Shown in pieces: positions 1 through 64,000 of a stretch of 64,000 bases of DNA. Position numbers and translations under genes: made by a program. Source of the DNA: Bacillus gaemokensis (GTDB lineage Bacteria > Bacillota > Bacilli > Bacillales > Bacillaceae_G); assembly GCF_001590835.1 (NCBI RefSeq), contig NZ_LTAQ01000034.1, positions 39,364 through 103,363 of the forward strand. Direction: 5' to 3'. Each line of letters starts with the position of its first letter. The first letter of the stretch is position 1. The notes below the pieces were generated by a model. It saw nothing but the letters and a program-made list of their open reading frames with translations, was not told the origin of the DNA and made no database searches.

Positions 1-131
1 CATAATTTCCTTTTATTTAGAATTTTATATTACATTTCACAACTCTCTTCTTCTCTACCAAGGCCTAAGTCATGAATAGATATACCAAAAAATGTGTTCC
101 TGTTGTATTATAAATATAATTTAAAAGAAAA
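1..131. other. Divergent intergenic region; probable start of a leftward gene at the window edge
   Basis: On the minus strand, positions 20 to 1 read as an AAAGGA Shine-Dalgarno-like box four bases before an ATG at 3..1. A gene running left out of the window may therefore start here, but none of its coding sequence is visible. The remainder is AT-rich and presumably holds divergent promoters. I saw no clear -35/-10 pair. Confidence 0.35.
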
Positions 132-143
132 ATGGTGAAACAA

Positions 144-941
144 ATGACGACAACATTAATTTTCATAATGGCTTTCACGATTATCATCCATGCAGTCGAA
201 ACAAGTTCTTATAGTATTCGACTAGCTGGTGTTCGTTTAAAAAGGATTGCCGTTGCCTTATCCGTAGTTGGAATGGTATTACTCATTTCACGAACATCTA
301 ACTTACTACAAGCTTTTTTAATCGGTGGGATTGTTGATCAAGCTAAACTAGATTCTTCTATTGATTTAGAAAGAATCATCCGCCTTGTCTTATTATCCGC
401 TTCTATCGGTACACTGCTTGCAATTATTCTATATCCAACCTTAACGAAGTTATTTGGATATGTAATTCAAAACTTTGAAACAGATGGTTCATTCATCCGA
501 ATGATGAAAACAAATAATATACAAAAATTGAAGTATACAAAAAAATATATCCGCTTTCCTAAATTTGAAATGATTCATCGGATGAGGATTGGTGGTATTC
601 CAAAACGTATTATGCTCATTAATATGTTCGCAACTGCCATCTATACAGCGGGTGTTCTTTCCGCCTTGTACGCTTCCTTTTTAAATCCAATGTATGCGAC
701 GAATGCGAGCACAGCTTCCGGACTCGTTAATGGATTTGCCACAATCTTATTAACTGTACTATTAGATCCGCGTATCGCCCTTTTAACAGAGCGTGCTCTT
801 CAATCAGAAAATGGCGCTGATACAATGAGTAAAATGTTTGGTTGGCTTATGATTTCAAGATTTCTCGGCACATTATTAGCACAGCTCTTATTTGTACCTG
901 GTGCACATTGGATTTTATGGATTATTAAGCTCATGCATTAA
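144..941 (+). CDS. amj: Amj (YdaH) family lipid II flippase
   Basis: Polytopic membrane protein of about 265 residues matching Amj, the alternative lipid II flippase of Bacillus. Amj can replace MurJ in moving lipid-linked peptidoglycan precursor across the membrane. The opening motif HAVETSSYSIRLAGVR is typical of the family, and about six hydrophobic segments follow, ending near the C-terminus. The ATG at 144 is preferred over the one at 132: it has a GGTGA box five bases upstream and matches the short N-terminus of YdaH. It stands alone, with the next gene 52 bases downstream. The family is recognised from memory and the function is inferred from B. subtilis. In that species amj responds to envelope stress, but no SigM-type promoter is obvious here. 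Confidence 0.86.
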   Translation: MTTTLIFIMAFTIIIHAVETSSYSIRLAGVRLKRIAVALSVVGMVLLISRTSNLLQAFLIGGIVDQAKLDSSIDLERIIRLVLLSASIGTLLAIILYPTLTKLFGYVIQNFETDGSFIRMMKTNNIQKLKYTKKYIRFPKFEMIHRMRIGGIPKRIMLINMFATAIYTAGVLSALYASFLNPMYATNASTASGLVNGFATILLTVLLDPRIALLTERALQSENGADTMSKMFGWLMISRFLGTLLAQLLFVPGAHWILWIIKLMH

Positions 942-993
942 ATTAACTACATAGCACTTTCTAAAATAATAGGTAAAAAAGGCGGAATTAAAA

Positions 994-1569
994 ATGCATA
1001 TCAAAACAGAACAAGATATTATTGGGCTTATACAAAACGATACTTGGATGATGGAAATATTACAGACAGCAAAATCTTTACAACTACCTGACTGGTGGGT
1101 TTGCGCCGGATTTGTTCGTTCTAAGATTTGGGACGTTCTTCACGGATATGAAGAACGAACTACACTACCAGATGTCGATATCGTCTATTTTGATCCTATA
1201 AATCTTGACGAATCAGCAGAGAAAACGCTAGAGAATAAGCTTAAAAATATAGATTCTATTATTCCATGGTCAGTGAAAAATCCGGCCCGCATGCATGTAA
1301 TAAACAACATGCCACCCTATTCATCTTCAGTTGATGCAATTTCTAAATTTCCAGAAACAGCGACTGCTCTTGGAGTTACATTAGATAAACAAGATAATGT
1401 TGTGTTAACCGCCCCTTGCGGAATAGAAGATGTTCTCACGTTACAAGTGAAGCCAACACCTCATTTCCTCGAAACGAAAGAGCGCACTACTATGTATGAA
1501 AAAAGATTACAAAAAAAGAACTGGCAAAGTAAATGGCCTAACATTACAATCTTTCATCCTGAAAATTGA
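994..1569 (+). CDS. Nucleotidyltransferase family protein (DUF925-like)
   Basis: A 191-residue soluble protein. The stretch VCAGFVRSKIWDVLHG followed by LPDVDIVYFDP resembles the DUF925 nucleotidyltransferase-like family, where the Asp-x-Asp pair (DVD) would be the metal-binding motif of the polymerase-beta fold. The substrate is unknown. An AAAGGCGG ribosome site lies about eight bases before the ATG. It may be cotranscribed with amj, 52 bases upstream, but the two have no obvious functional link. Length and motif fit an intact family member. Confidence 0.75.
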   Translation: MHIKTEQDIIGLIQNDTWMMEILQTAKSLQLPDWWVCAGFVRSKIWDVLHGYEERTTLPDVDIVYFDPINLDESAEKTLENKLKNIDSIIPWSVKNPARMHVINNMPPYSSSVDAISKFPETATALGVTLDKQDNVVLTAPCGIEDVLTLQVKPTPHFLETKERTTMYEKRLQKKNWQSKWPNITIFHPEN

Positions 1570-1577
1570 ATACAGAG

Positions 1578-1614
1578 AAAAAGGCGCTTCTCATTGTGTG
1601 AAGCACCTTTTTCC
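1578..1614. terminator. Bidirectional rho-independent terminator
   Basis: A hairpin with AAAGG-GCTTC on the left arm and GAAGC-CCTTT on the right, one mismatch in the stem, flanked by A and T runs. It lies between convergent genes ending at 1569 and 1619. Confidence 0.7.
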
Positions 1615-1618
1615 TATT

Positions 1619-2533
1619 TCATTTCAAAAAATCAATCACAACTTCTGCAAATCGATCTGCTGCTTCATAGTGCGGTGTATGACCACTCTCTTCAAAGACA
1701 ATCAGTTTACCATTTTGAGCATCTCTGTTAAATGTTTGAATTTGTGTTTCACAAGTTACAACATCATGCTTCCCTATGATTAGCAACATCGAATTCTTCA
1801 CATCTTTTAATTTTGATAATAACGATTGATGAACTGCTCCTTCCTCTTTCAACCTTGTAAAATGAGTATCGGAACGATCATAAAACTCTTCCCACTCCTC
1901 GTCACTATATAAACTATAATCCGTTTCATCCTCAACGTAATTATAAATTTCCATTCTTTTTTCTTCTAATCCATCCCTTAATTTCAAATAAGCTTCTAGT
2001 AATTCCGCTGAGTTCGCATCACTTTCTGCAATAGCTATACATTCGTTCCCCTGCTGTTTTTTTCCGTACTCCTTTAATAGAGCACCTGTCTTTTTTAATA
2101 AAGCTCTGCTTGTTAATGCAAAATCAAAAGTAGGCCCTTCAAAAATAATCTTTTGAATAGATTGTGGATACATTATTGAATATAACAATGCTAAGAACCC
2201 ACCAAAAGAATGCCCAATAACAGACCATTTTTCAATTTGTAACATCTTCCTTAATTCTTCGCAGTCCTCAATAATATCTCGTAATCCAAATTGCTCCTCT
2301 TGCCTAATTTCCTCCGAACGTCCTACTCCTCTTTGATCAATCGCAATGAGTCGAAAGAAATCTTGTAATTTATGTGCTTGATGATAGGAAAAATCAAAAC
2401 ACATCTCACCAGGACCTCCGTGAAGAAACAATACAGGATGATTTTTTAATGATCCATACATCTCAACATACAACTTTTTCCCGCGCACCTGCACCATTTT
2501 CCCCTGTGGTAACAATTCATTTTTCTGTTTCAT
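1619..2533 (-). CDS. Alpha/beta hydrolase, proline iminopeptidase-like
   Basis: Cytosolic alpha/beta hydrolase of about 304 residues. Visible elements are the oxyanion-region motif HGGPGE near residue 38, the nucleophile elbow GHSFGG with Ser at about 109, a late acid in IGKHD, and the catalytic His in SGHTPHY near the C-terminus. HGGPG followed by DQRGVGRS is typical of the proline iminopeptidase (S33) group, so it may release N-terminal proline or hydrolyse small esters or amides. The substrate cannot be read from sequence. The start at 2533 is chosen over 2572 because an AGGAGGGG box lies just upstream of MKQKNE. Confidence 0.83.
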   Translation of the reverse strand: MKQKNELLPQGKMVQVRGKKLYVEMYGSLKNHPVLFLHGGPGEMCFDFSYHQAHKLQDFFRLIAIDQRGVGRSEEIRQEEQFGLRDIIEDCEELRKMLQIEKWSVIGHSFGGFLALLYSIMYPQSIQKIIFEGPTFDFALTSRALLKKTGALLKEYGKKQQGNECIAIAESDANSAELLEAYLKLRDGLEEKRMEIYNYVEDETDYSLYSDEEWEEFYDRSDTHFTRLKEEGAVHQSLLSKLKDVKNSMLLIIGKHDVVTCETQIQTFNRDAQNGKLIVFEESGHTPHYEAADRFAEVVIDFLK

Positions 2534-2665
2534 TATTCCCCTCCTACTTTTATATTTTAACCTCTTATACAAATAGGAGGACCACGAATACGTACACGTT
2601 ATATATCCGTAATATAATAATACATTTGCTCACCTCTTCAATTCAGAATATTATAACATTTCATG

Positions 2666-4006
2666 TTAAATAATCCCAATCACATTCAAAAATACAATAA
2701 CAATCGCAATCGGAGCGACAAATCGAAGCAAGAATACCCAACAAGTAAATAACGACTTTCCGTAATTCCCACCAACAAAAAACTCAGCTTCTAGCACTTT
2801 TTTCTCCATTTTAAATGATACGAAAATGCTAATAAATAACGCTCCAAGCGGCATTAAAATATTACTAGATAAGAAGTCTATCGCATCAAAAATATTTTTA
2901 CCAAAGATCGTGATGTCACTCCATACCCCAAATGAAAGTGCAGATGGAATACCTACTAGGAAAATAAAAAATCCAATTACCCATGACAATTTCTTTCTTC
3001 TTTCCTGTTGTCCATTCGCTAAAGCTGAAACAACCGTTTCAAGTAGAGAAAACGCAGATGTTAACGTTGCAAATGTGAATAGTGCAAGAAATACCGTTAA
3101 GAAGAAGCTTCCAAATGGGATTTGACTAAAAACGGATGGCAGGACGATAAATAATAATCCTGGTCCTTCTGTCGGCTCCATGCCTAGTGAAAATACTGCT
3201 GGAAAAATAGCCAGCCCAGCAAATAGAGAAACAAATAGATTCAATCCAACAATGGTTACCGCTGAACGTGGTAAACTTTCTTTTTTATTTAAGTAAGAAC
3301 TGTACGTAATCATAATAGAAATCCCAATACTAATCGCAAAGAATGATTGTCCCATTGCAAACAAAATACTTTCTGCTGTAATCTTTGAAAAATCAGGTTG
3401 TAGGAAGAATTTGACCCCTTTCATTGCATCGTCAAGTGTTAATGAGCGAACGATAAGAGCGACAAATAAAACAAACAATGCTGGCAACATATATTTACTC
3501 GCTTTTTCAATTCCATTTTGTACCCCTTTTGATACAACCCAAATCGTAATAAACATAAAAGCAAAATGCCCTACAATTGCCCAGATTGGATTTCCAATTG
3601 TTTCTGTAAATAGTGAGCTATAATTTTGCTGCGGTGTAATAAGTTGTCCAGTTATCCCTCTGAATAAATAGATTAATACCCAGCCACCAACAACACTATA
3701 AAATGATAGTAAAATAAAACAAGTTCCAACACCAAGACGTCCAATCCAATGCCAACTTGTATTCGGTGCGATACTTTTAAATGCTCCAATTGCTTGTTTT
3801 TGTGTACTACGCCCTACCATAAACTCAGCTAATAATAGCGGAAGACCTATTAATACCGTAAACAATATAAAGATTAAAAAGAACGCTCCTCCCCCGCTCT
3901 TTCCAGCAATATAAGGAAACTTCCATATTGCTCCAAGGCCAATTGCTGATCCTGCTGCCGCCATGATAAAACCTAATTTCGAAGTCCATTGCTCCGTCTG
4001 CTTCAT
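2666..4006 (-). CDS. Sodium-dependent amino-acid symporter, NSS/SNF family (LeuT fold)
   Basis: A 446-residue membrane protein of the neurotransmitter:sodium symporter family, with about eleven or twelve membrane segments. TM1 carries the family signature [20 protein letters not shown], where the unwound Gly-rich helix and the main-chain sodium ligands lie. The family cotransports amino acids with sodium. It has an AGGAGG site and sits directly below a T-box leader (4096..4402) whose most likely specifier is CUC. I therefore infer leucine, or branched-chain amino acid, uptake induced when tRNA-Leu is uncharged. The family assignment is firm and the substrate is inference. Confidence 0.9.
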
Positions 4007-4095
4007 CCTATTTTCCTCCTAATAAATCGTTTTATATTAATAAACAAATATTATTGAGCAATCCAAATAAAACCTCCATTTCTTCCTATATATAA

Positions 4096-4402
4096 TAAAA
4101 AATGGCCCAGCATCTCTTTATATAAAGAGACGCTAAGCCATTTGCTTAACGCGGTACCACCCTTATTGATTCCATTATGAATCCACCTTAGTAGTAATCG
4201 TTTGATTACAAACCTGATATCGAAGGTTAATCGTTAAGATTTACTAAGAATTAGACTTCTGTTCCACCTTACTGCTCCTAGGCGAGTTCAGGATGTCATT
4301 TGACTATGTCACACCAACCCATAGCTCTCTGTACAAATACATGACCTTACTACTCCTATTCAACGCATTCCAATATTCTGAATATAACTTCTTTTGAAAT
4401 TA
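4096..4402 (-). promoter_or_regulatory. T-box riboswitch, probably tRNA-Leu specific
   Basis: On the minus strand the leader carries the AGAGAG...GGTTGGTG distal stem I elements, the conserved T-box AGGGTGGTACCGCG (near 4151..4164), and a strong terminator at 4097..4143 (stem AATGGC...TCTCTTT / AAAGAGA...GCCATT plus T-run). In stem I the bulge AGTA faces GAA-CTC-G. Reading the triplet after GAA gives CUC (4284..4286), leucine, followed by a purine. The alternative register gives UCG (Ser), which is less typical because it is followed by C. It controls the NSS symporter downstream. Confidence 0.88.
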
Positions 4403-4408
4403 CTACGA

Positions 4409-4437
4409 ATTATATAGGTTTTATTTATAACTGTCAA
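4409..4437 (-). promoter_or_regulatory. SigA promoter of the Leu T-box/symporter transcript
   Basis: Perfect consensus on the minus strand: TTGACA (4437..4432), a 17-base spacer, TATAAT (4414..4409). The predicted transcript start is near 4402, at the 5' end of the T-box leader. Confidence 0.9.
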
Positions 4438-4527
4438 GAAAGATATTTATTTTTTGTCGAAAAAGAGGGGGTTTTTGATTTTATAGAAAATATTTACAAA
4501 AATTAAAAATATAAGGAGTTCATTCGT

Positions 4528-5115
4528 ATGATATTTTTTAAAAACTTATGTTTCTTTATTGTTCGTTCTATTTTTATTATCCTCGGAATTATTTTTATTT
4601 GTTGTTTACCGAAGTTATTTTTAGGTGTTTCTCAAAATTCATCAACTACGCCGAGCGTTAAAAACACTTCCGTATTACAGTTTAATATAGACCAATATAT
4701 AGACTCCATAGCAAGTGTCATTTCTTCCTTATTTACTCCTACTAAAATAACTTATAAAGTAAATTCTGCCTTTCAATCACCTGACCGTGATTTATTTCCG
4801 TACTTACTTGATTCTTATGTACATACGTTAACAATCATGATTGGTGCTTTCCTAGTCGCAATACTTCTTTCTACTACTCTAACAATTCTTACATTCTATT
4901 TTTCAAAAAGAGTACAGTCTCTTATTATTAAAGGCTTGCACGTACTAGAAGCATTACCTGATTTATTTTTTGTGCTCTGTGTGCAATTAATTGTGATTTG
5001 GATCTATAAAAATACGAATTTACTTGTGACAAAACCATTTTCAACAATGCCATTTTATTTTTCATTTGAATTATTAAAATGGATTTTGCCAGGAAGAAGG
5101 GACCTACATGTTTAA
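4528..5115 (+). pseudogene. Peptide-type ABC transporter permease, truncated (OppB-like)
   Basis: The N-terminal 190 residues look like an inner-membrane permease of the dipeptide/oligopeptide ABC type: TM1 at residues 10-30, a long extracytoplasmic stretch, then two hydrophobic segments, the second following GLHVLEALPDLFFVL. The protein stops soon after this. The usual cytoplasmic EAA loop and the last membrane helices, roughly 100 residues, are missing. The tail reads through the next gene's ribosome site (GRRDLHV), which points to an internal deletion that joined mid-gene to the next start. An AAGGAG site precedes the ATG. No ATP-binding or substrate-binding partner is nearby. It is judged non-functional. 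Confidence 0.7.
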
Positions 5116-6062
5116 AGAAATACTACTCAATAAACGTTTTTTAATCGGACTATGTATTGAGTTATATCGTAGAAAATAAGGCGAGATCCGGTCAAATAAA
5201 GCCCATATCTACCTTTCAATATATAGATGGAAAAGCGATTTCTACTGCTCCAGCGCCACCATCTTTTTCGCATCCTCTCGGTGTAGATCAAAATGGTTAT
5301 GATGTTTTAATTACCGTTCTTTTAGATGCAAAAAAGCCCATTTTTTATGCTGTTTTAATTAGCTTTTTCCGCACCCTTCTCTCACTTATATTTGGTTTTG
5401 TGCACGCCTATTTTTATCGATATACAAAATGGTTAGAATTTGCATTTGAAACGTTCCAATATGTACCGACTACTTTATTAGCAATTTTCTTATTATCAGC
5501 AACAAACACCTTCGCTATTGCACGAGAAACGCAATGGGCTCTTTATACGATTACGGTACTTACCCTAATCGGAATCCCCAATTTAACTCAGCTCATTAGT
5601 AATGAACTCCGCTTACTATTACAACATGAATTTGTAACAAGCTCTAAAACACTTGGTGGAGGATTTTTTCATATATGCAAATTGCATTTGAAACCATACC
5701 TACTTCCAAAGGCTTTTATTTGGCTGAATCAACAAATGCTACAAGTTTTAGTTTTATTGATGCACTTAGCATTATTCGAGGCTATCTCACATAACATCGT
5801 CGAAACACTCTTCTTTATTGGTCCTAGTAGCAAACTTTTACCAGTTTTACCTTGGGTAGCCTTTGGTCCTGTTTTGTTATTTACCATTGCCATCTTAGCT
5901 CTGTATATGATGATGTCAGGCATGAAACATATATTAGAAAAAGACATTGATTATACTGCAAACTCACTACTCTTAAGCATTTTAGCAAAAGAGAAAATGG
6001 AAAAAAAAAAAAAAATACGTTTTTCACATTTCAAACAAAGAGCTAACTCGAAAGAGACTTGA
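5108..6062 (+). pseudogene. Peptide-type ABC transporter permease, frameshifted (OppC-like)
   Basis: The natural start appears to be ATG 5108 (MFKEILLNKRFLIGL), which overlaps the truncated upstream permease and is placed after an AGAAGGGA box. That frame ends after 23 codons. The rest of the protein continues in another frame from about 5157 (LSYIVENKARSGQIK), so bases are missing inside TM1 near 5150. The remainder (about 300 residues) has the OppC features HPLGVDQNGYDVL, five hydrophobic segments and an EAA-like loop (LGGGFFHICKLHLKPYL). Both permease genes are broken and no ATPase is present, so the transporter is almost certainly dead. Confidence 0.7.
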
Positions 6063-6080
6063 CTATACAAATCTGCATAA

Positions 6081-6125
6081 AAGAAAAGAATCTTCGCGAC
6101 CGCTACGAAGATTCTTTTCTTTTTT
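6081..6125. terminator. Bidirectional terminator, 16-bp perfect stem
   Basis: AAGAAAAGAATCTTCG at 6081..6096 pairs perfectly with 6106..6121 across a nine-base loop, followed by T residues. It separates the permease remnants from the convergent aspS2 gene, whose stop begins at 6124. Confidence 0.85.
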
Positions 6126-7422
6126 ATGGTATAAGACGCGTACAATCTCTCGGAAATGCACTTGCTTCTCGAACATTCGATAGTTCTAAGAACTTATATA
6201 CGAGTCTTTCTAATCCAATCCCAAAGCCACCATGCGGTGGACATCCGTATCGGAATGTATCCATATAAGACTGAAAATTTTCCGGTTGTAACCCTTTTTC
6301 TTTAAAAGAAGCAAGTAACATATCATACTCATGAATACGCTGTGCACCTGACGTAATTTCTAATCCTTTATATAATAAGTCAAAAGAGTCTGTAATAGCT
6401 TGATTTTCTTTATTTGGCATCGTGTACATCGGTCTCGCTTCTTTCGGATAATGTGTGATGAAAACAAAATCACTATTATATGTTTCCTTTACATACTTTC
6501 CAAGTAACTTTTCTCCTTCAGTATCTAAATCCCCTACTGGTGATTCTTTTCGATACTTTGTTTTTAAAATACGCTGAGCCTCTGCCAGCGTAATCTTCGG
6601 AATTTCTGTCATTACAGGAACTGTAACTTGTAAGAGATTTAATTCTTTTTCACATTTCTGTCCTACCTTTTCAAACATATAGCGTAAAACATCCTTCTCT
6701 AATGCCATCACTTCATGAAAATCTTCAATAAATCCGACTTCGACATCTAGTGATATATATTCATTCAAATGACGAGAAGAGTTATGATGTTCTGCTCGAT
6801 AAACAGGAGCAATTTCAAAAACACGTTCCAATCCTCCGGCTACCATCATTTGTTTATAAAACTGTGGAGATTGAGCTAAATACGCTTCTTTTTGAAAATA
6901 TGGGAGTTTAAAAACATTCGCTCCCCCTTCAGCTCCTTGTGAAACAATTTTCGGTGTAAATATACGTGTGAAATCGTTCTCTATAAGGAATTCACTAAAT
7001 GCCTGTACGAGTGTAGATTGAATCGTGAAAATTGCTTGTATCCGTTCATGTCGAAGTGATATGACACGTTCATTTAACATTTGGTCTAAACCAACTTGCA
7101 AGTTTCTTTTATTCACTTCAAAAGGGAGTGGCTCTGAAGTATTTAATATTTGCACCCTATCTACAAGCACTTCCACACCTAATTCTGTCTTTGTAGTCTC
7201 CACAAGTTCGCCGATAATTTGAACTACACTTTCCACGTCTACTTTATATCCAGCTAATTCTTTTTCTAATACGCATTGAATGACACCCGTTCGATCACGT
7301 AATAATAAAAAACTAAGATTTCCTAGATGACGAATTTTCTTCACCCAACCTTGCAGTAAAACCACCTTTTTACTAGACGCCTTACATTCACGAATGAGCG
7401 ACCGCTTCATTGTTTGCCCCAT
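6124..7422 (-). CDS. aspS2: Aspartyl-tRNA synthetase, archaeal/non-discriminating type (second copy)
   Basis: A 432-residue class IIb synthetase: N-terminal OB-fold anticodon-binding domain (residues 20-105), then the catalytic core with motif 2 (FEIAPVYRAEHHNSSRHLNEYISLD) and motif 3 near the C-terminus (GFGIGLERLVYKFL). It lacks the bacterial GAD insertion, so it is the short archaeal/eukaryotic type. That type usually charges both tRNA-Asp and tRNA-Asn with aspartate, the Asn form then being amidated by GatCAB. The start at 7422 has AGGAGG eight bases upstream. It is controlled by an Asp-type T-box, and the short Asp/Asn-rich reading frame at 7388..7489 overlaps its first codons. Non-discrimination is inferred from the type and not shown. 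Confidence 0.9.
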   Translation of the reverse strand: MGQTMKRSLIRECKASSKKVVLLQGWVKKIRHLGNLSFLLLRDRTGVIQCVLEKELAGYKVDVESVVQIIGELVETTKTELGVEVLVDRVQILNTSEPLPFEVNKRNLQVGLDQMLNERVISLRHERIQAIFTIQSTLVQAFSEFLIENDFTRIFTPKIVSQGAEGGANVFKLPYFQKEAYLAQSPQFYKQMMVAGGLERVFEIAPVYRAEHHNSSRHLNEYISLDVEVGFIEDFHEVMALEKDVLRYMFEKVGQKCEKELNLLQVTVPVMTEIPKITLAEAQRILKTKYRKESPVGDLDTEGEKLLGKYVKETYNSDFVFITHYPKEARPMYTMPNKENQAITDSFDLLYKGLEITSGAQRIHEYDMLLASFKEKGLQPENFQSYMDTFRYGCPPHGGFGIGLERLVYKFLELSNVREASAFPRDCTRLIP

Positions 7423-7489
7423 TATTCTTTCCTCCTATGTTTTCATATTTTTTCACATTATTGTTGTCATCGTCATCATCCACGGTCAT
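7388..7489 (-). CDS. Putative Asp/Asn-rich leader peptide overlapping aspS2
   Basis: Between the T-box terminator and aspS2 the minus strand has an excellent AAGGAGG site followed by a 33-codon reading frame. It can start at ATG 7489 or, with better spacing, at GTG 7483. It begins MTVDDDDDNNNVKKYEN: five consecutive Asp codons, then three Asn codons. It ends at TGA 7388, inside the aspS2 coding region, and its second half contains the aspS2 ribosome site. The eight bases 7508..7501 (TATTCTTT in mRNA) are perfectly complementary to 7430..7423 (AAAGAATA), which sits between the aspS2 AGGAGG and its ATG. The codon content matches the synthetase's own amino acids, suggesting a second control layer. 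That peptide is inferred and I know of no precedent. Confidence 0.55.
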   Translation of the reverse strand: MTVDDDDDNNNVKKYENIGGKNNGANNEAVAHS

Positions 7490-7507
7490 TCACCTCCTTC
7501 AAAGAAT

Positions 7508-7744
7508 ACAAAAATCCGCCCCTATAAATAGGGACGGATTTTTCCGCGGTACCACCCAAATTGTCATACTGACCATCTTAGACCTGATAACGGTAGGTAC
7601 CGTTCGCTTTTACTAATAATCACGTTCAAAGCAACACTCACAGGTGTCTTTCCATCATGCAGTATCGCAATCTTTCCAGCAGCCGATTGCTCTCTGTAGA
7701 CCCTTGCATCATGTACTTTTCCTGTTCATCACTTTTTATATTTA
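7508..7744 (-). promoter_or_regulatory. T-box riboswitch, probably tRNA-Asp specific
   Basis: The minus-strand leader has AGTA in stem I, the AGAGAG distal element, the T-box TGGGTGGTACCGCGG (7542..7556) and a terminator at 7510..7544 (AAATCCGTCCC / GGGGCGGATTT plus T-run). Opposite AGTA the strand reads GAAA-GAC-A, giving specifier GAC (7646..7648), Asp. The same GAAN-codon-A register yields Ile and Arg in the two other synthetase leaders of this window, which supports the reading. No AAC or AAT triplet sits in the specifier position. Confidence 0.88.
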
Positions 7745-7750
7745 CAGAGT

Positions 7751-7779
7751 ATTCTATTCCTTTACAAGAAAAAACGCAA
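7751..7779 (-). promoter_or_regulatory. Probable SigA promoter of the aspS2 leader
   Basis: TTGCGT (7779..7774), a 17-base spacer and TAGAAT (7756..7751) on the minus strand, with a predicted start near 7744. The -35 is weak. It lies just beyond the murF-like remnant. Confidence 0.6.
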
Positions 7780-7809
7780 GTGTTTTTTCTTTATTTTCTG
7801 ATTTTTATT

Positions 7810-7978
7810 TCATGTCCATTCCAAAACAATTTCTTCCAGAGCCATTCCTCGCGATCCTTTCACTAAAACATCATCATTTTGATTTGCGATTCCTTCAATT
7901 TCTTTTACTATATTCTCTTTATTCCAAAACATCTCCATTTATAATTTGTTCAATCTCTTGTAAATTCTTTTGAATCAT
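7810..7978 (-). pseudogene. murF-like remnant with large internal deletion
   Basis: On the minus strand a GGGGAG box and ATG (7978) open MIQKNLQEIEQIINGDVLE, which resembles the first residues of UDP-MurNAc-tripeptide D-Ala-D-Ala ligase (MurF). The frame then stops. Immediately after, in the next frame, comes NKENIVKEIEGIAN followed by DDVLVKGSRGMALEEIVLEW and a stop at 7810. VLVKGSRGM is the hallmark near the MurF C-terminus. The beginning and end of a ligase gene thus lie about 20 codons apart, with about 400 codons missing. It is non-functional and identified by motif only. Confidence 0.6.
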
Positions 7979-8072
7979 GACTCCCCATCCCCTTGAATAT
8001 TTTTCTATTTATCTACATAACACCTTACTTTTTCACGCATATTATTAGTAAATTTATCTTGGAGGTCTATAG

Positions 8073-8552
8073 ATGAAAAAGATTGTAAGTTTCTCACTAT
8101 TACTATTATTCATGATACTGACAAATCAAGTATACGCTTATTCCCCACAATCATTACCTGTCTCACAACATTCAAAACAATGGAAAGTCAATATTGACGA
8201 AGTAAATAAAACAGACAAAGATATGTTACAACCTAAAAAAGATGTTTTTCACACGTATCACTTCTCAGTACAAAACATTGGAAAAGATGAAGTATATAAC
8301 GTCCAAGTAGAAGTATTCCGAAATGAACCAAACACAAAAACAAAATATGAACTCTTTTCTTTAAAAGAAGGTCGATTAGCAAGCGGGAAAACAGGATTTG
8401 AACATGCGAATTTTCCTGTTTCCGTAAAAGCAGACGAAGTGGATGTAATGGTTACATGGCAAGAACATCCTTTCCGTGCAATGAGAAATGGTCAGAAGGT
8501 TGAAGGAAGAAAGTTTAAAGAGCATTTTGTTTTTAAAGAAGCACAAAAATGA
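8073..8552 (+). CDS. Secreted protein of unknown function
   Basis: A 159-residue protein with a clear Sec signal peptide: MKK, a hydrophobic core at residues 5-18 (VSFSLLLLFMIL) and a likely cut after VYA near residue 23. There is no lipobox Cys and no Cys at all in the mature part. The rest alternates polar and hydrophobic residues (YHFSVQNIGKDEVYNVQVEV), which suggests a small beta-sandwich such as an Ig-like fold. I do not recognise the family. GGAGG lies eight bases before the ATG. It is a single gene followed by a terminator at 8671. Confidence 0.72.
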   Translation: MKKIVSFSLLLLFMILTNQVYAYSPQSLPVSQHSKQWKVNIDEVNKTDKDMLQPKKDVFHTYHFSVQNIGKDEVYNVQVEVFRNEPNTKTKYELFSLKEGRLASGKTGFEHANFPVSVKADEVDVMVTWQEHPFRAMRNGQKVEGRKFKEHFVFKEAQK

Positions 8553-8670
8553 AATTCTTCTACAAGATGTGGAAAAAATTTGATCCGTCACGCAACTAAA
8601 CATATATTATAATCAGCATTCCCCCTCATCATTTTTCAACTTATTAAACAAATATATCAAATGCAAAATT

Positions 8671-8707
8671 GCGTTGTTCTTCTTAGAAAAGAACAACGCT
8701 TTTTTTA
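8671..8707 (+). terminator. Rho-independent terminator
   Basis: GCGTTGTTCTT / AAGAACAACGC hairpin followed by seven T residues, downstream of the secreted-protein gene. Confidence 0.88.
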
Positions 8708-8885
8708 TATAATTTTTTCTCAAAAAATAACTGCTGTTCAGTTTTCAAATATAGTCTCATCAACTAACTTTAGTGCAGAATATTTTATTTAGCATGCAGG
8801 AAAAAGCTAATTCAATCACTAATACTCATTGTGGAATGAAAAGATATTGATTAAAAACTCACTTTATGAATGGGAGATTAAGATT

Positions 8886-10379
8886 ATGACTCATACCAAT
8901 TATGCACTTTCAAAAGGAAAAACAGAGCGCGCCATTATCATTGGGGGCGGTATTGGCGGTTTACTAACTGCAAGGGTGCTTTCTGACTATTATAAAGAGG
9001 TACTTATAGTCGATAAAGATAATTTTCCAGAAACACCTGACAATCGTCCTGGCACGCCACAAGCTTTTCATCCACATCGTTTTACCCCACGAGGTAAATT
9101 AATTACAGAAAGACTTTTTCCAGGATATGAAAGTGAATTGGTAGCACAAGGGGCGCCTTCAGCTCTGAATAAAATCATCCAAAACATGAATCAATACGGC
9201 ACGATAGAGATGCAATATCCACGAAATGATGTCAAATTTAGTAGAGCTTTGCTTGAATGGGCACTTCGAAAACAAGTACAAAAAATTTCTAATGTTAGTT
9301 TTCTCACAAATCATAACGTAATTGATTTGTTAATGACGATTGATCAGACAACTGTTACCGGAATTCAATTCTTCGAACGTGGAAAATCTGAACAAGTACG
9401 AACACTGCATGCTGATTTAATAATTGATACAAGTGGTCGTTCTTCTAAACTAGTAAATTGGCTTCAAGATTACGGCTATGATGTACCGGATTCAGATCGT
9501 TTGAGAGTCTCTCTTGGATATAGTACCCGTCGTTATAAAGTCCCTACCCATCTGTCACATCTCACAGAAAAATGGGACACAATTAACATTGCAGGACAGC
9601 CTACCAATGAAACTTTTACAGGAGTCTTTTCCTTTATTGAGAATAATATAGCTGAGGTATTACTCTATCGTCCAGGTGGTCATTATCCTCCTACAAATGC
9701 CGAAGAGTTTGAGCAGGCTATTGCCCAGCTCCCAAGCCCGATAATTAGCGAAATCTTGCACGGATTTGAACCAATATCCTCCCCAAAAAGTTATCGTGTT
9801 CCAGAACTATTTCGCCATCACTTTGAACAAATGAAAAGGTGGCCTTCTGGATTGTTAGTCTTGGGAGATGCATTCTGTATTTACGATCCAATTTTTGGCC
9901 AAGGAATGACCGTTGCTGCGATTGAAATAGAAGTGCTTGAGGCCTGTTTGCAGGAACAGCACAATAATCCTACTCCCCATTTTGAACAAAGTGTTCTCAA
10001 AAAGATGCAAGATGTAATCGAACCAGCTTGGTGGCTCAATTGTGCTACAGATTTACAATGGAAAGGTGTCGAATACGTAAGCTCACAACAATTAAAGGGT
10101 ATTTCTTTTGGTCAAAAATATATGGATTTATTTCTCAAATATGCAACAACCGAGCGTGATTTCAAACTATACGGAATGTATTGGGCTGTAAACTCATTAG
10201 CAATCTCACCACATACTATATTTGATCCACAACTAGTAAAGACCATTCTCACTTCATCCAATGAAGGGCAACACTTCCTCGATGAACTTTTACTCACCTA
10301 TAGTCAATCGTTAGAGGGCGTATTAAATCAGATTGTACCTAGTTTCTCTCAAACAGCCTTTGCGCCAGTAAATCTGTAA
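8886..10379 (+). CDS. FAD-dependent monooxygenase/oxidoreductase (PHBH-like fold)
   Basis: About 497 residues. The N-terminal dinucleotide-binding motif IIIGGGIGGLLTARVLS is followed by VLIVDKD, the acidic residue that binds the FAD ribose. Near residue 320 is LVLGDAFCIYDPIFGQGMTVA, the second FAD-contact motif of aromatic hydroxylases and geranylgeranyl reductase-like enzymes. It should use FAD and probably NAD(P)H to oxidise a small molecule, and the substrate is unknown. The start at 8886 (MTHTNYALS) is chosen because a GGGAGATTAAG box precedes it. The upstream ATG at 8829 has no good site. It is a single gene with no biosynthetic partners, so no pathway can be assigned. Confidence 0.85.
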   Translation: MTHTNYALSKGKTERAIIIGGGIGGLLTARVLSDYYKEVLIVDKDNFPETPDNRPGTPQAFHPHRFTPRGKLITERLFPGYESELVAQGAPSALNKIIQNMNQYGTIEMQYPRNDVKFSRALLEWALRKQVQKISNVSFLTNHNVIDLLMTIDQTTVTGIQFFERGKSEQVRTLHADLIIDTSGRSSKLVNWLQDYGYDVPDSDRLRVSLGYSTRRYKVPTHLSHLTEKWDTINIAGQPTNETFTGVFSFIENNIAEVLLYRPGGHYPPTNAEEFEQAIAQLPSPIISEILHGFEPISSPKSYRVPELFRHHFEQMKRWPSGLLVLGDAFCIYDPIFGQGMTVAAIEIEVLEACLQEQHNNPTPHFEQSVLKKMQDVIEPAWWLNCATDLQWKGVEYVSSQQLKGISFGQKYMDLFLKYATTERDFKLYGMYWAVNSLAISPHTIFDPQLVKTILTSSNEGQHFLDELLLTYSQSLEGVLNQIVPSFSQTAFAPVNL

Positions 10380-10428
10380 CACTCCTAGATTAACAGGTTG
10401 GTAAACTTATATTTTTAATATCAGGTAC

Positions 10429-10484
10429 GAATAAGAATAAGCCCTCAACATAATATCAGTTATGACAGGGGCTCATTCTTATTC
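10429..10484. terminator. Bidirectional terminator
   Basis: Imperfect hairpin AAGAAT-AAGCCC / GGGGCT-ATTCTT between convergent genes ending at 10379 and 10495. Confidence 0.65.
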
Positions 10485-10494
10485 ATTCATATTC

Positions 10495-12012
10495 TTAATT
10501 TGTACTAATTCCTCTCGCCGACCAAATCCGATCAATTTCAGCTGCGTGCTGTCCGCCATATAGAAGAGCATCTGCTTGTTTAATCGCTTTTGCCCCATCA
10601 CGGAATTTCGCATTTGGAGTTAATGACCAATGTGATTGTAAAATGATTTTTGTAGCTACATCACGTCCAAAGGATTGTGCCATTTCATACTCTCCTTGCG
10701 CCCAAATTTCTCCATCTGCATGCACTTCATTTTGCACATCTCTTGGGTACACCTTATTATTATCTAATCGACGCAAACATGTTGGATTCGAACTTGAATA
10801 AGCAGTCGCGTCCCATTCTCCGACGCATGCTTTTCCATATCCTGTCGTTGATACGGCATCTTCATAAGTTGCACCTAAGAAATCACCAAATCCCTCTCCC
10901 ATCGCTCCGCCTTCTGCAGAATTTCCGAAGCCAGGAACTTGATTATCTTGAATAGAATGTCCATATTCATGCGCGATGATTCCCGCATCCTCTGCATCAT
11001 CTACTCCCCCAGTCCCGAATGTTAAAGCTTTCGTTGATGGAGAATAGAAAGAATTATCGTCCGTTGTTCCATTTACATTTACTTTTATAGAACGATTGTT
11101 AATATTTTTGAAGCCTAATTGTTGTATATAACGTTGGAGAGTATCAATATGGTAGTATGACATCACATCTTCAAAACTATCATTCGCACGTGTGTAATTA
11201 AATTGGAGAGATGTAGATTTTGTATTTGCTTTTGAAGAAATCGTGACATAGTCTCCAATTAAAAAGCCAGTTCCATTTAAACCTTTTAACGTAACTGTTT
11301 TTAATTGATTCGTTAATGCTGTAGAATCTGCATCTTTATTATCCTTTAACCCAGTTAAACTACCACTTGATACGACAGGATTAGGTAAGAATACTTTCCC
11401 TGTTCCCTCTGCTTTACGGTTTATATCTACTTTTTTTAGTAACTTTCCACTTTCAGCGTCAATGAATGTTTCCCATGCACCAAATGGTTGATTGGAGTGG
11501 ACTACAACTCGGTATACCGGTATAGCAACCCCATCTTCAATCATATATCCAAATTCCTGCATCGTCGGTGCCCATAAATTATTTTCATTTGCTGTTCCAG
11601 CAACATAGGACTGGGATTTCTGTTCCGCTTCTTTTCCAGTAATCTTTTGTTTTATTTCTTTCACATTCTGAACAGGCTGATAATCAGAGACTGCAAGCAA
11701 GCCTTGTCCTTTACCGTTAAGAGTCACCGTTACTTGCCTTGAAAATACAGGGGCACCATTTACTACTTGTTGAAATCTAACATATGAGGCTACTTGTGTA
11801 TCAGTTGTTGAAATATACTGTAAGTCTGATAGATCTGCCTTTAATGCGTATTGCTCAGCATTCGCTTTTAAATATTCGGCCGCTTTTTCCTGAGGAGAAT
11901 ACCTGTCTATCTTTACTTGTACCTGTGTCTCTTCTACCGCTGAAACAGTAGATATTGTACCTAATACTAATGGTATTGCTGTAGCAATTGCTACTACTCT
12001 TTTTTTGAACAT
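10495..12012 (-). CDS. Secreted zinc metallopeptidase, M36 (fungalysin)-like
   Basis: About 505 residues with a Sec signal peptide (FKKRVVAIATAIPLVLG, cut near residue 25), an N-terminal FTP/PepSY-type propeptide (to about residue 200) and a catalytic domain. The zinc motif HEYGH (His about 348 and 352, Glu 349) is followed 20 residues later by GGAMGEGFGDF, whose Glu supplies the third zinc ligand. That spacing and the GEGxxD motif fit M36 fungalysin better than the M4 thermolysin NExxSD. It is exported and presumably self-activating. The start is ATG 12012, since GGAGAG lies eight bases upstream; the GTG nine bases earlier is too close to that box. It has its own terminator and is monocistronic. 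Confidence 0.85.
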   Translation of the reverse strand: MFKKRVVAIATAIPLVLGTISTVSAVEETQVQVKIDRYSPQEKAAEYLKANAEQYALKADLSDLQYISTTDTQVASYVRFQQVVNGAPVFSRQVTVTLNGKGQGLLAVSDYQPVQNVKEIKQKITGKEAEQKSQSYVAGTANENNLWAPTMQEFGYMIEDGVAIPVYRVVVHSNQPFGAWETFIDAESGKLLKKVDINRKAEGTGKVFLPNPVVSSGSLTGLKDNKDADSTALTNQLKTVTLKGLNGTGFLIGDYVTISSKANTKSTSLQFNYTRANDSFEDVMSYYHIDTLQRYIQQLGFKNINNRSIKVNVNGTTDDNSFYSPSTKALTFGTGGVDDAEDAGIIAHEYGHSIQDNQVPGFGNSAEGGAMGEGFGDFLGATYEDAVSTTGYGKACVGEWDATAYSSSNPTCLRRLDNNKVYPRDVQNEVHADGEIWAQGEYEMAQSFGRDVATKIILQSHWSLTPNAKFRDGAKAIKQADALLYGGQHAAEIDRIWSARGISTN

Positions 12013-12327
12013 TAGAATCACTCTCCATTCTCATAATAAATTTTGAATGTACGAGTAATTCTATAAGATTGATTATATTCCCTTTCTCTTTTTCACATAA
12101 ATACGTAAAGTAATATTTTCTCAATATTTTTGTATCAAAATGATAAATACTTTCGAAACATATTATTCATTATGAGTATTACGTAGAAATATCTGTTTTT
12201 CGTTAAATAATAACTAGTCGTAATTTATATGGAGGAAATAAAAAACGGGATTTTTTTACCTAACGATATGTTGAAAAAATTTTAATGCATGCTACTCTGA
12301 ATATGATCTTATATTTTAGGAGGCTTA
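12013..12327. other. Divergent promoter region between metallopeptidase and TetR gene
   Basis: AT-rich intergenic DNA with no reading frame of note. It must hold the divergent promoters. No clean TetR-type palindrome was found. Confidence 0.4.
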
Positions 12328-12927
12328 ATGATGAGTAAAAGTGAGGAAACTCTTTCTGCAATAATCGAGGCAAGTTATCGTTTATTCGCAGAGTACGGAA
12401 TTGCCAAAACAACATATACAATGATTGCCGAAGAAGTCGGAATAGCAAAACCCTCTATTTATTATTACTTCAAATCTAAAGATGCGTTAATTGAAGGTTT
12501 ATTTGATGAACTATGTCAGGCAATTCAATTTTCAACCTTCTTTAAAACGGAAGAATTTACACAGGATAATTTTATTGAGAAATGTATTGAAATTGGTTTA
12601 AACATGATTGACGAACAAAATAAGGATCCTTATTTTAATCGTGTCTTACAAGAATATATGTTACTTGCATCTAGAAACAACATGTACAGCGAGCGATTTT
12701 TCGCCATACAAAGAGAGTATTTAAATGGTTTTGAAGCTCTCCTTGCGAAAGCGAGTTCATTACAACTAATTGAAGATAATAACTGGTCCTCAAAAGCTCA
12801 TATGCTTGCATTGGTACTTGATAATATAGGAAACTTCATGATGTTTGATACAAACATGAATTATAAACAAATATGGATTGAAGCTGTTCGCAGCATATTT
12901 AAAGAGCGTGATCCCCATGGAAATTAA
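12328..12927 (+). CDS. TetR/AcrR family transcriptional regulator
   Basis: A 199-residue regulator. The N-terminal helix-turn-helix is clear: IIEASYRLFAEYGIAKTTYTMIAEEVGIAKPSIYYYFKSKDAL, residues 11-55. The C-terminal helical ligand-binding domain is unique. AGGAGG precedes the tandem ATG pair at 12328/12331. It overlaps the next gene by 11 bases, so it very likely controls that membrane protein and itself. The ligand is unknown. Confidence 0.88.
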   Translation: MMSKSEETLSAIIEASYRLFAEYGIAKTTYTMIAEEVGIAKPSIYYYFKSKDALIEGLFDELCQAIQFSTFFKTEEFTQDNFIEKCIEIGLNMIDEQNKDPYFNRVLQEYMLLASRNNMYSERFFAIQREYLNGFEALLAKASSLQLIEDNNWSSKAHMLALVLDNIGNFMMFDTNMNYKQIWIEAVRSIFKERDPHGN

Positions 12928-13978
12928 AAGACGGATTATTGGATTAGATTTTGCCAGAGCATGGGCTATGTTTGGAATGTTAATTGTGAATTTCATGGTT
13001 ATAACGGGGGCTGAAGGTAACGGTCCCCCGTGGTTAATCACTTTTATGTCTCTATTTGAAGGTCGCGCTTCTGCTTTATTTGTTATCCTTGCAGGTATCG
13101 GTATTTCCCTTATGACGAAATCCTCTATTATCAGTGATGATCAAATAAAAATTATGGCCAGTCGAAAAATGATATGGAAACGGTCACTATTCTTGTTTGT
13201 ATTAGGCTTATTGTTATATACAATCGACTGGACAGGTGATATATTACACTACTACGGCGTTTACCTCTTTATTGCATCCTTATTCATTACAGTAAATAAA
13301 AAGATATTGCTTTGGTTATCGATACTCATTTTACTTATTGCACAATACCTTCAATTAACCTTTAATGCCTTTGAAGATTGGGGAGGTCCTATCCCATTTA
13401 TAAACTACGTAGATTTTTGGTCAGTAGAAGGATTTCTTCGCAATTTATTCTTTAACGGCTACCACCCTATTTTCCCATGGTTCTCTTTCTTCTTAATTGG
13501 CATGTTGATTGGACGAATGGATCTTCATAATAAAAACATTAGAAACAAACTACTAATAATTAGCCTAATCATTACAACAACTACTGAATTGTTGTCAAAA
13601 ACATTGACTCATTTTTTCATCCCCTATATCGGAAAAGAAGCTTCTATCTTTTTATTTAATACAGGACCTATTTTACCGAACGTTTTATACATCTTATCTG
13701 CCACAGGTTCTGCTTTAATACTCTTGATCCTTTGCTTATATATTACTGAAAGGTATGAAAAAAGTTGGTTTATTGAGTCAATCATTAAAACCGGACAATT
13801 AACTTTGACTCATTATGTAAGTCATGTCATTTTAGGTATAGGAACATTGATTCTCTTAAACAGACTTGAAAATCAATCTTTAATTTTCGTATTAACCTTC
13901 GCCATTTGTTTTTTCATTTTTAGTATATTATTCAGTGTTTTATGGAGAAATAAATTTTCTAGAGGACCTATAGAGTAG
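12917..13978 (+). CDS. DUF418 family membrane protein
   Basis: About 353 residues with around ten membrane segments. The N-terminal RIIGLDFARAWAMFGMLIVNF matches the DUF1624/DUF418 class of membrane proteins related to acyltransferases. The C-terminal part (TGQLTLTHYVSHVILGIG) is the DUF418 domain. The function is not established; a role in acyl transfer to, or transport of, an envelope or antibiotic molecule is possible. The start at 12917 is inferred from the GLDFARAW alignment and lies inside the end of the TetR gene, so translation is probably coupled. The 39-base upstream extension from 12878 is unlikely. Confidence 0.82.
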   Translation: MEIKRRIIGLDFARAWAMFGMLIVNFMVITGAEGNGPPWLITFMSLFEGRASALFVILAGIGISLMTKSSIISDDQIKIMASRKMIWKRSLFLFVLGLLLYTIDWTGDILHYYGVYLFIASLFITVNKKILLWLSILILLIAQYLQLTFNAFEDWGGPIPFINYVDFWSVEGFLRNLFFNGYHPIFPWFSFFLIGMLIGRMDLHNKNIRNKLLIISLIITTTTELLSKTLTHFFIPYIGKEASIFLFNTGPILPNVLYILSATGSALILLILCLYITERYEKSWFIESIIKTGQLTLTHYVSHVILGIGTLILLNRLENQSLIFVLTFAICFFIFSILFSVLWRNKFSRGPIE

Positions 13979-14057
13979 GTTATGAGAAAGATAAGTGGAT
14001 AAGTTATTAATCTATTACAAAGATTGACTATATCACTCTATCTCCCGCACGATAAAG

Positions 14058-14090
14058 AAAGTTCGAATCGTATATGATTCGAACTTTCCA
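14058..14090. terminator. Bidirectional terminator
   Basis: AAAGTTCGAATC / GATTCGAACTTT perfect stem around a GTATAT loop, between convergent genes ending at 13978 and 14099. Confidence 0.85.
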
Positions 14091-14098
14091 TCTACATA

Positions 14099-17000
14099 TT
14101 ATTTTGCTGGGCTCAACTTAATCCGAACCTTTTTCTCACCTAAAGGAATTTCATCGTCTTCTTGTGACAATGCTTCAAACGTAAATTGTTTTACTAATAG
14201 GTTTTCTTCTAATAAACCTTTATGCTTCGTTAAGGTGTTTTGTAATTCATCTTCTGTGTCAACAATGATATCTACTCGTAAGTTCACTGGTAAATTCAAC
14301 TGTTTTCGATACTCTTGAACCGCTCGAATAAATTCACGTGCTACTCCTTCTTGGAACAATTCATCAGTAACATTCGTATCTAACATAACTGTATATTTTC
14401 CATTTGTAGTGTTAGAAAAGCCTGCTTGCGGTACTTGTTCTACTAATACATCTTCAAGTGTGATTACAACTTCTTCTCCTGCTCCAAGCTGATACAATGC
14501 TTTCTCAGCCCCAACAAATCTTTGTACTTCCTCTTGCGATAATTGCTTTAACCACTGATTTATAGCATTAACACTCTTTCCAAATTTCGGTCCTGCTGTT
14601 TTAAAATTCAACTTTAGCTGATACGTTGTATACTTTGTTTCATCTAATTCTACATGAAATTCTTTTACATTTAGCTCATCCATAACAATATCACGATAGG
14701 ATCTCCAATCTACGCTTTGCTCATGATGCTGGAGTAATACGATTTCTGCTAATGGCTGTTTGACTTTTAATGAATGTTGATTTCGATTGCTACGCCCAAG
14801 CTCAACAACTTGTAAAACAGCATCCATTTCTTCTTCTAACTTTGTTTGAATAAGTGTTTCATCTGCTATTGGATAATCTGTTAAATGAACACTGTTTCCT
14901 TCTAAATTAAGATGAATGTCTTCCGCGACAAACGGAGTAAACGGAGCAAGCAACTTACTAACTGTAACAAGTACTTCGTGAAGAGTTGCATATGCAGCTG
15001 CTTTCTCAGGATTCATGCCAGACTCCCAAAAACGATTACGCGAACGTCTCACATACCAGTTACTTACCTCATCTACAAATGCTGCAATTTCACGAGCTGC
15101 ATTTGTAAATTGATACTCATCGAGTGCATTTCTTACTTTCTTCGTCGTGCTATGAAGACGTGATAACATCCACTCATCCAACTTTGTGCGCGTTACTTCA
15201 TGTGTCTTTTGCGGATCATACTTATCTAAATTTGCATATAACACATAGAAACTGTATACATTTACAAGTGTATCAACAAGTTTAGATTTCGCCTCTTGTA
15301 CCGTTCTTTCAGAAAAACGTTTTGCATTCCAAGGTGCACTATCGACAAGAAGAGCCCATCTTAATGCGTCCGCACCAAATTTCTCGACTAAATCTACTGG
15401 GTTTAATGCATTCCCTTTACTTTTAGACATTTTCTGTCCTTGTTCATCTAACACATGCCCAAGTGATAACACACGTTTGTACGGTACTTTTCCTGTGTAT
15501 AAAGCCGCTACTGCTAATAAGCTATAAAACCAGCCACGCGTTTGGTCAACACCTTCAGCAATTACATCCGCTGGAAATTGTTCCTCAAATAATTCTTTAT
15601 TTTCAAATGGATAGTGGTATTGCGCAAATGGCATCGAACCGCTATCAAACCAAACATCGATTACTTCCGGCGTACGAGTCATCGCGCCCCCGCATTTTTC
15701 ACAGCATACCTTCACTTCATCTACATATGGTTTATGCAACTCTAAATTTTCTTCTGCACGACCCGTGCTATGCTCTCTTAATTCATCAATACTTTTCGGT
15801 GAAAATTGATGATCACAGCTTTCGCACTCCCATACATTTAACGGCGTTCCCCAGTATCGTTTCCGGCTAATATTCCAGTCCACCATATTCTCTAAAAACT
15901 TCCCAAATCGCCCATGTTTCATGTGATCGGGATACCATGTGACCTCATCATTATTCTTCAAGAAAGTCTCCTTGATTTCAGTCGTTCGAATAAACCAGCT
16001 TTCTCCAGCATAGTAAAGCAATGGCGAATCACAGCGCCAGCAGTGCGGATAGCTATGTTCATATTTCTCTTTTGAATACAGCAATCCTTCCTGCGCTAAA
16101 TAACGGACGATGTCAACATCACATTCTTTCACAAACTTCCCTTGTAAGAATGGTACAGCTTCCGTATATTCACCTTTTTCATCTACAACATGAAGAAACG
16201 ACAAACCTTGGTTCTGTACCACTTTATAATCATCTTCTCCATAAGCTGGCGCGATATGAACAAGCCCAGTTCCGCTATCTCCCGTAACAAAGTCTGCTGG
16301 AATAACACGATATCCATTCGTAACTTCATCCATAAGAAATGGTGCTGCATAGGAAGTACCTACCAATTCTTCTCCTTTATGAACAGACAATACTTGATAG
16401 TCTTCTTTTAAAACGTCCTGCGCACGTTCTTTTGCAACAATATAAACAGAATCAACTTGCTTTACTTTTACATATTCCATATCCGGATGAACCGCAAGTG
16501 CTACATTGGCAGGAAGCGTCCATGGCGTTGTGGTCCATCCAAGAAAATATTCATTTTCACTATTTAACACTTTAAACTTTACCGTTGCACTTAAATCTTT
16601 TACCGTTTTATACCCTTGAGCTACTTCATGCGAACTAAGTGATGTTTGGCAACTTGGGCAGTATGGTGAAACTCGATGGCCTTTATATAGCAATCCTTTT
16701 TCATGAATCGTCCCAAGAATATGCCATACACTCTCGATATAAGGGTTCTGCAAAGTTACGTACGGGTCATCCATATCAACCCAATATCCGATACTCTCCG
16801 TAAATTCACGCCACTGCTTCTCATACGTAAATACACTTTCTTTACATTTTTTGATAAATGGTTCAATTCCGTATTCTTCAATCTCATGTTTACCAGAAAT
16901 GCCAAGTTGCTTTTCAACTCCTAATTCTACCGGTAATCCATGTGTATCCCATCCTGCTTTTCGAAGTACTTTATATCCTGTCATTGTTTTGTATCGCGCT

Positions 17001-17200
17001 ACTAAATCTTTAATCGTCCGTCCTAGTGCATGGCCAACGTGTGGTAATCCATTTGCAGTTGGCGGTCCTTCATAAAAAACGAAAGATTGTGCGCCTTCAC
17101 GATTTCGAATTGATTGCTCAAAGATATGTTGCTGGTTCCACTGCTTACGAATTCGTGTTTCTCTCCCTACAGCTGATTCTTTTACGTCTACCTTTTCCAC
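14099..17200 (-). CDS. ileS2: Isoleucyl-tRNA synthetase, second (eukaryote-like) type
   Basis: A 1033-residue class Ia synthetase. The HIGH-like motif is HVGHALGR near residue 55 and the KMSKS loop is KMSKSKGN near 589, with an editing domain between them and a helical anticodon-binding domain after. The opening pattern ([17 protein letters not shown]) and the length are those of the IleRS2 class, which in other bacteria confers mupirocin tolerance. That property is inferred here. The start is GTG 17200 with AAAGGAGTGA upstream. It is preceded by an Ile-type T-box, so expression should rise when tRNA-Ile is uncharged. Confidence 0.95.
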
Positions 17201-17235
17201 TTACAATCACTCCTTTGAAATTTTGTAAAAGCACA

Positions 17236-17507
17236 CAAAAAACCCGTCCCTATCAAGTAGGGACGGGTTTACCCGCGTTACCACCCTAATTCTATTAGCA
17301 TCTCAACTAATAGCACTTAGCAACGTACTAACATACGCGTTCTTTGTAACGGTAGACATCCGTCCGAGCTTACTCTATTCAGCCACGGCTCCTCGGAGAT
17401 GATTTTCAAATAAAGTCTGTACACCGGCTTTCAGCAGTTTGCCGACTCTCTGGAGAACAGTACGATATTTTACTCTTTCTCGTCTTCAGATTTGTATACT
17501 TTTATTA
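17236..17507 (-). promoter_or_regulatory. T-box riboswitch, tRNA-Ile specific
   Basis: The minus-strand leader has AGTA, AGAGAG, the T-box AGGGTGGTAACGCGGG and terminator AACCCGTCCC...GGGACGGGTT plus a T-run (17236..17270). The specifier loop reads GAAA-ATC-A, giving AUC (17401..17403), isoleucine, in agreement with the downstream ileS2. Confidence 0.92.
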
Positions 17508-17513
17508 ACAGTT

Positions 17514-17543
17514 ATTTTATTCCATTACACAACGAATTGTCAA
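17514..17543 (-). promoter_or_regulatory. Promoter of the ileS2 leader
   Basis: TTGACA (17543..17538), an 18-base spacer and TAAAAT (17519..17514) on the minus strand. Confidence 0.7.
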
Positions 17544-17610
17544 TCAATTCGAAAATATATTTTTATTTATATCCTACTTCTCGAAATTTATACATCACGA
17601 AAAGTTCCCA

Positions 17611-20600
17611 TTACTTTATCGTTTCCCATACTACTTCTAAATCTTCATCTTCTTCCGCCAGCTCTGCAAAAAAGCCAGTTTCATCTTCATGAAGAATGAT
17701 TTCAAGTTCTGCTTTCGCCTCTGCATTTCGATTTAATACAGCTAAGTAACATACCCGGTTGTATCGAGCTAACAAATCTGAAGAATCGAAAAATAGTATA
17801 TGGTTTGTTAGTTCTTCTGCCTTTTCTGTTCTTCCTATTTGATGATAAGAATCCGCTAAAGCAAGCCACATCGCATTCTCTTTTGGATGATGTGAAATTC
17901 CGTTTTCCAACATAGAAATAGATTCTTCAAACCTTTCTTCACTTTGATATATTTCTGATAAGCTAAGAAATCCTCTACTCACAAAAGGCATTCTTTCGAT
18001 TAGTTGCAAACAGATTTTTTCTGCCTGCTTCTCTTGCCCTAACATAACTAAAACATTTGAATGTAATAACAAAGCATCATAATGATTCGGTCGCTCTCTA
18101 AGCATCTGCTTTATTAATTCGAGGGCATCTCTTAACATCGCTTCATTTTCATCACTATGATTAAGTAATAGATTCACAGATTGCTGAGCCGTATCAAAAT
18201 CCCACTTGTTTTCTAATGATGTTTGTAATACCTCTATTGCTTCTGTAATCATATTTCCATTTTCGTAAAACGTCGCCAAACGCTGTGCTGCCAGACTATT
18301 TTTGGCATTTAATTTTAAGGATATTTCAAATAAATCAATAACAATCGTAATTAATGAAATTTCTTGCGCACGGTTTTTCATTCGATAAAATGCTCTTGTA
18401 AAGATTGATCTCTTCGGCTGCTCATTTTGTTGTCTCTCAGCTAGTCTCTCAGCGATTACAGATGCAGCATACATAAATGCAATACTTCTTTCCTTTTTCT
18501 TAATTGGCAGCAGATGAAGAGAATCCCGTATTTGAGATACCTTTCGCTGTTGTTCCATCGCTTGAACATACACATCAAATACACGTTCACTTTCAATATC
18601 TCGCTTTATTAAGTTTGTAACAATCGACATCGCTTCCGAGTTTCGTTTCTTAACAAGTACTTTTGCATAATGATATTGTACCTCTACATGTTCTTCATCC
18701 ATTTGCAAAGCTTCTTCAATCAGTTCTTGTTCCTTATCCATATCTTTCATGGCACCATATACATATGCAAGAGAGTCTAAACGCCACATTTCATTCACTT
18801 TGTCAGCTAATTTTTCTAACTCAAATACAAGCTCTTTATGAAGAGAATTTTCTACCGAAAGCTCTGCTAAATACTCCATATTTACGATCATCGGTTCTTG
18901 CTTCATTGCTTGAAGCATATGATATTGTTCTTTCAAGGCATTTTCTTCTTTTTCATATATCTCCGCTAATTTCACGTGCACTCCTGTAAAATTTGAATCT
19001 ATTTCTAAGCAAGATTCATATGCCCTTTTTGCTTCTTCCAACTCCCCTAAGATCATAAAAGATTCCCCAATGCGGAAATATGGAAGAGCGCTCGGCCTGT
19101 GCTTGATTACTTGAGTATATCGCTTCATTGCTTGATCATATTGCTCAAGCGATTCATATAAGATACCTGCATAGCAGCCATACTCTGTATAATCTGTTCG
19201 CTCTTTTTCTAGTTTTCTTAAAAATGCAATACCACGCTGTACAAATGGTGTTCCTTCAATTCTACTCACATACTCTTCTAAAACATTTGCTATATTATTT
19301 TTCAAACATCGAATGCCATTTTCTAATTTAGAGAGAGCTATCTTTAATTGGTCTTCATTTGCTCCTAGCTCATTTTCTACGTCCCACAACACCATTCCCG
19401 CATTCATTAGAAATTCTTGATTTTGTTCAAATTGCTCTTCTACATCTAAAATATATTGTTTTGCAGTCTCATACTGTTCTTTCGCCATATAAATTTGTAC
19501 CAAACCGAAATGTGAATACACATCTTCATCATTTTTTTCTAAAGAACGCTTATATATTTCTTCAGCTTTTTCAAACTTATCATTCTGAAAATGTAAATCT
19601 CCTAACCGAACATATAATGACGATGGATCCTCACAGTTTTCGATGCCCTGCAATAAAATTTCTTCTGCCTTCTTCTCATCCTCTACATCCGTTTCATATA
19701 TTTCTGATAGTTTCACATATGGATATGGTTCTGCCTTTTCTAGCTGGCTTGCTATACGTAATCCTTTTATCGCTAAATGCAATTTCCCCATTAGATGTGC
19801 ACATCTAGCTCTTTCATACCATATATGAGCTTCATACTTGTAATCTTTCAATAAATCATTAAAAACTCGATACGCTTCTTCATAACGTTCTAAATCCATT
19901 AATATCAAACCGTGATTTACGAGAACAAATCTTTCAGGATGACGTTGTATAGCAATATGTGACATCTCTATTCCTTTTTCAGGCTGATCCATATACATAT
20001 ATGATAATGCTAGAAAACTCCATGCTACCGATTGATCCGCATCCAATTGTAATGATGATTGAAAACTTACAATCGCTTCTTCATACTCTTCCATTTCTAA
20101 AGAATATCGTCCATTTATAAAATAATACAATGCTTGATGATTCTTTTTCTTTACATTTTGTAATATATCACCAGCTCGTTTCATATCCCGAAGACGAATA
20201 AAACATTGCGCGCTGTGTAACTTTACAAAATCTGAATCTGGGTATCGCTCCATTAACCTTTCGGCACAAGTAAGAATAAATTCTTGATCTACTTCGACAT
20301 CCAAATGTTTAATTGTGTATAGCCATGTATAGGGGTTCTCCTTATGTGCTTGTAAAAATGATACAAGCTTTTCAATCCCCTTTTTATCTTGCTCTTCCAA
20401 GTGATCTGTAAGAGAAAATAATGCTCTGAAATATGCATTTTCTTCTTTTGATAAAAATGACAATCGTTCCTCTTTTTCTTTCGATACAAAAACGATAGAT
20501 AAACAGTCTGTATAACGATATCTCTCCTGCAACTTGTCATATTCAACGAAAAGTGGCTCTAGAAAATTGGGATCTTGAATAATAAACGATTGTAACTGCT

Positions 20601-21819
20601 CATCATACCCAGAAAGAACTTGAACATGAGACGCATGTTCTATATCTAGACTGAGTAGTACTGGAATATTGTGATCGAGCAATTGCTTATAATTTTTTTC
20701 TGTTCCTTTAAAATAACGACAAATATAACCTATTTCTTCCAAATAAGTAACCGTGTCTGAAAACTTTGATCCAGTTACATCAAATATATGATTTGCCACT
20801 TCATCTTGCGTACGGTTTTCTCCCCATACTCGGAGCATCATTTCTAAACTTGCTGGAACACAATAATTATCTTTCTGAACGATTGGAACTAATGGTAGCC
20901 GAACCTTTTTTCCGTTAAGATATTTTTCTACATTATGATATATTGAGCCTTTTAAACATACTTCCTTTTTTAATAAAGCAAGTAATTCCTCCATCTTATT
21001 CATTTTATACAATGCTTCTGCACGTAAATGTGTAAAATAAGCTTTATACGAATGATGTGGTAACATTTGATCGATTTCATCTATCACTGCAACCATTTCT
21101 TCATAATGATGTAAATCTAGTAAATTCTTCACCTTTTCAAAATGGAAATACGGTACTTGCGGAAACTTTTCGATTGCATGATTGATGAATTGTAGAGCTT
21201 GTTTCTGTTCCCCTTTATACGCATATAGCTGTGATAATAAATAGATTGCTAACTCTTCACTTTCTTCATATTCTATCCCAGATAAGAGCGACTGCTCTGC
21301 CTTCTCCCATTCTCCTGTTTGTATATAAAAATATCCCCATTTATCAAAAACTGGACGTGTGCTATAATGTTCCGCTTTTTTCATATATAATTCTGCTTCT
21401 TCATTTCGTTTCATTTCTAGAAGACATCTTCCCAATGTAAAATAAGCTTTAGACAAAATATCGCCATCTAATTGATCTTCCTCTATATCTTGCAAAGCAT
21501 CTTTTAGTAATTTTTCAGCATCAAGTACTTTTCTATCATCAATTAGCTCATCACAGTATAAGGAGAGCGTTCTCATATTTGGAGATTTTTTATAAAAATA
21601 TCGTATTAAGAACCCACTATATTGATGCATAAGTCCTTCATCTGTTAGACGAACCAGTGTATCAAACGCCTCAGTTGATGAAATTGAGAAAAGCCACTCT
21701 TTCACATAAGAAAGCCTATTCATCTCTTTTATACGATCAATTTCTTGATTTACCTCCTGTAATCCATCTACAAATCTTTTCTCTTTCAAACACATTTCTA
21801 ACCGCCTAAATTCTAACAT
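17611..21819 (-). CDS. Giant TPR protein with embedded C39-like peptidase domain
   Basis: A 1402-residue cytosolic-looking protein (no signal peptide, no membrane segment). Residues 1-290 and 460-1390 are built of tetratricopeptide repeats (recurrent patterns such as AEELYMKKAEHY and EEAIVSFQSSLQLDADQSVAW). Between them, around residues 305-450, lies a papain-like C39 domain: QKDNYCVPASLEMML puts the catalytic Cys near 319, HASHVQVLSGYD the His near 398, and IIQDPN the Asp near 415. The active-site triad therefore looks intact. The start ATG 21819 has a GAGGTGA box. It lies upstream of the ileS2 promoter. The role is unknown; a regulated protease or a scaffold that binds Gly-Gly-type peptides is possible. 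Confidence 0.88.
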   Translation of the reverse strand: MLEFRRLEMCLKEKRFVDGLQEVNQEIDRIKEMNRLSYVKEWLFSISSTEAFDTLVRLTDEGLMHQYSGFLIRYFYKKSPNMRTLSLYCDELIDDRKVLDAEKLLKDALQDIEEDQLDGDILSKAYFTLGRCLLEMKRNEEAELYMKKAEHYSTRPVFDKWGYFYIQTGEWEKAEQSLLSGIEYEESEELAIYLLSQLYAYKGEQKQALQFINHAIEKFPQVPYFHFEKVKNLLDLHHYEEMVAVIDEIDQMLPHHSYKAYFTHLRAEALYKMNKMEELLALLKKEVCLKGSIYHNVEKYLNGKKVRLPLVPIVQKDNYCVPASLEMMLRVWGENRTQDEVANHIFDVTGSKFSDTVTYLEEIGYICRYFKGTEKNYKQLLDHNIPVLLSLDIEHASHVQVLSGYDEQLQSFIIQDPNFLEPLFVEYDKLQERYRYTDCLSIVFVSKEKEERLSFLSKEENAYFRALFSLTDHLEEQDKKGIEKLVSFLQAHKENPYTWLYTIKHLDVEVDQEFILTCAERLMERYPDSDFVKLHSAQCFIRLRDMKRAGDILQNVKKKNHQALYYFINGRYSLEMEEYEEAIVSFQSSLQLDADQSVAWSFLALSYMYMDQPEKGIEMSHIAIQRHPERFVLVNHGLILMDLERYEEAYRVFNDLLKDYKYEAHIWYERARCAHLMGKLHLAIKGLRIASQLEKAEPYPYVKLSEIYETDVEDEKKAEEILLQGIENCEDPSSLYVRLGDLHFQNDKFEKAEEIYKRSLEKNDEDVYSHFGLVQIYMAKEQYETAKQYILDVEEQFEQNQEFLMNAGMVLWDVENELGANEDQLKIALSKLENGIRCLKNNIANVLEEYVSRIEGTPFVQRGIAFLRKLEKERTDYTEYGCYAGILYESLEQYDQAMKRYTQVIKHRPSALPYFRIGESFMILGELEEAKRAYESCLEIDSNFTGVHVKLAEIYEKEENALKEQYHMLQAMKQEPMIVNMEYLAELSVENSLHKELVFELEKLADKVNEMWRLDSLAYVYGAMKDMDKEQELIEEALQMDEEHVEVQYHYAKVLVKKRNSEAMSIVTNLIKRDIESERVFDVYVQAMEQQRKVSQIRDSLHLLPIKKKERSIAFMYAASVIAERLAERQQNEQPKRSIFTRAFYRMKNRAQEISLITIVIDLFEISLKLNAKNSLAAQRLATFYENGNMITEAIEVLQTSLENKWDFDTAQQSVNLLLNHSDENEAMLRDALELIKQMLRERPNHYDALLLHSNVLVMLGQEKQAEKICLQLIERMPFVSRGFLSLSEIYQSEERFEESISMLENGISHHPKENAMWLALADSYHQIGRTEKAEELTNHILFFDSSDLLARYNRVCYLAVLNRNAEAKAELEIILHEDETGFFAELAEEDEDLEVVWETIK

Positions 21820-21982
21820 GCATTCACCTCAAGTGATTATTTTTACTTCGCACCTGGAATTCATATTCTTATTTACTTGCTTAGATTTTACACAGCTTAT
21901 AGTATGTATTCAACAAAAATCTTATATCTCTCCCGATAATAGAAAATAATATTTAAATATCTGCTCAATAATATTGAACTGT

Positions 21983-22015
21983 CCCCACCTACCTCTACAT
22001 GAGCTTAAGGTGGGG
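21983..22015 (-). repeat. Right-end hairpin of an IS200/IS605-type element
   Basis: CCCCACCT (21983..21990) pairs with AGGTGGGG (22008..22015) downstream of a tnpB remnant. This is where such elements carry their subterminal hairpin and the guide-RNA scaffold of TnpB. No left end is visible. Confidence 0.5.
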
Positions 22016-22099
22016 GATTCATATGTTTCTGCCCAAACAAAAAACACTTCCTCTCGTTCAACAAAGAGGATACAACGATATAGAAATTCGGTAGTGTCC

Positions 22100-22445
22100 T
22101 TAGGCAAGACGACCAATTGTAAAGGCGGCAGATTGATGGATTGAGATCCCAAATTTCCGCATATATTTCATCTTCCCTGAGATCGAAGTGTAAGATGGAT
22201 TGACTTGAAAGACAGCCACGCCCCTTTTATCCGCACGACCCAGAATCGCACTTGTCATCTTCTGATAAGCGAACAGACTCTTCATTCGATTCGCTCGCTT
22301 ATTTCCGTATCGATCACCTGCCCTTGATTGCGTGGTATCTAACTTCTCTATTACAATCGGCTTGTTATACCGCTCTGCTAAGTCAACTAAGCGAATGGCT
22401 TCCGCTTCAATTATCTTTGTGATTTGTCCAGAGGAGGGAGTCTTC
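22100..22445 (-). pseudogene. tnpB (IS605 OrfB-like) C-terminal remnant
   Basis: About 115 codons without a start. They begin abruptly at TPSSGQITKIIEAEAI and contain PIVIEKLDTTQSR, the RuvC-II region whose Glu is catalytic, and KRGVAVFQVNPSYTS...GISIHQSAAFTIGR from the RuvC-III side. The frame breaks at about 22100. The upstream two thirds of the protein and any tnpA are absent. TnpB proteins are RNA-guided nucleases of IS200/IS605 elements. This copy is dead. Positions 22446..22555 upstream do not look transposase-like, so the remnant was joined to unrelated DNA. Confidence 0.72.
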
Positions 22446-22527
22446 TTGGTTAAAATGGTAAAAATGATTATTTTTTGATATAGGAATCTTACTAAACTCA
22501 AACAATAAAATAAATACCATCCTTTTA

Positions 22528-22588
22528 TTGACAAAACAAATATTTCCACATACATTTCAAATAAATACTAAACGTTTAGTATTTATTT
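22528..22588 (+). promoter_or_regulatory. padR promoter with perfect 30-bp operator-like palindrome
   Basis: TTGACA (22528..22533), a 17-base spacer and TACATT (22551..22556) are followed at once by an uninterrupted palindrome at 22559..22588. Its left half is AAATAAATACTAAAC and its right half the exact reverse complement. The palindrome covers the predicted transcript start and ends 15 bases before the padR ATG, as expected for an autorepressor site. Confidence 0.75.
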
Positions 22589-22603
22589 GAACGGAGGATA
22601 TAC

Positions 22604-23170
22604 ATGACACGATTAATGGTACTAGGTTTACTCATGCAATATGGTCCAATGTCTGGATATGAATTACAACAAGCTATGCAATCGGCACAAACTGATACTT
22701 GGGCAGGTGTTTTTCCCGCTTCGATTTATCATGCTTTAAAAAAAATGGATAAAGAAAGATTGGTAGAGCTTGATGCTGTTGAAAAAACAGGTAATCGCTC
22801 CAAAGCAATTTATAGTATTACGCCTGCTGGAAACGATGAGTTCCTTATACTCATGCTTCAGTCATTCCAACAATCTTCAGTCGCTTTCCCAACAGAATTA
22901 TATACCGCACTCACTTTTTTCAACGAGAATACTGTTTCTGTGGATCACATTTCATCCGCCTTACAAGATCAAAAAAAGACAATTATAGAGATGTACGAAA
23001 GTATGAAAGCTGGACAATCTATTAAAGAAAAAATGATAGAAATTCCAGAACATGTAAGCCTTATTTTTGAGAATATTTATGAACAGTGTGACGTGCAGCT
23101 ACGCTTTATTGAAAAGATGGAAAAAATGTTGTCTCGATTAGAAGATAAGAAGCACATGGAAGGAAAATGA
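22604..23170 (+). CDS. PadR family transcriptional regulator
   Basis: A 188-residue regulator. The N-terminal winged helix (MVLGLLMQYGPMSGYELQQ, then FPASIYHALKKMDKERLVE and the wing GNRSKAIYSITPAG) is typical of PadR. The C-terminal half is a helical dimerisation domain of the PadR-s2/AphA type. GGAGG precedes the ATG. The stop overlaps the MFS start (ATGA), so repressor and pump form one operon behind a palindromic operator. This is the usual arrangement for drug- or phenolic-induced efflux. The effector is unknown. Confidence 0.9.
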   Translation: MTRLMVLGLLMQYGPMSGYELQQAMQSAQTDTWAGVFPASIYHALKKMDKERLVELDAVEKTGNRSKAIYSITPAGNDEFLILMLQSFQQSSVAFPTELYTALTFFNENTVSVDHISSALQDQKKTIIEMYESMKAGQSIKEKMIEIPEHVSLIFENIYEQCDVQLRFIEKMEKMLSRLEDKKHMEGK

Positions 23171-24348
23171 TGGGAACTGGGTTAAAAATGTCTCGCGTAC
23201 AAAAAGCTTCTTTATGAGTTGTTGCAGTAGCTGTCTTTACAGATATGCTAATCTACGGAGTGATTGTTCCAATCTTACCAAGTTACGCAGAAACGCTAGG
23301 TGCTTCCCAAGCAGAAATTGGTTTCTTATTCGGAAGTTACGCTATTACTCTACTTTTCTTTACTCCTATTTTAGGAGTTGTTTCTGATAAGTTTGGAAGA
23401 CGTCTCCCTATGATTCTAGGCTTATTTGGACTTGCAGCTGCAACTATATTATTTGGACTCGCCGATAGCTTCTGGTTACTCGTGCTCGCAAGGATGCTAC
23501 AAGGCGTATCTGCTGCTGCAACATGGACAGCTGGTTTAGCACTTCTCGCAGATGTATTCCCCTTGCAAGAACGTGGAAAAGCGATGGGGCTCGCTTTATC
23601 TGGCCAAGCAGCTGGAATGCTCCTTGGTCCAACAATCGGCGGGGTACTTTATCAATGGGGTGGTTATCATCTTCCTTTCATCGTAGCTGCAACTATTGCT
23701 TTCGTCGATGGTATATTGCGAATCACATTGCTTCGTGATGAACCGAAATACGATCCAGATCCACAAATTCCCTATCGATCTATCTTTAAGATGCGCTCCC
23801 TATTTATTATCATTGGCATTATTATTCTGGGGTCAACCTTACCTAGTGCTTTAGAACCAACTCTTCCTCTCTACTTACAAGACATCTTGCAGCTTAGCCC
23901 TGGAACAATTGGACTATTATTCGCTGTCCCAACTCTAGCATATGGTTTTACCGCTCCAATCATTGGAACACTTTCAACTAAAATTGGTAGAAAACAAACA
24001 ATGGCAATTGGTATAGCTTTAGCTGCTTTATGTTTCCCATTTACAGCGATTGTTTCTCATACCAGCCTTGAAATATTCGTACTTGCTATACTAGGAATCA
24101 GTTTTAGCCTTCTTCTAGCACCCGCCTTGCCAGAACTCACATACCTTGCAGACCAAAAAGGAATTCGTGCTTATGGCATACTTTTTGCTATCTATAATAT
24201 GGCCTACTCAATTGGTATGTTTTTCGGGCCGATATTAAGCGGAAGCTTATCAGATTTATTTGGATTAACAAACGCTTTCTACATATTTAGTATTTTTCTT
24301 TTAGGTTACCTTTGCTTGTTTTTATGGAAAATGAAAAAACAGCATTAA
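23167..24348 (+). pseudogene. MFS efflux transporter interrupted by an in-frame TGA
   Basis: From ATG 23167 the frame reads MMGTGLKMSRVQKASL, then TGA at 23215..23217, then VVAVAVFTDMLIYGVIVPILPSYA and a full 12-helix MFS protein to 24348. The MFS loop motif GVVSDKFGRRLPM and the antiporter-like motif C region (LGPTIGG) are present. The TGA falls inside TM1 where Trp (TGG) would fit, so one base change probably killed the gene. Restart at ATG 23245 would lack half of TM1 and has no ribosome site. It could survive only by read-through. It sits in an operon with the PadR gene. Confidence 0.75.
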
Positions 24349-24435
24349 ACTATAATCACTTGCTTATTACTAAAATAACTCATCTCTCACTCTCTGAATT
24401 ATTTCCATCAACACAGAAACTAAGAACTAGAAAAT

Positions 24436-24466
24436 CAAAAAACCCGTGAATTATTCCCGGGTTTTC
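24436..24466. terminator. Bidirectional terminator
   Basis: AAAACCCG / CGGGTTTT stem with an 11-base loop, between convergent genes. It overlaps the last codons of degV. Confidence 0.75.
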
Positions 24467-25278
24467 CCTTTCGAAAAGCTAATCGCAATTGTTCCAGCTC
24501 CTGCATGAACAGCAAAAGATATAGGGATTGGGTAAAGTAGAAAAGTCATTTCAGGAAATACTTTTCTAAAATCGGCAATCCATTCTTCTGCACCTGCTTC
24601 ATCATTAGCGTGGAAAACATGTACTACGTTCGGAGTTTCTTTTTCAAGTTCATTTTGTATATATTCTTTACATTTTTGTATTTTACGAACCTTCTTTTTC
24701 AACACAAGTTCGCCATGTTGTACTTCTAGAATTAGGTTTACGCTTAGTAGACTGCCTAATATAAATTGCACACCCTTCACACGTCCACTTGCATATAGAC
24801 CTTTCAGATCTTTTGGAAATACATAGTAAGGACTACGTTCAACATGCTGTATTGTTTTTTGTATATCTTGTAAAGTCATACCCTCACGGTATAACGTTTG
24901 AGCTTTTATTAAAAGTTCATCCATTGGATAACTTGTTGTTTCACTATCTATTACAATTAAGGGAAATCCCGCCATCCCTGCTGCGAGCATCATATTTTGA
25001 TAGGTACCACTTACTTTCCCACTAATTGTGACCGCAAATCCTTCTTCATATTCTTCTTTACATTTAGAAAAGAGTGCAACCATCTCTCCTAAATTAGGTT
25101 GTGACGTAGTTACGGTTACTCCTTCTTTTAACGCATCGTAAACACGTTCACGAACACCTTCCTCACAGTCTTTATAGGCCGTTCCATTAATAACAATTTC
25201 AATAGGTATAATAAAATTATCTTCACTTGTTGTAAAGCTTGCAGTTGTACTATCAGTAAACCAAGCAACTCGCTTCAT
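24451..25278 (-). CDS. DegV family fatty-acid-binding protein
   Basis: A 275-residue soluble DegV protein. The N-terminal VAWFTDSTTAS is the family's conserved strand-loop that holds the fatty-acid carboxylate. TSQPNLGEM and ISGKVSGTYQNMMLA are the other conserved boxes, and the C-terminus closes with HAGAGTIAISF. Family members such as FakB bind acyl chains for the fatty-acid kinase FakA. No fakA is nearby, and many Bacillus genomes carry several degV paralogues, so the ligand is open. The start has GGGAGG on the minus strand a few bases upstream. Confidence 0.87.
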   Translation of the reverse strand: MKRVAWFTDSTTASFTTSEDNFIIPIEIVINGTAYKDCEEGVRERVYDALKEGVTVTTSQPNLGEMVALFSKCKEEYEEGFAVTISGKVSGTYQNMMLAAGMAGFPLIVIDSETTSYPMDELLIKAQTLYREGMTLQDIQKTIQHVERSPYYVFPKDLKGLYASGRVKGVQFILGSLLSVNLILEVQHGELVLKKKVRKIQKCKEYIQNELEKETPNVVHVFHANDEAGAEEWIADFRKVFPEMTFLLYPIPISFAVHAGAGTIAISFSKGKTRE

Positions 25279-25589
25279 GCTGTTCCTCCCTTGTATGCAT
25301 CCTTTTCTTAAACTTCTCTCATCATTCTATCCATGTGAGTTATAAAAAGGACTATGCTTGTTATCATAACAAGACTGTGTCTGTTTTTCTATAGGAGATG
25401 GATGGTTTGGGTAAGTTTTTTGCTTCAGTACATAATTACTATCGAATCTATTCGAATTTGTACACTATTTCTACATATTTATCGTTCTTCTTTTAGTCCA
25501 TACTATTAAACTAAAAAAGAAAACCTCTAACATGTATACGAAATTAGAAGTCTTATTTCGTTGCTTTATTTATAATTCAAAAATTTACG
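25279..25589. other. Intergenic region, nothing identified
   Basis: AT-rich, with no convincing reading frame or RNA motif. A weak CCTCTAA/TTAGAAG inverted repeat near 25525..25555 may be a terminator for the methyltransferase gene. Confidence 0.35.
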
Positions 25590-26471
25590 TTACTTATTTT
25601 TTACTATTCCAAAAGTGATTTTCATACTTGGAGCGTAGACTAAAGAAGAATTTATAGTGAATTCTTTAGAAAACTGTAATTCTGCTTCGTACTGCGTCAT
25701 CGCATCATTACATGTCAGCCCTCGGTTTATTAAACGTTCAATGAACGCTTCCTTTTCAGCAGGCGTGTTACCGATTCCCTCTTCCTTGAGTGAATGATAC
25801 AATTGCTGTTTATCTCTTTGAACCTCATTAGCATTAAGGAAATTAACCTTATCACTCACTCTACACTCAATCTTTTTTATCCCTAGTTCATTTAGATATA
25901 TCGGTAATTTAATTCCAATGTTTCCATCTTTCCCATTTCGTTTTGCATCTCTCTCAAACAATTTTTGAAGAACACCAAGTTGGATTATTTCTGATTGTTC
26001 TAGATTATTCAGATAATACGAAGACATATTAGAAACCCAGTGTGGCTCAAAACATATGATATGGCCTCCATCAACAACTGAATCTATCATTTTTTGTAAC
26101 ATTGCCTTTGGATCGTTCATATGTAATAAAAAAGCATGACAAACTGCTATATCATACTTATCTTCTAATTCAAATTCAGTAACATCTGCCTCAATAAATT
26201 CCACTTCATATGGAAGACTTTTGAATACTTCTCTTGCTTCATTGATTAATTTCTTCCCCATATCAATTCCCGTATATCTAGACCCTAGTGGTAACAGAGG
26301 CAATAGTTTCAGACCTAAATAGCCATATCCACAGCCATAGTCAACAATATGAACTGGTTTAGAAATCTTCCAAACTGCATTCACCAAAAATCCTAGATAA
26401 TCGTCGTTATAATATAAGTCTCTCGTATTTCTCAAATACTCTAACTTATTATCCCAATCATACTCTTTCAA
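25590..26471 (-). CDS. Class I SAM-dependent methyltransferase
   Basis: A 293-residue protein with motif I VDYGCGYGYLGLKLL (SAM-binding glycine loop near residue 45), an acidic second strand (YTGIDMGKKL) and FIEADVTEF, where the adenine ring is held. Then come motif IV-like YDIAVCHAFLLHM and a late VDGGHIICFEP. The C-terminal third is unlike small-molecule enzymes I can name. The substrate is unknown. The start is TTG 26471, preceded by a strong AAGGAGG eight bases away. Confidence 0.82.
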   Translation of the reverse strand: MKEYDWDNKLEYLRNTRDLYYNDDYLGFLVNAVWKISKPVHIVDYGCGYGYLGLKLLPLLPLGSRYTGIDMGKKLINEAREVFKSLPYEVEFIEADVTEFELEDKYDIAVCHAFLLHMNDPKAMLQKMIDSVVDGGHIICFEPHWVSNMSSYYLNNLEQSEIIQLGVLQKLFERDAKRNGKDGNIGIKLPIYLNELGIKKIECRVSDKVNFLNANEVQRDKQQLYHSLKEEGIGNTPAEKEAFIERLINRGLTCNDAMTQYEAELQFSKEFTINSSLVYAPSMKITFGIVKNK

Positions 26472-26608
26472 TTCAGCTACCTCCTTGTATTTATATTAAA
26501 AGTACTGCTTCCGTCCCTTTCTTTGAGCAAATGATAAAAGCATTTCCTAAACATAAAAATATTTTTTCATATTAAGAAGTGTTTCATATATCTAGAAATC
26601 TGCTAAGG

Positions 26609-26854
26609 TCATTTAGACCAAATAAATTTGAGAAAAATCCCGACTATTAACGATAACGTTGTATATATAACAACCCATGAAAGAAATGTCTCATTTGCAT
26701 ATATCAGCATAAATAATAAGGAGAGTATGAAAACGATTATTGGCATAACAAATAACTTTTTAATTTTCCAATAAACAACTGCACTTAAAATAATCGTGAG
26801 CACTGGAAAAAGAATCAAAACCAAAAACATTGGATTACTAAATATTTGTGCCAT
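26609..26854 (-). CDS. Small membrane protein, YbeF/DUF2651-like
   Basis: 81 residues with three hydrophobic stretches (FLVLILFPVLTIILSAVVYW, VMPIIVFILSLLFMLIY, WVVIYTTLSLIVGIFL). Size and layout resemble Bacillus YbeF (DUF2651), of unknown function. An AGGAGG box precedes the ATG. Nothing in its neighbours suggests a role. Confidence 0.62.
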   Translation of the reverse strand: MAQIFSNPMFLVLILFPVLTIILSAVVYWKIKKLFVMPIIVFILSLLFMLIYANETFLSWVVIYTTLSLIVGIFLKFIWSK

Positions 26855-26876
26855 TTCTCAATTCCTCCTATGTTAT

Positions 26877-27100
26877 TTAACATAATATTTCATGTCGACA
26901 GTGGCTAATATTTAAACAAACTAATGATATTTTTAAATACGTATCATTTAATTCAAAGTCTACACCGTGCTGTTCACTAGTACTCTCTACAATCATAACT
27001 TGCTTATTGTTTCCTTCTAACCATACGAAGAAATCCTGTTTATCCCGCATTAACGGTCAGTTTATCAAGTATTTCTTCTCTGATTTCTCTTTATTTTCTG
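26877..27100 (-). pseudogene. Frameshifted fragment of an unrecognised small protein
   Basis: On the minus strand REIREEILDKLTVNAG runs into a stop near 27046. In the next frame DKQDFFVWLEGNNKQVMIVE and a further 35 codons continue to TAA at 26877. Together they look like one soluble protein of about 75 residues split by a one-base shift. There is no ribosome site. I do not recognise the family. Confidence 0.35.
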
Positions 27101-27152
27101 CATATGAATTGTGTATTCACTACTTAATTTAGTATCTACATTACACAAAAGA

Positions 27153-27180
27153 AAAAAAGGATACTATATTCAGTATCCTC
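27153..27180 (-). terminator. argS2 terminator
   Basis: On the minus strand GGATACT / AGTATCC hairpin followed by seven T residues, 30 bases past the argS2 stop. Confidence 0.8.
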
Positions 27181-27210
27181 AAGCATTTTCAAGCTATAAA
27201 ATTATATTTC

Positions 27211-28899
27211 TTACATCTCTTCCGGTGCACCCATTCCAAGCAAGCGCAATCCTTCTCTTAATACAATCGTTACTGCGTAAACAAGTGCAAGTCTACTTTC
27301 TTTCTCTTCATTCTCTTCTAAAATACGAACATTTCCATAGTATTTATTAAATGCTTGTGCTACATCTAGCAAATACTTCGCAATATGTGACGGTTCATTT
27401 CTAACAAAGGCTGTTTCAATAACTTGCGGAAATCTATTCAATAGTTTTACTGTACTCCAACTATGATCATCACTTAATTCAAACGTTTCTGTTTCAAATT
27501 CGGCATTCTCTTTTCTTAAAATGGAGCAAGCACGTGCATGTGTATATTGAACATATGGTCCTGTTTCACCCTCAAATTTCAACATTTTTTCTAAAGAAAA
27601 TTCAATATTGTGCATACGTTCATTTTTTAAATCGTGGAAAATAATTGCCCCTACACCAACTTGTTTCGCAACTTCCTCTTTTTGCTTTAAATCTGGATTC
27701 TTCTCTTCGATATTTTGCTTCGCTAGCGTAATTGCTTCTTCTAATACTTCTTCAAGTAATACGACTTTCCCCTTACGCGTGGACATTTTCTTACCATCTT
27801 TCAAAATAAGCCCAAACGGTACATGTGCCATTCCATCTACCCAATCATACCCAAGTTTCTTTAATACAGTGAAAAATTGTGTAAAGTGTAAGCTTTGCTC
27901 TGCACCTACCACATACAGCGCTTTATCAAACTCATATGTGTTTTGACGATATAGTGCCGCTGTTAAATCACGCGTTGCATAAAGCGTAGCTCCATCTGAT
28001 TTTTTAATTAAACATGGCGGCATATCTTCTTTTTCTAAATTGACAACTTGTGCTCCATCCGATTCTTCTAATAACCCTTTTTCTTCTAAGATCTCAACGA
28101 AGTCATCCATTCTTTCGTTGTAGAAAGCCTCTCCTTGGAAGTTCGTAAATTCAACACCGAGAAGTTCATAAATACGAGAAAACTCCTTTAAAGATTCATG
28201 ACGGAACCAGTTCCATAAAAAGACCGCTTCTTCATCATCGTCTTCTAATTTCTTAAACCATGCACGTCCTTCTTCTTCTAATTCTGGATTTTCTTTTACT
28301 TCTTCATGGAACTGCACATATAACTTAAATAACTCACGAATCGGATCTTCTTTTACAAGTTCTTCATTTCCCCATTTTTTATATGCAGTAATTAATTTTC
28401 CAAACTGTGTACCCCAATCACCAATATAATTGATCCCAACAACTTCATATCCACATTTTTCAGCGATATGCTTTAATGAATTCCCAATCATCGTGGAACG
28501 TAAATGCCCCATCGAAAATGGTTTTGCGATATTTGGCGAAGAATAATCAATGACTACTGTTTTTTCTTGCCCAAAATGCCCCTGCCCATATTCTTCTTTT
28601 GCAGCTAAAATCGTTTTTAGTACATCATCACTTACAATATGGCGATTGAAAAATACATTTACATACGGCCCCACTGCCTCTACTTTCGTAAAAAATGGAT
28701 CATCTAATTTCTCTGCAATTTCCTTTGCGATTACTGCTGGTGCCTTCTTATATTGCTTCGCAAGCATAAAACAAGGGAATGCGGCATCTCCGAATTCATC
28801 TTGCTTCGGTGTTTCAATGAAATCTATAATTTGTTCCAATGATAATTCTGCTGATAAGGTTTCCGATAAACTTTTTGCGAATTGAATTTTATATTCCAT
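27211..28899 (-). CDS. argS2: Arginyl-tRNA synthetase, second copy
   Basis: A 562-residue class Ia synthetase. The N-terminal Arg-RS additional domain (residues 1-90, with GPYVNVFF) is followed by the HIGH-like motif SPNIAKPFSMGHLRSTMIGNS, with the catalytic fold next and a C-terminal DALR anticodon-binding domain from about 440 (TGPYVQYTHARACSIL). It has the degenerate KMSKS loop KMSTRKGKVV. AAGGAGGGAT precedes the ATG. An Arg-type T-box lies upstream, so uncharged tRNA-Arg should induce it. It is called a second copy because B. cereus-group genomes commonly hold two argS genes; the other is not in this window. Confidence 0.95.
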   Translation of the reverse strand: MEYKIQFAKSLSETLSAELSLEQIIDFIETPKQDEFGDAAFPCFMLAKQYKKAPAVIAKEIAEKLDDPFFTKVEAVGPYVNVFFNRHIVSDDVLKTILAAKEEYGQGHFGQEKTVVIDYSSPNIAKPFSMGHLRSTMIGNSLKHIAEKCGYEVVGINYIGDWGTQFGKLITAYKKWGNEELVKEDPIRELFKLYVQFHEEVKENPELEEEGRAWFKKLEDDDEEAVFLWNWFRHESLKEFSRIYELLGVEFTNFQGEAFYNERMDDFVEILEEKGLLEESDGAQVVNLEKEDMPPCLIKKSDGATLYATRDLTAALYRQNTYEFDKALYVVGAEQSLHFTQFFTVLKKLGYDWVDGMAHVPFGLILKDGKKMSTRKGKVVLLEEVLEEAITLAKQNIEEKNPDLKQKEEVAKQVGVGAIIFHDLKNERMHNIEFSLEKMLKFEGETGPYVQYTHARACSILRKENAEFETETFELSDDHSWSTVKLLNRFPQVIETAFVRNEPSHIAKYLLDVAQAFNKYYGNVRILEENEEKESRLALVYAVTIVLREGLRLLGMGAPEEM

Positions 28900-28926
28900 G
28901 TTATCCCTCCTTATTTTTTAAAACAC

Positions 28927-29172
28927 AAAAAACTCGTCTCTAAAAAAGAGACGAGTTATCACCCGTGGTACCACCCTTGTTGTTCACTACGAACCACTTT
29001 CCCGTTTATAACGAGGACAGGGGCCCCCGGCTTACTCTACTATTATTTTCAAGCAGCATCTCCGAAGTGCGCTTCATCCTCTTCTCCATACTAGGCTCTC
29101 ACCATCCCTAGCTCGCTTTACTTCTGAACAGGACTACTCTCTTCGTCTACGACATTATATATAATTGATTAT
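28927..29172 (-). promoter_or_regulatory. T-box riboswitch, tRNA-Arg specific
   Basis: The minus-strand leader has GAGAGTAG in stem I, T-box AGGGTGGTACCACGGG (28962..28978) and terminator AACTCGTCTC / GAGACGAGTT (28930..28957). The specifier loop reads GAAG-CGC-A, giving CGC (29069..29071), arginine, flanked by the pairing CGAAG/CTTCG. Confidence 0.92.
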
Positions 29173-29177
29173 TGCTT

Positions 29178-29205
29178 ATTATACATCTTTTCAAACAATT
29201 ATCAA
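29178..29205 (-). promoter_or_regulatory. argS2 promoter; -35 overlaps the upstream stop codon
   Basis: TTGATA (29205..29200), a 16-base spacer and TATAAT (29183..29178) on the minus strand. The TGA stop of the methyltransferase gene (29204..29202) lies inside the -35 hexamer. Confidence 0.75.
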
Positions 29206-29975
29206 GGTTCAATTACACCAAAATGAAATTTTGCACTTTTTCTTTTAAACACAAAGAAGTTATGTCGTTCAAATCGCGTACTACGGAAATGATCTTTTAA
29301 AACTACACGCTTTCTAGCAACACGCTTTGCTTCTGCGATTGTTTCATCTGTGACATCATTATATAAGGCAAAATGTTTTAAACCACGAATCCCGTCTGAT
29401 TCAATGACTGTTTCTTCAAACATTGGATCCAGATAGACAACGTCATAACTGTTATCTGCACATTGTTTTAAAAAGGTGAAGTGTTCTGTTTGCTTTACTA
29501 CAATTCTACGCATTGCCTCATCAATTTCTGAAACATCCGAACACCACTTTTGTAAACCTTTCTCCATTACATAAGCCATATACCTGTTTCCTTCAAGCCC
29601 TGTTATAGATCCCTCTTTTCCAACAACATAGCTTGCTACAATACTATCCGACGCCATACCAAGCGTACAATCTAACACCGTCATTCCTTTTTCTAACTTT
29701 GCTGCTTGTACAAATGGATCGTGCTCCCCTCGCATTAATCTCTTCACACGAAACATTGCAGAGTTAGGATGGAAGAAGAACGACTCTTCTATACCTTTTG
29801 GATAAATTGCTAATCGATTCTTTCCTACAACAAGTACATCTTGTCCAAACTGCTCATATAGTTTGGACACAGATACATCGTTACGTACTACAAAAGAGCA
29901 TTGTAATTCTTCCGCTACCTCTTTTGCATAAGTTGTCATTTCCTTATTTGTGCGTCCTGCTGTTGTTACAATCAT
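29202..29975 (-). CDS. Class I SAM-dependent methyltransferase, RsmJ/YpiP-like
   Basis: 257 residues. GMTVLDCTLGMASDSIVASYVVG is the SAM-binding loop, and YDVVYLDPMFEETV supplies the DP-x-F catalytic-type motif of the RsmJ-like rRNA methyltransferase group. The N-terminal 80 residues contain IVTTAGRTNKE and YPKGIEESFFFHPNSAMFRVKRL, found in Bacillus YpiP-type proteins. Probable substrate: a guanine in RNA, by family only. It lies between brxA and argS2 on the same strand. Confidence 0.75.
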   Translation of the reverse strand: MIVTTAGRTNKEMTTYAKEVAEELQCSFVVRNDVSVSKLYEQFGQDVLVVGKNRLAIYPKGIEESFFFHPNSAMFRVKRLMRGEHDPFVQAAKLEKGMTVLDCTLGMASDSIVASYVVGKEGSITGLEGNRYMAYVMEKGLQKWCSDVSEIDEAMRRIVVKQTEHFTFLKQCADNSYDVVYLDPMFEETVIESDGIRGLKHFALYNDVTDETIAEAKRVARKRVVLKDHFRSTRFERHNFFVFKRKSAKFHFGVIEP

Positions 29976-29998
29976 CTTTTCACCTCAATATATAAAGA

Positions 29999-30026
29999 AA
30001 AAAGGGAGAATCACTTCTCCCCTTTT
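29999..30026 (-). terminator. brxA terminator
   Basis: On the minus strand GGGGAGAAG...TTCTCCC hairpin followed by a T-run, immediately after the brxA stop. Confidence 0.8.
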
Positions 30027-30461
30027 TTAGCAATGCTTTTCAAAAGCTTGTTCTAAGTTATTAATAATATCTTCCATTGTTGCTCCTTCAATCTCATGAC
30101 GATGAATGAAGTGAACAACTTCGTTACCTTTTAATAACGCCATAGATGGTGAGGATGGAGGAACATCTCCGAAGTACTCACGCATTGTGCTAGTTGCATC
30201 TTTATCTTGTCCTGCAAACACAGTTACAAGGTGATCAGGTTGTTTTTCAGCACGTACAACCGCTTGACCAGCTGATGGACGTGCTAAGCCAGCTGCGCAG
30301 CCACAAACAGAGTTTACGACAACTAATGTTGTACCTGTTGCATTGTCCATATATTCTTTTACAGCTTCTTCTGTAGTTAATTCTTCAAATCCCGCACGCA
30401 CTAACTCTTGGCGCATTGGAATTACCATTTGACGCATGTACTCTTCGTATGCATTTGACAT
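30027..30461 (-). CDS. brxA: Bacilliredoxin BrxA (YphP family)
   Basis: A 144-residue thioredoxin-fold protein with the rare CGC active site (VVVNSVCGCAAG, Cys 53 and 55). Bacilliredoxins remove bacillithiol from mixed disulfides on proteins during oxidative stress, in a cycle with bacillithiol and Bdr/YpdA. The PPSSPSMAL cis-Pro loop and the C-terminal helix are intact, and the length equals B. subtilis YphP. GGAGAG precedes the ATG. Confidence 0.93.
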   Translation of the reverse strand: MSNAYEEYMRQMVIPMRQELVRAGFEELTTEEAVKEYMDNATGTTLVVVNSVCGCAAGLARPSAGQAVVRAEKQPDHLVTVFAGQDKDATSTMREYFGDVPPSSPSMALLKGNEVVHFIHRHEIEGATMEDIINNLEQAFEKHC

Positions 30462-30544
30462 CTTGTAATCTCTCCTTCAACTTTCATTCCAAATTCATCA
30501 TATCACGCTCTTATAATAGGTGCAAAAGAAAGATAGCGATGTCA

Positions 30545-30928
30545 TCATTTTTTTGAAGGGATTTCACAAACCCCTTCATAACAGTGACCAACAGGTACAA
30601 GTTTTCTATTATTGGCGATATAATCATATACTTTATTTCCAAATCCAAGTAACATAGATAACTTAATAAATGGAACTGCAAACCAATATGCTCGTATATA
30701 TTTTGCCAACACATATATGCTTCTAATTCCATCGTACCATTTGTTATCTTTGAAAATATAAAGCCTTTGTTCCATCTTACTTTGCAACGCTTCAGAGAGC
30801 TGATACTCTTCAACTACATTTTTATCTCGAAAAGAAACAAACTTCATCGCACCTTTTTTATCCAATTTCTTCGTGCGCTCTGCAACTGCCGTACACATCG
30901 TACACCAACTATCATAGAAAACGAGCAT
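30545..30928 (-). CDS. DCC family thiol-disulfide oxidoreductase-like protein (DUF393)
   Basis: 127 residues. The opening VFYDSWCTMCTAVAERTKKLD gives the D-x-x-C-x-x-C signature that names the DCC family. This is a thioredoxin-like fold with a proposed redox role. The conserved AYWFAVPFIKLSMLLGFGNKVYDYIANNR is the family's C-terminal box. It begins four bases after the cvfC stop (30933), so it belongs to the cvfC transcript and may be translationally coupled. The biochemical partner is unknown. Confidence 0.83.
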   Translation of the reverse strand: MLVFYDSWCTMCTAVAERTKKLDKKGAMKFVSFRDKNVVEEYQLSEALQSKMEQRLYIFKDNKWYDGIRSIYVLAKYIRAYWFAVPFIKLSMLLGFGNKVYDYIANNRKLVPVGHCYEGVCEIPSKK

Positions 30929-30932
30929 AGGA

Positions 30933-32060
30933 TTATTCTCCTTTACGAGACTCCGTCATTTGTTTCCAAACAGACCCTTTCGCTTCTTTTCCGCCCTCAA
31001 TACGTTCTAATGCTAAACGAGCTTGCATTGCTACTTCAAACTCTGGGTCATCCTGCGCTATGCGTAATGCTGGAATTGCACTCTCATCACCAAGCTCAAA
31101 TAAGAACATCGCTGCACGCCAGCGTACCAATTTACTTGGGTCCTTAAGAGATTTAATCATAACAAACATCGCTGCTGGATCACCCACATCTGATAAGCAA
31201 TCGCCTGCTGTACGTCGTACACTTACAGAACGGTCTAATAATGCTTTATATAGTAATGGTAATACTTCCTCACCTTTTACCATACCTAAATAAGCTGTCG
31301 CTAAACGACGGATGGATACTTTCTCATCTTCTAACGCTTTTTGTAGTACCGAAATGTCTTCTTCAGTAGGATCCATTTGCTCAAGAGCTGCATAACGTTT
31401 TTTCCAATCAGAATCTGCCATCATTTCTTCTGTTACTTTATATGGTTCACGCTTTGCTACAGTTACTTCCGTAGCACCCGCTTGATCTAATAATTCTTTT
31501 ACAGTTTTTTCAACACGGTCTTCTGGATAAGTAGCGACCATTTCTTCTACAACTTCTTTCCCGATTTCTTCAAAATTACCGTAACGTGTACTTTGTTCTA
31601 TCCATTTACGCTCTTTAACAACGTTAGGTGCAGACATTTGTACTTTCATAATCGCTTCTTTAAAGCGGTTTGGTAATCCAACTCGCTCTTCCATTGTCCC
31701 ATCTGTTAATTTCACCTGCATTGGAATCGTAAAGAACATTTGAATGAATACTTTCACTTCACCAAAATGCGAAAGCTGCTCCTGTTCATCTCCTTCTGTT
31801 ACTTCTTCTCCAAACACAGCACGAACTTGTTGTAAAAGCCCTTTCCAGTCATACTTCGCATTTCGCTCTACTGCTAAAAAGTCGGCTACATGGTATACAC
31901 CTTTAATACCTTCAATCTTTAAAATTTGCTGCACCTGTTCTGGTGCTTGTTCTGCATTTTCGTTTGTATAGTTATTACGTGCCCCTGATGGTAACACTTC
32001 ATTTAAAATAACTTTCATTGTATTTGGACTTGGCGTTGGTTCAATTGCTTTAATCTTCAC
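30933..32060 (-). CDS. cvfC: Conserved virulence factor C family protein (YpgR), HEAT repeats
   Basis: About 375 residues. The N-terminal half carries a Scaffold/NifU-N-like part (IKAIEPTPSPNTMKVILNE, first 90 residues). The C-terminal half has PBS-lyase/HEAT repeats (DEKVSIRRLATAYLGMV, DRSVSVRRTAGDCLSDVGD, PSKLVRWRAAMFLFELGDE). It corresponds to Bacillus YpgR and S. aureus CvfC, whose exact function is unknown. The start is taken as GTG 32060 (VKIKAIEP) with AGGAG upstream. The 37-residue extension from 32171 is low-quality. The order brxA - DCC - cvfC resembles the B. subtilis yphP-ypgR region. Confidence 0.83.
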   Translation of the reverse strand: MKIKAIEPTPSPNTMKVILNEVLPSGARNNYTNENAEQAPEQVQQILKIEGIKGVYHVADFLAVERNAKYDWKGLLQQVRAVFGEEVTEGDEQEQLSHFGEVKVFIQMFFTIPMQVKLTDGTMEERVGLPNRFKEAIMKVQMSAPNVVKERKWIEQSTRYGNFEEIGKEVVEEMVATYPEDRVEKTVKELLDQAGATEVTVAKREPYKVTEEMMADSDWKKRYAALEQMDPTEEDISVLQKALEDEKVSIRRLATAYLGMVKGEEVLPLLYKALLDRSVSVRRTAGDCLSDVGDPAAMFVMIKSLKDPSKLVRWRAAMFLFELGDESAIPALRIAQDDPEFEVAMQARLALERIEGGKEAKGSVWKQMTESRKGE

Positions 32061-32368
32061 GTAAATATACTCTCCTTTATTGCTTGTTCTTAGCTGTATT
32101 GTAACATGTTCTATCTTTATACTCCTACTGGGATGCTTGCTTTTCCTAATCGCAATTGTATTCTGGGTCAAATTGTTTTAAATGATGAAATAATTTCGCA
32201 TATAAGTAAAGACAAACCTGCGACGAAACCCATGGTATTAGCAGTAACATTTATCTTAAATCAGGAGGAAGTATAATAATAGTTTCTTCCTTTTATTCCA
32301 ATCCTTATTGATTTATCCTCGCATCCTCGTCCCCACTAAAATCTATTTCCCCCAACTATAATATAAAG

Positions 32369-32569
32369 TTGTATTATCCAGAACATTGGATAATACTTCT
32401 TGGGGATGAGGAGCGCTACGGAGCTATAGGAGAGTTTTTCCAAGTCTCAGCCATTTCCGACGATAGATTGTCACTTGTGCAAGTTGTTGAACAAGAAGCA
32501 TTTCACCAACTGGAGCCTTACCCACAATATTACATTACTGTTCTTGTCTACTGTTTAAAGCGTCTTTAA
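32369..32569 (+). other. Short protein-like reading frame, possibly a gene fragment
   Basis: 66 codons beginning MYYPEHWIILLGDEERYGAIG with fairly natural composition, but no ribosome site and an end that runs antisense into the S8 protease gene. It may be a fragment of a displaced gene or chance. The flanking 32061..32368 holds the cvfC promoter region and nothing else I can name. Confidence 0.25.
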
Positions 32570-34286
32570 CCGCATCTACTGCATCTACTCTACCGTGTCC
32601 AAACCAAGCACTCCATGTTCCATCACTACTTCCTGTATTGATAAATGTTCCTTTATCAAAAGGTGAAATCGGTGATACATCCCATGAAGTATCCGTATCA
32701 AAAGGCCCTGGAGGAGTCTTTTGGTAACCTTCAAAATTCAAATCTTTTGAGGCCGTTCGTTTTAGAATTGAAACTACTTCCAGAGCGGATAATTGAGGAT
32801 TGGCCGAAATGACTAACGCAGCAATTCCAGCTACTAAAGGTGTCGCACTAGAAGTTCCCCCAAAACGACTTGTTACGTTTTCTGGTATGCAAGCTCCATG
32901 TAATAAAGGGATGGAGCCTGTTGCTGTTGTAATTGGTATCCCTCTTACGGGCATTCGAAAATATTCATGAAGATTATTACTAGGAGCTGCAATTGAAATC
33001 CCTGCACCATAATTCGAATAATGACTTCTTTGTGCAGTACTACTGAGAGCTGCTACAAACATAACCCCTGGGATTCCAACTAATGAGTGATGAAAATTTT
33101 TAGTCTTCTCTACCCCTACCCATAATCCTTTATTCCATCCATCAGTATACGGTACATCAACTAAAGCATCGTGTTCAATTGGACAATTCTCATTTCCTGC
33201 TGCCCATAAAAATACAATCCCTTTACGTCGCCGTCCACCAGTTTTAGCTAATTCCGTAATTTTTTCTATGACTTGACTAGGCCAAGTTCTCTCAGGACTT
33301 CTTCCCCATGAATTCGATAATACATCTACTTTATCAGCAATATATTTTAAAACGGTCATTAATTTAGAATCACTTATAAATAATCCTCCGTCTTTAGATT
33401 CCCACTTAATAGGAAAGAGTCTACAACCTGGCGCTGCCCCTACAGTAAATTGTGCATCTACTTCAGCTGCCACGACTCCTGCACAAGAAGTACCATGGTT
33501 CTTGCAAGTGGTATACATTTGTTGTATCTGAAAATCACTATCTAAATTGGTAATAAGACGTTCCTCTTGGAAATATCCATAACCAGCAAATTTATTTGTC
33601 GAATTAAAGTCAGGATGCTCTATTTTGCAACCATCATCCGTAATACCTATAACAACATCTCCACTGCCAAAATGGTCAAGAATTTTCCATGCATCCTCAC
33701 ACCTTGTAGAAGATCGAGGATCATAATCTGTATTCCGGAAGTGCGTATGTAAATGCCATTGCTTAGAATAAGCTGGATCACGCGGGATTTCTAAATCGTA
33801 TGTATGCATCTGATGATTTAAGTCATGATCTGCTGATTGTACAAGTGGTTCCTCTTCCATAAGCTTAACAACTAACTTAATTGGATTCATACCAGTAGCA
33901 TTAGTAAGCTGAAAAAGATAGTTATATTCATCATATTTCTCTAGCAATAATAATTTATAACGTGTAGTAAAAAGAGTAATATCTTCCTCAGAAAACGCAT
34001 TGCAAAATTTTACAAAGATACGATCCGTAATAAGAAATTCATCGTTAGTTTCAATACGATAATATGCATGATGGGTTGGAGCAATTTTTCTTGCTTTATC
34101 CATCAAAAATTCAAGATCACTTTCATCTGTTGTAATGCGAAAAGACGCTGGAGAAACTTGTTCAACGTCTAAAAGCTCATGTTGCTTTTTAAAATTATTT
34201 GGACTTGTTCTAATCACAAATTGATTTTCTTGTTTTTGGAGTAAAATCTTTTTTCCTGCACGATAAGTATACAATTCTTGTATCAT
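32535..34286 (-). CDS. Subtilisin-like serine protease (S8), no signal peptide
   Basis: 583 residues. Catalytic Asp in GITDDGCKIEHPDF (D217), His in NHGTSCAGVVAAE (H264), oxyanion Asn in WAAGNEN (about 365) and Ser in GGTSSATPLVAG (S479) are all present. The first 165 residues are a separate N-terminal domain with no hydrophobic signal, so export by Sec is not expected. The catalytic domain has a long insert (residues 367-415). It resembles cytosolic or spore-type S8 enzymes and not the extracellular subtilisins. A ribosome site, AGGAGG, is present. It shares the region with an endonuclease I, an ispA-like pseudogene and a second leaderless S8 protease. The substrate is unknown. Confidence 0.88.
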   Translation of the reverse strand: MIQELYTYRAGKKILLQKQENQFVIRTSPNNFKKQHELLDVEQVSPASFRITTDESDLEFLMDKARKIAPTHHAYYRIETNDEFLITDRIFVKFCNAFSEEDITLFTTRYKLLLLEKYDEYNYLFQLTNATGMNPIKLVVKLMEEEPLVQSADHDLNHQMHTYDLEIPRDPAYSKQWHLHTHFRNTDYDPRSSTRCEDAWKILDHFGSGDVVIGITDDGCKIEHPDFNSTNKFAGYGYFQEERLITNLDSDFQIQQMYTTCKNHGTSCAGVVAAEVDAQFTVGAAPGCRLFPIKWESKDGGLFISDSKLMTVLKYIADKVDVLSNSWGRSPERTWPSQVIEKITELAKTGGRRRKGIVFLWAAGNENCPIEHDALVDVPYTDGWNKGLWVGVEKTKNFHHSLVGIPGVMFVAALSSTAQRSHYSNYGAGISIAAPSNNLHEYFRMPVRGIPITTATGSIPLLHGACIPENVTSRFGGTSSATPLVAGIAALVISANPQLSALEVVSILKRTASKDLNFEGYQKTPPGPFDTDTSWDVSPISPFDKGTFINTGSSDGTWSAWFGHGRVDAVDAVKDALNSRQEQ

Positions 34287-34842
34287 CTGACTATTACCTC
34301 CTGGTTTAAAGGTAATTCTAATATGTCCTTTATTATTCGGTACATAATAGAATTACCTTTACAAATACTTACTTTTTCTCAAGAAACAGCAACTTGTGAA
34401 AATTGCACTGTTCTTAATATTAGGTGAAGCCTTCTACTTTATTTAAGAAGCTACCATCTTTAAACTGTGCTATTTTCATCTGACCATTTCATAAATTGTT
34501 CTAAACTTATTAAACCTTATTAATTTGTAAATCATGTTTACTCTTTTCCGAATGAACGGTATTTATGTATATAAAAATAGATGACTTACACTTCAAGATA
34601 AGTTTGTGAAACAAAATAAAAAAGTCTCATCATTAGGAATGAAAAGACTTTTTTATTTTAGCTAATATGAAACAAATCGAAGATATTTTTTTACTTTTAA
34701 CTCATTACTTTAAGATAAGTATCCGGTTTTAAGGGTTAACTTCAGATTTGTAGTTTTTATGTTTATCCTATTAACTCACTTAATATAAATTATTTTGTAA
34801 ATTGAAATCATATGCTTAAACGACTAAAACTGTTCCATCTAA
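34287..34842. other. Intergenic region with one terminator
   Basis: A 556-base AT-rich gap. The hairpin AAAAAGTCT / AGACTTTTTT at 34617..34657 is a likely bidirectional terminator. Around 34410..34500 the minus strand shows short protein-like bits (EQFMKWSDENSTV, then FKDGSFLNKVEGFT) separated by frame changes, probably a worn gene fragment. Nothing else was seen. Confidence 0.45.
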
Positions 34843-35745
34843 TTAATGGTGTACATTAATGAAACTAAAATCAACTTTAGATGCAGACTCGGCAAAATCA
34901 ATAAAAGGATTTCTATTACCCTGTAGTTCAAAAATAGCTTGATTACGATGCTTTTCATATTCAGAATTAGGCGGAAAATCAGCATGCCACTGCAAAAGTA
35001 AAGGAATGTTGATTTTATTTTTAAATTCAGGCAAAATCTTATCTGGATAACGCATAAGAAAGTACAGGGTAGCTCTCGCTATCATCCCTTTTCCATACTC
35101 TGGTTCAAATTCCTCCAATTCACTCATACCACACTCTTCTACTACCTTGCTCGCTGTAAACGCTTCTGGTTTAAAATCAGGAAAATCATGATACTGCTTG
35201 TTTCCCCTAAAGGAGTTACAACCCTTTTCACAGTAAAATAAATGATGCATATCTCCTCTCATTGGCTCTTTTTTTCGAAACCAAGATTGAGGTACGACAT
35301 GCTCAATATTTAGGATATCTCCATCTTCCCCAGGAACCTCATTCAACACAACCTTCGTTTCCAGTTCACTTTGAATCACAATCGCAGGATCTGCTTGTTT
35401 GCCTGAATAAAGACTTTTATATTTACCATCAGCATGCAAGTCAACCCATGTTTCTAAGTGGTGTCCACTGTTTTTATAGCTAAACTGCTCGCGATGCGTT
35501 GTTTCAAGTAAATTGTGAAGTGATTTAAATAACTCTTTACCATTTAAAGTTTGGAAATGAATGTTTTGATAGTATTGATTTACATCTTGCTGATTTTTTT
35601 CCTGATCATAATAAGCTGTGTGACTCTGATTAATCCTCTCTTGATTCTCTCTAAGAACTTTTAGCTTCCCATTCACTTCAGTTTCTAACATAACTCTAAA
35701 ATTCATTTCTTTATTTGATAATGAGGGATCATTTTGTAAATTCAT
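34843..35745 (-). CDS. Endonuclease I family nuclease (EndA/NucM-like), no signal peptide
   Basis: About 300 residues. The core NIEHVVPQSWFRK (beta-beta-alpha-metal His), then MRGDMHHLFYC, CNSFRGNKQYHDF and YGKGMIARATLYFLMRYPD, match the endonuclease I family, which cuts DNA non-specifically with a metal ion. Characterised members are secreted (Vibrio EndA, Bacillus Bsn). This one has a hydrophilic N-terminus and no signal peptide, so it is either cytosolic or exported another way. The start at 35745 is chosen because AGGAG lies eight bases upstream. It stands between two S8 protease genes. Confidence 0.82.
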   Translation of the reverse strand: MNLQNDPSLSNKEMNFRVMLETEVNGKLKVLRENQERINQSHTAYYDQEKNQQDVNQYYQNIHFQTLNGKELFKSLHNLLETTHREQFSYKNSGHHLETWVDLHADGKYKSLYSGKQADPAIVIQSELETKVVLNEVPGEDGDILNIEHVVPQSWFRKKEPMRGDMHHLFYCEKGCNSFRGNKQYHDFPDFKPEAFTASKVVEECGMSELEEFEPEYGKGMIARATLYFLMRYPDKILPEFKNKINIPLLLQWHADFPPNSEYEKHRNQAIFELQGNRNPFIDFAESASKVDFSFINVHH

Positions 35746-35952
35746 GAGCACTACTCCTTTTAAAGATATTGTTTCAAATCAATTGGATGTTCTTTCAAAA
35801 ACACTAATTTCTCTTTAATTCCTATTAAATAAAGCTAATGATTCATTAATTAAGTTAATGCCCCTATTACATGTAGAATAGTCATGAAAATATCTCGTAA
35901 TTTGTTGTATAGATTTTTTATTTCCACACCTAGAACTAATACAGACACTCCC

Positions 35953-36399
35953 TTACTTGTGTTCAGAAAAATTATTGGATCCACTGAACTTGCTGCGTTG
36001 TAGGCACTCCGGATAATCCAATTCTTTATTCAAAGAATTATGATTTCCATAATTTTCAGCAGCACATACAATCAATATATTATGCGTTACAGCTTTTTTT
36101 ATAACTTTACGTCGTAATTTGTTGAAAAAGATAGTACTTAAAGATATAGAAATAATATTTACCTTTTTCTCAATACCATACTGTACCTCTTCTATTATCC
36201 AATTAAGTGATCTTGTTCCAACTACATACGTTCCATATCCATAATAGTCATGAAACATTTCTGATTTTTCTTCATCGTCATTGGTAACGTTTCATCCCTC
36301 AATCATAGGCTCTTTCAAATCCAAATGATTTCTATCACAAATTCGTATCTATAATTGGTATTTTTATGTGCTTCAAACCGATATCAATTAATCCCTTTC
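35953..36399 (-). pseudogene. ispA-like intracellular subtilisin, decayed
   Basis: The minus strand holds, in order and across frame changes and stops, IGLKHIKIPIIDTN (catalytic Asp strand), CDRNHLDLKEPMIEG, a TGA, NVTNDDEEKSE, GYGTYVVGT (the HGTHVAG box with the catalytic His mutated to Tyr), WIIEEVQYGIEKKVNIISIS and NILIVCAAENYG (the AAGN oxyanion box damaged). Order and spacing follow the major intracellular serine protease IspA of Bacillus. The catalytic Ser region is missing beyond YPECL. It is clearly dead. Confidence 0.72.
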
Positions 36400-36703
36400 T
36401 TCAATTAAGTTTCATCTATTATCGCATTAAAAATTTCACAAAAAATCACTTCTAAATCATTTATAAAGAACAATAAAAACTGAAATGGTGATAAGCCACT
36501 CTATCGGAAATAGAAGAACCTCTAGTTAGTAGTGGTTCTAGTTATGTCGCTTGAAAAATTTTCACAGCAGATTCTCTACATTTTGAAATTCGGTAATTAT
36601 ACCCATCGTTTCACCTATGTACATAAAAGTAACAATATACTCCAATACTTGTTACGAAAGCACTCTACATTTATAACACTTTCTAATTAAAAGGAGAAAA
36701 AAC
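36400..36703. other. Intergenic region upstream of the second S8 protease
   Basis: AT-rich. AAAAGGAG at 36691..36698 is the ribosome site of the gene at 36704. No other feature was seen apart from possible further debris of the ispA-like N-terminus. Confidence 0.4.
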
Positions 36704-38533
36704 ATGCGCTTAAAGAAGACAACAGAACAGATCCCAACGAATATTGATCCACGCCTACAAAGAATTATTAAACAAAACCAACAAGAAATAGACACTCATG
36801 CAGCTGATACAGCTACTGAAAGGGAAATACCAGTTATCGCAAAGGTAAAAGATATTAATGCTTGGAACGCAATTCCTGGCGTCCTTCAAACTAACGATAT
36901 CTCGATGGCACCAGATAAATCTGGTCGGATCGTGACAGCTAAAGTATCCGTGGCTGAATTAGAAAATATACGCCAGTCCCCCCATGTACTAAGTTTGAAA
37001 GCTGCAAAACCGGTTAGACCCTTATTAAACAAAACAATAGAAGAAACAAAGGCTAAAAATGATCTTCTTCCACCAAGTGCAGCAAAGGATCATAGTGGTA
37101 AAGGAGTTGTGGTAGGTATCGTGGATTTCGGTTGTGATTTTGCTCACAAAAACTTCCAAAATCAAGATAAATCGACACGACTACTCGCAATCTGGGATCA
37201 AAATGCTGAGAAAGCCATGGGAAGTCCAGTTGAATATGGAAAAGTCTTTACGAAAGAAGAAATTAATAATGCTTTGAATTCTTCTCAACCTTATAAAACT
37301 TTAGGTTACCCTACCGTTGCCTTTAATCCAAGTGATCCTGAGCATGGTACACATGTTATGGATATAGCAGCTGGAAATGGTCACGGAACTGGTATACCAG
37401 GTGTAGCTCCAAATGTAGATTTAGTATTTGTGCAACTTTCTGCAAATGATATCGAGTGGCAAGGAAAAAATGTTGTTAACAGTACATTTGGAGACTCTAG
37501 ACAACTTCTTGACGCATTAAAATTCATTTTTGATACAGCGGGAGACCGTCCTTGTGTAATTAACCTTAGTTTAGGAACAAATGGTGGTGCACATGACGGA
37601 ACATCTCTTGTGGAGCAAGGAATAGACGGTCTATTAATTGAGAAACCGAACCGTTCTATAGTTATTGCGGCTAGTAACTCGTTTAATGATGGAATTCATG
37701 CACAAGGTGTAGTATCCCAAGGGAGCTCTATCGACCTTCACTGGCAAGTTCAAAAGAGAGATTTCACCTTCAACGAATTAGAAATATGGTACAACGGTGA
37801 AGATGATTTTCTTGTTGAGATTATTACCCCTAATGGAGATAGCATCGGAGATATTAAACTTGGAGAAAACGGAGTCCTAGATGATAGCGAGGGAAACACC
37901 TTAATTTTTGTGGCTAATCGAAAAAGTGATTCTACCAACGGCGACAATGTAATTGGTATCTTCTTAGAGAGTGGATTACCTACAGGGGATTGGACCATCC
38001 GACTTCAAGGCGTTAACGTAAATAATGGTACATTCCAGGCTTGGATTGAACGGGATGATGGTGGTCAATCTAACTTTATGCCACCTCATGATAATACTCA
38101 TACACTGGGTTCCATTTCTTGTGGACACAAAAGTATTGTAGTGGGTTCTTATGATGCGCATGTTCCAAATGCTCCTATTTCATTCTTTTCAAGTGCTGGT
38201 CCAACACGAGATGGTCGACAAAAGCCAGAGATTAGTGCTCCTGGCCATAAAGTAATGGCAGCTGCTTCTGGTACAATTAATAAAAATACCGAAATGTCAG
38301 GTACAAGTATGGCTGCACCAGCTGTAACTGGTATTGTTGCATTAGTTCTTGCTGAAGCAAAAGCACATGGTATTAACCTCACTATAGACCAAATTCGTGA
38401 CATCTTAGTGAAAACAGCACGGAAAAATCCTCCAGAGGGGGAAGAATGGAATGAGCAATATGGTTTAGGACGAATTGATGCAAAAGAAGCAGTAAAATTA
38501 GTAACAAAGACTGTTTCTGTAACGCATTCATAA
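36704..38533 (+). CDS. Subtilisin-like serine protease (S8) with inserted beta domain, no signal peptide
   Basis: 609 residues. The triad is Asp 141 (VVGIVDFGCDFAHKNF, with DFG replacing the usual D-T/S-G), His 214 (DPEHGTHVMDIAAGNG) and Ser 535 (MSGTSMAAPAVTG). ASNSFNDG near 325 is the oxyanion region. Residues 345-450 form an inserted beta-rich domain (WQVQKRDFTFNELEIWYNG...GDWTIRLQGV), like the pre-peptidase/P-type inserts that sit between His and Ser in some S8 enzymes. Residues 1-120 are hydrophilic without a signal peptide. AAAGGAG precedes the ATG and a terminator follows at 38644. The role is unknown. Confidence 0.88.
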   Translation: MRLKKTTEQIPTNIDPRLQRIIKQNQQEIDTHAADTATEREIPVIAKVKDINAWNAIPGVLQTNDISMAPDKSGRIVTAKVSVAELENIRQSPHVLSLKAAKPVRPLLNKTIEETKAKNDLLPPSAAKDHSGKGVVVGIVDFGCDFAHKNFQNQDKSTRLLAIWDQNAEKAMGSPVEYGKVFTKEEINNALNSSQPYKTLGYPTVAFNPSDPEHGTHVMDIAAGNGHGTGIPGVAPNVDLVFVQLSANDIEWQGKNVVNSTFGDSRQLLDALKFIFDTAGDRPCVINLSLGTNGGAHDGTSLVEQGIDGLLIEKPNRSIVIAASNSFNDGIHAQGVVSQGSSIDLHWQVQKRDFTFNELEIWYNGEDDFLVEIITPNGDSIGDIKLGENGVLDDSEGNTLIFVANRKSDSTNGDNVIGIFLESGLPTGDWTIRLQGVNVNNGTFQAWIERDDGGQSNFMPPHDNTHTLGSISCGHKSIVVGSYDAHVPNAPISFFSSAGPTRDGRQKPEISAPGHKVMAAASGTINKNTEMSGTSMAAPAVTGIVALVLAEAKAHGINLTIDQIRDILVKTARKNPPEGEEWNEQYGLGRIDAKEAVKLVTKTVSVTHS

Positions 38534-38643
38534 TTTGAGTGCCCTATATTACAGACAATAAGTACTATAGGGGGAAAAACATTCTAAAACTTTGAATATC
38601 CTTTTCACTTATAAACCATAATTGTAAATTTGATATCATTTTA

Positions 38644-38682
38644 AAAGGCCATTCAACAGTAGTTACTGTTGGATGGCCTTTA
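38644..38682. terminator. Bidirectional terminator
   Basis: AAAGGCCAT-CAACAGTA / TACTGTTG-ATGGCCTTT hairpin between convergent genes ending at 38533 and 38703. Confidence 0.85.
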
Positions 38683-38702
38683 GTTTTACATATCATTAAA
38701 AA

Positions 38703-39530
38703 TTAACTTCTCTTTTTTCGCTTTTTCTCTCTTTGCTTAATTCTTTTTCCCTCTTGATTTTTCTTTTTCTTGATTTTTCTTTTTTTCTTATTATTTTTCC
38801 CTTTTTTTGGGCGGTCACTATTCTCTTTTTTTGCACACTGATTACTATGATCTATTTTTTCGCCAGTATAATTACATTCTTCCACCGATTTAATCGCATG
38901 CCCTTGTTCATCTGTACACCAAGATTGAGACTGGAAAGCAAGGAAAATCCCCACCCATTTTCCCTGCTTTTCAAAGTGTATAAGTAAAGCGCCATCCTGC
39001 CATATTCCATCATCACGTTTCCATTTGCCTAAATTCCCTTGATTCATATGAATATCATGGATCCCGTTACCTGGATGAAAATGAAAGTATTGATCTTCTT
39101 TATCTTCATTTTCCCAGATATCTCCAAACGCATATACAACAGCTTCTTCATCTATTGCTTTTTGTATATAATTACTTAATTTCTCATATAAATCATTGTC
39201 TGGTCCTGCTTCCTGATTAGGAAGTGGGATCATTTGTTTGCTATCAAATAAATTTCCCCGAATGAAATCAATACCAATATCAGGAGTATTGTTTCTAATA
39301 CGAGTAAACCCATCTGGAAGTTCAGGTAATTGCGTAATTTCTTCCGAATTAAAATTTTCACTTGCAAAATATAATACTTCAGAAGGACAAGCTTGTGATG
39401 CAACATTAATGGCAATTCGATATTTTATTTCATTACTATCTTGAATAAGAACTTCTAAATGCTTTGCGTCTTTACTATGTTTAGTATCCTGAGCTTTTCC
39501 TTTTAATACACCATAGTCTTTTACAGGCAT
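38703..39530 (-). CDS. DUF2278 (YukJ) family protein with Lys/Arg-rich tail
   Basis: 275 residues. Residues 1-205 match DUF2278: YGVLKGKAQDTKH at the start, HLEVLIQD, YRIAINVAS, then PGNGIHDIHMNQGN and DGIWQDGALLIHF, with Trp and His conserved. A linker with three Cys (WCTDEQG, EECNYTGE, NQCAKKE) follows. The last 40 residues (about 236-275) are almost only Lys, Arg and Asn, unlike other members I recall. The tail could bind nucleic acid or be a poly-purine expansion. DUF2278 has no assigned activity. GGAGG precedes the ATG. It converges on the S8 protease gene. Confidence 0.78.
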   Translation of the reverse strand: MPVKDYGVLKGKAQDTKHSKDAKHLEVLIQDSNEIKYRIAINVASQACPSEVLYFASENFNSEEITQLPELPDGFTRIRNNTPDIGIDFIRGNLFDSKQMIPLPNQEAGPDNDLYEKLSNYIQKAIDEEAVVYAFGDIWENEDKEDQYFHFHPGNGIHDIHMNQGNLGKWKRDDGIWQDGALLIHFEKQGKWVGIFLAFQSQSWCTDEQGHAIKSVEECNYTGEKIDHSNQCAKKENSDRPKKGKNNKKKRKIKKKKNQEGKRIKQREKKRKKRS

Positions 39531-39818
39531 GTTTTTCCCTCCTTAATTCATTCAATATACATTAGTATACTTCCCCTCCAGCAAGTACTTATCCCTCAAT
39601 TGAATACCACAATTTCTATAAAAAGTGTTTGTATAGCTGCTATTTTCTTCTTGGCATTAATTTGATAATCATTTTTTAAATCTTTATAAATAAAGCCTTA
39701 GTCTATGTACTTGCATAATGTAACAATACAGATATCGAAGCCATAATATGAAGTAAGAAGACTTCATCAAAATCCCCCTATAATTCTCTTTGTCAAGCAA
39801 TTGTATACAATTACTTAG
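39531..39818. other. Intergenic region, nothing identified
   Basis: AT-rich sequence between the DUF2278 gene and the bcr1-like repeat. No reading frame or RNA motif was seen. Confidence 0.4.
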
Positions 39819-39975
39819 ATAAAGTGAAACTTTAATCAGTGGGGGTTTTCTTCATCCCCCACTGATTATTAGTTGAACGAATCGGGCTTTTACGGGCAGT
39901 AAGACCCCTACCTAACTTCTATGCTTTCGCTGAATTTTGAGGTAGGGGTCTTACTGCCCGTTAATGCGGGATAAA
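39819..39975 (+). repeat. bcr1-like B. cereus-group repeat with ATAAA duplication
   Basis: A 147-base unit (39824..39970) beginning GTGAAACTTTAATCAGTGGG and ending TTAATGCGGG, flanked on both sides by ATAAA, a likely five-base target duplication. Inside are a small hairpin (GTGGGGG/CCCCCAC) and a perfect 22-bp inverted repeat (39892..39913 with 39940..39961) around a 26-base loop. Size, duplication and fold agree with what I recall of bcr1, a mobile repeat of the B. cereus group. A second, partial copy lies at 52213..52256. Confidence 0.75.
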
Positions 39976-40153
39976 TCAACATACGAAAACTCAGCAAACT
40001 AAAAATTTACTTTCGTCGTTAAATGAGGAAGCTCTCCCCGAAGCATTGTTAAACTTCTTCATATGAATTCACAAGTTCAACAATAATTTTATTTTTTATT
40101 ACCTAAGTATCTCCCATGTACATTCGTCTATTTTTCACACGATAGTGTTCCCT

Positions 40154-40492
40154 TTACTGTGAAGCCTCCTCCCTCTTCCGCTCCAAAAACGTAATCCTTT
40201 CAATCACAACTTCTGTTTTATATACCTTCTTCCCCTGTTCATTATCATAATTACTCGTATGAATTCGCCCTGTAATTCCAACAAGTGACCCCTTTTGACA
40301 ATACTCTGATACATTCTCAGCAGCCCTTCTCCATACTACGCAATAAATATAGTCTGCTTGCTGTTCTCCTAAGCTATTCCGAAACCCTCTGTTTACCGCA
40401 ACACATATACGTGCATAAGCAATTCCTTGCTTTGTGTAGTATAGTTCTGGATCTTTGGTCAATCTTCCGATTAATACAACTCGATTCATCAT
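40154..40492 (-). CDS. ssbB: Single-stranded DNA-binding protein, short SsbB type
   Basis: A 112-residue OB-fold SSB: MNRVVLIGRLTKDPELYYT at the N-terminus, FRNSLGEQQADYIYCVVWRRAAENV and GSLVGITGRIHTSNYDN in the middle. It lacks the long acidic tail (DDDLPF) of the essential SsbA, as the competence-associated SsbB (YwpH) of Bacillus does, and it would coat incoming single strands during transformation. AGGTGG precedes the tandem ATG. No K-box was checked. Confidence 0.88.
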   Translation of the reverse strand: MMNRVVLIGRLTKDPELYYTKQGIAYARICVAVNRGFRNSLGEQQADYIYCVVWRRAAENVSEYCQKGSLVGITGRIHTSNYDNEQGKKVYKTEVVIERITFLERKREEASQ

Positions 40493-40607
40493 CTTTATAC
40501 CACCTCACATTTTTTCTTTATTGTAGAAAAAAATAGAAGATAGGTAAAAAATGCAAAATGATATATTTCTAACAGAAAATAGCCACTTTAAATCTAAAAA
40601 AATACAA

Positions 40608-40648
40608 AAAGAAATCCTGCATGTTTCAAACATGCAGGATTTTCTTTC
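40608..40648 (-). terminator. Terminator of the Bax-inhibitor-1 family gene
   Basis: AAATCCTGCATG / CATGCAGGATTT perfect stem with flanking A and T runs, next to the stop at 40651. Confidence 0.88.
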
Positions 40649-40650
40649 AA

Positions 40651-41382
40651 TTAGTCATTTTTCGTAAAGTAAGAAACGAAACGAAGAATTTCTAAGTATA
40701 ACCATACTAGAGTCAACATTAGACCCATTGCACCGTACCACTCCATATATTTTGGAGCTCCACTACGTGCGCCGTTTTCGATTAAATCGAAATCTAGTAA
40801 TAAATTTAATGCAGCAACTACAATTACAACCGCACTAATGATGATACCAATTGTTCCACCTTGGTGAATATAAGGAACAGTAATACCAAACATGTTTAAT
40901 AGGAACACGATTAAATACATAACCATAATTCCAAGCGTTGCAGCCATTACGCCTGTACGGAATTTATCCGTCACTTTTACTACGCGAGTTGCGTATAAAA
41001 CTAACATTGCAAATAAAATTGAAATTGTTAGTAATACAGCATTCAATACGATAGAATTTCCAAATTTCATTGTATAAACTGCTGAAATACTTCCTAACAC
41101 AACACCTTCTACTGCCGCATAAATTGGTGCGCCAATCGGTGATATACGTGGGAAGAACATAGACGCAAATGCGATGATTGCCGCAACAATTAATGAACCA
41201 ATTAAAACTGGCATTTTCATTGTGCCTTGCATCATCTGTATGTATGAATAGACAGACGTCGCAAGAAGTAAGACAAGCATAATGAATGTTTTACCAACTG
41301 CTCCACCAATCGTCATCGCAGAAGCGCTCGCTCCTTCTTTACGAAATGCCTCTTTTTTCAACATTGGATTAGATGTTCTCAT
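40651..41382 (-). CDS. Bax inhibitor-1/YccA family membrane protein
   Basis: 243 residues with seven membrane segments. The core PIGAPIYAAVEGVVLGSISAVY and the ending LIENGARSGAPKYMEWYGAMGLMLTLVWLYLEILR are the conserved boxes of the bacterial Bax-inhibitor-1 group (BaxI_1 type). The related YetJ acts as a pH-sensitive calcium leak channel. Whether this longer type does so is unknown. AGGAGGG precedes the ATG. It is a single gene. Confidence 0.85.
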   Translation of the reverse strand: MRTSNPMLKKEAFRKEGASASAMTIGGAVGKTFIMLVLLLATSVYSYIQMMQGTMKMPVLIGSLIVAAIIAFASMFFPRISPIGAPIYAAVEGVVLGSISAVYTMKFGNSIVLNAVLLTISILFAMLVLYATRVVKVTDKFRTGVMAATLGIMVMYLIVFLLNMFGITVPYIHQGGTIGIIISAVVIVVAALNLLLDFDLIENGARSGAPKYMEWYGAMGLMLTLVWLYLEILRFVSYFTKND

Positions 41383-41457
41383 TTTTTCCCTCCTAAAATA
41401 GGTTCTACCAATAGTGTAAAGTTTTTCTCTTTACATTTCAATATATGCAGCTTGTTT

Positions 41458-43350
41458 TTATTTTAAACCTTCAACGATGTCAGATAGTTCGCTCCAACGT
41501 TCCATCGCTTTTTCTAACTCTTCTTCTGTTTGTTGCTGCGTTTCAGAAAGTTCTTGCGCCTTTGTAAAATCAGATCCGACATTTGCAAGTTCTTCTCCAA
41601 TCGTTTCAAGCTTCTCCTCAAGAGCTGCAATCGTATCTTCAATCGTTTCCCATTCACGTTGTTCGTGATAGGAAAGTTTACGTTTACGCTGCTGTTTTGG
41701 AGCTTCTTCGACCTTCTTTTCTTTCTGTACTTCTGCTTTTTCTAATATTTCTTGCACCTTTTGTATATCTAGGTAATCACTATAGCTTCCTAAGAATTTA
41801 CGAACTTCTCCGCCACCACTAAATATAAATAATTCATCTACGACTTTATCTAAGAAATAGCGATCATGCGATACCGTAAGAACGACACCTGGAAAATCTT
41901 CTAAATAATCTTCTAGTACTGTTAACGTTTGTGTATCCAAGTCATTCGTCGGCTCATCTAATAGAAGTACATTTGGCTCTCCCATTAAAAGACGTAATAA
42001 ATACAGACGTCTTCTTTCACCACCAGATAGTTTACCAAGTGGCGTTCCATGTGAATGTGGCTGGAATAAGAAGCGCTCAAGCATTTGAGATACCCCGATG
42101 ACTTTTCCATCTGTTGTATGAATTACTTCTGCAATTTCTTTAATATATTCAATCATACGTTGATTTAAATTCATCTCTTCATTTTCTTGCGTATAATAAG
42201 CAACTTTCACAGTTTGTCCGACTTCAACTTCACCGCTGTCAGGAGATAATTTGCCGGCAAGCATATTTAATAAAGATGATTTCCCGCTACCATTCGCCCC
42301 AATAATACCAATTCGATCGCCTGGTTTCACAATATGATTAAAATTATGTAATACGGTTTTTTCACCGAACCTCTTCGTTACATCCTTTAATTCAAGTACT
42401 TTTTTGCCTAAACGGCTCCCGCTGAGTGAAATATCAACAGATTGCTTCACTGCTGGACCTTCTTGTTCTTTCAATTCATCAAAACGCTGAATACGTGCTT
42501 TTTGTTTTGTAGAACGAGCTTTCGCACCGCGGCGAATCCAAGCTAGTTCACGGCGATATAGATTTTGACGCTTTGATTCTTGCGCTAATTCTTGTTCCTC
42601 ACGAAGTGCCTTTGCTTCTAAAAATGTACTATAGTTTCCTTCATAGCTATACAGATTACCATTATCTAGTTCAAAAATACGATTTGTAACACGGTCTAGG
42701 AAATAACGATCATGTGTTACAAGTAAAACTGCTCCAGTATACCGTGATAAATATTCTTCTAACCATTCTACTGTCTCATGATCAAGATGGTTGGTTGGCT
42801 CATCTAAAATTAATAAATCAGGTGTTTCAATAAAGCACTGCGCCATGGCAATACGTTTCTTTTGTCCACCAGATAAGTTCTCAACAGTTGCGGTAAAATC
42901 TGTAATGCCTAACTTCGTTAAAAGCGATTTTGCATTCGCATTCGCTTCCCATGCATTCATTGCATCCATACGTTGCTGCACCGCAAATAGTTGTTCTTGT
43001 ACTTTTTCGTCACTTGGATTTTTTTCTATATTTAATAATACTTGTTCATATTCACGAAGAAGTCGAATAAGTGGTGTATCACCATGGAATACTTGTTCAA
43101 GTACTGTTAAATTCCCCTTGAAATCCGGTTGCTGTGACAAATAGCTAATTGTATAGCCACGTGTATGCGTCATATCACCCGTATCAGGAATTTCTAGCCC
43201 TGCAATAATTTTTAATAGTGTTGATTTTCCTGTTCCATTTACACCAATAATCCCTGCACGCTGTCCTTCTGTAATACTAAATGATAATCCATCAAATAAC
43301 GGTTTATCTCCATATGATTTCGATACGTTTTCTACTGTTAGCATTTTCAT
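41458..43350 (-). CDS. ABC-F family ATPase, Uup/YfmR-like
   Basis: About 630 residues with two ABC domains and no membrane part. Walker A is GVNGTGKSTLL (domain 1) and GANGSGKSSLL (domain 2). The signatures are LSGGQKKR and LSGGERRR, with DEPTNHLD and DEPTNDLD as Walker B. The interdomain linker (about 240-320) is basic. A C-terminal coiled coil (about 545-630, EETIAALEEKLETIGEELA) is typical of Uup/YfmR. Such proteins bind the ribosomal E site and relieve stalls. The start MKMLTVENVSKSYG at 43350 overlaps the HD-gene stop (ATGA). The family is firm and the subgroup likely. Confidence 0.9.
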   Translation of the reverse strand: MKMLTVENVSKSYGDKPLFDGLSFSITEGQRAGIIGVNGTGKSTLLKIIAGLEIPDTGDMTHTRGYTISYLSQQPDFKGNLTVLEQVFHGDTPLIRLLREYEQVLLNIEKNPSDEKVQEQLFAVQQRMDAMNAWEANANAKSLLTKLGITDFTATVENLSGGQKKRIAMAQCFIETPDLLILDEPTNHLDHETVEWLEEYLSRYTGAVLLVTHDRYFLDRVTNRIFELDNGNLYSYEGNYSTFLEAKALREEQELAQESKRQNLYRRELAWIRRGAKARSTKQKARIQRFDELKEQEGPAVKQSVDISLSGSRLGKKVLELKDVTKRFGEKTVLHNFNHIVKPGDRIGIIGANGSGKSSLLNMLAGKLSPDSGEVEVGQTVKVAYYTQENEEMNLNQRMIEYIKEIAEVIHTTDGKVIGVSQMLERFLFQPHSHGTPLGKLSGGERRRLYLLRLLMGEPNVLLLDEPTNDLDTQTLTVLEDYLEDFPGVVLTVSHDRYFLDKVVDELFIFSGGGEVRKFLGSYSDYLDIQKVQEILEKAEVQKEKKVEEAPKQQRKRKLSYHEQREWETIEDTIAALEEKLETIGEELANVGSDFTKAQELSETQQQTEEELEKAMERWSELSDIVEGLK

Positions 43351-43994
43351 ATTTGCGCATTCCACTCTTTCATAAATTGTTCTATAAACTCTTCCATATA
43401 ACGGTGGCGAATTTCGGCCTCTCGTTTTGCAGTAACTGTATTCATTAATTCTTTCAGCTTTAAAAGTTTTTCATAAAAATGATTTAATGACGGATCATTA
43501 TTTTTGCGATACTCTTCTTTTGTCATCTCTTCACGCGGAGGAACATTTGGATCATACATTAAACGTCCCTTTGCTCCGCCATAAGCAAACGTACGAGCAA
43601 TACCAATTGCGCCAAGAGCGTCCAAACGATCGGCATCTTGAACAAGTTTCCCTTCCAATGTTTCTACTTTACCACCATGTCCACCCTTATAAGACATATT
43701 TGCAATAATCTGAAGGATATGTTCATTTTCTTCTTCAGTAACACCTAATCCTTCTAGCCAATCAGAAACTTTTTTCATACCTGCTTCTTCACTGTCATTC
43801 AGCTTTTCATCCGCTACATCATGAAGCAATGCTGCCATTTCAATTACAAAGCGATCTCCACCTTCTTGCTTTGATAAAGAAATCGCTAATTTATGTACAC
43901 GCTCAATATGATACCAATCATGCCCACTGGCATCTTTTTCTAAAATACTTTTTACAAAAGTAACTGTTTCTTGAATTTGTTCTTGTTTTTTCAT
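43347..43994 (-). CDS. HD-domain phosphohydrolase (YedJ-like)
   Basis: 215 residues. HDWYHIERVHKLAISL supplies the first His, and AALLHDVADEKL the HD pair. QDADRLDALGAIGIART supplies the distal Asp, the full metal set of the HD superfamily. The remaining part (PPREEMTKEEYRKNNDPSLNHFYEKLLKLK) is typical of YedJ-type hydrolases, probably nucleotide or phosphate-ester directed. It is upstream of and overlaps the ABC-F gene, so the two form an operon. Confidence 0.88.
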   Translation of the reverse strand: MKKQEQIQETVTFVKSILEKDASGHDWYHIERVHKLAISLSKQEGGDRFVIEMAALLHDVADEKLNDSEEAGMKKVSDWLEGLGVTEEENEHILQIIANMSYKGGHGGKVETLEGKLVQDADRLDALGAIGIARTFAYGGAKGRLMYDPNVPPREEMTKEEYRKNNDPSLNHFYEKLLKLKELMNTVTAKREAEIRHRYMEEFIEQFMKEWNAQI

Positions 43995-44102
43995 TTATCT
44001 TCACCCAATTTCTTATTGTAACACGCTCTCATTTTTTCATCACATATTTTCTTGTCCGCCCATACACTATGTTGTATGTACGATCATAGAGGAGGAAATA
44101 AG

Positions 44103-44993
44103 ATGTTCTATAATAATCAACATCCTTATCCAGAACAACCATACTACTTCCAAAATCAAGAAGAGCGGTACCAAGAAGGACAAACTGAAAATCCATACCA
44201 AGAGCAAGAACCACCTTACTTAGCGCAACAATATCCAGAATCGCAATATCAACATAATCTATACGTCGCGCAACACCCTCAAGAGCCGCAATACCAACAC
44301 AATCCATACGTATCTCAGCAAACTCAAGAGCCTCAACGTCAACAAAATCAACACGTATCTCAGCAAACTCAAGAACCTCAACGTCAACAAAATCAACACG
44401 TATCTCAGCAAACTCAAGAACCTCAATACCAACCAAATCAATACGTATCTCAGCAAACTCAAGAACCTCAATACCAACCAAATCAATACATCGCTCAGCA
44501 AACTCAAGAGCCTCAACGTCAACAAAATCAACACGTATCTCAGCAAACTCAAGAGCCGCAATACCAGCAAAATCCATACATCGCGCAACAATACCAATAT
44601 CAACAACCACAAATGTATCAACCATACCATGATCCGCGTGTTTCACCGCCAGCGCCAACATTAGACCCAACACAGCCACAAATCTTGCCGCCAGCTCCAT
44701 TTGATCCGACACAAATACAAATCTTACCGCCAGGTCCTGCTACGCAAATTCCAACTGAACCAACACAGCAGCAAATTCAACAAGTTGTTGGTACACAATT
44801 CTTACCTTTAAAGAAACCTGTATTAGACTTTGTAAAACCATGGGTAGAATACGGTATGAACGAAGCAAAGTATACATCCCATAAGCATGCCTTAACAGAA
44901 GTTGCTGCGATTATGTTTTTAGTTGGAAAAGGTTTTAACCCAACAATTGCTCATTATATTGTTGAATCTTGGGAGAAGAATGAACAGTTTTAA
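44103..44993 (+). CDS. Gln/Pro-rich repeat protein with conserved C-terminal domain
   Basis: About 296 residues; GAGGAGG seven bases before the ATG fixes the start. Residues 1-40 are Tyr/Gln/Glu-rich. Residues 41-160 are eight 15-residue repeats (consensus SQQTQEPQYQQNQYV) and 161-225 are Pro-rich (ILPPAP, ILPPGP). The last 60 residues are a compact helical domain (FVKPWVEYGMNEAKYTSHKHALTEV, then MFLVGKGFNPTIAHYIVESW). The layout recalls spore-coat or surface proteins of Bacillus, but I cannot name the family. Its 3' end and terminator are duplicated at 47787. Confidence 0.82.
   Translation: MFYNNQHPYPEQPYYFQNQEERYQEGQTENPYQEQEPPYLAQQYPESQYQHNLYVAQHPQEPQYQHNPYVSQQTQEPQRQQNQHVSQQTQEPQRQQNQHVSQQTQEPQYQPNQYVSQQTQEPQYQPNQYIAQQTQEPQRQQNQHVSQQTQEPQYQQNPYIAQQYQYQQPQMYQPYHDPRVSPPAPTLDPTQPQILPPAPFDPTQIQILPPGPATQIPTEPTQQQIQQVVGTQFLPLKKPVLDFVKPWVEYGMNEAKYTSHKHALTEVAAIMFLVGKGFNPTIAHYIVESWEKNEQF
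44223..44582 (+). repeat. Eight tandem 45-bp coding repeats
   Basis: Exactly eight in-frame 45-base units. Units 3, 4 and 7 share the variant QEPQRQQNQHV and units 5 and 6 the variant QEPQYQPNQY(V/I), so recent unit duplication is likely. The copy number should vary between strains. Confidence 0.9.
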
Positions 44994-45084
44994 ATTGGTC
45001 CATTTTGTAAAATATAAAAATTATAAAAGTGTCATAAACGCTTGTTATACAAGCATTTATGACACTTTTCATTTGTACTTGATT
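44962..45084 (+). repeat. Direct repeat A: gene 3' end plus terminator (att-like)
   Basis: The last codons of the Gln-rich gene (ESWEKNEQF, stop), the following spacer and the terminator AAAGTGTCATAAACGCTTGT...AAGCATTTATGACACTTT (45025..45072). Nearly the same sequence recurs at 47787..47898. See the island note. Confidence 0.8.
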
Positions 45085-45269
45085 TTATTTTAACAAAGGA
45101 GCGAATATTTATATATTTTCACCCTTTTTTATATAAAATAATAAAACGCTGTACTGATCACGGTAGCGTCTAAAATAAGTAATTATAAATTTAATCAAAC
45201 TCACTTATCCTATCCAAATTAAGAACCAAAGAATTGCATGTTTCGCTCCAATTGATTCTTTTCGGAATA

Positions 45270-45296
45270 TAAAAAGAACCTGACAACAGGTTCTTC
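45270..45296 (-). terminator. Terminator of the patatin gene
   Basis: AAGAACCTG / CAGGTTCTT hairpin with a four-base loop and T residues on the minus strand, 33 bases past the stop. Confidence 0.8.
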
Positions 45297-45328
45297 CAAT
45301 ACAGCATAAAAAACGGAATAATAACAAT

Positions 45329-47080
45329 TTATTTTTTCTTTATAACTTGTTTCTTCTCAAAATATGTAAAACTTTCTAGATATAAAAATAACCGATTAAA
45401 TGTAAGAAGATGAATCCAAATAAGAGCAGACCCCATTAATGAAAGGATCGCTGTTGGTATACCACTTAGTAAGAACTGTAGAATTTGATTTTGGTATGAA
45501 ACACCATACCTATTTAAATATAAACTAACTAAAAAAATTAGCAATACAACTAATAACAATATACGCCCTTTTGTTACAGGCTCATTTCTCCACTGTTCAA
45601 AGCTAGCACCATAAATATGAACTAAAGTAAAACAAAAACAGATGATTGATAAAGTAATTATTATCTTTACTAACAAGCTTATCCTAAAAGTTCTAAAAAA
45701 TCTCTTACCGGCAGCTTCGAGTATATCCCTATAATAGGAATCAGCAATTGAAGATGAGACCCATTTTTCCATTTTAAAAAATTGATATTTCTTCTCTTTT
45801 AAGGATTTATTACAAATTAAATTTTTTATGTTTGTTTTATCAAACTCATACCCACTCATTTTATACCCATCCAACATAAGTGAATATGCCTCAACTTCTG
45901 AAAAGGAATCTAAATCCGTCCTAATTTTAGAAATAAAATCTTGTACTTCTTCATTAACACCAAAGACTTCTGAAGATGGCTCGGTTACATGTGATATAGT
46001 TTCACCACAAAGCTTATGCTCTTTATCATAATAGGAAATCTCCTTTATTGGTAAGCCTTTTTTCAAGTGTAAGAGAGCTACATTATCTGAGTGCTCTTTT
46101 ATAATTCTTGAAAGCTGTTGTTCACGTATACGATCCATAAAAATATTATTGGTACGTTTTAAAACACTAGGTATCTCTACGCCAGGTTCCTTTTCATCAT
46201 TTAGTTGTCCAGATGCATCACTGATGATAAAATATGTGCATTTTAATTTATTATCCAACAATCCAATAACTCCCTGATTATCATGAGCACCGCCATCAAC
46301 TAATTGTACACGTATTCCTTCATCATAAAGACCACTGATAGCAAGGGGAGCAAAAACTCCTGGCAGACATGCTGAAGCAGCAACAGCCCACCCTAGTTCA
46401 AACCCTCCATGTTTGTATACATTTTCATATGACTTGACTGGTTTAAGCCTTAGATTCTTATCAAGCGTCTTATTTAATTCTTCTACATTTGTTTCCCCCA
46501 TATTCCCTACACTAAAATTCCAATTATGTCCATCATTTAGAACCGTAGCGTTCATAACTAAAATGGGCACTTTGGCTTTCCGATTTTTATTTCCCTCAAT
46601 TGGATCAAAAGGACACTCTTCACCAAGTGGCTTTATTTTTAAATCCTTCATTTTTATTGGAACATTATTATGATGATCAAGTACATTGCGATATAAATAT
46701 TTGTCGTAAAGTTCACCAATACAATCACTTCGAGAGTAGTTAGGTAAACTCATTTTTAAATTTTTCAATGGGTTGAGAAAAGTATATAATCGAAAATTCC
46801 TTTGAACAGCCCGAAGAAAGTCAATTTCAATTTTCTCGATGATTTCTTGATAATCTTCATCACTAATTTCATCATCTGTTTTATTTTCTAGTAATTTCTT
46901 TATATGAAGATAGTATAATGCACCAATTATAGAACCACCCGATACAGTAGATATAACTTCCACATGACGAAGTAATCCTAAATTGGCCATTTTCGCAAGA
47001 ACTCCAAGATGAAAAAATGCCGCTCGAAAACCTCCACCCGAAAGAGCTAATCCTAGTTTATCTAAATTACTTACTGACAT
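45329..47080 (-). CDS. Patatin-like phospholipase with C-terminal membrane segments
   Basis: 583 residues. LGLALSGGGFRAAFFHLGVL (residues 9-28) is the oxyanion glycine loop, and STVSGGSIIGALYY (44-57) holds the nucleophile, Ser 50. VQLVDGGAHDNQG supplies the catalytic Asp 262 in the DGG motif. The dyad is therefore intact. After a helical region, residues 465-575 contain three or four hydrophobic segments (LVKIIITLSIICFCFTLV, ILLLVVLLIFLVSLYL, ILQFLLSGIPTAILSLM), anchoring the enzyme in the membrane. It should hydrolyse phospholipid or neutral-lipid acyl esters. GGGAGG precedes the ATG. It is the only intact gene between the att-like repeats. Patatins serve as effectors in several phage-defence systems, but no partner is visible here. 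Confidence 0.87.
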   Translation of the reverse strand: MSVSNLDKLGLALSGGGFRAAFFHLGVLAKMANLGLLRHVEVISTVSGGSIIGALYYLHIKKLLENKTDDEISDEDYQEIIEKIEIDFLRAVQRNFRLYTFLNPLKNLKMSLPNYSRSDCIGELYDKYLYRNVLDHHNNVPIKMKDLKIKPLGEECPFDPIEGNKNRKAKVPILVMNATVLNDGHNWNFSVGNMGETNVEELNKTLDKNLRLKPVKSYENVYKHGGFELGWAVAASACLPGVFAPLAISGLYDEGIRVQLVDGGAHDNQGVIGLLDNKLKCTYFIISDASGQLNDEKEPGVEIPSVLKRTNNIFMDRIREQQLSRIIKEHSDNVALLHLKKGLPIKEISYYDKEHKLCGETISHVTEPSSEVFGVNEEVQDFISKIRTDLDSFSEVEAYSLMLDGYKMSGYEFDKTNIKNLICNKSLKEKKYQFFKMEKWVSSSIADSYYRDILEAAGKRFFRTFRISLLVKIIITLSIICFCFTLVHIYGASFEQWRNEPVTKGRILLLVVLLIFLVSLYLNRYGVSYQNQILQFLLSGIPTAILSLMGSALIWIHLLTFNRLFLYLESFTYFEKKQVIKKK

Positions 47081-47468
47081 TATTATAACCTCCCTTCGAT
47101 GTTTTTAAAGAATGATTCTTTAAAAACATCCTATTCCTATTCTTCCTTTTTTCATGAAGCTTATGCCCAAATAATAATATCAAATTAAGGATTTTACATT
47201 ATAATATCTAATTATAAATATAATAAAACGAAATTAATATTAGAGTACTTCAAGTAAAAGGTGGGGCTTTGCTTTATAAAAAAACTACATATTGTGCAGA
47301 GATTAGGTGAACTTTATAATACGACGCTTTTTGTTTCTTTATATTAATTTTGATATCTAGTATAAAATCTCTTAATGTATTAATTTTAAAACTATAAGAT
47401 AATAATAAAAATCTTCAATTCCATTCCCCTCTTTACCTAAAATTAAAACAAAATTTCAATACCCATTC

Positions 47469-47643
47469 TCAACTGTTCAAATATTTTATTTTTTCAATTA
47501 CTTGCTTTATTTTATTTAAATCCAATGACGTATACAATTTAGCTTTATTCTCCAATTCATTCTTAAAATACTCAATAAGTTGGCCTTTATTTGTTAATCG
47601 AGGGACTTTATCCTTATTAGCTAGTAAATTACATGAAGCAATA
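47469..47643 (-). pseudogene. C-terminal fragment of an unrecognised protein
   Basis: The minus strand reads AIASCNLLANKDKVPRLTNK, then GQLIEYFKNELENKAKLYTS and IKQVIEKIKYL to a TGA at 47469, with a stop just upstream and no start codon. Composition is protein-like and helical. It lies inside the island next to the integrase remnant. The family is unknown. Confidence 0.4.
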
Positions 47644-47690
47644 GCTCAACATTGCAAACTTAACAATTAACTTTTAAAGAGGTATTAAAC

Positions 47691-47759
47691 ACGAAAGGAT
47701 ATTTTCGCAAACGTGGAGATAAGTGGTCATTTACAGTTTTCACACCACACAACCCTTGA
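47691..47759 (+). pseudogene. Phage/ICE tyrosine-integrase N-terminus remnant
   Basis: After an AAAGAGG box with ideal spacing, an ACG stands where the ATG should be. It is followed by KGYFRKRGDKWSFTV, the opening of the arm-binding domain of many Firmicutes phage and ICE integrases, and stops after 22 codons. Twenty-seven bases later the second copy of the att-like repeat begins. The catalytic part of the integrase has been deleted. Confidence 0.6.
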
Positions 47760-47786
47760 TATATAAGGACTTTGTAGTTATCTCGT

Positions 47787-47898
47787 AGAATCTTGGGAGA
47801 AGAATGAGCAGTTTTAAATTTGTCCATTTTGTAAAATATAAAAGTGTCATAAACGCTTGTTACACAAGCATTTGTGACACTTTTTATTTGTACTTGAT
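47787..47898 (+). repeat. Direct repeat B: second copy of the gene 3' end plus terminator (att-like)
   Basis: Repeats 44962..45084 with few changes: codons for VESWEKNEQF and stop, the same spacer (an insertion of ten bases is absent), and the terminator AAAGTGTCATAAACGCTTGT...CAAGCATTTGTGACACTTT. Upstream of VESW the sequence diverges and contains a stop, so it is not a whole second gene. Confidence 0.8.
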
Positions 47899-48173
47899 CC
47901 TATAAATGGTTATATATTTTTATGTCTTTTCGCATGAAATCGGATTAAAAAATTAATCACGAAATAAGCTCTTATCTACACTAAATACGTAAATGTTTTT
48001 TATTTTTCAATATAGACAGAACGTATGATAGTGCAGGTATAAGCTTTCCCCTCCTAATTAACAGCTCGTATATTGATAGAAAGATTATCTTGATGTGACT
48101 TTTGGAGGTTCAAATGGTAATTCTACTTTACAGCAAGTTTTCCAATGTACTTGGCATAAAGATGCTATCCATA
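47899..48173. other. Intergenic region, nothing secure
   Basis: AT-rich. A run near 48090..48200 on the plus strand has open frames antisense to the next gene, but none with a convincing start. Confidence 0.35.
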
Positions 48174-48407
48174 TTACAACGTCCCTTTCATTAATAACCC
48201 CAAGATTCCCAAAACAATTGAACTAACAATAATTCGTAAAATCCAAGTTGTATTTAGACTTATTTTTTCTAATTGTTTATTGATTGTGGATATATCCTTT
48301 TCATTAATTGTTGTACGTGTTTCTAAGTTACGAATATCCCGCATTATTTCCTTTTGATCTACCTTCAAATTTTCTAATTTTGCTTTTAAATTATTGATTT
48401 CTTCCAC
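48174..48407 (-). CDS. XhlA-like phage holin-accessory protein
   Basis: 77 residues. The long amphipathic coiled coil (EEINNLKAKLENLKVDQKEI, then NLETRTTINEKDISTINKQLEKI) ends in one membrane segment (ILRIIVSSIVLGILGLLM). This is the architecture of XhlA, which works with a holin (XhlB) and an amidase in prophage PBSX-type lysis. No XhlB or amidase is adjacent, so it is an orphan, probably left from a prophage. The start appears to be GTG 48407, with a GGGGGATG box upstream. Confidence 0.7.
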   Translation of the reverse strand: MEEINNLKAKLENLKVDQKEIMRDIRNLETRTTINEKDISTINKQLEKISLNTTWILRIIVSSIVLGILGLLMKGTL

Positions 48408-48609
48408 ACGCTCACATCCCCCGCTTTTAAAAGTAGCTAGAAATACTTTTACATTATTTTCATTTATACAAATATCTTTATATCACTCTACATATTATTA
48501 TTAAATGCTATTTGGTGTGCATACATTCTTTCTAATTTTTCAATTCATTTAACTTAAAGAAAAAAGAACCCCCTACTCTAGAGATAGTGTAAAAGTAGCT
48601 ACCATTAAC

Positions 48610-48819
48610 CTATAAATTAATAATATATTCTTCATCATATTTATCGTATTGTAATCCAACACCTATATTTAATTTTGTTATTTGGTCTTTCAAAAATGGT
48701 AGCTGTTCCCTCTCTCTTGTTGCAATTTCAATTCCATATTTCTTAGTTAAGTAGGCTAACTCTACTAAAAACCATTCTCTTCGTAATTCTATCGGAATAT
48801 CATACGTCCTTTTTCTCAT
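48610..48819 (-). CDS. Small protein of unknown function
   Basis: 69 residues from ATG 48819, chosen because GAGGTGA precedes it; a ten-residue longer form from 48849 has no site. It is charged and Tyr-rich (MRKRTYDIPIELRREWFLVE, ending YDKYDEEYIINL), without signal or membrane segment. I do not recognise it. Confidence 0.5.
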   Translation of the reverse strand: MRKRTYDIPIELRREWFLVELAYLTKKYGIEIATREREQLPFLKDQITKLNIGVGLQYDKYDEEYIINL

Positions 48820-49174
48820 ATCTATTGTCACCTCATCGATTTTCATCATTAAAAAAGATTATTCTTATTCAAGATTATCCTTTTTAGAGATTTTGAAATC
48901 TTTCATTAACGAAAGCTAAAGTAATTAAAGTTAATGAAGTACTATAGTATATGCTCGTCCTTTTAAAGCCGTGACATCTCTGTAAATGAAACGATATCAA
49001 GGAATATTCTGTAAGCATTAAATGAGATTAAAACTAGCTGAAGTTATATATGCTCTTCACTCATTTATTTAGAAAATATTTATATCTAACTCGCATTTAA
49101 ATTTACATAATATTATTATGTAATAGTAAGTAGGCAGAAGCATGCCTCACCTACCTACTATTTTCTACATTAAA

Positions 49175-49327
49175 CTAGGAGCATCTTGGAACACCTAATG
49201 CTAGAAATAGAGCTGCTATACTTGCTGTGATTGGCACTTTTAATGTAATAACATCATCTACTTTTGTCACTAAAAAGAACGCACCATTCTCTTGTAAAAT
49301 ACAAGTTACTAATAATTGCAATTCCAT
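49175..49327 (-). CDS. 50-residue conserved-looking small protein
   Basis: A strong AAAGGAGGGGG site precedes ATG 49327. The protein begins MELQLLVTCILQENGAFFLV, continues TKVDDVITLKVPITASIAAL and ends FLALGVPRCS. The hydrophobic middle and paired Cys (9 and 49) suggest a small structural or spore-associated protein. I believe similar short proteins occur in the B. cereus group but cannot name the family. Confidence 0.65.
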   Translation of the reverse strand: MELQLLVTCILQENGAFFLVTKVDDVITLKVPITASIAALFLALGVPRCS

Positions 49328-49457
49328 TTATCCCCCTCCTTTCAGACGAGTTACTAGTAATCTATGAATTTATTGTAGAAAGGTAATAGGAACAATATCT
49401 ATTTTTCCGTATATAATGAAAAATAGTTTTTTATTCCTATCCAAAAGAGGTATAAAA

Positions 49458-49596
49458 ATGGAACTTTTGAATAATATTGATGCATTTTTATTCTTAATAG
49501 CTCTTATGTATCATTGCATTCTTTATTGAAGAAATTAAAAAGTAAGAACAAGAAAATGGAGAAATCATTATAGAAGATGAGAAAAGCGCTAAATAA
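49458..49596 (+). pseudogene. Small membrane protein gene, frameshifted
   Basis: An AGAGG box and ATG 49458 open MELLNNIDAFLFLIAL, after which the frame closes at 49537. One base over, LCIIAFFIEEIKK, a TAA, and EQENGEIIIEDEKSAK continue to 49596. Read together this is a single-span membrane protein of about 45 residues broken by one shift and one nonsense change. A terminator (AGCGCT / AGCGCT plus T-run, 49585..49609) follows. Confidence 0.55.
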
Positions 49597-49612
49597 TAGC
49601 GCTCTTTTTATT

Positions 49613-49786
49613 TGAGGTTGTAGTAGCGTCACCACGTCTTTTGGAACTCAATATTCCAATTTAAGAATTATTAGTTACCTACTCTATGATGATCCAGGAA
49701 TAATTAGGTTTACACTGTATATGCTACCAATTTTTCTGATTGCATTAGCTATCGTTAATTTCCTACCAAAATCTGATGACCACTAG
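49613..49786 (+). pseudogene. C-terminal fragment of a membrane protein
   Basis: An open frame without a start reads SNLRIISYLLYDDPGIIRFT, then LYMLPIFLIALAIVNFLP to a TAG at 49786. It has one clear membrane segment and no ribosome site. Probably a gene tail. Confidence 0.35.
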
Positions 49787-49877
49787 TAAAGGATCGGTTT
49801 CTAAGAGGACGGGCTTATCTTTCTACGTTGTGAGTATAGCCCGCCCAGCTTCGTGTTATATCGACATTATATTACTT

Positions 49878-50093
49878 TTAAAGTACAATCCTTACTAGAT
49901 TAAATACGGTTACGGCAAGTCCAATGACGACTAGGGTGGAACCAATTGTACTTTTTTGATTGTTCTTACGGCTTTTAATTAATACCAGACCAATAATGAT
50001 TAAAATAATACTAAAAATAAAATTTGCAACCAATAATGTAGAGTTGTTCCCTCCAAAAAGGAAATCTAATGTTTTATCAATAGAACTTTCCAT
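49878..50093 (-). CDS. Small membrane protein, two spans
   Basis: 71 residues. LLVANFIFSIILIIIGLVLI and GSTLVVIGLAVTVFNLVRIVL are hydrophobic, separated by a basic, Asn-rich loop (KSRKNNQKST). A GGGGGTAT box lies nine bases before the ATG. Function unknown. Confidence 0.6.
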   Translation of the reverse strand: MESSIDKTLDFLFGGNNSTLLVANFIFSIILIIIGLVLIKSRKNNQKSTIGSTLVVIGLAVTVFNLVRIVL

Positions 50094-50322
50094 ATGTTAT
50101 ACCCCCATTTTCACTTCTAATCTATATGTATCTTGATACTCCACTCTACCATTCCCACTTTGTTTTCTTAATTTAATAAACACTTTACCATAAATCACCT
50201 AGTAAATTATTAAAATATATATTTCTTAAGAAAAAAGTAAGTAATTGGATAAGAATGCGGTCTGGTAAAAGGGAATAACATCGCATAGCATGTACTAAAA
50301 AGAAATGAGGATTGAATTAGGC

Positions 50323-50745
50323 ATGGATATATCTGAATATTATTACGACTATGATTACGATTGTTATATTAAAAAAATGTATCTTAGTCGAAAAAATCAT
50401 AGTTGTTGTTATTGGCAAACATTCTCCTCTGGTCCTTTATTCCGAAACGCAAACACCGACTTCATTCAGGTTTCCATTCTAAATCAAAGTGGCGAATCAC
50501 AAACCGTAACCGTATCGATAACTAATTAGAAAAATACTTGTGTCGCTCTGGAATACCCAAAGTACGAATACCTTTACGGAGAGCTAATTAGTTCGTTACG
50601 AAATGGCAACAGCAACGACGATACCTACACGGCAATTATTTAGCGTTCGAGCGTTCTTTCCAACTGATCTGATACAACCAATTAACCCACATTCGCCTGT
50701 TATCGTAAACACATAGAGAATCGGCGCTGCGGGTGTGACTCGTGA
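50323..50745 (+). pseudogene. Decayed spore-type beta-sandwich protein (paralogue of the 63.5-kb gene)
   Basis: An ATG at 50323 opens a Tyr/Asp-rich start (MDISEYYYDYDYD), then GPLFRNANTDFIQVSILNQS and GESQTVTVSITN before a stop. After frame changes, TIPTRQLFSVRAFF (about 50620) and HSPVIVNT-TAG-RIGAAGV (about 50685) follow. The last two match IPPRQLFSVRTF and LSPVTVNTWGISAAGV at 63570..63715, with TGG turned into TAG. The gene is broken at least twice and runs into the bsaA 3' end. Confidence 0.55.
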
Positions 50746-50749
50746 TTTT

Positions 50750-51229
50750 TTAACGGAGAAGTTTTTCAATTTCCTTCTCCAACTCTTCCGGCTTCGTCTG
50801 CGGCGCAAAACGATCAATCACGTTTCCATCACGCCCTATTAAAAACTTCGTAAAGTTCCACTTCACTGCCTTCATGCCAAGTATGCCTGGCGCTTGCTCC
50901 GTCATATACGTATATAGCGGATGAGCACCGTCACCTTTCACATCAACTTTAGCGAACATTGGAAAGGATACACCGTAATTTAATTCACAAAAACTAGTAA
51001 TGTCCTCTTCTGCACCTGGCTCTTGTCCTCCAAATTGGTTGCACGGGAAACCTAGAATTTCAAATCCTTGGTCTTTATATTTTTCATAAATAGCTTGTAA
51101 CCCTTTATACTGCGGTGTAAATCCACATTTGCTTGCAACGTTTACAATGAGAAGCACCTTTCCTTCATAACCTTTCAACGATCTTTCTTCTCCTGTAATT
51201 ATTTTTGCAGAAAAATCATAAATTGTCAT
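50750..51229 (-). CDS. bsaA: Glutathione peroxidase family thiol peroxidase
   Basis: A 159-residue thioredoxin-fold peroxidase. The peroxidatic Cys 35 lies in [24 protein letters not shown] carries the resolving-type Cys and the Gln of the catalytic triad, and [14 protein letters not shown] the Trp and Asn. All residues of the Cys-type (non-selenium) GPx family are present. It reduces hydroperoxides, probably with thioredoxin since Bacillus lacks glutathione. The symbol follows B. subtilis bsaA. Confidence 0.9.
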
Positions 51230-51453
51230 ATGTCACCATCCCCCTCTACTAATTCATACTTATTCTAATCATATATGTATTTATCTTTCTCGTCTAATGA
51301 CAGCGTTTTATTTTTCTTCAATAATTCAACACAAATTACTAGACATTCCCCTTGGAAAGTTTTACGATTAAATCGTGAACAAAATGTGACAGTTTACATT
51401 CTAAATTGTGACATTTTCAATTCCATTATACTGAAAAAAGGATGGTGTTGATA

Positions 51454-51663
51454 ATGAAAACTGCACAACGTGAAATGCTTTCAAATCGCGAGTTTTATTT
51501 CGTACTATACATGATGTTATTATTTGTCGCTGGCTGGGTGATGGATGTAAACGGACTATTTTTAAGTAAATACTTTTCTCTTGCAGGAATGATTTCTCTT
51601 CCACTAGTTGGTGGTCTTGTCGGATTCTTTATTATGACAATTAATAAAGAACAGAAAAATTAA
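51454..51663 (+). CDS. Small membrane protein, two spans
   Basis: 69 residues from ATG 51454 (an AAAGGA box upstream; the ATG at 51442 is too close to it). FYFVLYMMLLFVAGWVMDV and LAGMISLPLVGGLVGFFIMTI are membrane segments. A strong terminator follows. Function unknown. Confidence 0.65.
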   Translation: MKTAQREMLSNREFYFVLYMMLLFVAGWVMDVNGLFLSKYFSLAGMISLPLVGGLVGFFIMTINKEQKN

Positions 51664-51679
51664 TATCGTCATTACATAA

Positions 51680-51714
51680 AGGCAGAAAACGATTTTTCGT
51701 TTTCTGCCTTTTCT
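51680..51714 (+). terminator. Rho-independent terminator
   Basis: AGGCAGAAAACGA / TCGTTTTCTGCCT perfect stem followed by TTTTC. Confidence 0.9.
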
Positions 51715-51754
51715 TTTATAATGAAAAATATGATAAATAACAAGGAGTGATACA

Positions 51755-52166
51755 ATGAGGGGCATTACCAAATATTTATGTTTCACTTTATTTATTGTTA
51801 TATTGCTATTTGCAGGAGTACGACTTCAAGTTTATCTAAATCAACAAGCCGAAGTGTTTTATAATTTTTATCCTAAATTATTTTTTTGCATTTTTCCCAT
51901 TCTTCATCGGCATCACACTACGATTCTTTCAACTTCTCAATAATAAACAGAACAAACAACACTGGCACTTTCAGCTAGAAAAATTTGTTGGAATTGTCCT
52001 ACCTGCAACAATTTTGGCCTTTTCCCCTATTCTATTAGCCTCATCTATCGTAAATTTTCTTCCCTATTTAGCTATGATGACTATTTTAAATACAACATTT
52101 ACCACAACAATAAGTATAATAGCCGGTTACTCTTTGTTAGATAGTTTCATAAAAAAAGCAAACTAA
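51755..52166 (+). pseudogene. Membrane protein gene frameshifted at a T7 run
   Basis: AAGGAG and ATG 51755 start MRGITKYLCFTLFIVILLFA. At the seven-T run 51881..51887 the frame turns into nonsense and ends at 51943. One frame over, FFAFFPFFIGITLRFFQLLN continues through three more hydrophobic stretches to TAA 52166 (SLLDSFIKKAN). Joined, it is a four-span membrane protein of about 137 residues. The homopolymer suggests slippage, either a mutation, phase variation or a sequencing error. Confidence 0.65.
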
Positions 52167-52212
52167 CATTATACAAATCCGACAAGAATGAAACCCTTCT
52201 GGATATACACAA

Positions 52213-52256
52213 ATAAAGTGAAACTTTAATCAGTGGGGGGCTTCATCCCCCACCAA
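52213..52256 (+). repeat. Partial bcr1-like repeat
   Basis: ATAAAGTGAAACTTTAATCA followed by the GTGGGGG/CCCCCAC hairpin is the same as the first 40 bases of the element at 39819. The remaining 100 bases are missing, and the sigma-factor gene is joined at that point. Confidence 0.75.
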
Positions 52257-52373
52257 AAAATGAGCTGCCTTATAAACATCTTGAATCGTTTTATCATACA
52301 GTTCACTGTATGCCTCTTGATTTCCTGATAAGGTCCGCTCGATGAGATAGTGATAGTCTGTTTCCTGATCCAT
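52230..52373 (-). pseudogene. ECF sigma factor gene, truncated at a bcr1 fragment
   Basis: AGGAGGGGAG and ATG 52373 open MDQETDYHYLIERTLSGNQE, then AYSELYDKTIQDVYKAAHFL, the region 2.1 helices of an extracytoplasmic-function sigma factor. After about 41 residues the frame enters the bcr1 hairpin (GDEAPH) and stops at 52230. Regions 2.2 to 4 and any anti-sigma gene are gone. The deletion joint lies exactly at the bcr1 fragment. Confidence 0.72.
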
Positions 52374-52573
52374 GCTTCTCCCCTCCTTTGTCCTACACTA
52401 TATATTGGCAAGTAAAAAACATTTCGTTCGATTTTTTAATATGAATTTTTCCATAAACTAATTAATCGCTTTATAACGTCCACTTATAATCTTTTATAAC
52501 AATTATATAATTTTCCATTTTGTGATGGGGATTTAAAATAATATGTAGAATGTATTTTTAGGAGGACATACAA

Positions 52574-53551
52574 ATGAAGGCTATTGTTGTAACTGCATTT
52601 GGTGGACCTGAAACAATGAAGTATACAGAAGTAGATATGCCGACTTTTAATGAAAAGCAGGTGTTAATTCGAGTTATTGCTACAAGCGTCAATTTTGCTG
52701 ATATTAAATCTCGCTATGGTAAAAAAGGAAACAGCCCCCCTCCATTTACTCCTGGGATAGACGCAGCAGGAATTGTAGAAAAAGTTGGAGCAGATGTAAA
52801 AAGCATTCAAGTAGGACAGCGTGTAATCGCCTTTCCTCTTAATGGTTCATATGCTGAATATGTTATCGCAAATGAAAACCTTACGTTTGTGTTACCTGAT
52901 GAAGTTGACTTCACAACCGCAGCCGCTTGTCCGATCGTATCTTTTACGAGTTATAATTTACTTGCAAATGTTGCAAGATTACAGCAAGGTGAATCAGTTC
53001 TCATTCATGCAGCAGCTGGCGGAATTGGAACAACAGCTATTCAATTAGCTAAAACACTGGGCGCTGGAAAAATTATTGGAACAGTCGGAAGCGAGTCAAA
53101 AAGAAAAATCGCTTTAGACGCTGGTGCTGACCACGTAATCTGTTATCAAAATGAAGACTTTGTAGAGAGGGTAAATGAACTTACTGACGGAGAAGGTGCT
53201 AACGTTATATTAGATTCCATTTCTGGAACTGTGTCAGAGAAAAGTTTGAAATGTCTTGCTTACTATGGACGTCTCGTCCATTTTGGTAATGCAAGCGGTG
53301 AAATCGGTACATTCCAGACGAAGGATTTACACGCAAGTTGTCGTTCGATTCTTGGATTTAGCTTTGGAACAACTCGTAAAAAACATCCTGAGCTACTTCA
53401 TAACACTGCGGAGCAAGTTTTTCGGTACTTACGTAATGGCAGCTTACAAATTGAAGTTGGTAAACGGTTTACACTTCAAGATGCAGGGAAAGCACATAAA
53501 TGGGTCGAAAGTAGACAGAGTACAGGGAAAATCATTCTTGATGTTAAATAG
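52574..53551 (+). CDS. NADPH:quinone reductase-like MDR dehydrogenase
   Basis: 325 residues. A GroES-like N-terminal domain with PGIDAAGIVEKVGADV precedes a Rossmann domain with the nucleotide loop HAAAGGIGTTAIQLAK near residue 145. It lacks the zinc-binding Cys set of alcohol dehydrogenases, which fits the quinone-oxidoreductase (zinc-free) group. It likely reduces quinones or enones with NADPH. AGGAGG precedes the ATG. The gene at 53563 follows after 11 bases and is cotranscribed. Confidence 0.88.
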   Translation: MKAIVVTAFGGPETMKYTEVDMPTFNEKQVLIRVIATSVNFADIKSRYGKKGNSPPPFTPGIDAAGIVEKVGADVKSIQVGQRVIAFPLNGSYAEYVIANENLTFVLPDEVDFTTAAACPIVSFTSYNLLANVARLQQGESVLIHAAAGGIGTTAIQLAKTLGAGKIIGTVGSESKRKIALDAGADHVICYQNEDFVERVNELTDGEGANVILDSISGTVSEKSLKCLAYYGRLVHFGNASGEIGTFQTKDLHASCRSILGFSFGTTRKKHPELLHNTAEQVFRYLRNGSLQIEVGKRFTLQDAGKAHKWVESRQSTGKIILDVK

Positions 53552-53562
53552 AGGTGTCATTT

Positions 53563-54177
53563 ATGGGATCACGAATTATGCATTTAATTATTGCAAATGG
53601 TATTGCAGAGAAATTATCCATCCAAGATAAAACATCTTTCTTACTTGGTGGAGTCGCTCCTGATGCAGTTCGTTCAAAAGAAGAAAAAGTGGCTTCACAT
53701 TTCTATGCTGGGACAACAAAGAATTATACAAGAAGAATTGACTTTGACGCGTTTCTTCAAAAATATAAAAAGTATATAAATTCCCCTTTTGTTTTAGGGT
53801 ATTATACCCACCTTATTGCCGATAATAATTGGCTCAATGGATTTTTTCTTCCTTGGCTCAAAAATAGGATAGAGCATGATCAAGCAATTGTATCTATGTA
53901 TTATAATGATTTTAAATTATTAAACGGAAAATTGTTACACCACTACGATAGAGATCAGCAATTCCTTCCGCTCCTTAACCAAAAAGCAAATATAGTAAAC
54001 ATTGAAGGAGTAACAGAAGAAAATTTGCTAGCCTTTAAAAAACTTATTTTTGACGATATGCTGTATCCAAAGCAAGATTTGCATATAGACTTACAGGTGT
54101 TTACATTCGATCAAATTATCGGCTATATAGAAACTTCTATTGAACAAGGTGTTTTCTTTTTAGAAAAGATCTGTTAA
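53563..54177 (+). CDS. Zinc-dependent phospholipase C-like hydrolase
   Basis: 204 residues from ATG 53563 with AGAGGTG upstream. MHLIIANGIAEKL, FLLGGVAPDAV, then ASHFY and LGYYTHLIADNNW are the His/Asp boxes of the zinc-dependent phospholipase C/S1-P1 nuclease-like fold found in many small Bacillus proteins. There is no signal peptide, so it is not the secreted toxin type. The substrate is unknown. It forms an operon with the MDR dehydrogenase. Confidence 0.7.
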   Translation: MGSRIMHLIIANGIAEKLSIQDKTSFLLGGVAPDAVRSKEEKVASHFYAGTTKNYTRRIDFDAFLQKYKKYINSPFVLGYYTHLIADNNWLNGFFLPWLKNRIEHDQAIVSMYYNDFKLLNGKLLHHYDRDQQFLPLLNQKANIVNIEGVTEENLLAFKKLIFDDMLYPKQDLHIDLQVFTFDQIIGYIETSIEQGVFFLEKIC

Positions 54178-54233
54178 ACGATACTGTTGAAAATCCCCAA
54201 AAATAAAAGAGCCTTTGAAGATCATTTTTTAGG

Positions 54234-54275
54234 TTCTTATTGAAGTATAACGCGCTCGTTATACTTCAATAAGAA
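54234..54275. repeat. Perfect 19-bp inverted repeat
   Basis: TTCTTATTGAAGTATAACG (54234..54252), loop CGCT, and its exact reverse complement (54257..54275). It has no T-run right after, so it may be a terminator for the upstream operon, a protein site or a small mobile repeat. A separate terminator (AGACGTG/CACGTCT, 54299..54328) serves the helicase gene. Confidence 0.8.
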
Positions 54276-54367
54276 GTGTTATAGAGAAAACCAATAAAAA
54301 GACGTGACTGCTTTATACAGACACGTCTTCTCACTTTTATTCTTCCACTATTAATGAACGCTTCACA

Positions 54368-55537
54368 TTATCTAGGTTTTTTCTTCCCAGTAAATGCTGG
54401 TTTCTTTTTCTTTGGCACTTTCGGTTTAGACTCCACAAATGTTCCTTTAAACATTTCTTGCTTCTTAAACTGAATGCCTAGCTTTTTCGCAAATTGAAGT
54501 AATTTCTTCTCTTCTTGTGGTGTTACAAGCGAAACAACTGTCCCCTCTTTACCCATGCGTCCTGTACGTCCTGAACGATGGATATATTGATCTAGTGTAT
54601 CAGGTAATTCTAAATGAATTACATGTGTTAAATCATCGATATCTAACCCACGTGCTGCAATATCTGTCGCTAGTAAGATTTCTAATTTTCCATGACGTAT
54701 TCCGCGTAGCGTCGCTTCACGTTCTTGTTTGTTTGCTTCCGCATGAAGAGCTGCTGCTTTCATTTTACGGAATTTCAGTTTCTCAGTAATTTCATCTAGG
54801 CGGAAGGGATCATTCAAAAAGGCAACAGCCTTCACATTACCCATATGCATAATTCTTCTAATATAATCATTTTTTTCACGACGTTCACAAACGATATACG
54901 TATGCTCAACTAGGCTCTTTGTCTCTGTACGTGTTACGCGAACTAATTGTGGCTCAACTGCAAAATCACGCGCTACCTCTTCCGCAGCTTTTGTCATTGT
55001 CGCTGAGAAGAATACTAATTGACGATCGCGCATTGTTGATTTAATTACATCCAATACAGCTTCCATCATTTTTTGTTTTACAATTTGATCAAATTCATCA
55101 AATACAATCGTCTTTACTTCATGCATTTTTAACTTTTTCATGCGAATTAATTCTAAAATACGTCCCGGTGAACCAACAATTACTTTTGGATGTTTCTTCA
55201 ATTTCTCTACTTGGCGCTTAATATCCGCACCTCCAATTAAAGATGCACCTGAAATATCAGTTCCTGCTGTAAACTTTTGAACTTCTTCATGAATTTGCAT
55301 AACAAGTTCACGCGTTGGTGCTAGGATTACAACTTGTGGTTGTTTCACTTCAGGATTAATTTTATGTAAAAGTGGTAATAAGTACGCTAATGTTTTTCCT
55401 GTCCCAGTTGGAGATTCAGCTATAACGTCTTGTCCTTCTAAAATGGTTGGAATCGCTTGTTTTTGAATTTCAGTGAACTCTTTAAAACCAGCCTTCTCCC
55501 AAGCTTGTTGTAAAAATGGTTGCATATCTTTTATCAT
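54368..55537 (-). CDS. yfmL: DEAD-box RNA helicase, YfmL-like
   Basis: 389 residues with both RecA domains: Q-motif (FKEFTEIQKQAIP), motif I SPTGTGKT, Ia PTRELVMQ, motif II DEFD (DEAD variant), SAT in FFSATM, motif V ATDIAARGLDID and VI HRSGRTGRMG. The C-terminal tail is short and Lys-rich (KPKVPKKKKPAFTGKKKPR), which favours RNA binding. YfmL of B. subtilis aids 50S assembly and cold growth. The length agrees. AAAGGAG precedes the ATG. Confidence 0.85.
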   Translation of the reverse strand: MIKDMQPFLQQAWEKAGFKEFTEIQKQAIPTILEGQDVIAESPTGTGKTLAYLLPLLHKINPEVKQPQVVILAPTRELVMQIHEEVQKFTAGTDISGASLIGGADIKRQVEKLKKHPKVIVGSPGRILELIRMKKLKMHEVKTIVFDEFDQIVKQKMMEAVLDVIKSTMRDRQLVFFSATMTKAAEEVARDFAVEPQLVRVTRTETKSLVEHTYIVCERREKNDYIRRIMHMGNVKAVAFLNDPFRLDEITEKLKFRKMKAAALHAEANKQEREATLRGIRHGKLEILLATDIAARGLDIDDLTHVIHLELPDTLDQYIHRSGRTGRMGKEGTVVSLVTPQEEKKLLQFAKKLGIQFKKQEMFKGTFVESKPKVPKKKKPAFTGKKKPR

Positions 55538-55556
55538 TTGTTTTTCTCCTTTATCT

Positions 55557-56084
55557 CTATTTTTGAAGAAAATGCTGTATTGTTCGCACCGTTTCTATCA
55601 TGTGAGAAATAACAGCTATTAAATCATCAACATGGTCTTCTGTAATCGCTTTTTGAAATAGAACCTCTACCTTATTATAATATGAAATCGCTTTCTTATT
55701 ATAATCGTATGAAATTTTCTGCGTAATCATTCGCTCTTTTCCCCAGATGGATTGTAATAATAATTCAAGTTCTTGACAATCTGTTTCTGGTTGTTGTAGC
55801 GAAAATGTAAATTGCAATTTCATTTCACAACCTGGTATAAATTGCGGCACTTCTAATATCTCACCGGATAAATTCTTCGCATCGACAGATAAAGAAAATG
55901 TCGCTTCTACTAGCGATTCAAACGGTTCATTTAATCGAAATGAAATGTTATATATACGGCTTAGCGATGCAAGGTCCATCATATCTTTTCGATCCGTTAC
56001 AAGAATATCACCATGTAGATCAAAATCGTAGACAGCTCCTTCAACGATTACTTTTAAATTTTCAAAAGCAGTTGGATCAAACAT
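55557..56084 (-). CDS. Conserved-looking protein of unknown function
   Basis: About 175 residues from ATG 56084 with GGAGG upstream. It starts MFDPTAFENLKVIVEGAVYD, has alternating beta pattern to residue 115 and a helical C-terminus (DDLIAVISHMIETVRTIQHFL). It is soluble, with no motif I recognise. It lies 19 bases upstream of the helicase gene on the same strand, so it is cotranscribed and could act in the same RNA-related process; that is inference only. Confidence 0.68.
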   Translation of the reverse strand: MFDPTAFENLKVIVEGAVYDFDLHGDILVTDRKDMMDLASLSRIYNISFRLNEPFESLVEATFSLSVDAKNLSGEILEVPQFIPGCEMKLQFTFSLQQPETDCQELELLLQSIWGKERMITQKISYDYNKKAISYYNKVEVLFQKAITEDHVDDLIAVISHMIETVRTIQHFLQK

Positions 56085-56092
56085 AATTTCCT

Positions 56093-56128
56093 CCAAAAAA
56101 CAGGCGCCTTTCGATGGAAAGGCGCCAC
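56093..56128 (-). terminator. fhs terminator
   Basis: GGCGCCTTTC / GAAAGGCGCC perfect stem, followed on the minus strand by TGTTTTTT. Confidence 0.88.
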
Positions 56129-56174
56129 TTGATGTATATATAGTTTACAGATAAACGAGATGAATTACAACCTT

Positions 56175-57863
56175 TTAGAATAAACCTACTGCTTTTCCAT
56201 CCTCATTTACATCCATTTGAAGTGCAGCTGGTTGTTTTGGAAGACCTGGCATTGTTAACATTGTTCCTGTTAATGCTACAATAAACCCTGCACCAATAGA
56301 TGGTTTTAATTCACGAATCGTAACAATAAAGTCAGATGGTCGACCTAATTTTGTTGCATCGTCAGAAAGAGAATACTGTGTTTTTGCCATACATACTGGT
56401 AGGTTACTCCAACCTTCTCCTGCAAATTGAGTCAATTGCTTACGCGCTTTTGGAGCAAATTCAATATCTTTTGCACCATACACTTTTTGAGCAATTGTAC
56501 GGATTTTTTCTTCTAATGGCAATTCTAGTTCATAAAGTGGCGCGTATTTATTGTCACCTTTTTCAATTACTTTCAACACTTTCTCAGCAAGGTCCACGCC
56601 GCCTTGTCCACCTTTTTCCCAAACCTCTGTTAATGATACTTCATAACCGCGCTCATTACACCATTCCTGTAAGTATGTAACTTCTTCATCTGTATCAGTG
56701 ATGAATTTATTAATGGCAATCACAAATGGAACACCAAACGCTTGAATGGTTTCAACGTGTTTTTGTAAGTTTTCCATTCCTTTTGCTAATGCATCTACAT
56801 TTTCTTCTTTTAACTGATCTTTTGCCACACCACCGTGCATTTTAAGGGCACGAATTGTCGCAACGATAACCACCGCTTCTGGTTTAATACCAGCTGCACG
56901 TGCTTTAATATCTAAGAACTTCTCAGCACCTAAGTCCGCTCCGAAACCAGCTTCTGTAATAACATAATCACCTAATTTTGCTGCCATTGTTGTTGCAATA
57001 ACACTGTTACAACCGTGAGCAATATTAGCAAACGGTCCACCATGAATAATCGCTGGTGTATTTTCTAATGTTTGTACTAAGTTTGGTTTTAGCGCATCTT
57101 TTAATAGAAGTGTTAATGCCCCTTCTACACCTAAATCTTTAACTGTTACAGGTTGATTGTCAAAGTTATAAGCAACTACAATGCGAGATAGACGTGCTTT
57201 TAAATCTTGAATATCTGTTGCAAGGCAGAATACGGCCATAATTTCAGATGCCACTGTAATATCAAAGCCATCTTCACGCGGCACACCTTGAACTGGTCCA
57301 CCAAGACCAATTACAACATTACGAAGAGCGCGGTCATTTAAATCGACACAACGCTTCCAAACGATTTTACGTGTATCAATCTTAAGTGTATTGCCTTGTT
57401 GAATGTGGTTATCAATAAACGCCGCTAATGCGTTATTTGCAGTTGTAATAGCATGAATATCACCAGTAAAGTGAAGGTTAATATCTTCCATTGGTACTAC
57501 TTGTGAATAACCGCCACCTGCTGCCCCGCCTTTTAATCCCATAGTTGGTCCAAGAGATGGTTCGCGAAGTGCAATTACTGCTTTTTTACCAATTTTGTTA
57601 AATGCTTGGCCTAAACCAACTGTTACTGTTGATTTACCTTCCCCTGCTGGAGTTGGGTTAATTGCTGTCACTAAAACAACTTTTCCGTCCTTCTCCGTTT
57701 GTAAGCGCTTAAAAATATCAAGAGATAACTTCCCCTTATAATGGCCATACGGCTCTAATTCTTCTTCTAAAAGGTCCAACTCAGCTGCAATCTCTTGAAT
57801 TTTCTTCATACTTGCTTCTTGTGCAATTTCAATATCGGATTTAACTGTTGTAGTAGTTGTCAT
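56175..57863 (-). CDS. fhs: Formate--tetrahydrofolate ligase
   Basis: A 562-residue enzyme of C1 metabolism (formate + ATP + THF to 10-formyl-THF), feeding purines and fMet. The P-loop-like [17 protein letters not shown], the signature [24 protein letters not shown] and [14 protein letters not shown] are intact. The start [12 protein letters not shown] at 57863 follows a GGGGGA box; the 21 residues before it from 57926 are not typical. It is monocistronic, with a terminator at 56093. Confidence 0.95.
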
Positions 57864-57963
57864 ATACCCTAGTCCCCCTTTAATTGATTCTGCCCATATT
57901 GTATCATTTTTTTGTATTTTCTGCACTTATTCACCTTCTAAATCTTGTGTATTTCTTCAGGCT

Positions 57964-58641
57964 TTATTTTTTTAACATGAATACCCACAAAAATGTTAAT
58001 GCTTGCTGAAGTTCTACTGACAATTGTCCCAGCATTTTTTCATTTACCCCTCGTTTATATACGCCAATACCATCCACTATTTGGAACCCTCGCTCTTCTG
58101 CAAGCTTTTCAAATTCCCAAGGCATCATCGTATTACAAACCACATCTTCTCCATATAAACGAGAGTAGCTATTTTCACGTGGCTTTGCTGTTGGTCCTAA
58201 AATAGCAATACATGCATATCCATTTGGTTGTAACACACGTTTTATCTCCTCTAATGCCTGTAATGGCTCTTCTGTCCATTCTAATGAATTAATTGCTAAT
58301 ACTGCTGGAAATTGCTCATTTTCAAAAGGTAATGAAGAAAGATCTCCCTTTATAAAAGATAAATTAGGTCCCTCGCTGCGCTCCTTCCCTTTTTGAATCA
58401 TCTGTTCTGATAAATCTATTCCGCACGCTTTATATCCTGCAAGACTTAATTTGTATGTACCATATCCATCACCGCATCCGACGTCTAAAACCGCTCTGCC
58501 CTTCTCTACATACTTTTCAAAAAACGGGATAATTGTACTACGACTCCCATGATTCCACATTTCCTCGCTATTTTGATTCCAAAATTCTGCATTATTGTCC
58601 CATTTTTTCTCTGCTGATTCATGCCAATTAAATTTTGTCAT
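57964..58641 (-). CDS. Class I SAM-dependent methyltransferase
   Basis: About 225 residues from ATG 58641 (AGGGG upstream). VLDVGCGDGYGTYKLSLAGY is motif I, then CGIDLSEQMI, FIKGDLSSLPFENEQFPAVL and the late LQPNGYACIAILGP. It is a standard small-molecule methyltransferase (UbiE/Tam-like group) of unknown substrate. Confidence 0.83.
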   Translation of the reverse strand: MTKFNWHESAEKKWDNNAEFWNQNSEEMWNHGSRSTIIPFFEKYVEKGRAVLDVGCGDGYGTYKLSLAGYKACGIDLSEQMIQKGKERSEGPNLSFIKGDLSSLPFENEQFPAVLAINSLEWTEEPLQALEEIKRVLQPNGYACIAILGPTAKPRENSYSRLYGEDVVCNTMMPWEFEKLAEERGFQIVDGIGVYKRGVNEKMLGQLSVELQQALTFLWVFMLKK

Positions 58642-58846
58642 GCATTCCCCTACCTTCACTTGTTTTCATTCATTTCATTCTACATCATTTTCCTGAATTC
58701 CTGTTTATTCTCGCTGAGAGATGGATAAGATAGCAACAGACTCATATATTCTCCAAATTTTGTATGACTTGGATATAATTCATACTCATGTTCTTTTCTT
58801 TATGAAAAATAATAAAGATACACCCAATTGAAAGAGAGGGATGTAC

Positions 58847-59185
58847 ATGCCTAGAAAACGAACACATCATTTTAAAAGTGGTGAAAAAAACGAAGAGTAT
58901 GCAGCTGAAATCACGCCAGGGCATCTTCCGATAAGACAAAGGCGTAAAGAGATCGCACATGAGATAGAAGGCACCAATACCGGCACAATTATCGGTTATG
59001 TGGCACTATTTCTTTCTTTATTCTCGATTGCCTTTTATCCTGTTACACTTGGCTCCCTTTCTATTTTAATTGGCTTATTAGCTGTCAATTTTGGGACAAA
59101 AACACTGGGTTATACAGCAATTGGATTTGGTAGTTTTTCTGTTTTGTTTACTTTGTTATATCCACTTGCTTTGTCAGCGCTATAG
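58847..59185 (+). CDS. Small membrane protein
   Basis: 112 residues. A basic, hydrophilic N-terminus (MPRKRTHHFKSGEKNEEYAA) precedes three hydrophobic segments (TIIGYVALFLSLFSIAFY, LGSLSILIGLLAVNF, YTAIGFGSFSVLFTLLYPLAL). GAGAGGG precedes ATG 58847; the ATG at 58841 is too close to it. I cannot assign a function. Confidence 0.7.
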   Translation: MPRKRTHHFKSGEKNEEYAAEITPGHLPIRQRRKEIAHEIEGTNTGTIIGYVALFLSLFSIAFYPVTLGSLSILIGLLAVNFGTKTLGYTAIGFGSFSVLFTLLYPLALSAL

Positions 59186-59189
59186 AAAA

Positions 59190-59216
59190 ACACACCAAGT
59201 TATACTTGGTGTGTTC
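59190..59216. terminator. Bidirectional terminator
   Basis: ACACACCAAGT / ACTTGGTGTGT stem with a three-base loop, between convergent genes. Confidence 0.85.
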
Positions 59217-59427
59217 ATTCATGATATAGCATAATATGCCCACACTCACAGCAATGATTTGCCGTAATCTCTTGAAACACTGGATAATTTTCTTCATCTC
59301 TATGTTCAATAAATACCTTTTCAAACCGATACATATTCGGAGCATAGGCCCAATCTTGTTTCGTACGTGCGTATAGTGTAGATGAAAAAAACTCTTTGCC
59401 ACCGCAAACAATACATTTTCTTTCCAT
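59215..59427 (-). CDS. Small zinc-ribbon-like protein
   Basis: 70 residues with two Cys pairs, CIVCGG near the start and CCECGH near the end (ANHCCECGHIMLYHE), which should bind one zinc. The middle is Tyr-rich. GGGGGGAGAA precedes the ATG. Function unknown. Confidence 0.75.
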   Translation of the reverse strand: MERKCIVCGGKEFFSSTLYARTKQDWAYAPNMYRFEKVFIEHRDEENYPVFQEITANHCCECGHIMLYHE

Positions 59428-59479
59428 ATTTCTCCCCCCTTAGCTTGTCTTATTTCATCTATATGAACATACGCACAAA

Positions 59480-59512
59480 AAAAAGACCTTCTATAACTAG
59501 AAAGTCTTTTCC
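59480..59512 (-). terminator. Terminator overlapping the end of the gene at 59497
   Basis: AAAAGACTTTCTAG...AGAAGGTCTTTT hairpin with a T-run on the minus strand. The stop codon lies in its left arm. Confidence 0.78.
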
Positions 59513-59817
59513 GTAACAAAAAGAAATGTCCCAAGTATACCTACTCCGCTATACTCTTTCTTTTTACCAGCTGCTGTTTCAAATGTTTGCTTCACTTTTA
59601 TAAAGAACACACCATTTCTTGTATCAGTGCTTACAAATTTCATGTTTTCTTTTGACTTCCCTACATTTTGTGTACAGTCAAAGTTATTTTGATTACAGTT
59701 TAAAGCATACTTATCTTTTAAATATGACCCAAAATCAGATTCTTTTGGACAAGTTAGAAGTAGTACTGCAACAAGAATAATACTTACAATACCCACAATT
59801 GTATAATATTTCTTCAT
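59497..59817 (-). CDS. Membrane-anchored small protein (DUF4359-like)
   Basis: 106 residues from ATG 59817 (AAAGGAG upstream). An N-terminal membrane anchor (TIVGIVSIILVAVLLLT) is followed by a small extracytoplasmic part with Cys 23, 41 and 48 (FGSYLKDKYALNCNQNNFDC) and a C-terminal KKKEYSGVGILGTFLFV. It resembles DUF4359 proteins; the assignment is tentative. Confidence 0.65.
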   Translation of the reverse strand: MKKYYTIVGIVSIILVAVLLLTCPKESDFGSYLKDKYALNCNQNNFDCTQNVGKSKENMKFVSTDTRNGVFFIKVKQTFETAAGKKKEYSGVGILGTFLFVTEKTF

Positions 59818-59837
59818 CTTTTCTCCTTTCAAAAAAG

Positions 59838-59871
59838 CAAGAAAACTTGACCGATATCGTCAAGTTTTCTT
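59838..59871 (-). terminator. Terminator of the gene at 59870
   Basis: AAGAAAACTTGAC / GTCAAGTTTTCTT stem followed on the minus strand by GCTTTTTT. Confidence 0.85.
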
Positions 59872-60700
59872 AGTCCATAACCCATTGCCACTCTTGTTCT
59901 TTCTTATCAAAAATAAGCCAACCAGTTTCTGTTGCACTTTCTTTTAATTCCTCTATATTATCTAGTACCTCATCCGTACTTTCATACGAACCAACTACAT
60001 ATACAGGAATCTCTAGACCTCTTCTTGACTCAATTTTCCCTGCTAAATCAATGTACATCCCGTCTTCCATTAATGGAACAAGCCCAAGGATGACTTCTTT
60101 TGAAATCGCTGGGAATATTTTTGATTTTTGAAAGAAAGAAAATCGTTTTTTTCCAAATGAACCGAGTTTATAAGGAATCACTTTGCTAAGCATCCCTACA
60201 AAATCAGAAATTCTACGGTAATACACTTTGTTATACCAACCGTCATCATGTGAAAAATAGACAAATCTATTTTTCAAAAGTGGGAAAAACGCTCTTCCAA
60301 GTGGTTCTTTTTTGTGAGCCAAATATAACAATTCTGCAATTTCCTTTGGCTCCAATTCATCTAAATCGCTTGCATCATCAAAATCCACCCAACAAAATTC
60401 ATCAAATTCATCAATCTCTGCTTTAATTAGCTTATGTATATTTTCTTCTTCAACATATTCAAATAAAGTATGATAATGAAAATCTGTCCACTCAAAATTA
60501 TGTTTTAAAAGCAATACTTGATGAAGTGGTGAAGGGATGTTACTTGCAAACTCTTCAAACGTTATTCCAGATGTAATAAAACAATGACCTCGACGATTAC
60601 CATTAATATATATCATATTTTTTACTTGGTCAGATCCTCCAGACAAAGCACCTAGCCACCTTCGTTTTATATGTTTCAATTCTATAGCATATTTTAACAT
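59870..60700 (-). CDS. Protein of unknown function
   Basis: About 276 residues. The start is uncertain: MLKYAIELKHIKRRWLG (60700) is chosen, but no good ribosome site precedes it or the ATG at 60718. It is rich in acidic and aromatic residues (EFDEFCWVDFDDASDLDE, ENRFVYFSHDDGW-like), is soluble and ends ATETGWLIFDKKEQEWQW. I recognise no domain. Confidence 0.62.
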   Translation of the reverse strand: MLKYAIELKHIKRRWLGALSGGSDQVKNMIYINGNRRGHCFITSGITFEEFASNIPSPLHQVLLLKHNFEWTDFHYHTLFEYVEEENIHKLIKAEIDEFDEFCWVDFDDASDLDELEPKEIAELLYLAHKKEPLGRAFFPLLKNRFVYFSHDDGWYNKVYYRRISDFVGMLSKVIPYKLGSFGKKRFSFFQKSKIFPAISKEVILGLVPLMEDGMYIDLAGKIESRRGLEIPVYVVGSYESTDEVLDNIEELKESATETGWLIFDKKEQEWQWVMD

Positions 60701-60777
60701 GAAAAATTTTAGAAACATAGAAAAAACTTCAAAAACTATTTACAATTTCATGAGTTTTATTACATACTGATTACAAG

Positions 60778-60807
60778 AAAAAAAACCTGTTAAAAAACAG
60801 GCTTTTT
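60778..60807 (-). terminator. gerW terminator
   Basis: AAGCCTGTT / AACAGGTTT hairpin with T-runs on both sides, just past the gerW stop. Confidence 0.82.
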
Positions 60808-61232
60808 TACGCGATTTCTTCTGGATTTTGCGGACGATGAGGTTCATCGTACTTTTCATTTTTTTGAAAAATGGATTGAATCTTATCAATCGTTTGCGGC
60901 GCAAGTTCAATCATTTTTTCAGCTAAGTGCGTCGCATTTTGCAAGTGAAGGATATTTACGCCATCTTTGTTCACTACAAGAAATGCTACTGGTGTAATTG
61001 AGACACCGCCTGCGCTACCGCCACCAAACGCTGGATTCCCTTGCGCTTTCAGTCCATCATTTGTCTGAAAATCAGATCCCCCTGCTCCAAATCCAAATGC
61101 TACTTTAGAAACAGTTAATACTACACCACCGTCAGCCGTCTGAACCGGCTCTCCAACAATTGTATTAACATCAACCATTTCCTTTAAATTTTCCATCGCT
61201 GCCTTCATTAATCCTTGAATTGGATGATCCAC
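60807..61232 (-). CDS. gerW: GerW family sporulation protein (YtfJ)
   Basis: 141 residues matching YtfJ/GerW: HPIQGLMKAAMENLKEMVDV, VGEPVQTADGGVVLTVSKVAFGFG, a Gly/Ser-rich loop (NPAFGGGSAGGVSITPVAFLVV) and a C-terminal helix. It is needed for normal spore germination with some germinants in B. subtilis and is expressed in the forespore. The start is GTG 61232, with AAGGAGG nine bases upstream. Confidence 0.92.
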   Translation of the reverse strand: MDHPIQGLMKAAMENLKEMVDVNTIVGEPVQTADGGVVLTVSKVAFGFGAGGSDFQTNDGLKAQGNPAFGGGSAGGVSITPVAFLVVNKDGVNILHLQNATHLAEKMIELAPQTIDKIQSIFQKNEKYDEPHRPQNPEEIA

Positions 61233-61365
61233 CGTTTATAACCTCCTTTGTCATATCTTTCCTAGTTTTTCCGAAACTTTGTGAACTAAACATAAAATTT
61301 TTTATTGATTTCAAAAACAATAAGTAATAATATTTAGAAAAAACAAAATAAAGAGGCGATAATGT

Positions 61366-62151
61366 ATGATACGGAAATTAACAAAGAGTGATCATGAACA
61401 AGTGCTTACATTTCTAAAAGAAGAAGCCGCCATTAACTTATTTATCATTGGCGATATTGAAGCATTCGGTTACGAGGCAAATTTTCAAGAATTGTGGGGA
61501 GATTTTGCCGAAAATAGAGTCATACAGTCAGTATTACTACGCTTTCATGATTCGTTTATCCCATATGGAAAAAATGATTTTTCAGCTGCTGACTATGAGA
61601 CAATTCTTTCACCTCATATGCCACTTAAAATCTCTGGTAAATCGAACATTGTAGAAAAATTTGAAGATATACATGGTGTACATCTAGGGACAAAAAATAA
61701 AATGTACTTTTGTGAATGTGCAGATGATACTAGACTCCCTCAAACTCCAATTGATACTATAATTAAACTCGCATCTGTAAATGATGTACAACGAATTATG
61801 AAGCTACGAAGTCAAATTAATGAATTCCCTCATACAGAACAATCAGAAATTTTTTTGCGACAATCTCTAGAAACGAATACAGGTCGTACATACTACATTG
61901 AAGAAGATGGTGAAATCGTCGCTTCCGCTTCCACATCCGCTGAAAACTCCCTATCTGCAATGGTTGTTGGTGTATGTACGCATCCAAACCATCGTGGTAA
62001 CGGATACGCTTCACTCATATTGCAAAAAATGATTCAGGATTTTACTAGAGAAAGTCGTACGCTTTGCTTGTTTTATAACAATCCAGCTGCTGGACGAATT
62101 TATAAGCGGTTAGGATTTAAGGATATTGGAATGTGGACGATGTATCGGTAA
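61366..62151 (+). CDS. GNAT family N-acetyltransferase
   Basis: 261 residues. The C-terminal GNAT domain has motif A VVGVCTHPNHRGNGYASLILQKM (the acetyl-CoA pyrophosphate loop R-G-N-G-Y-A) and the closing FYNNPAAGRIYKRLGFKDIG. The N-terminal 120 residues form an extra domain (INLFIIGDIEAFGYEANFQE) found in the longer GNAT group. The substrate is unknown. AGAGGCG precedes the ATG. Confidence 0.87.
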   Translation: MIRKLTKSDHEQVLTFLKEEAAINLFIIGDIEAFGYEANFQELWGDFAENRVIQSVLLRFHDSFIPYGKNDFSAADYETILSPHMPLKISGKSNIVEKFEDIHGVHLGTKNKMYFCECADDTRLPQTPIDTIIKLASVNDVQRIMKLRSQINEFPHTEQSEIFLRQSLETNTGRTYYIEEDGEIVASASTSAENSLSAMVVGVCTHPNHRGNGYASLILQKMIQDFTRESRTLCLFYNNPAAGRIYKRLGFKDIGMWTMYR

Positions 62152-62289
62152 TTTTGGACATTTACTATACAGTACCGATAGCATACTCGTTGAAGACGTT
62201 TTATGAGGGATGTTTTTGTTCGATAGGGTTATTGATACCGTTCACTCTTAACAATGTTTATCGTTATCCACATTTCACCCTACATCTTA
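62152..62289. other. Intergenic region, nothing identified
   Basis: AT-rich sequence between the GNAT gene and the YolD-like pseudogene. No terminator was evident. Confidence 0.35.
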
Positions 62290-62502
62290 CTATTTGTACA
62301 AGCCGTAATGTGTCGATTTCGTTAAATAAATACCGCAATAAACACCGTTTTCGCAGTATGTAATTAGTATTTCTTCTTCGGTTAATAACGAAATCATTAG
62401 CCGATTTTCAATTCGTTCCTAGGTGTCTTACGTTATGATAGGACGTGGTATTTTTATGTTCTCCCCCATAATTGGTTGAATACCTACAAATTGTTCCGGC
62501 AT
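62290..62502 (-). pseudogene. YolD-like gene with two internal stops
   Basis: From ATG 62502 the minus strand reads MPEQFVGIQPIMG...KIPRPIIT, TAA, DT, TAG, ERIENRLMISLLTEEEILIT, YCENGVYCGIYL and a stop at 62290, all in one frame. The order proline-rich linker, ERIEN and EEILITY-NG-Y resembles YolD-like proteins, which usually sit next to a Y-family polymerase (UvrX/DinB-like). The polymerase gene is absent. Confidence 0.5.
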
Positions 62503-62581
62503 TGTAGCAAATGGTTATCAAGACTTAAATTTTAAAAATTCAAATACAGCCCCCCATTAGTTACAGAAAAGCTTAAAAAAT

Positions 62582-62812
62582 TTATTCTTCTTGACCATAT
62601 AGATTTTTATAACAATCATCGACAATTGGATGAATATCAGGTTCCGTATAATAATAATTTCCATTTACTTGTGCTAGTCCGAACTGAAAAGTTTCTTCAT
62701 CGTCTTGGAAAAGAGTAAATAGGACTTTGGTAGTAGCTTTTTGAGGTAACGGTTGAGGATTTCTTCTAAAAGCGGTAAAATCCCAAATATATTTTTTACT
62801 CCCTTTAATCAC
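62582..62812 (-). CDS. Small protein of unknown function
   Basis: 76 residues from a GTG at 62812 without a clear ribosome site. It is soluble (KKYIWDFTAFRRNPQPLPQK, ending VDDCYKNLYGQEE) and may be the C-terminal part of a truncated gene. I recognise no family. Confidence 0.42.
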   Translation of the reverse strand: MIKGSKKYIWDFTAFRRNPQPLPQKATTKVLFTLFQDDEETFQFGLAQVNGNYYYTEPDIHPIVDDCYKNLYGQEE

Positions 62813-62901
62813 CCTAGTATTCCACTAAATAAACAAGTTACCAAATGATTGAATCACGCATAACATATATGGTTAATTCAACTAAATTGGGAGGGCAATT
62901 T

Positions 62902-63390
62902 ATGTTTCATCCGTACTATTATCCTTTTGGATATAACCAAAATTATGATCAATATCCTTTTGACTATTTTCAGGAGTATATAAGGCAAATTGATCCTGAA
63001 GTAACTCGAATGATAAGCCTTATTAATCAAGAAAGACATAAAGCCGGGAGAAACCCTTTATCTATAAATAACCAGTTAACTCAAGTAGCCCAATTAAAAG
63101 CAAATGACGTGGCTACTACTGGAAATTGTCAGCATTACAGTCCTACCTTTGGTGGAGACGAGGGTAAAATGTTAAAGGACGCCGGTATTACAGGAGTATA
63201 TTTGGGTTGGATTCTTTATTGCGGACGACCTGGAACTGTCGAGGAAGCAATAAACTGGTGGATAAATATTAGCACATTTGGACACAGAGAGATGATTTTG
63301 AACCCGGGTTTTAATTACTTCGGTGTTGGGACTGCCGTATCACAAAATGGAACGCGTTCTTGGTCAGTAATTTTCCAACAAACACGGTAA
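62902..63390 (+). CDS. CAP/SCP-domain protein (YkwD-like)
   Basis: 162 residues from ATG 62902 with GGGAGGG upstream. A short Tyr/Pro-rich N-terminus (MFHPYYYPFGYNQNYDQYPF) precedes a CAP domain: LINQERHKAGRNPLSINNQL, ANDVATTGNCQHYSPTFGG (His of the CAP site), GTVEEAINWWINIS, then GHREMILNPGFNYFGVG. There is no signal peptide, unlike most YkwD proteins, which suggests a spore-associated role. That role is inference. Confidence 0.8.
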   Translation: MFHPYYYPFGYNQNYDQYPFDYFQEYIRQIDPEVTRMISLINQERHKAGRNPLSINNQLTQVAQLKANDVATTGNCQHYSPTFGGDEGKMLKDAGITGVYLGWILYCGRPGTVEEAINWWINISTFGHREMILNPGFNYFGVGTAVSQNGTRSWSVIFQQTR

Positions 63391-63427
63391 GCTCCCGTTT
63401 TTTCCGCCTACTCCCCATTTTATGCAA

Positions 63428-63517
63428 TGACAGTTATTAGACAACAACACAGCATCTATCGATATTGTAGCGGACGATAACAACCTCTATCAACTACACA
63501 AAGATGGGCGAATCTAA
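63428..63517 (+). pseudogene. Fragment of a beta-propeller repeat protein
   Basis: In one frame, TGA (a Trp codon position), then QLLDNNTASIDIVADDNNLY and QLHKDGRI, then TAA. LDNN and LYQLHxDGRIW are the units of repeat proteins that I recall from B. cereus-group genomes, which fold like tachylectin-type propellers. Only one repeat is left. Confidence 0.5.
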
Positions 63518-63800
63518 AGGTACACCAGAGGGCGTAAATCCGTTTATCGCTCCGGTTACATTTACGATTCCACCTCGGCAATTATTTAGCGTCCGAACGT
63601 TCATATCAGGGGACCCTCTGTATGTAGTTCGGGTGACGGCGCCGCAAGACCCGATAACACCTACTGATCCTCTTTCGCCAGTTACCGTAAACACATGGGG
63701 AATCAGTGCTGCGGGGGTTATTCAGAATGGGAATACTCTGCTTCATGGGCAGTTTGTGCGACAGCCAGTTGATCCGATTACGCCAGGTGACCCTCTTTAA
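63504..63800 (+). CDS. Spore-type beta-sandwich protein fragment (paralogue of the 50.3-kb remnant)
   Basis: 98 codons: a junction region (MGESKGTPEGVNPFIAPV) without a ribosome site, then TIPPRQLFSVRTFISGDPLY, VVRVTAP, the P-rich linker DPITPTDPLSPVTVNTWGIS and AAGVIQNGNTLLHGQFVRQP. The C-terminal two thirds match the decayed copy at 50620..50735. The N-terminal domain of the family appears replaced by the propeller debris, so the gene is probably truncated. I do not know its name or function. Confidence 0.45.
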   Translation: MGESKGTPEGVNPFIAPVTFTIPPRQLFSVRTFISGDPLYVVRVTAPQDPITPTDPLSPVTVNTWGISAAGVIQNGNTLLHGQFVRQPVDPITPGDPL

Positions 63801-63909
63801 CAGAGGTTAAATACGTTATGTATTAGAAAAGCCGACTCCTATTTAAAGTGAACCCAATTAATGAGACATGAACAAAACTGACCCACGGATTTGGGACATG
63901 AAAAAACAC

Positions 63910-64000
63910 CTATGCTACCTGTTTCTTGTATTCTATAGGAGACAGGTAGTTTAACTTTTCTTGAATACGTTCCGTATTATAATACTCAATATAATCGTGA
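63910..64000 (-). mobile_element. IS3-family transposase OrfB, C-terminal end (runs off the window)
   Basis: The minus strand reads HDYIEYYNTERIQEKLNYLS, PIEYKKQVA and a stop at 63910. YIEYYNTERIQEKLNYLSP is the classic ending of IS3/IS150-group OrfB integrases. Sequence to about 63840 probably contains the element's end (TGTCTCATTAATTGGGTTCA on the minus strand). The rest lies beyond the window. Confidence 0.82.

What the first reader, a model, noticed from the sequence alone, without database searches (positions are those of the whole stretch)
7388..7510. Asp5-Asn3 leader peptide overlapping the aspS2 start, behind an Asp T-box
Between the T-box terminator and aspS2 there is a strong AAGGAGG site and a short frame that opens with five Asp and three Asn codons and then overlaps the synthetase start. 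A non-discriminating AspRS determines the charging of both tRNA-Asp and tRNA-Asn, while the T-box appears to read only tRNA-Asp. A leader whose translation slows when either is scarce would add Asn sensing. The aspS2 spacer AAAGAATA (7430..7423) is perfectly complementary to TATTCTTT (7508..7501) just upstream of the leader, so leader translation could open or close the aspS2 site. I know of no described T-box plus leader-peptide hybrid.
Basis: partly seen in the sequence, partly recalled or inferred. Interest (0 to 1): 0.85.

Follow-up and report, generated by a model that had tools for sequence, protein, structure and literature searches.

The report
Aspartate-rich leader before tRNA synthetase
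Just before a second aspartyl-tRNA synthetase gene, already under a tRNA-sensing RNA switch, lies a conserved tiny reading frame that opens with a run of aspartate and asparagine codons and whose start site pairs with the synthetase's own coding sequence, which suggests a second, translation-level check on the same charged tRNAs.

Summary
The leader is real and conserved far beyond the window. In 34 of 34 non-redundant Bacillaceae/Paenibacillaceae aspS2 loci (window included) a short frame lies between T-box and aspS2. It has a stronger Shine-Dalgarno site than aspS2, then 5-10 Asp and at least one Asn among its next 12 codons (D 222, N 79, E 5 of 408). In 33 of 34 it stays open past the aspS2 start; in the other its stop overlaps the aspS2 SD. 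None of 64 other aspS2 loci and none of 27 other T-boxes of one relative showed such a leader. A different, long-range helix is conserved: the leader's ribosome site and start pair with aspS2 codons (window 7494-7483 with 7404-7393); synonymous-codon shuffles pair worse (p<0.05 in 30 of 34). Best reading: T-box control of transcription plus rtpLP-like translational control, ribosomes halting on Asp/Asn codons when charged tRNA is short and leaving aspS2 free. Translation of the leader and the sign of control are inferred. New variant of a known kind.

The parts
7527..7738 (-). T-box riboswitch; specifier codon GAC at 7648-7646 (Asp), preceded by A (GAA-A-GAC-ACC), so no Asn codon directly before it
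   Evidence: RF00230, 140.6 bits, E 2.6e-31; specifier read by eye from the Rfam alignment
7510..7543 (-). intrinsic terminator of the T-box; no other terminator-like site on this strand between it and aspS2
   Evidence: 15-pair stem and T tail
7490..7499 (-). leader Shine-Dalgarno AAGGAGGTGA
   Evidence: duplex with anti-SD -18.3 kcal/mol against -10.2 for the aspS2 site
7388..7483 (-). leader peptide frame, GTG start 7483, 31 codons MDDDDDNNNVKKYENIGGKNNGANNEAVAHS, stop 7390-7388, out of frame over the aspS2 start
   Evidence: a leader of this kind in 34 of 34 loci
7466..7480 (-). five Asp codons (GAT GAT GAC GAT GAC)
   Evidence: codon 6 is Asp in 34 of 34 loci
7457..7465 (-). three Asn codons (AAC AAT AAT)
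   Evidence: at least one Asn in the first 12 codons in 34 of 34 loci
7483..7494 (-). 5' arm (A) of the long-range helix: GGTGAATGACCG, end of leader SD, spacer and first base of the start codon
7393..7404 (-). 3' arm (B) of the long-range helix inside aspS2 (+19..+30): CGGTCGCTCATT, 11 of 12 pairs with arm A in the window
7431..7436 (-). aspS2 Shine-Dalgarno AGGAGG, in the loop enclosed by the helix
6124..7422 (-). aspS2, archaeal-type non-discriminating aspartate--tRNA(Asn) ligase, 432 aa
   Evidence: NF003483 617 bits, TIGR00458 455 bits, both over cut-off; best solved match 1n9w
7501..7508 (-).

Best explanation
A two-layer control of aspS2 by the charging of the tRNAs that it serves. Layer 1 (known type): an Asp T-box stops transcription before the leader unless tRNA-Asp is uncharged. 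Layer 2 (the finding): the read-through mRNA first offers a very strong ribosome site for a leader whose first codons are mostly Asp and Asn. Inferred working: with ample Asp-tRNA and Asn-tRNA, leader ribosomes run through the aspS2 ribosome site, which the open frame forces them to cross, and hinder initiation there; when charged tRNA is short they halt within the first codons, short of the aspS2 SD, and leave it free. The conserved helix between the leader's ribosome site/start codon and aspS2 codons masks the leader on resting mRNA and is opened by a ribosome at the leader start or one translating aspS2, so that leader traffic follows aspS2 traffic. Shown here by sequence comparison: leader, codon content, open frame, SD order, helix. 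Inferred: translation of the leader, stalling, occlusion, helix function and the direction of control.
For: 34 of 34 non-redundant loci have the leader; D 222, N 79, E 5 of 408 codons although the AspRS2 proteins hold D 3.5%, E 9.8%, N 3.5%. Leader SD stronger than aspS2 SD in 34 of 34 (median -17.9 against -10.2 kcal/mol). Leader frame has a stop between codon 10 and the aspS2 start in 1 of 34 (L101, where it overlaps the aspS2 SD), against 28 and 19 of 34 in the other two frames. Leader-to-aspS2 distance 54-91 nt while T-box motif-to-leader varies 68-260: the leader is tied to aspS2, not to the terminator. Helix: matched mean -20.1 against mismatched -14.9 kcal/mol; synonymous shuffles p<0.05 in 30 of 34, mean z -3.12; controls near zero: aspS2's own RBS -0.01, six other offsets -0.29 to 0.31, other clade's leader -0.64; 92.8% of cells paired and covariation score 0.486, neither reached by any of 500 shuffles. 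Specificity: 27 other T-box matches of G001 and 3 others of the window lack such a leader; 14 of 15 pattern hits in 397 + 392 genomes sit before aspS2 or its remnant. Precedent: rtpLP.
Against: No expression data. In 5 of 34 loci (L005, L006, L102, L108, L111) the leader is in frame with aspS2, so leader ribosomes would make an extended AspRS2 there and occlusion alone would not lower output. Folding shows no consistent masking of the aspS2 SD that a leader ribosome would relieve (mean paired fraction 0.49 free, 0.55 and 0.51 with a ribosome; a blocked leader start made the SD less open on the median, 0.56 to 0.38). On the helix: two of the five covariation measures, those least prone to error from kinship, are only slightly raised (pairs changed on both sides 5 against 3.6, 66 of 500 shuffles as high; further pair types 15 against 13.2, 64 of 500); a locus's own aspS2 is the single best partner in only 4 of 34, relatives often pairing as well; the window's own helix is among the weakest (-14.8, one mismatch) and its region folds no better than shuffles (z -0.44); 4 of 34 loci do not reach 8 expected pairs with more 5' context. 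All leader loci are one clade, so counts are not independent.
Confidence: 0.58

Rival explanations
1. The acidic run acts through the nascent chain, not through tRNA: consecutive Asp residues destabilise or stall the ribosome early (intrinsic ribosome destabilisation), as in Salmonella mgtQ, so few leader ribosomes reach aspS2 whatever the charging state; the signal would be ribosome stability or magnesium.
For: Acidic codons in the uORF mgtQ lower its translation and raise mgtB translation (PMC8092293 passages); a D10-(GS)2-D10 linker stalls ribosomes in B. subtilis (PMC11381351 passages).
Against: D:E is 222:5 in the leader, against E about three times D in AspRS2 itself, although Glu is acidic too; Asn, which is neutral, is the second residue (79); the gene downstream is an Asp synthetase. 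The two ideas can both hold.
Confidence: 0.13
2. The leader is a ribosome-loading or coupling device: its strong SD attracts ribosomes that then help start aspS2, raising expression without sensing.
For: Leader genes close to a gene are proposed to raise its translation through reinitiation (PMC4833913 passages); the leader SD is stronger in 34 of 34 loci.
Against: That paper concerns leaders that stop about 10-11 bp before the start; here the frame runs past the start in 33 of 34 loci, out of frame in 28 of those 33, ending 20 to 194 nt inside aspS2. It does not explain Asp/Asn codons or a helix that masks the leader's site.
Confidence: 0.13
3. The frame is the start of a longer AspRS2 with an Asp-rich N-terminal tail.
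For: In frame with aspS2 in 5 of 34 loci.
Against: Out of frame in 29 of 34; a separate aspS2 start with an SD-like site could be assigned in each locus.
Confidence: 0.04
4. The D/N run is not read as protein: GAY repeats are an RNA-binding site, or a relic of shared ancestry.
For: All leader-bearing aspS2 genes form one clade, so the loci are not independent.
Against: SD, start codon and open frame kept in register, both synonymous codons used at Asp and Asn positions, AspRS2 identity to the window down to 54%.
Confidence: 0.05

Closest known systems
B. subtilis rtpA (anti-TRAP) operon: Trp T-box plus leader peptide rtpLP
   Same: T-box followed by a leader peptide with codons of the same amino acid, acting on translation of the next gene; complete leader translation prevents rtpA translation (PMC2311275 passage; tRNA-dependent ribosome stalling, PMC11255114 passages)
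   Different: Here Asp plus Asn, 5-10 Asp codons from just after the start, an aminoacyl-tRNA synthetase gene, a frame that overlaps the gene start instead of ending before its SD (except L101; the rtpLP stop position is recalled), and a helix that pairs the leader's site with the gene's own codons
C. acetobutylicum T-box control of tRNA-dependent Asn formation, two-codon T-box (Saad 2012, 2013; titles seen in a reference list; the 2013 paper is not held)
   Same: T-box with an additional archaeal-type AspRS; 9 of 26 readable specifier regions here have AAC or AAT directly before GAC
   Different: Window T-box has AAA-GAC, no Asn codon there; none of the 64 loci from outside Bacillaceae/Paenibacillaceae showed the leader (47 of the 64 have a T-box motif within 450 nt)
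mgtQ-type acidic uORF (Salmonella mgtB)
   Same: short acidic uORF with strong SD acting on translation of the next gene
   Different: Asp2 and Glu5 there rather than an Asp/Asn run; alternative stem-loops that sequester the gene's RBS; different gene
His/Trp-type transcription attenuators (also proposed for B. cereus-group his operons, PMC9413887 passages)
   Same: run of codons for the regulated amino acid in a short leader
   Different: no terminator between leader and gene here; in that study they were sought in genes without T-box or HisR
erm-type translational attenuation (recalled, no call)
   Same: ribosome stalled early in a leader changes access to the next gene's start
   Different: aspS2 SD is not consistently sequestered

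Membership tests
T-box riboswitch (RF00230) | covariance-model match above gathering score | tested here: met
   140.6 against 93 bits
T-box riboswitch (RF00230) | specifier codon matching the regulated gene, terminator downstream | tested here: met
   GAC at 7648-7646 (by eye); terminator 7543-7510
T-box riboswitch (RF00230) | binding of uncharged tRNA-Asp | not testable with these tools
   biochemistry needed
rtpLP-type T-box plus leader-peptide control | leader with SD and run of codons of the T-box's amino acid between T-box and gene | tested here: met
   34 of 34 loci
rtpLP-type T-box plus leader-peptide control | leader stop just before the gene's SD (recalled for rtpLP) | tested here: not met
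   about met in 1 of 34 (L101); 33 of 34 run past the start
rtpLP-type T-box plus leader-peptide control | stalling of leader ribosomes raises translation of the gene | not testable with these tools
   reporter and toeprint needed
Transcription attenuator (trp/his type) | terminator and antiterminator after the leader | tested here: not met
   no terminator-like site on this strand between 7510 and aspS2 (window only)
Intrinsic-ribosome-destabilisation uORF (mgtQ type) | acidic residues of either kind near the start | tested here: inconclusive
   acidic run present but Asp 222, Glu 5 of 408
Non-discriminating aspartate--tRNA(Asn) ligase | match to curated equivalog models over cut-off | tested here: met
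   NF003483 and TIGR00458; an AsnRS of G001 also passes NF003483 (376 against 353 bits), so TIGR00458 is the better guide; charging of tRNA-Asn itself not tested

The most novel reading that the evidence does not exclude
A closed translational feedback loop written in the synthetase's own codons: a ribosome translating aspS2 melts the helix that masks the leader, the freed leader loads a ribosome, and that ribosome either runs on and shuts aspS2 initiation (Asp- and Asn-tRNA ample) or halts on the Asp/Asn run and keeps aspS2 open. The ribosome thus reads the two tRNAs that one non-discriminating synthetase charges, on top of a T-box that in the window appears to read only tRNA-Asp.
Probability: 0.3. 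Interest if true: 0.87.

Novelty: new variant of a known kind. Interest (0 to 1): 0.74.

Why it matters
T-boxes are usually described as tRNA sensors that suffice on their own; rtpA was the one T-box plus leader-peptide hybrid that I found in print, in open-licence papers only and with capped listings. This would be a second, on an aminoacyl-tRNA synthetase gene, in two bacterial families, with a new part: an anti-ribosome-site in the gene's coding sequence kept by codon choice. [quoted passage not shown] It makes directly testable why a cell would sense one tRNA at two levels, and whether the ribosome supplies the Asn sensing that a one-codon T-box lacks.

Tried and rejected
The 8-bp TATTCTTT/AAAGAATA pairing: perfect only in the window; its four closest relatives (L001, L002, L089, L090) have 4 to 6 bp. 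Start at ATG 7489: too close to the SD; the GTG fits the SD and the relatives' starts. A conserved structure that hides the aspS2 SD and is relieved by a stalled leader ribosome: not found. Anti-SD artefact for the new helix: rejected, since the SD half gives z -0.35 and the spacer-plus-start half -2.84. Related plasmid copies: no match (blastn of 451 bases). In one search (frames starting up to 200 nt upstream) two of the 64 other loci gave a frame with five or more D+N: L037 is aspS2 itself, L043 a frame without SD; I count neither as this leader. One search had a wrong aspS2 start for L101; later scripts use the corrected place. Alignment A2 (9 of 16 second-clade arm pairs) came out gapped and was not used.

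Full report
What is there. On the - strand the window carries a T-box (7738-7527, 140.6 bits) with specifier GAC, its terminator (7543-7510), an SD AAGGAGGTGA (7499-7490), and a frame GTG-(Asp)5-(Asn)3-... from 7483 to the stop 7390-7388, which overlaps out of frame the start (7422) of aspS2. AspS2 matches the curated non-discriminating aspartate--tRNA(Asn) ligase models over cut-off and best matches 1n9w, a non-discriminating archaeal-type AspRS, among solved structures.

Is it conserved? All 16 from Bacillaceae/Paenibacillaceae have the leader; in the other 64 none was found (frames starting within 200 nt upstream; two false alarms told under Tried and rejected). Window, 16 loci and 17 of the genome searches give 34 non-redundant loci; 34 of 34 have the leader. 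L091 is the weakest (start TTG, MNSESDDYDDD). The first 12 codons after the start hold D 222, N 79, K 23, G 15, E 5 of 408; codon 6 is Asp in 34 of 34; each leader has 5-10 Asp and at least one Asn there. Asp is written GAT 160, GAC 62 and Asn AAC 46, AAT 33, so the amino acid rather than the base sequence is kept.

Is it read? The leader SD binds the anti-SD more strongly than the aspS2 SD in 34 of 34. Between codon 10 and the aspS2 start the leader frame has a stop in 1 of 34 loci, the other frames in 28 and 19. The exception, L101, stops with a TAG that overlaps the aspS2 SD, close to what I recall of rtpLP. The leader ends 20 to 194 nt inside aspS2 in 28 loci and is in frame with it in 5. 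The leader lies 54-91 nt before aspS2, but the T-box motif 68-260 nt before the leader (34 of 34 have the motif), so the leader belongs with aspS2. That it is translated was not shown.

Is it specific? One close relative (G001) has 28 T-box matches (24 over the gathering score); only the aspS2 one is followed by a short SD-bearing frame with a run of one amino acid (five Asp; elsewhere no run above two), the 27 others are not, and neither are the 3 other T-boxes of the window (frames under 100 aa before the first long frame were looked at). A DNA pattern for SD plus start plus Asp run hit 15 places (5 in 397 genomes, 10 in 392; the reversed control pattern hit 2): 13 lie before aspS2 (by place; one, L153, across a contig break), 1 before a broken aspS2 remnant (L148), 1 inside an unrelated coding sequence (L144). 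It missed 3 of the 16 aspS2-bearing genomes of those sets (G062, G392, G557).

RNA duplex calculation pairs the leader's ribosome site and start (-12 to +5) with aspS2 codons in all 34 loci, matched mean -20.1 against -14.9 kcal/mol for swapped partners; the own partner is the single best of 34 in only 4 loci, because relatives share much of it. In 30 of 34 loci synonymous shuffles of the first 23 aspS2 codons pair worse (p<0.05; mean z -3.12; not in L010, L098, L099, L101), and in 27 of 34 no other 69-nt window of aspS2 pairs as well. Repeated with controls: own leader site mean z -3.25 (33 of 34 below -1.65); leader site of the other clade -0.64 (38 of 204); aspS2's own ribosome site -0.01 (1 of 34); six other 18-nt offsets between -0.29 and 0.31. 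The signal lies in spacer and start codon (-2.84), not in the SD core (-0.35), so it is not a generic anti-SD. On the 18 first-clade loci (16 rows, 15 distinct) 92.8% of cells pair against 81.4% shuffled and covariation is 0.486 against 0.275, 0 of 500 shuffles as high on either; slid registers pair 31-50%. The two measures that count pairs or types, which kinship disturbs least, are only slightly raised: 5 against 3.6 (66 of 500) and 15 against 13.2 (64 of 500). I chose the register by best pairing, which favours it; the synonymous test needs no register. In ensemble folding 30 of 34 loci form at least 8 of these pairs; L001 (5.2), L004 (0.4), L012 (0.0) and L105 (7.8) do not. The window's copy has one mismatch and is among the weakest, and its region folds no better than shuffles.

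How it probably works. Relatives checked also carry AsnRS and bacterial AspRS (G001), GatB (14 of 14) and asparagine synthetase (4 of 4), so AspRS2 looks like a supplementary enzyme that can feed tRNA-dependent Asn formation; its expression on demand makes sense (inference). A ribosome covers about 12 nt beyond the translated codon (PMC4833913 passage). Held on any of the window's eight Asp/Asn codons (7480-7457) it would end at or before about 7445, short of the aspS2 SD at 7436-7431; running on it must cross that site. Hence the predicted sign: halted leader ribosome, aspS2 free; running leader ribosome, aspS2 hindered. The helix would keep the leader silent on resting mRNA and expose it when aspS2 is translated. 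The parts were shown by comparison; translation, stalling and sign are inferred. The main difficulties are the 5 in-frame loci and the lack of a consistent mask over the aspS2 SD.

Comparison with what is known. The nearest system is rtpA/rtpLP: Trp T-box, leader with three Trp codons, complete leader translation preventing rtpA translation (PMC2311275 passage; PMC11255114 passages; the original papers of Chen and Yanofsky seen only in a reference list). It works like that, but differs in amino acids, gene, overlap and helix, and the stop-before-SD feature is about met in 1 of 34 loci, so I call it a new variant, not a member. I found no paper with both aspS2 and T-box (0), and saw none describing this leader in the listings (open-licence papers only; several listings were capped). 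Saad et al. 2013 on the two-codon T-box and the 2009 T-box review were not held. All 34 leader-bearing aspS2 sequences form one clade, support 98, against 63 of the 64 others, which fits a single origin; loci are therefore not independent in the counts above.

Noticed in passing
L148 (G407:C35): A second, broken aspS2 remnant in a genome that also has an intact aspS2 (L008) keeps a T-box-like stretch and the leader MDDGDDNNNF.
   Followed up: partly
L004, L091, L102, L104, L106, L107, upstream of the leader: Extra sequence sits between T-box terminator and leader, in these loci ending in a shared GCTTTTCT stretch; it looks like an inserted repeat (by eye). Leader and aspS2 stay together.
   Followed up: no
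L005, L006, L102, L108, L111: Leader in frame with aspS2, so an AspRS2 with an Asp-rich N-terminal tail could be made.
   Followed up: no
T-box specifier region of the 34 loci: The base before GAC varies: AAC-GAC in 7 and AAT-GAC in 2 of 26 readable loci (two-codon type), AAA-GAC in the window and 14 others; 8 of 34 were not readable by my pattern.
   Followed up: partly
window 17495-17256, 4372-4123, 29158-28944 (- strand): Three further T-boxes, before an ileS-like gene, a 446-aa transporter-like gene and an argS-like gene (names recalled from the sequences, not searched); no homopolymeric leader behind them.
   Followed up: partly
leaders of 14 of 34 loci, codon 4: A Gly at codon 4 (MDDG..., VNDG in L101) is kept in the 12 Paenibacillus-side loci, one Cytobacillus (L012) and Ectobacillus (L004); reason unknown.
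   Followed up: no
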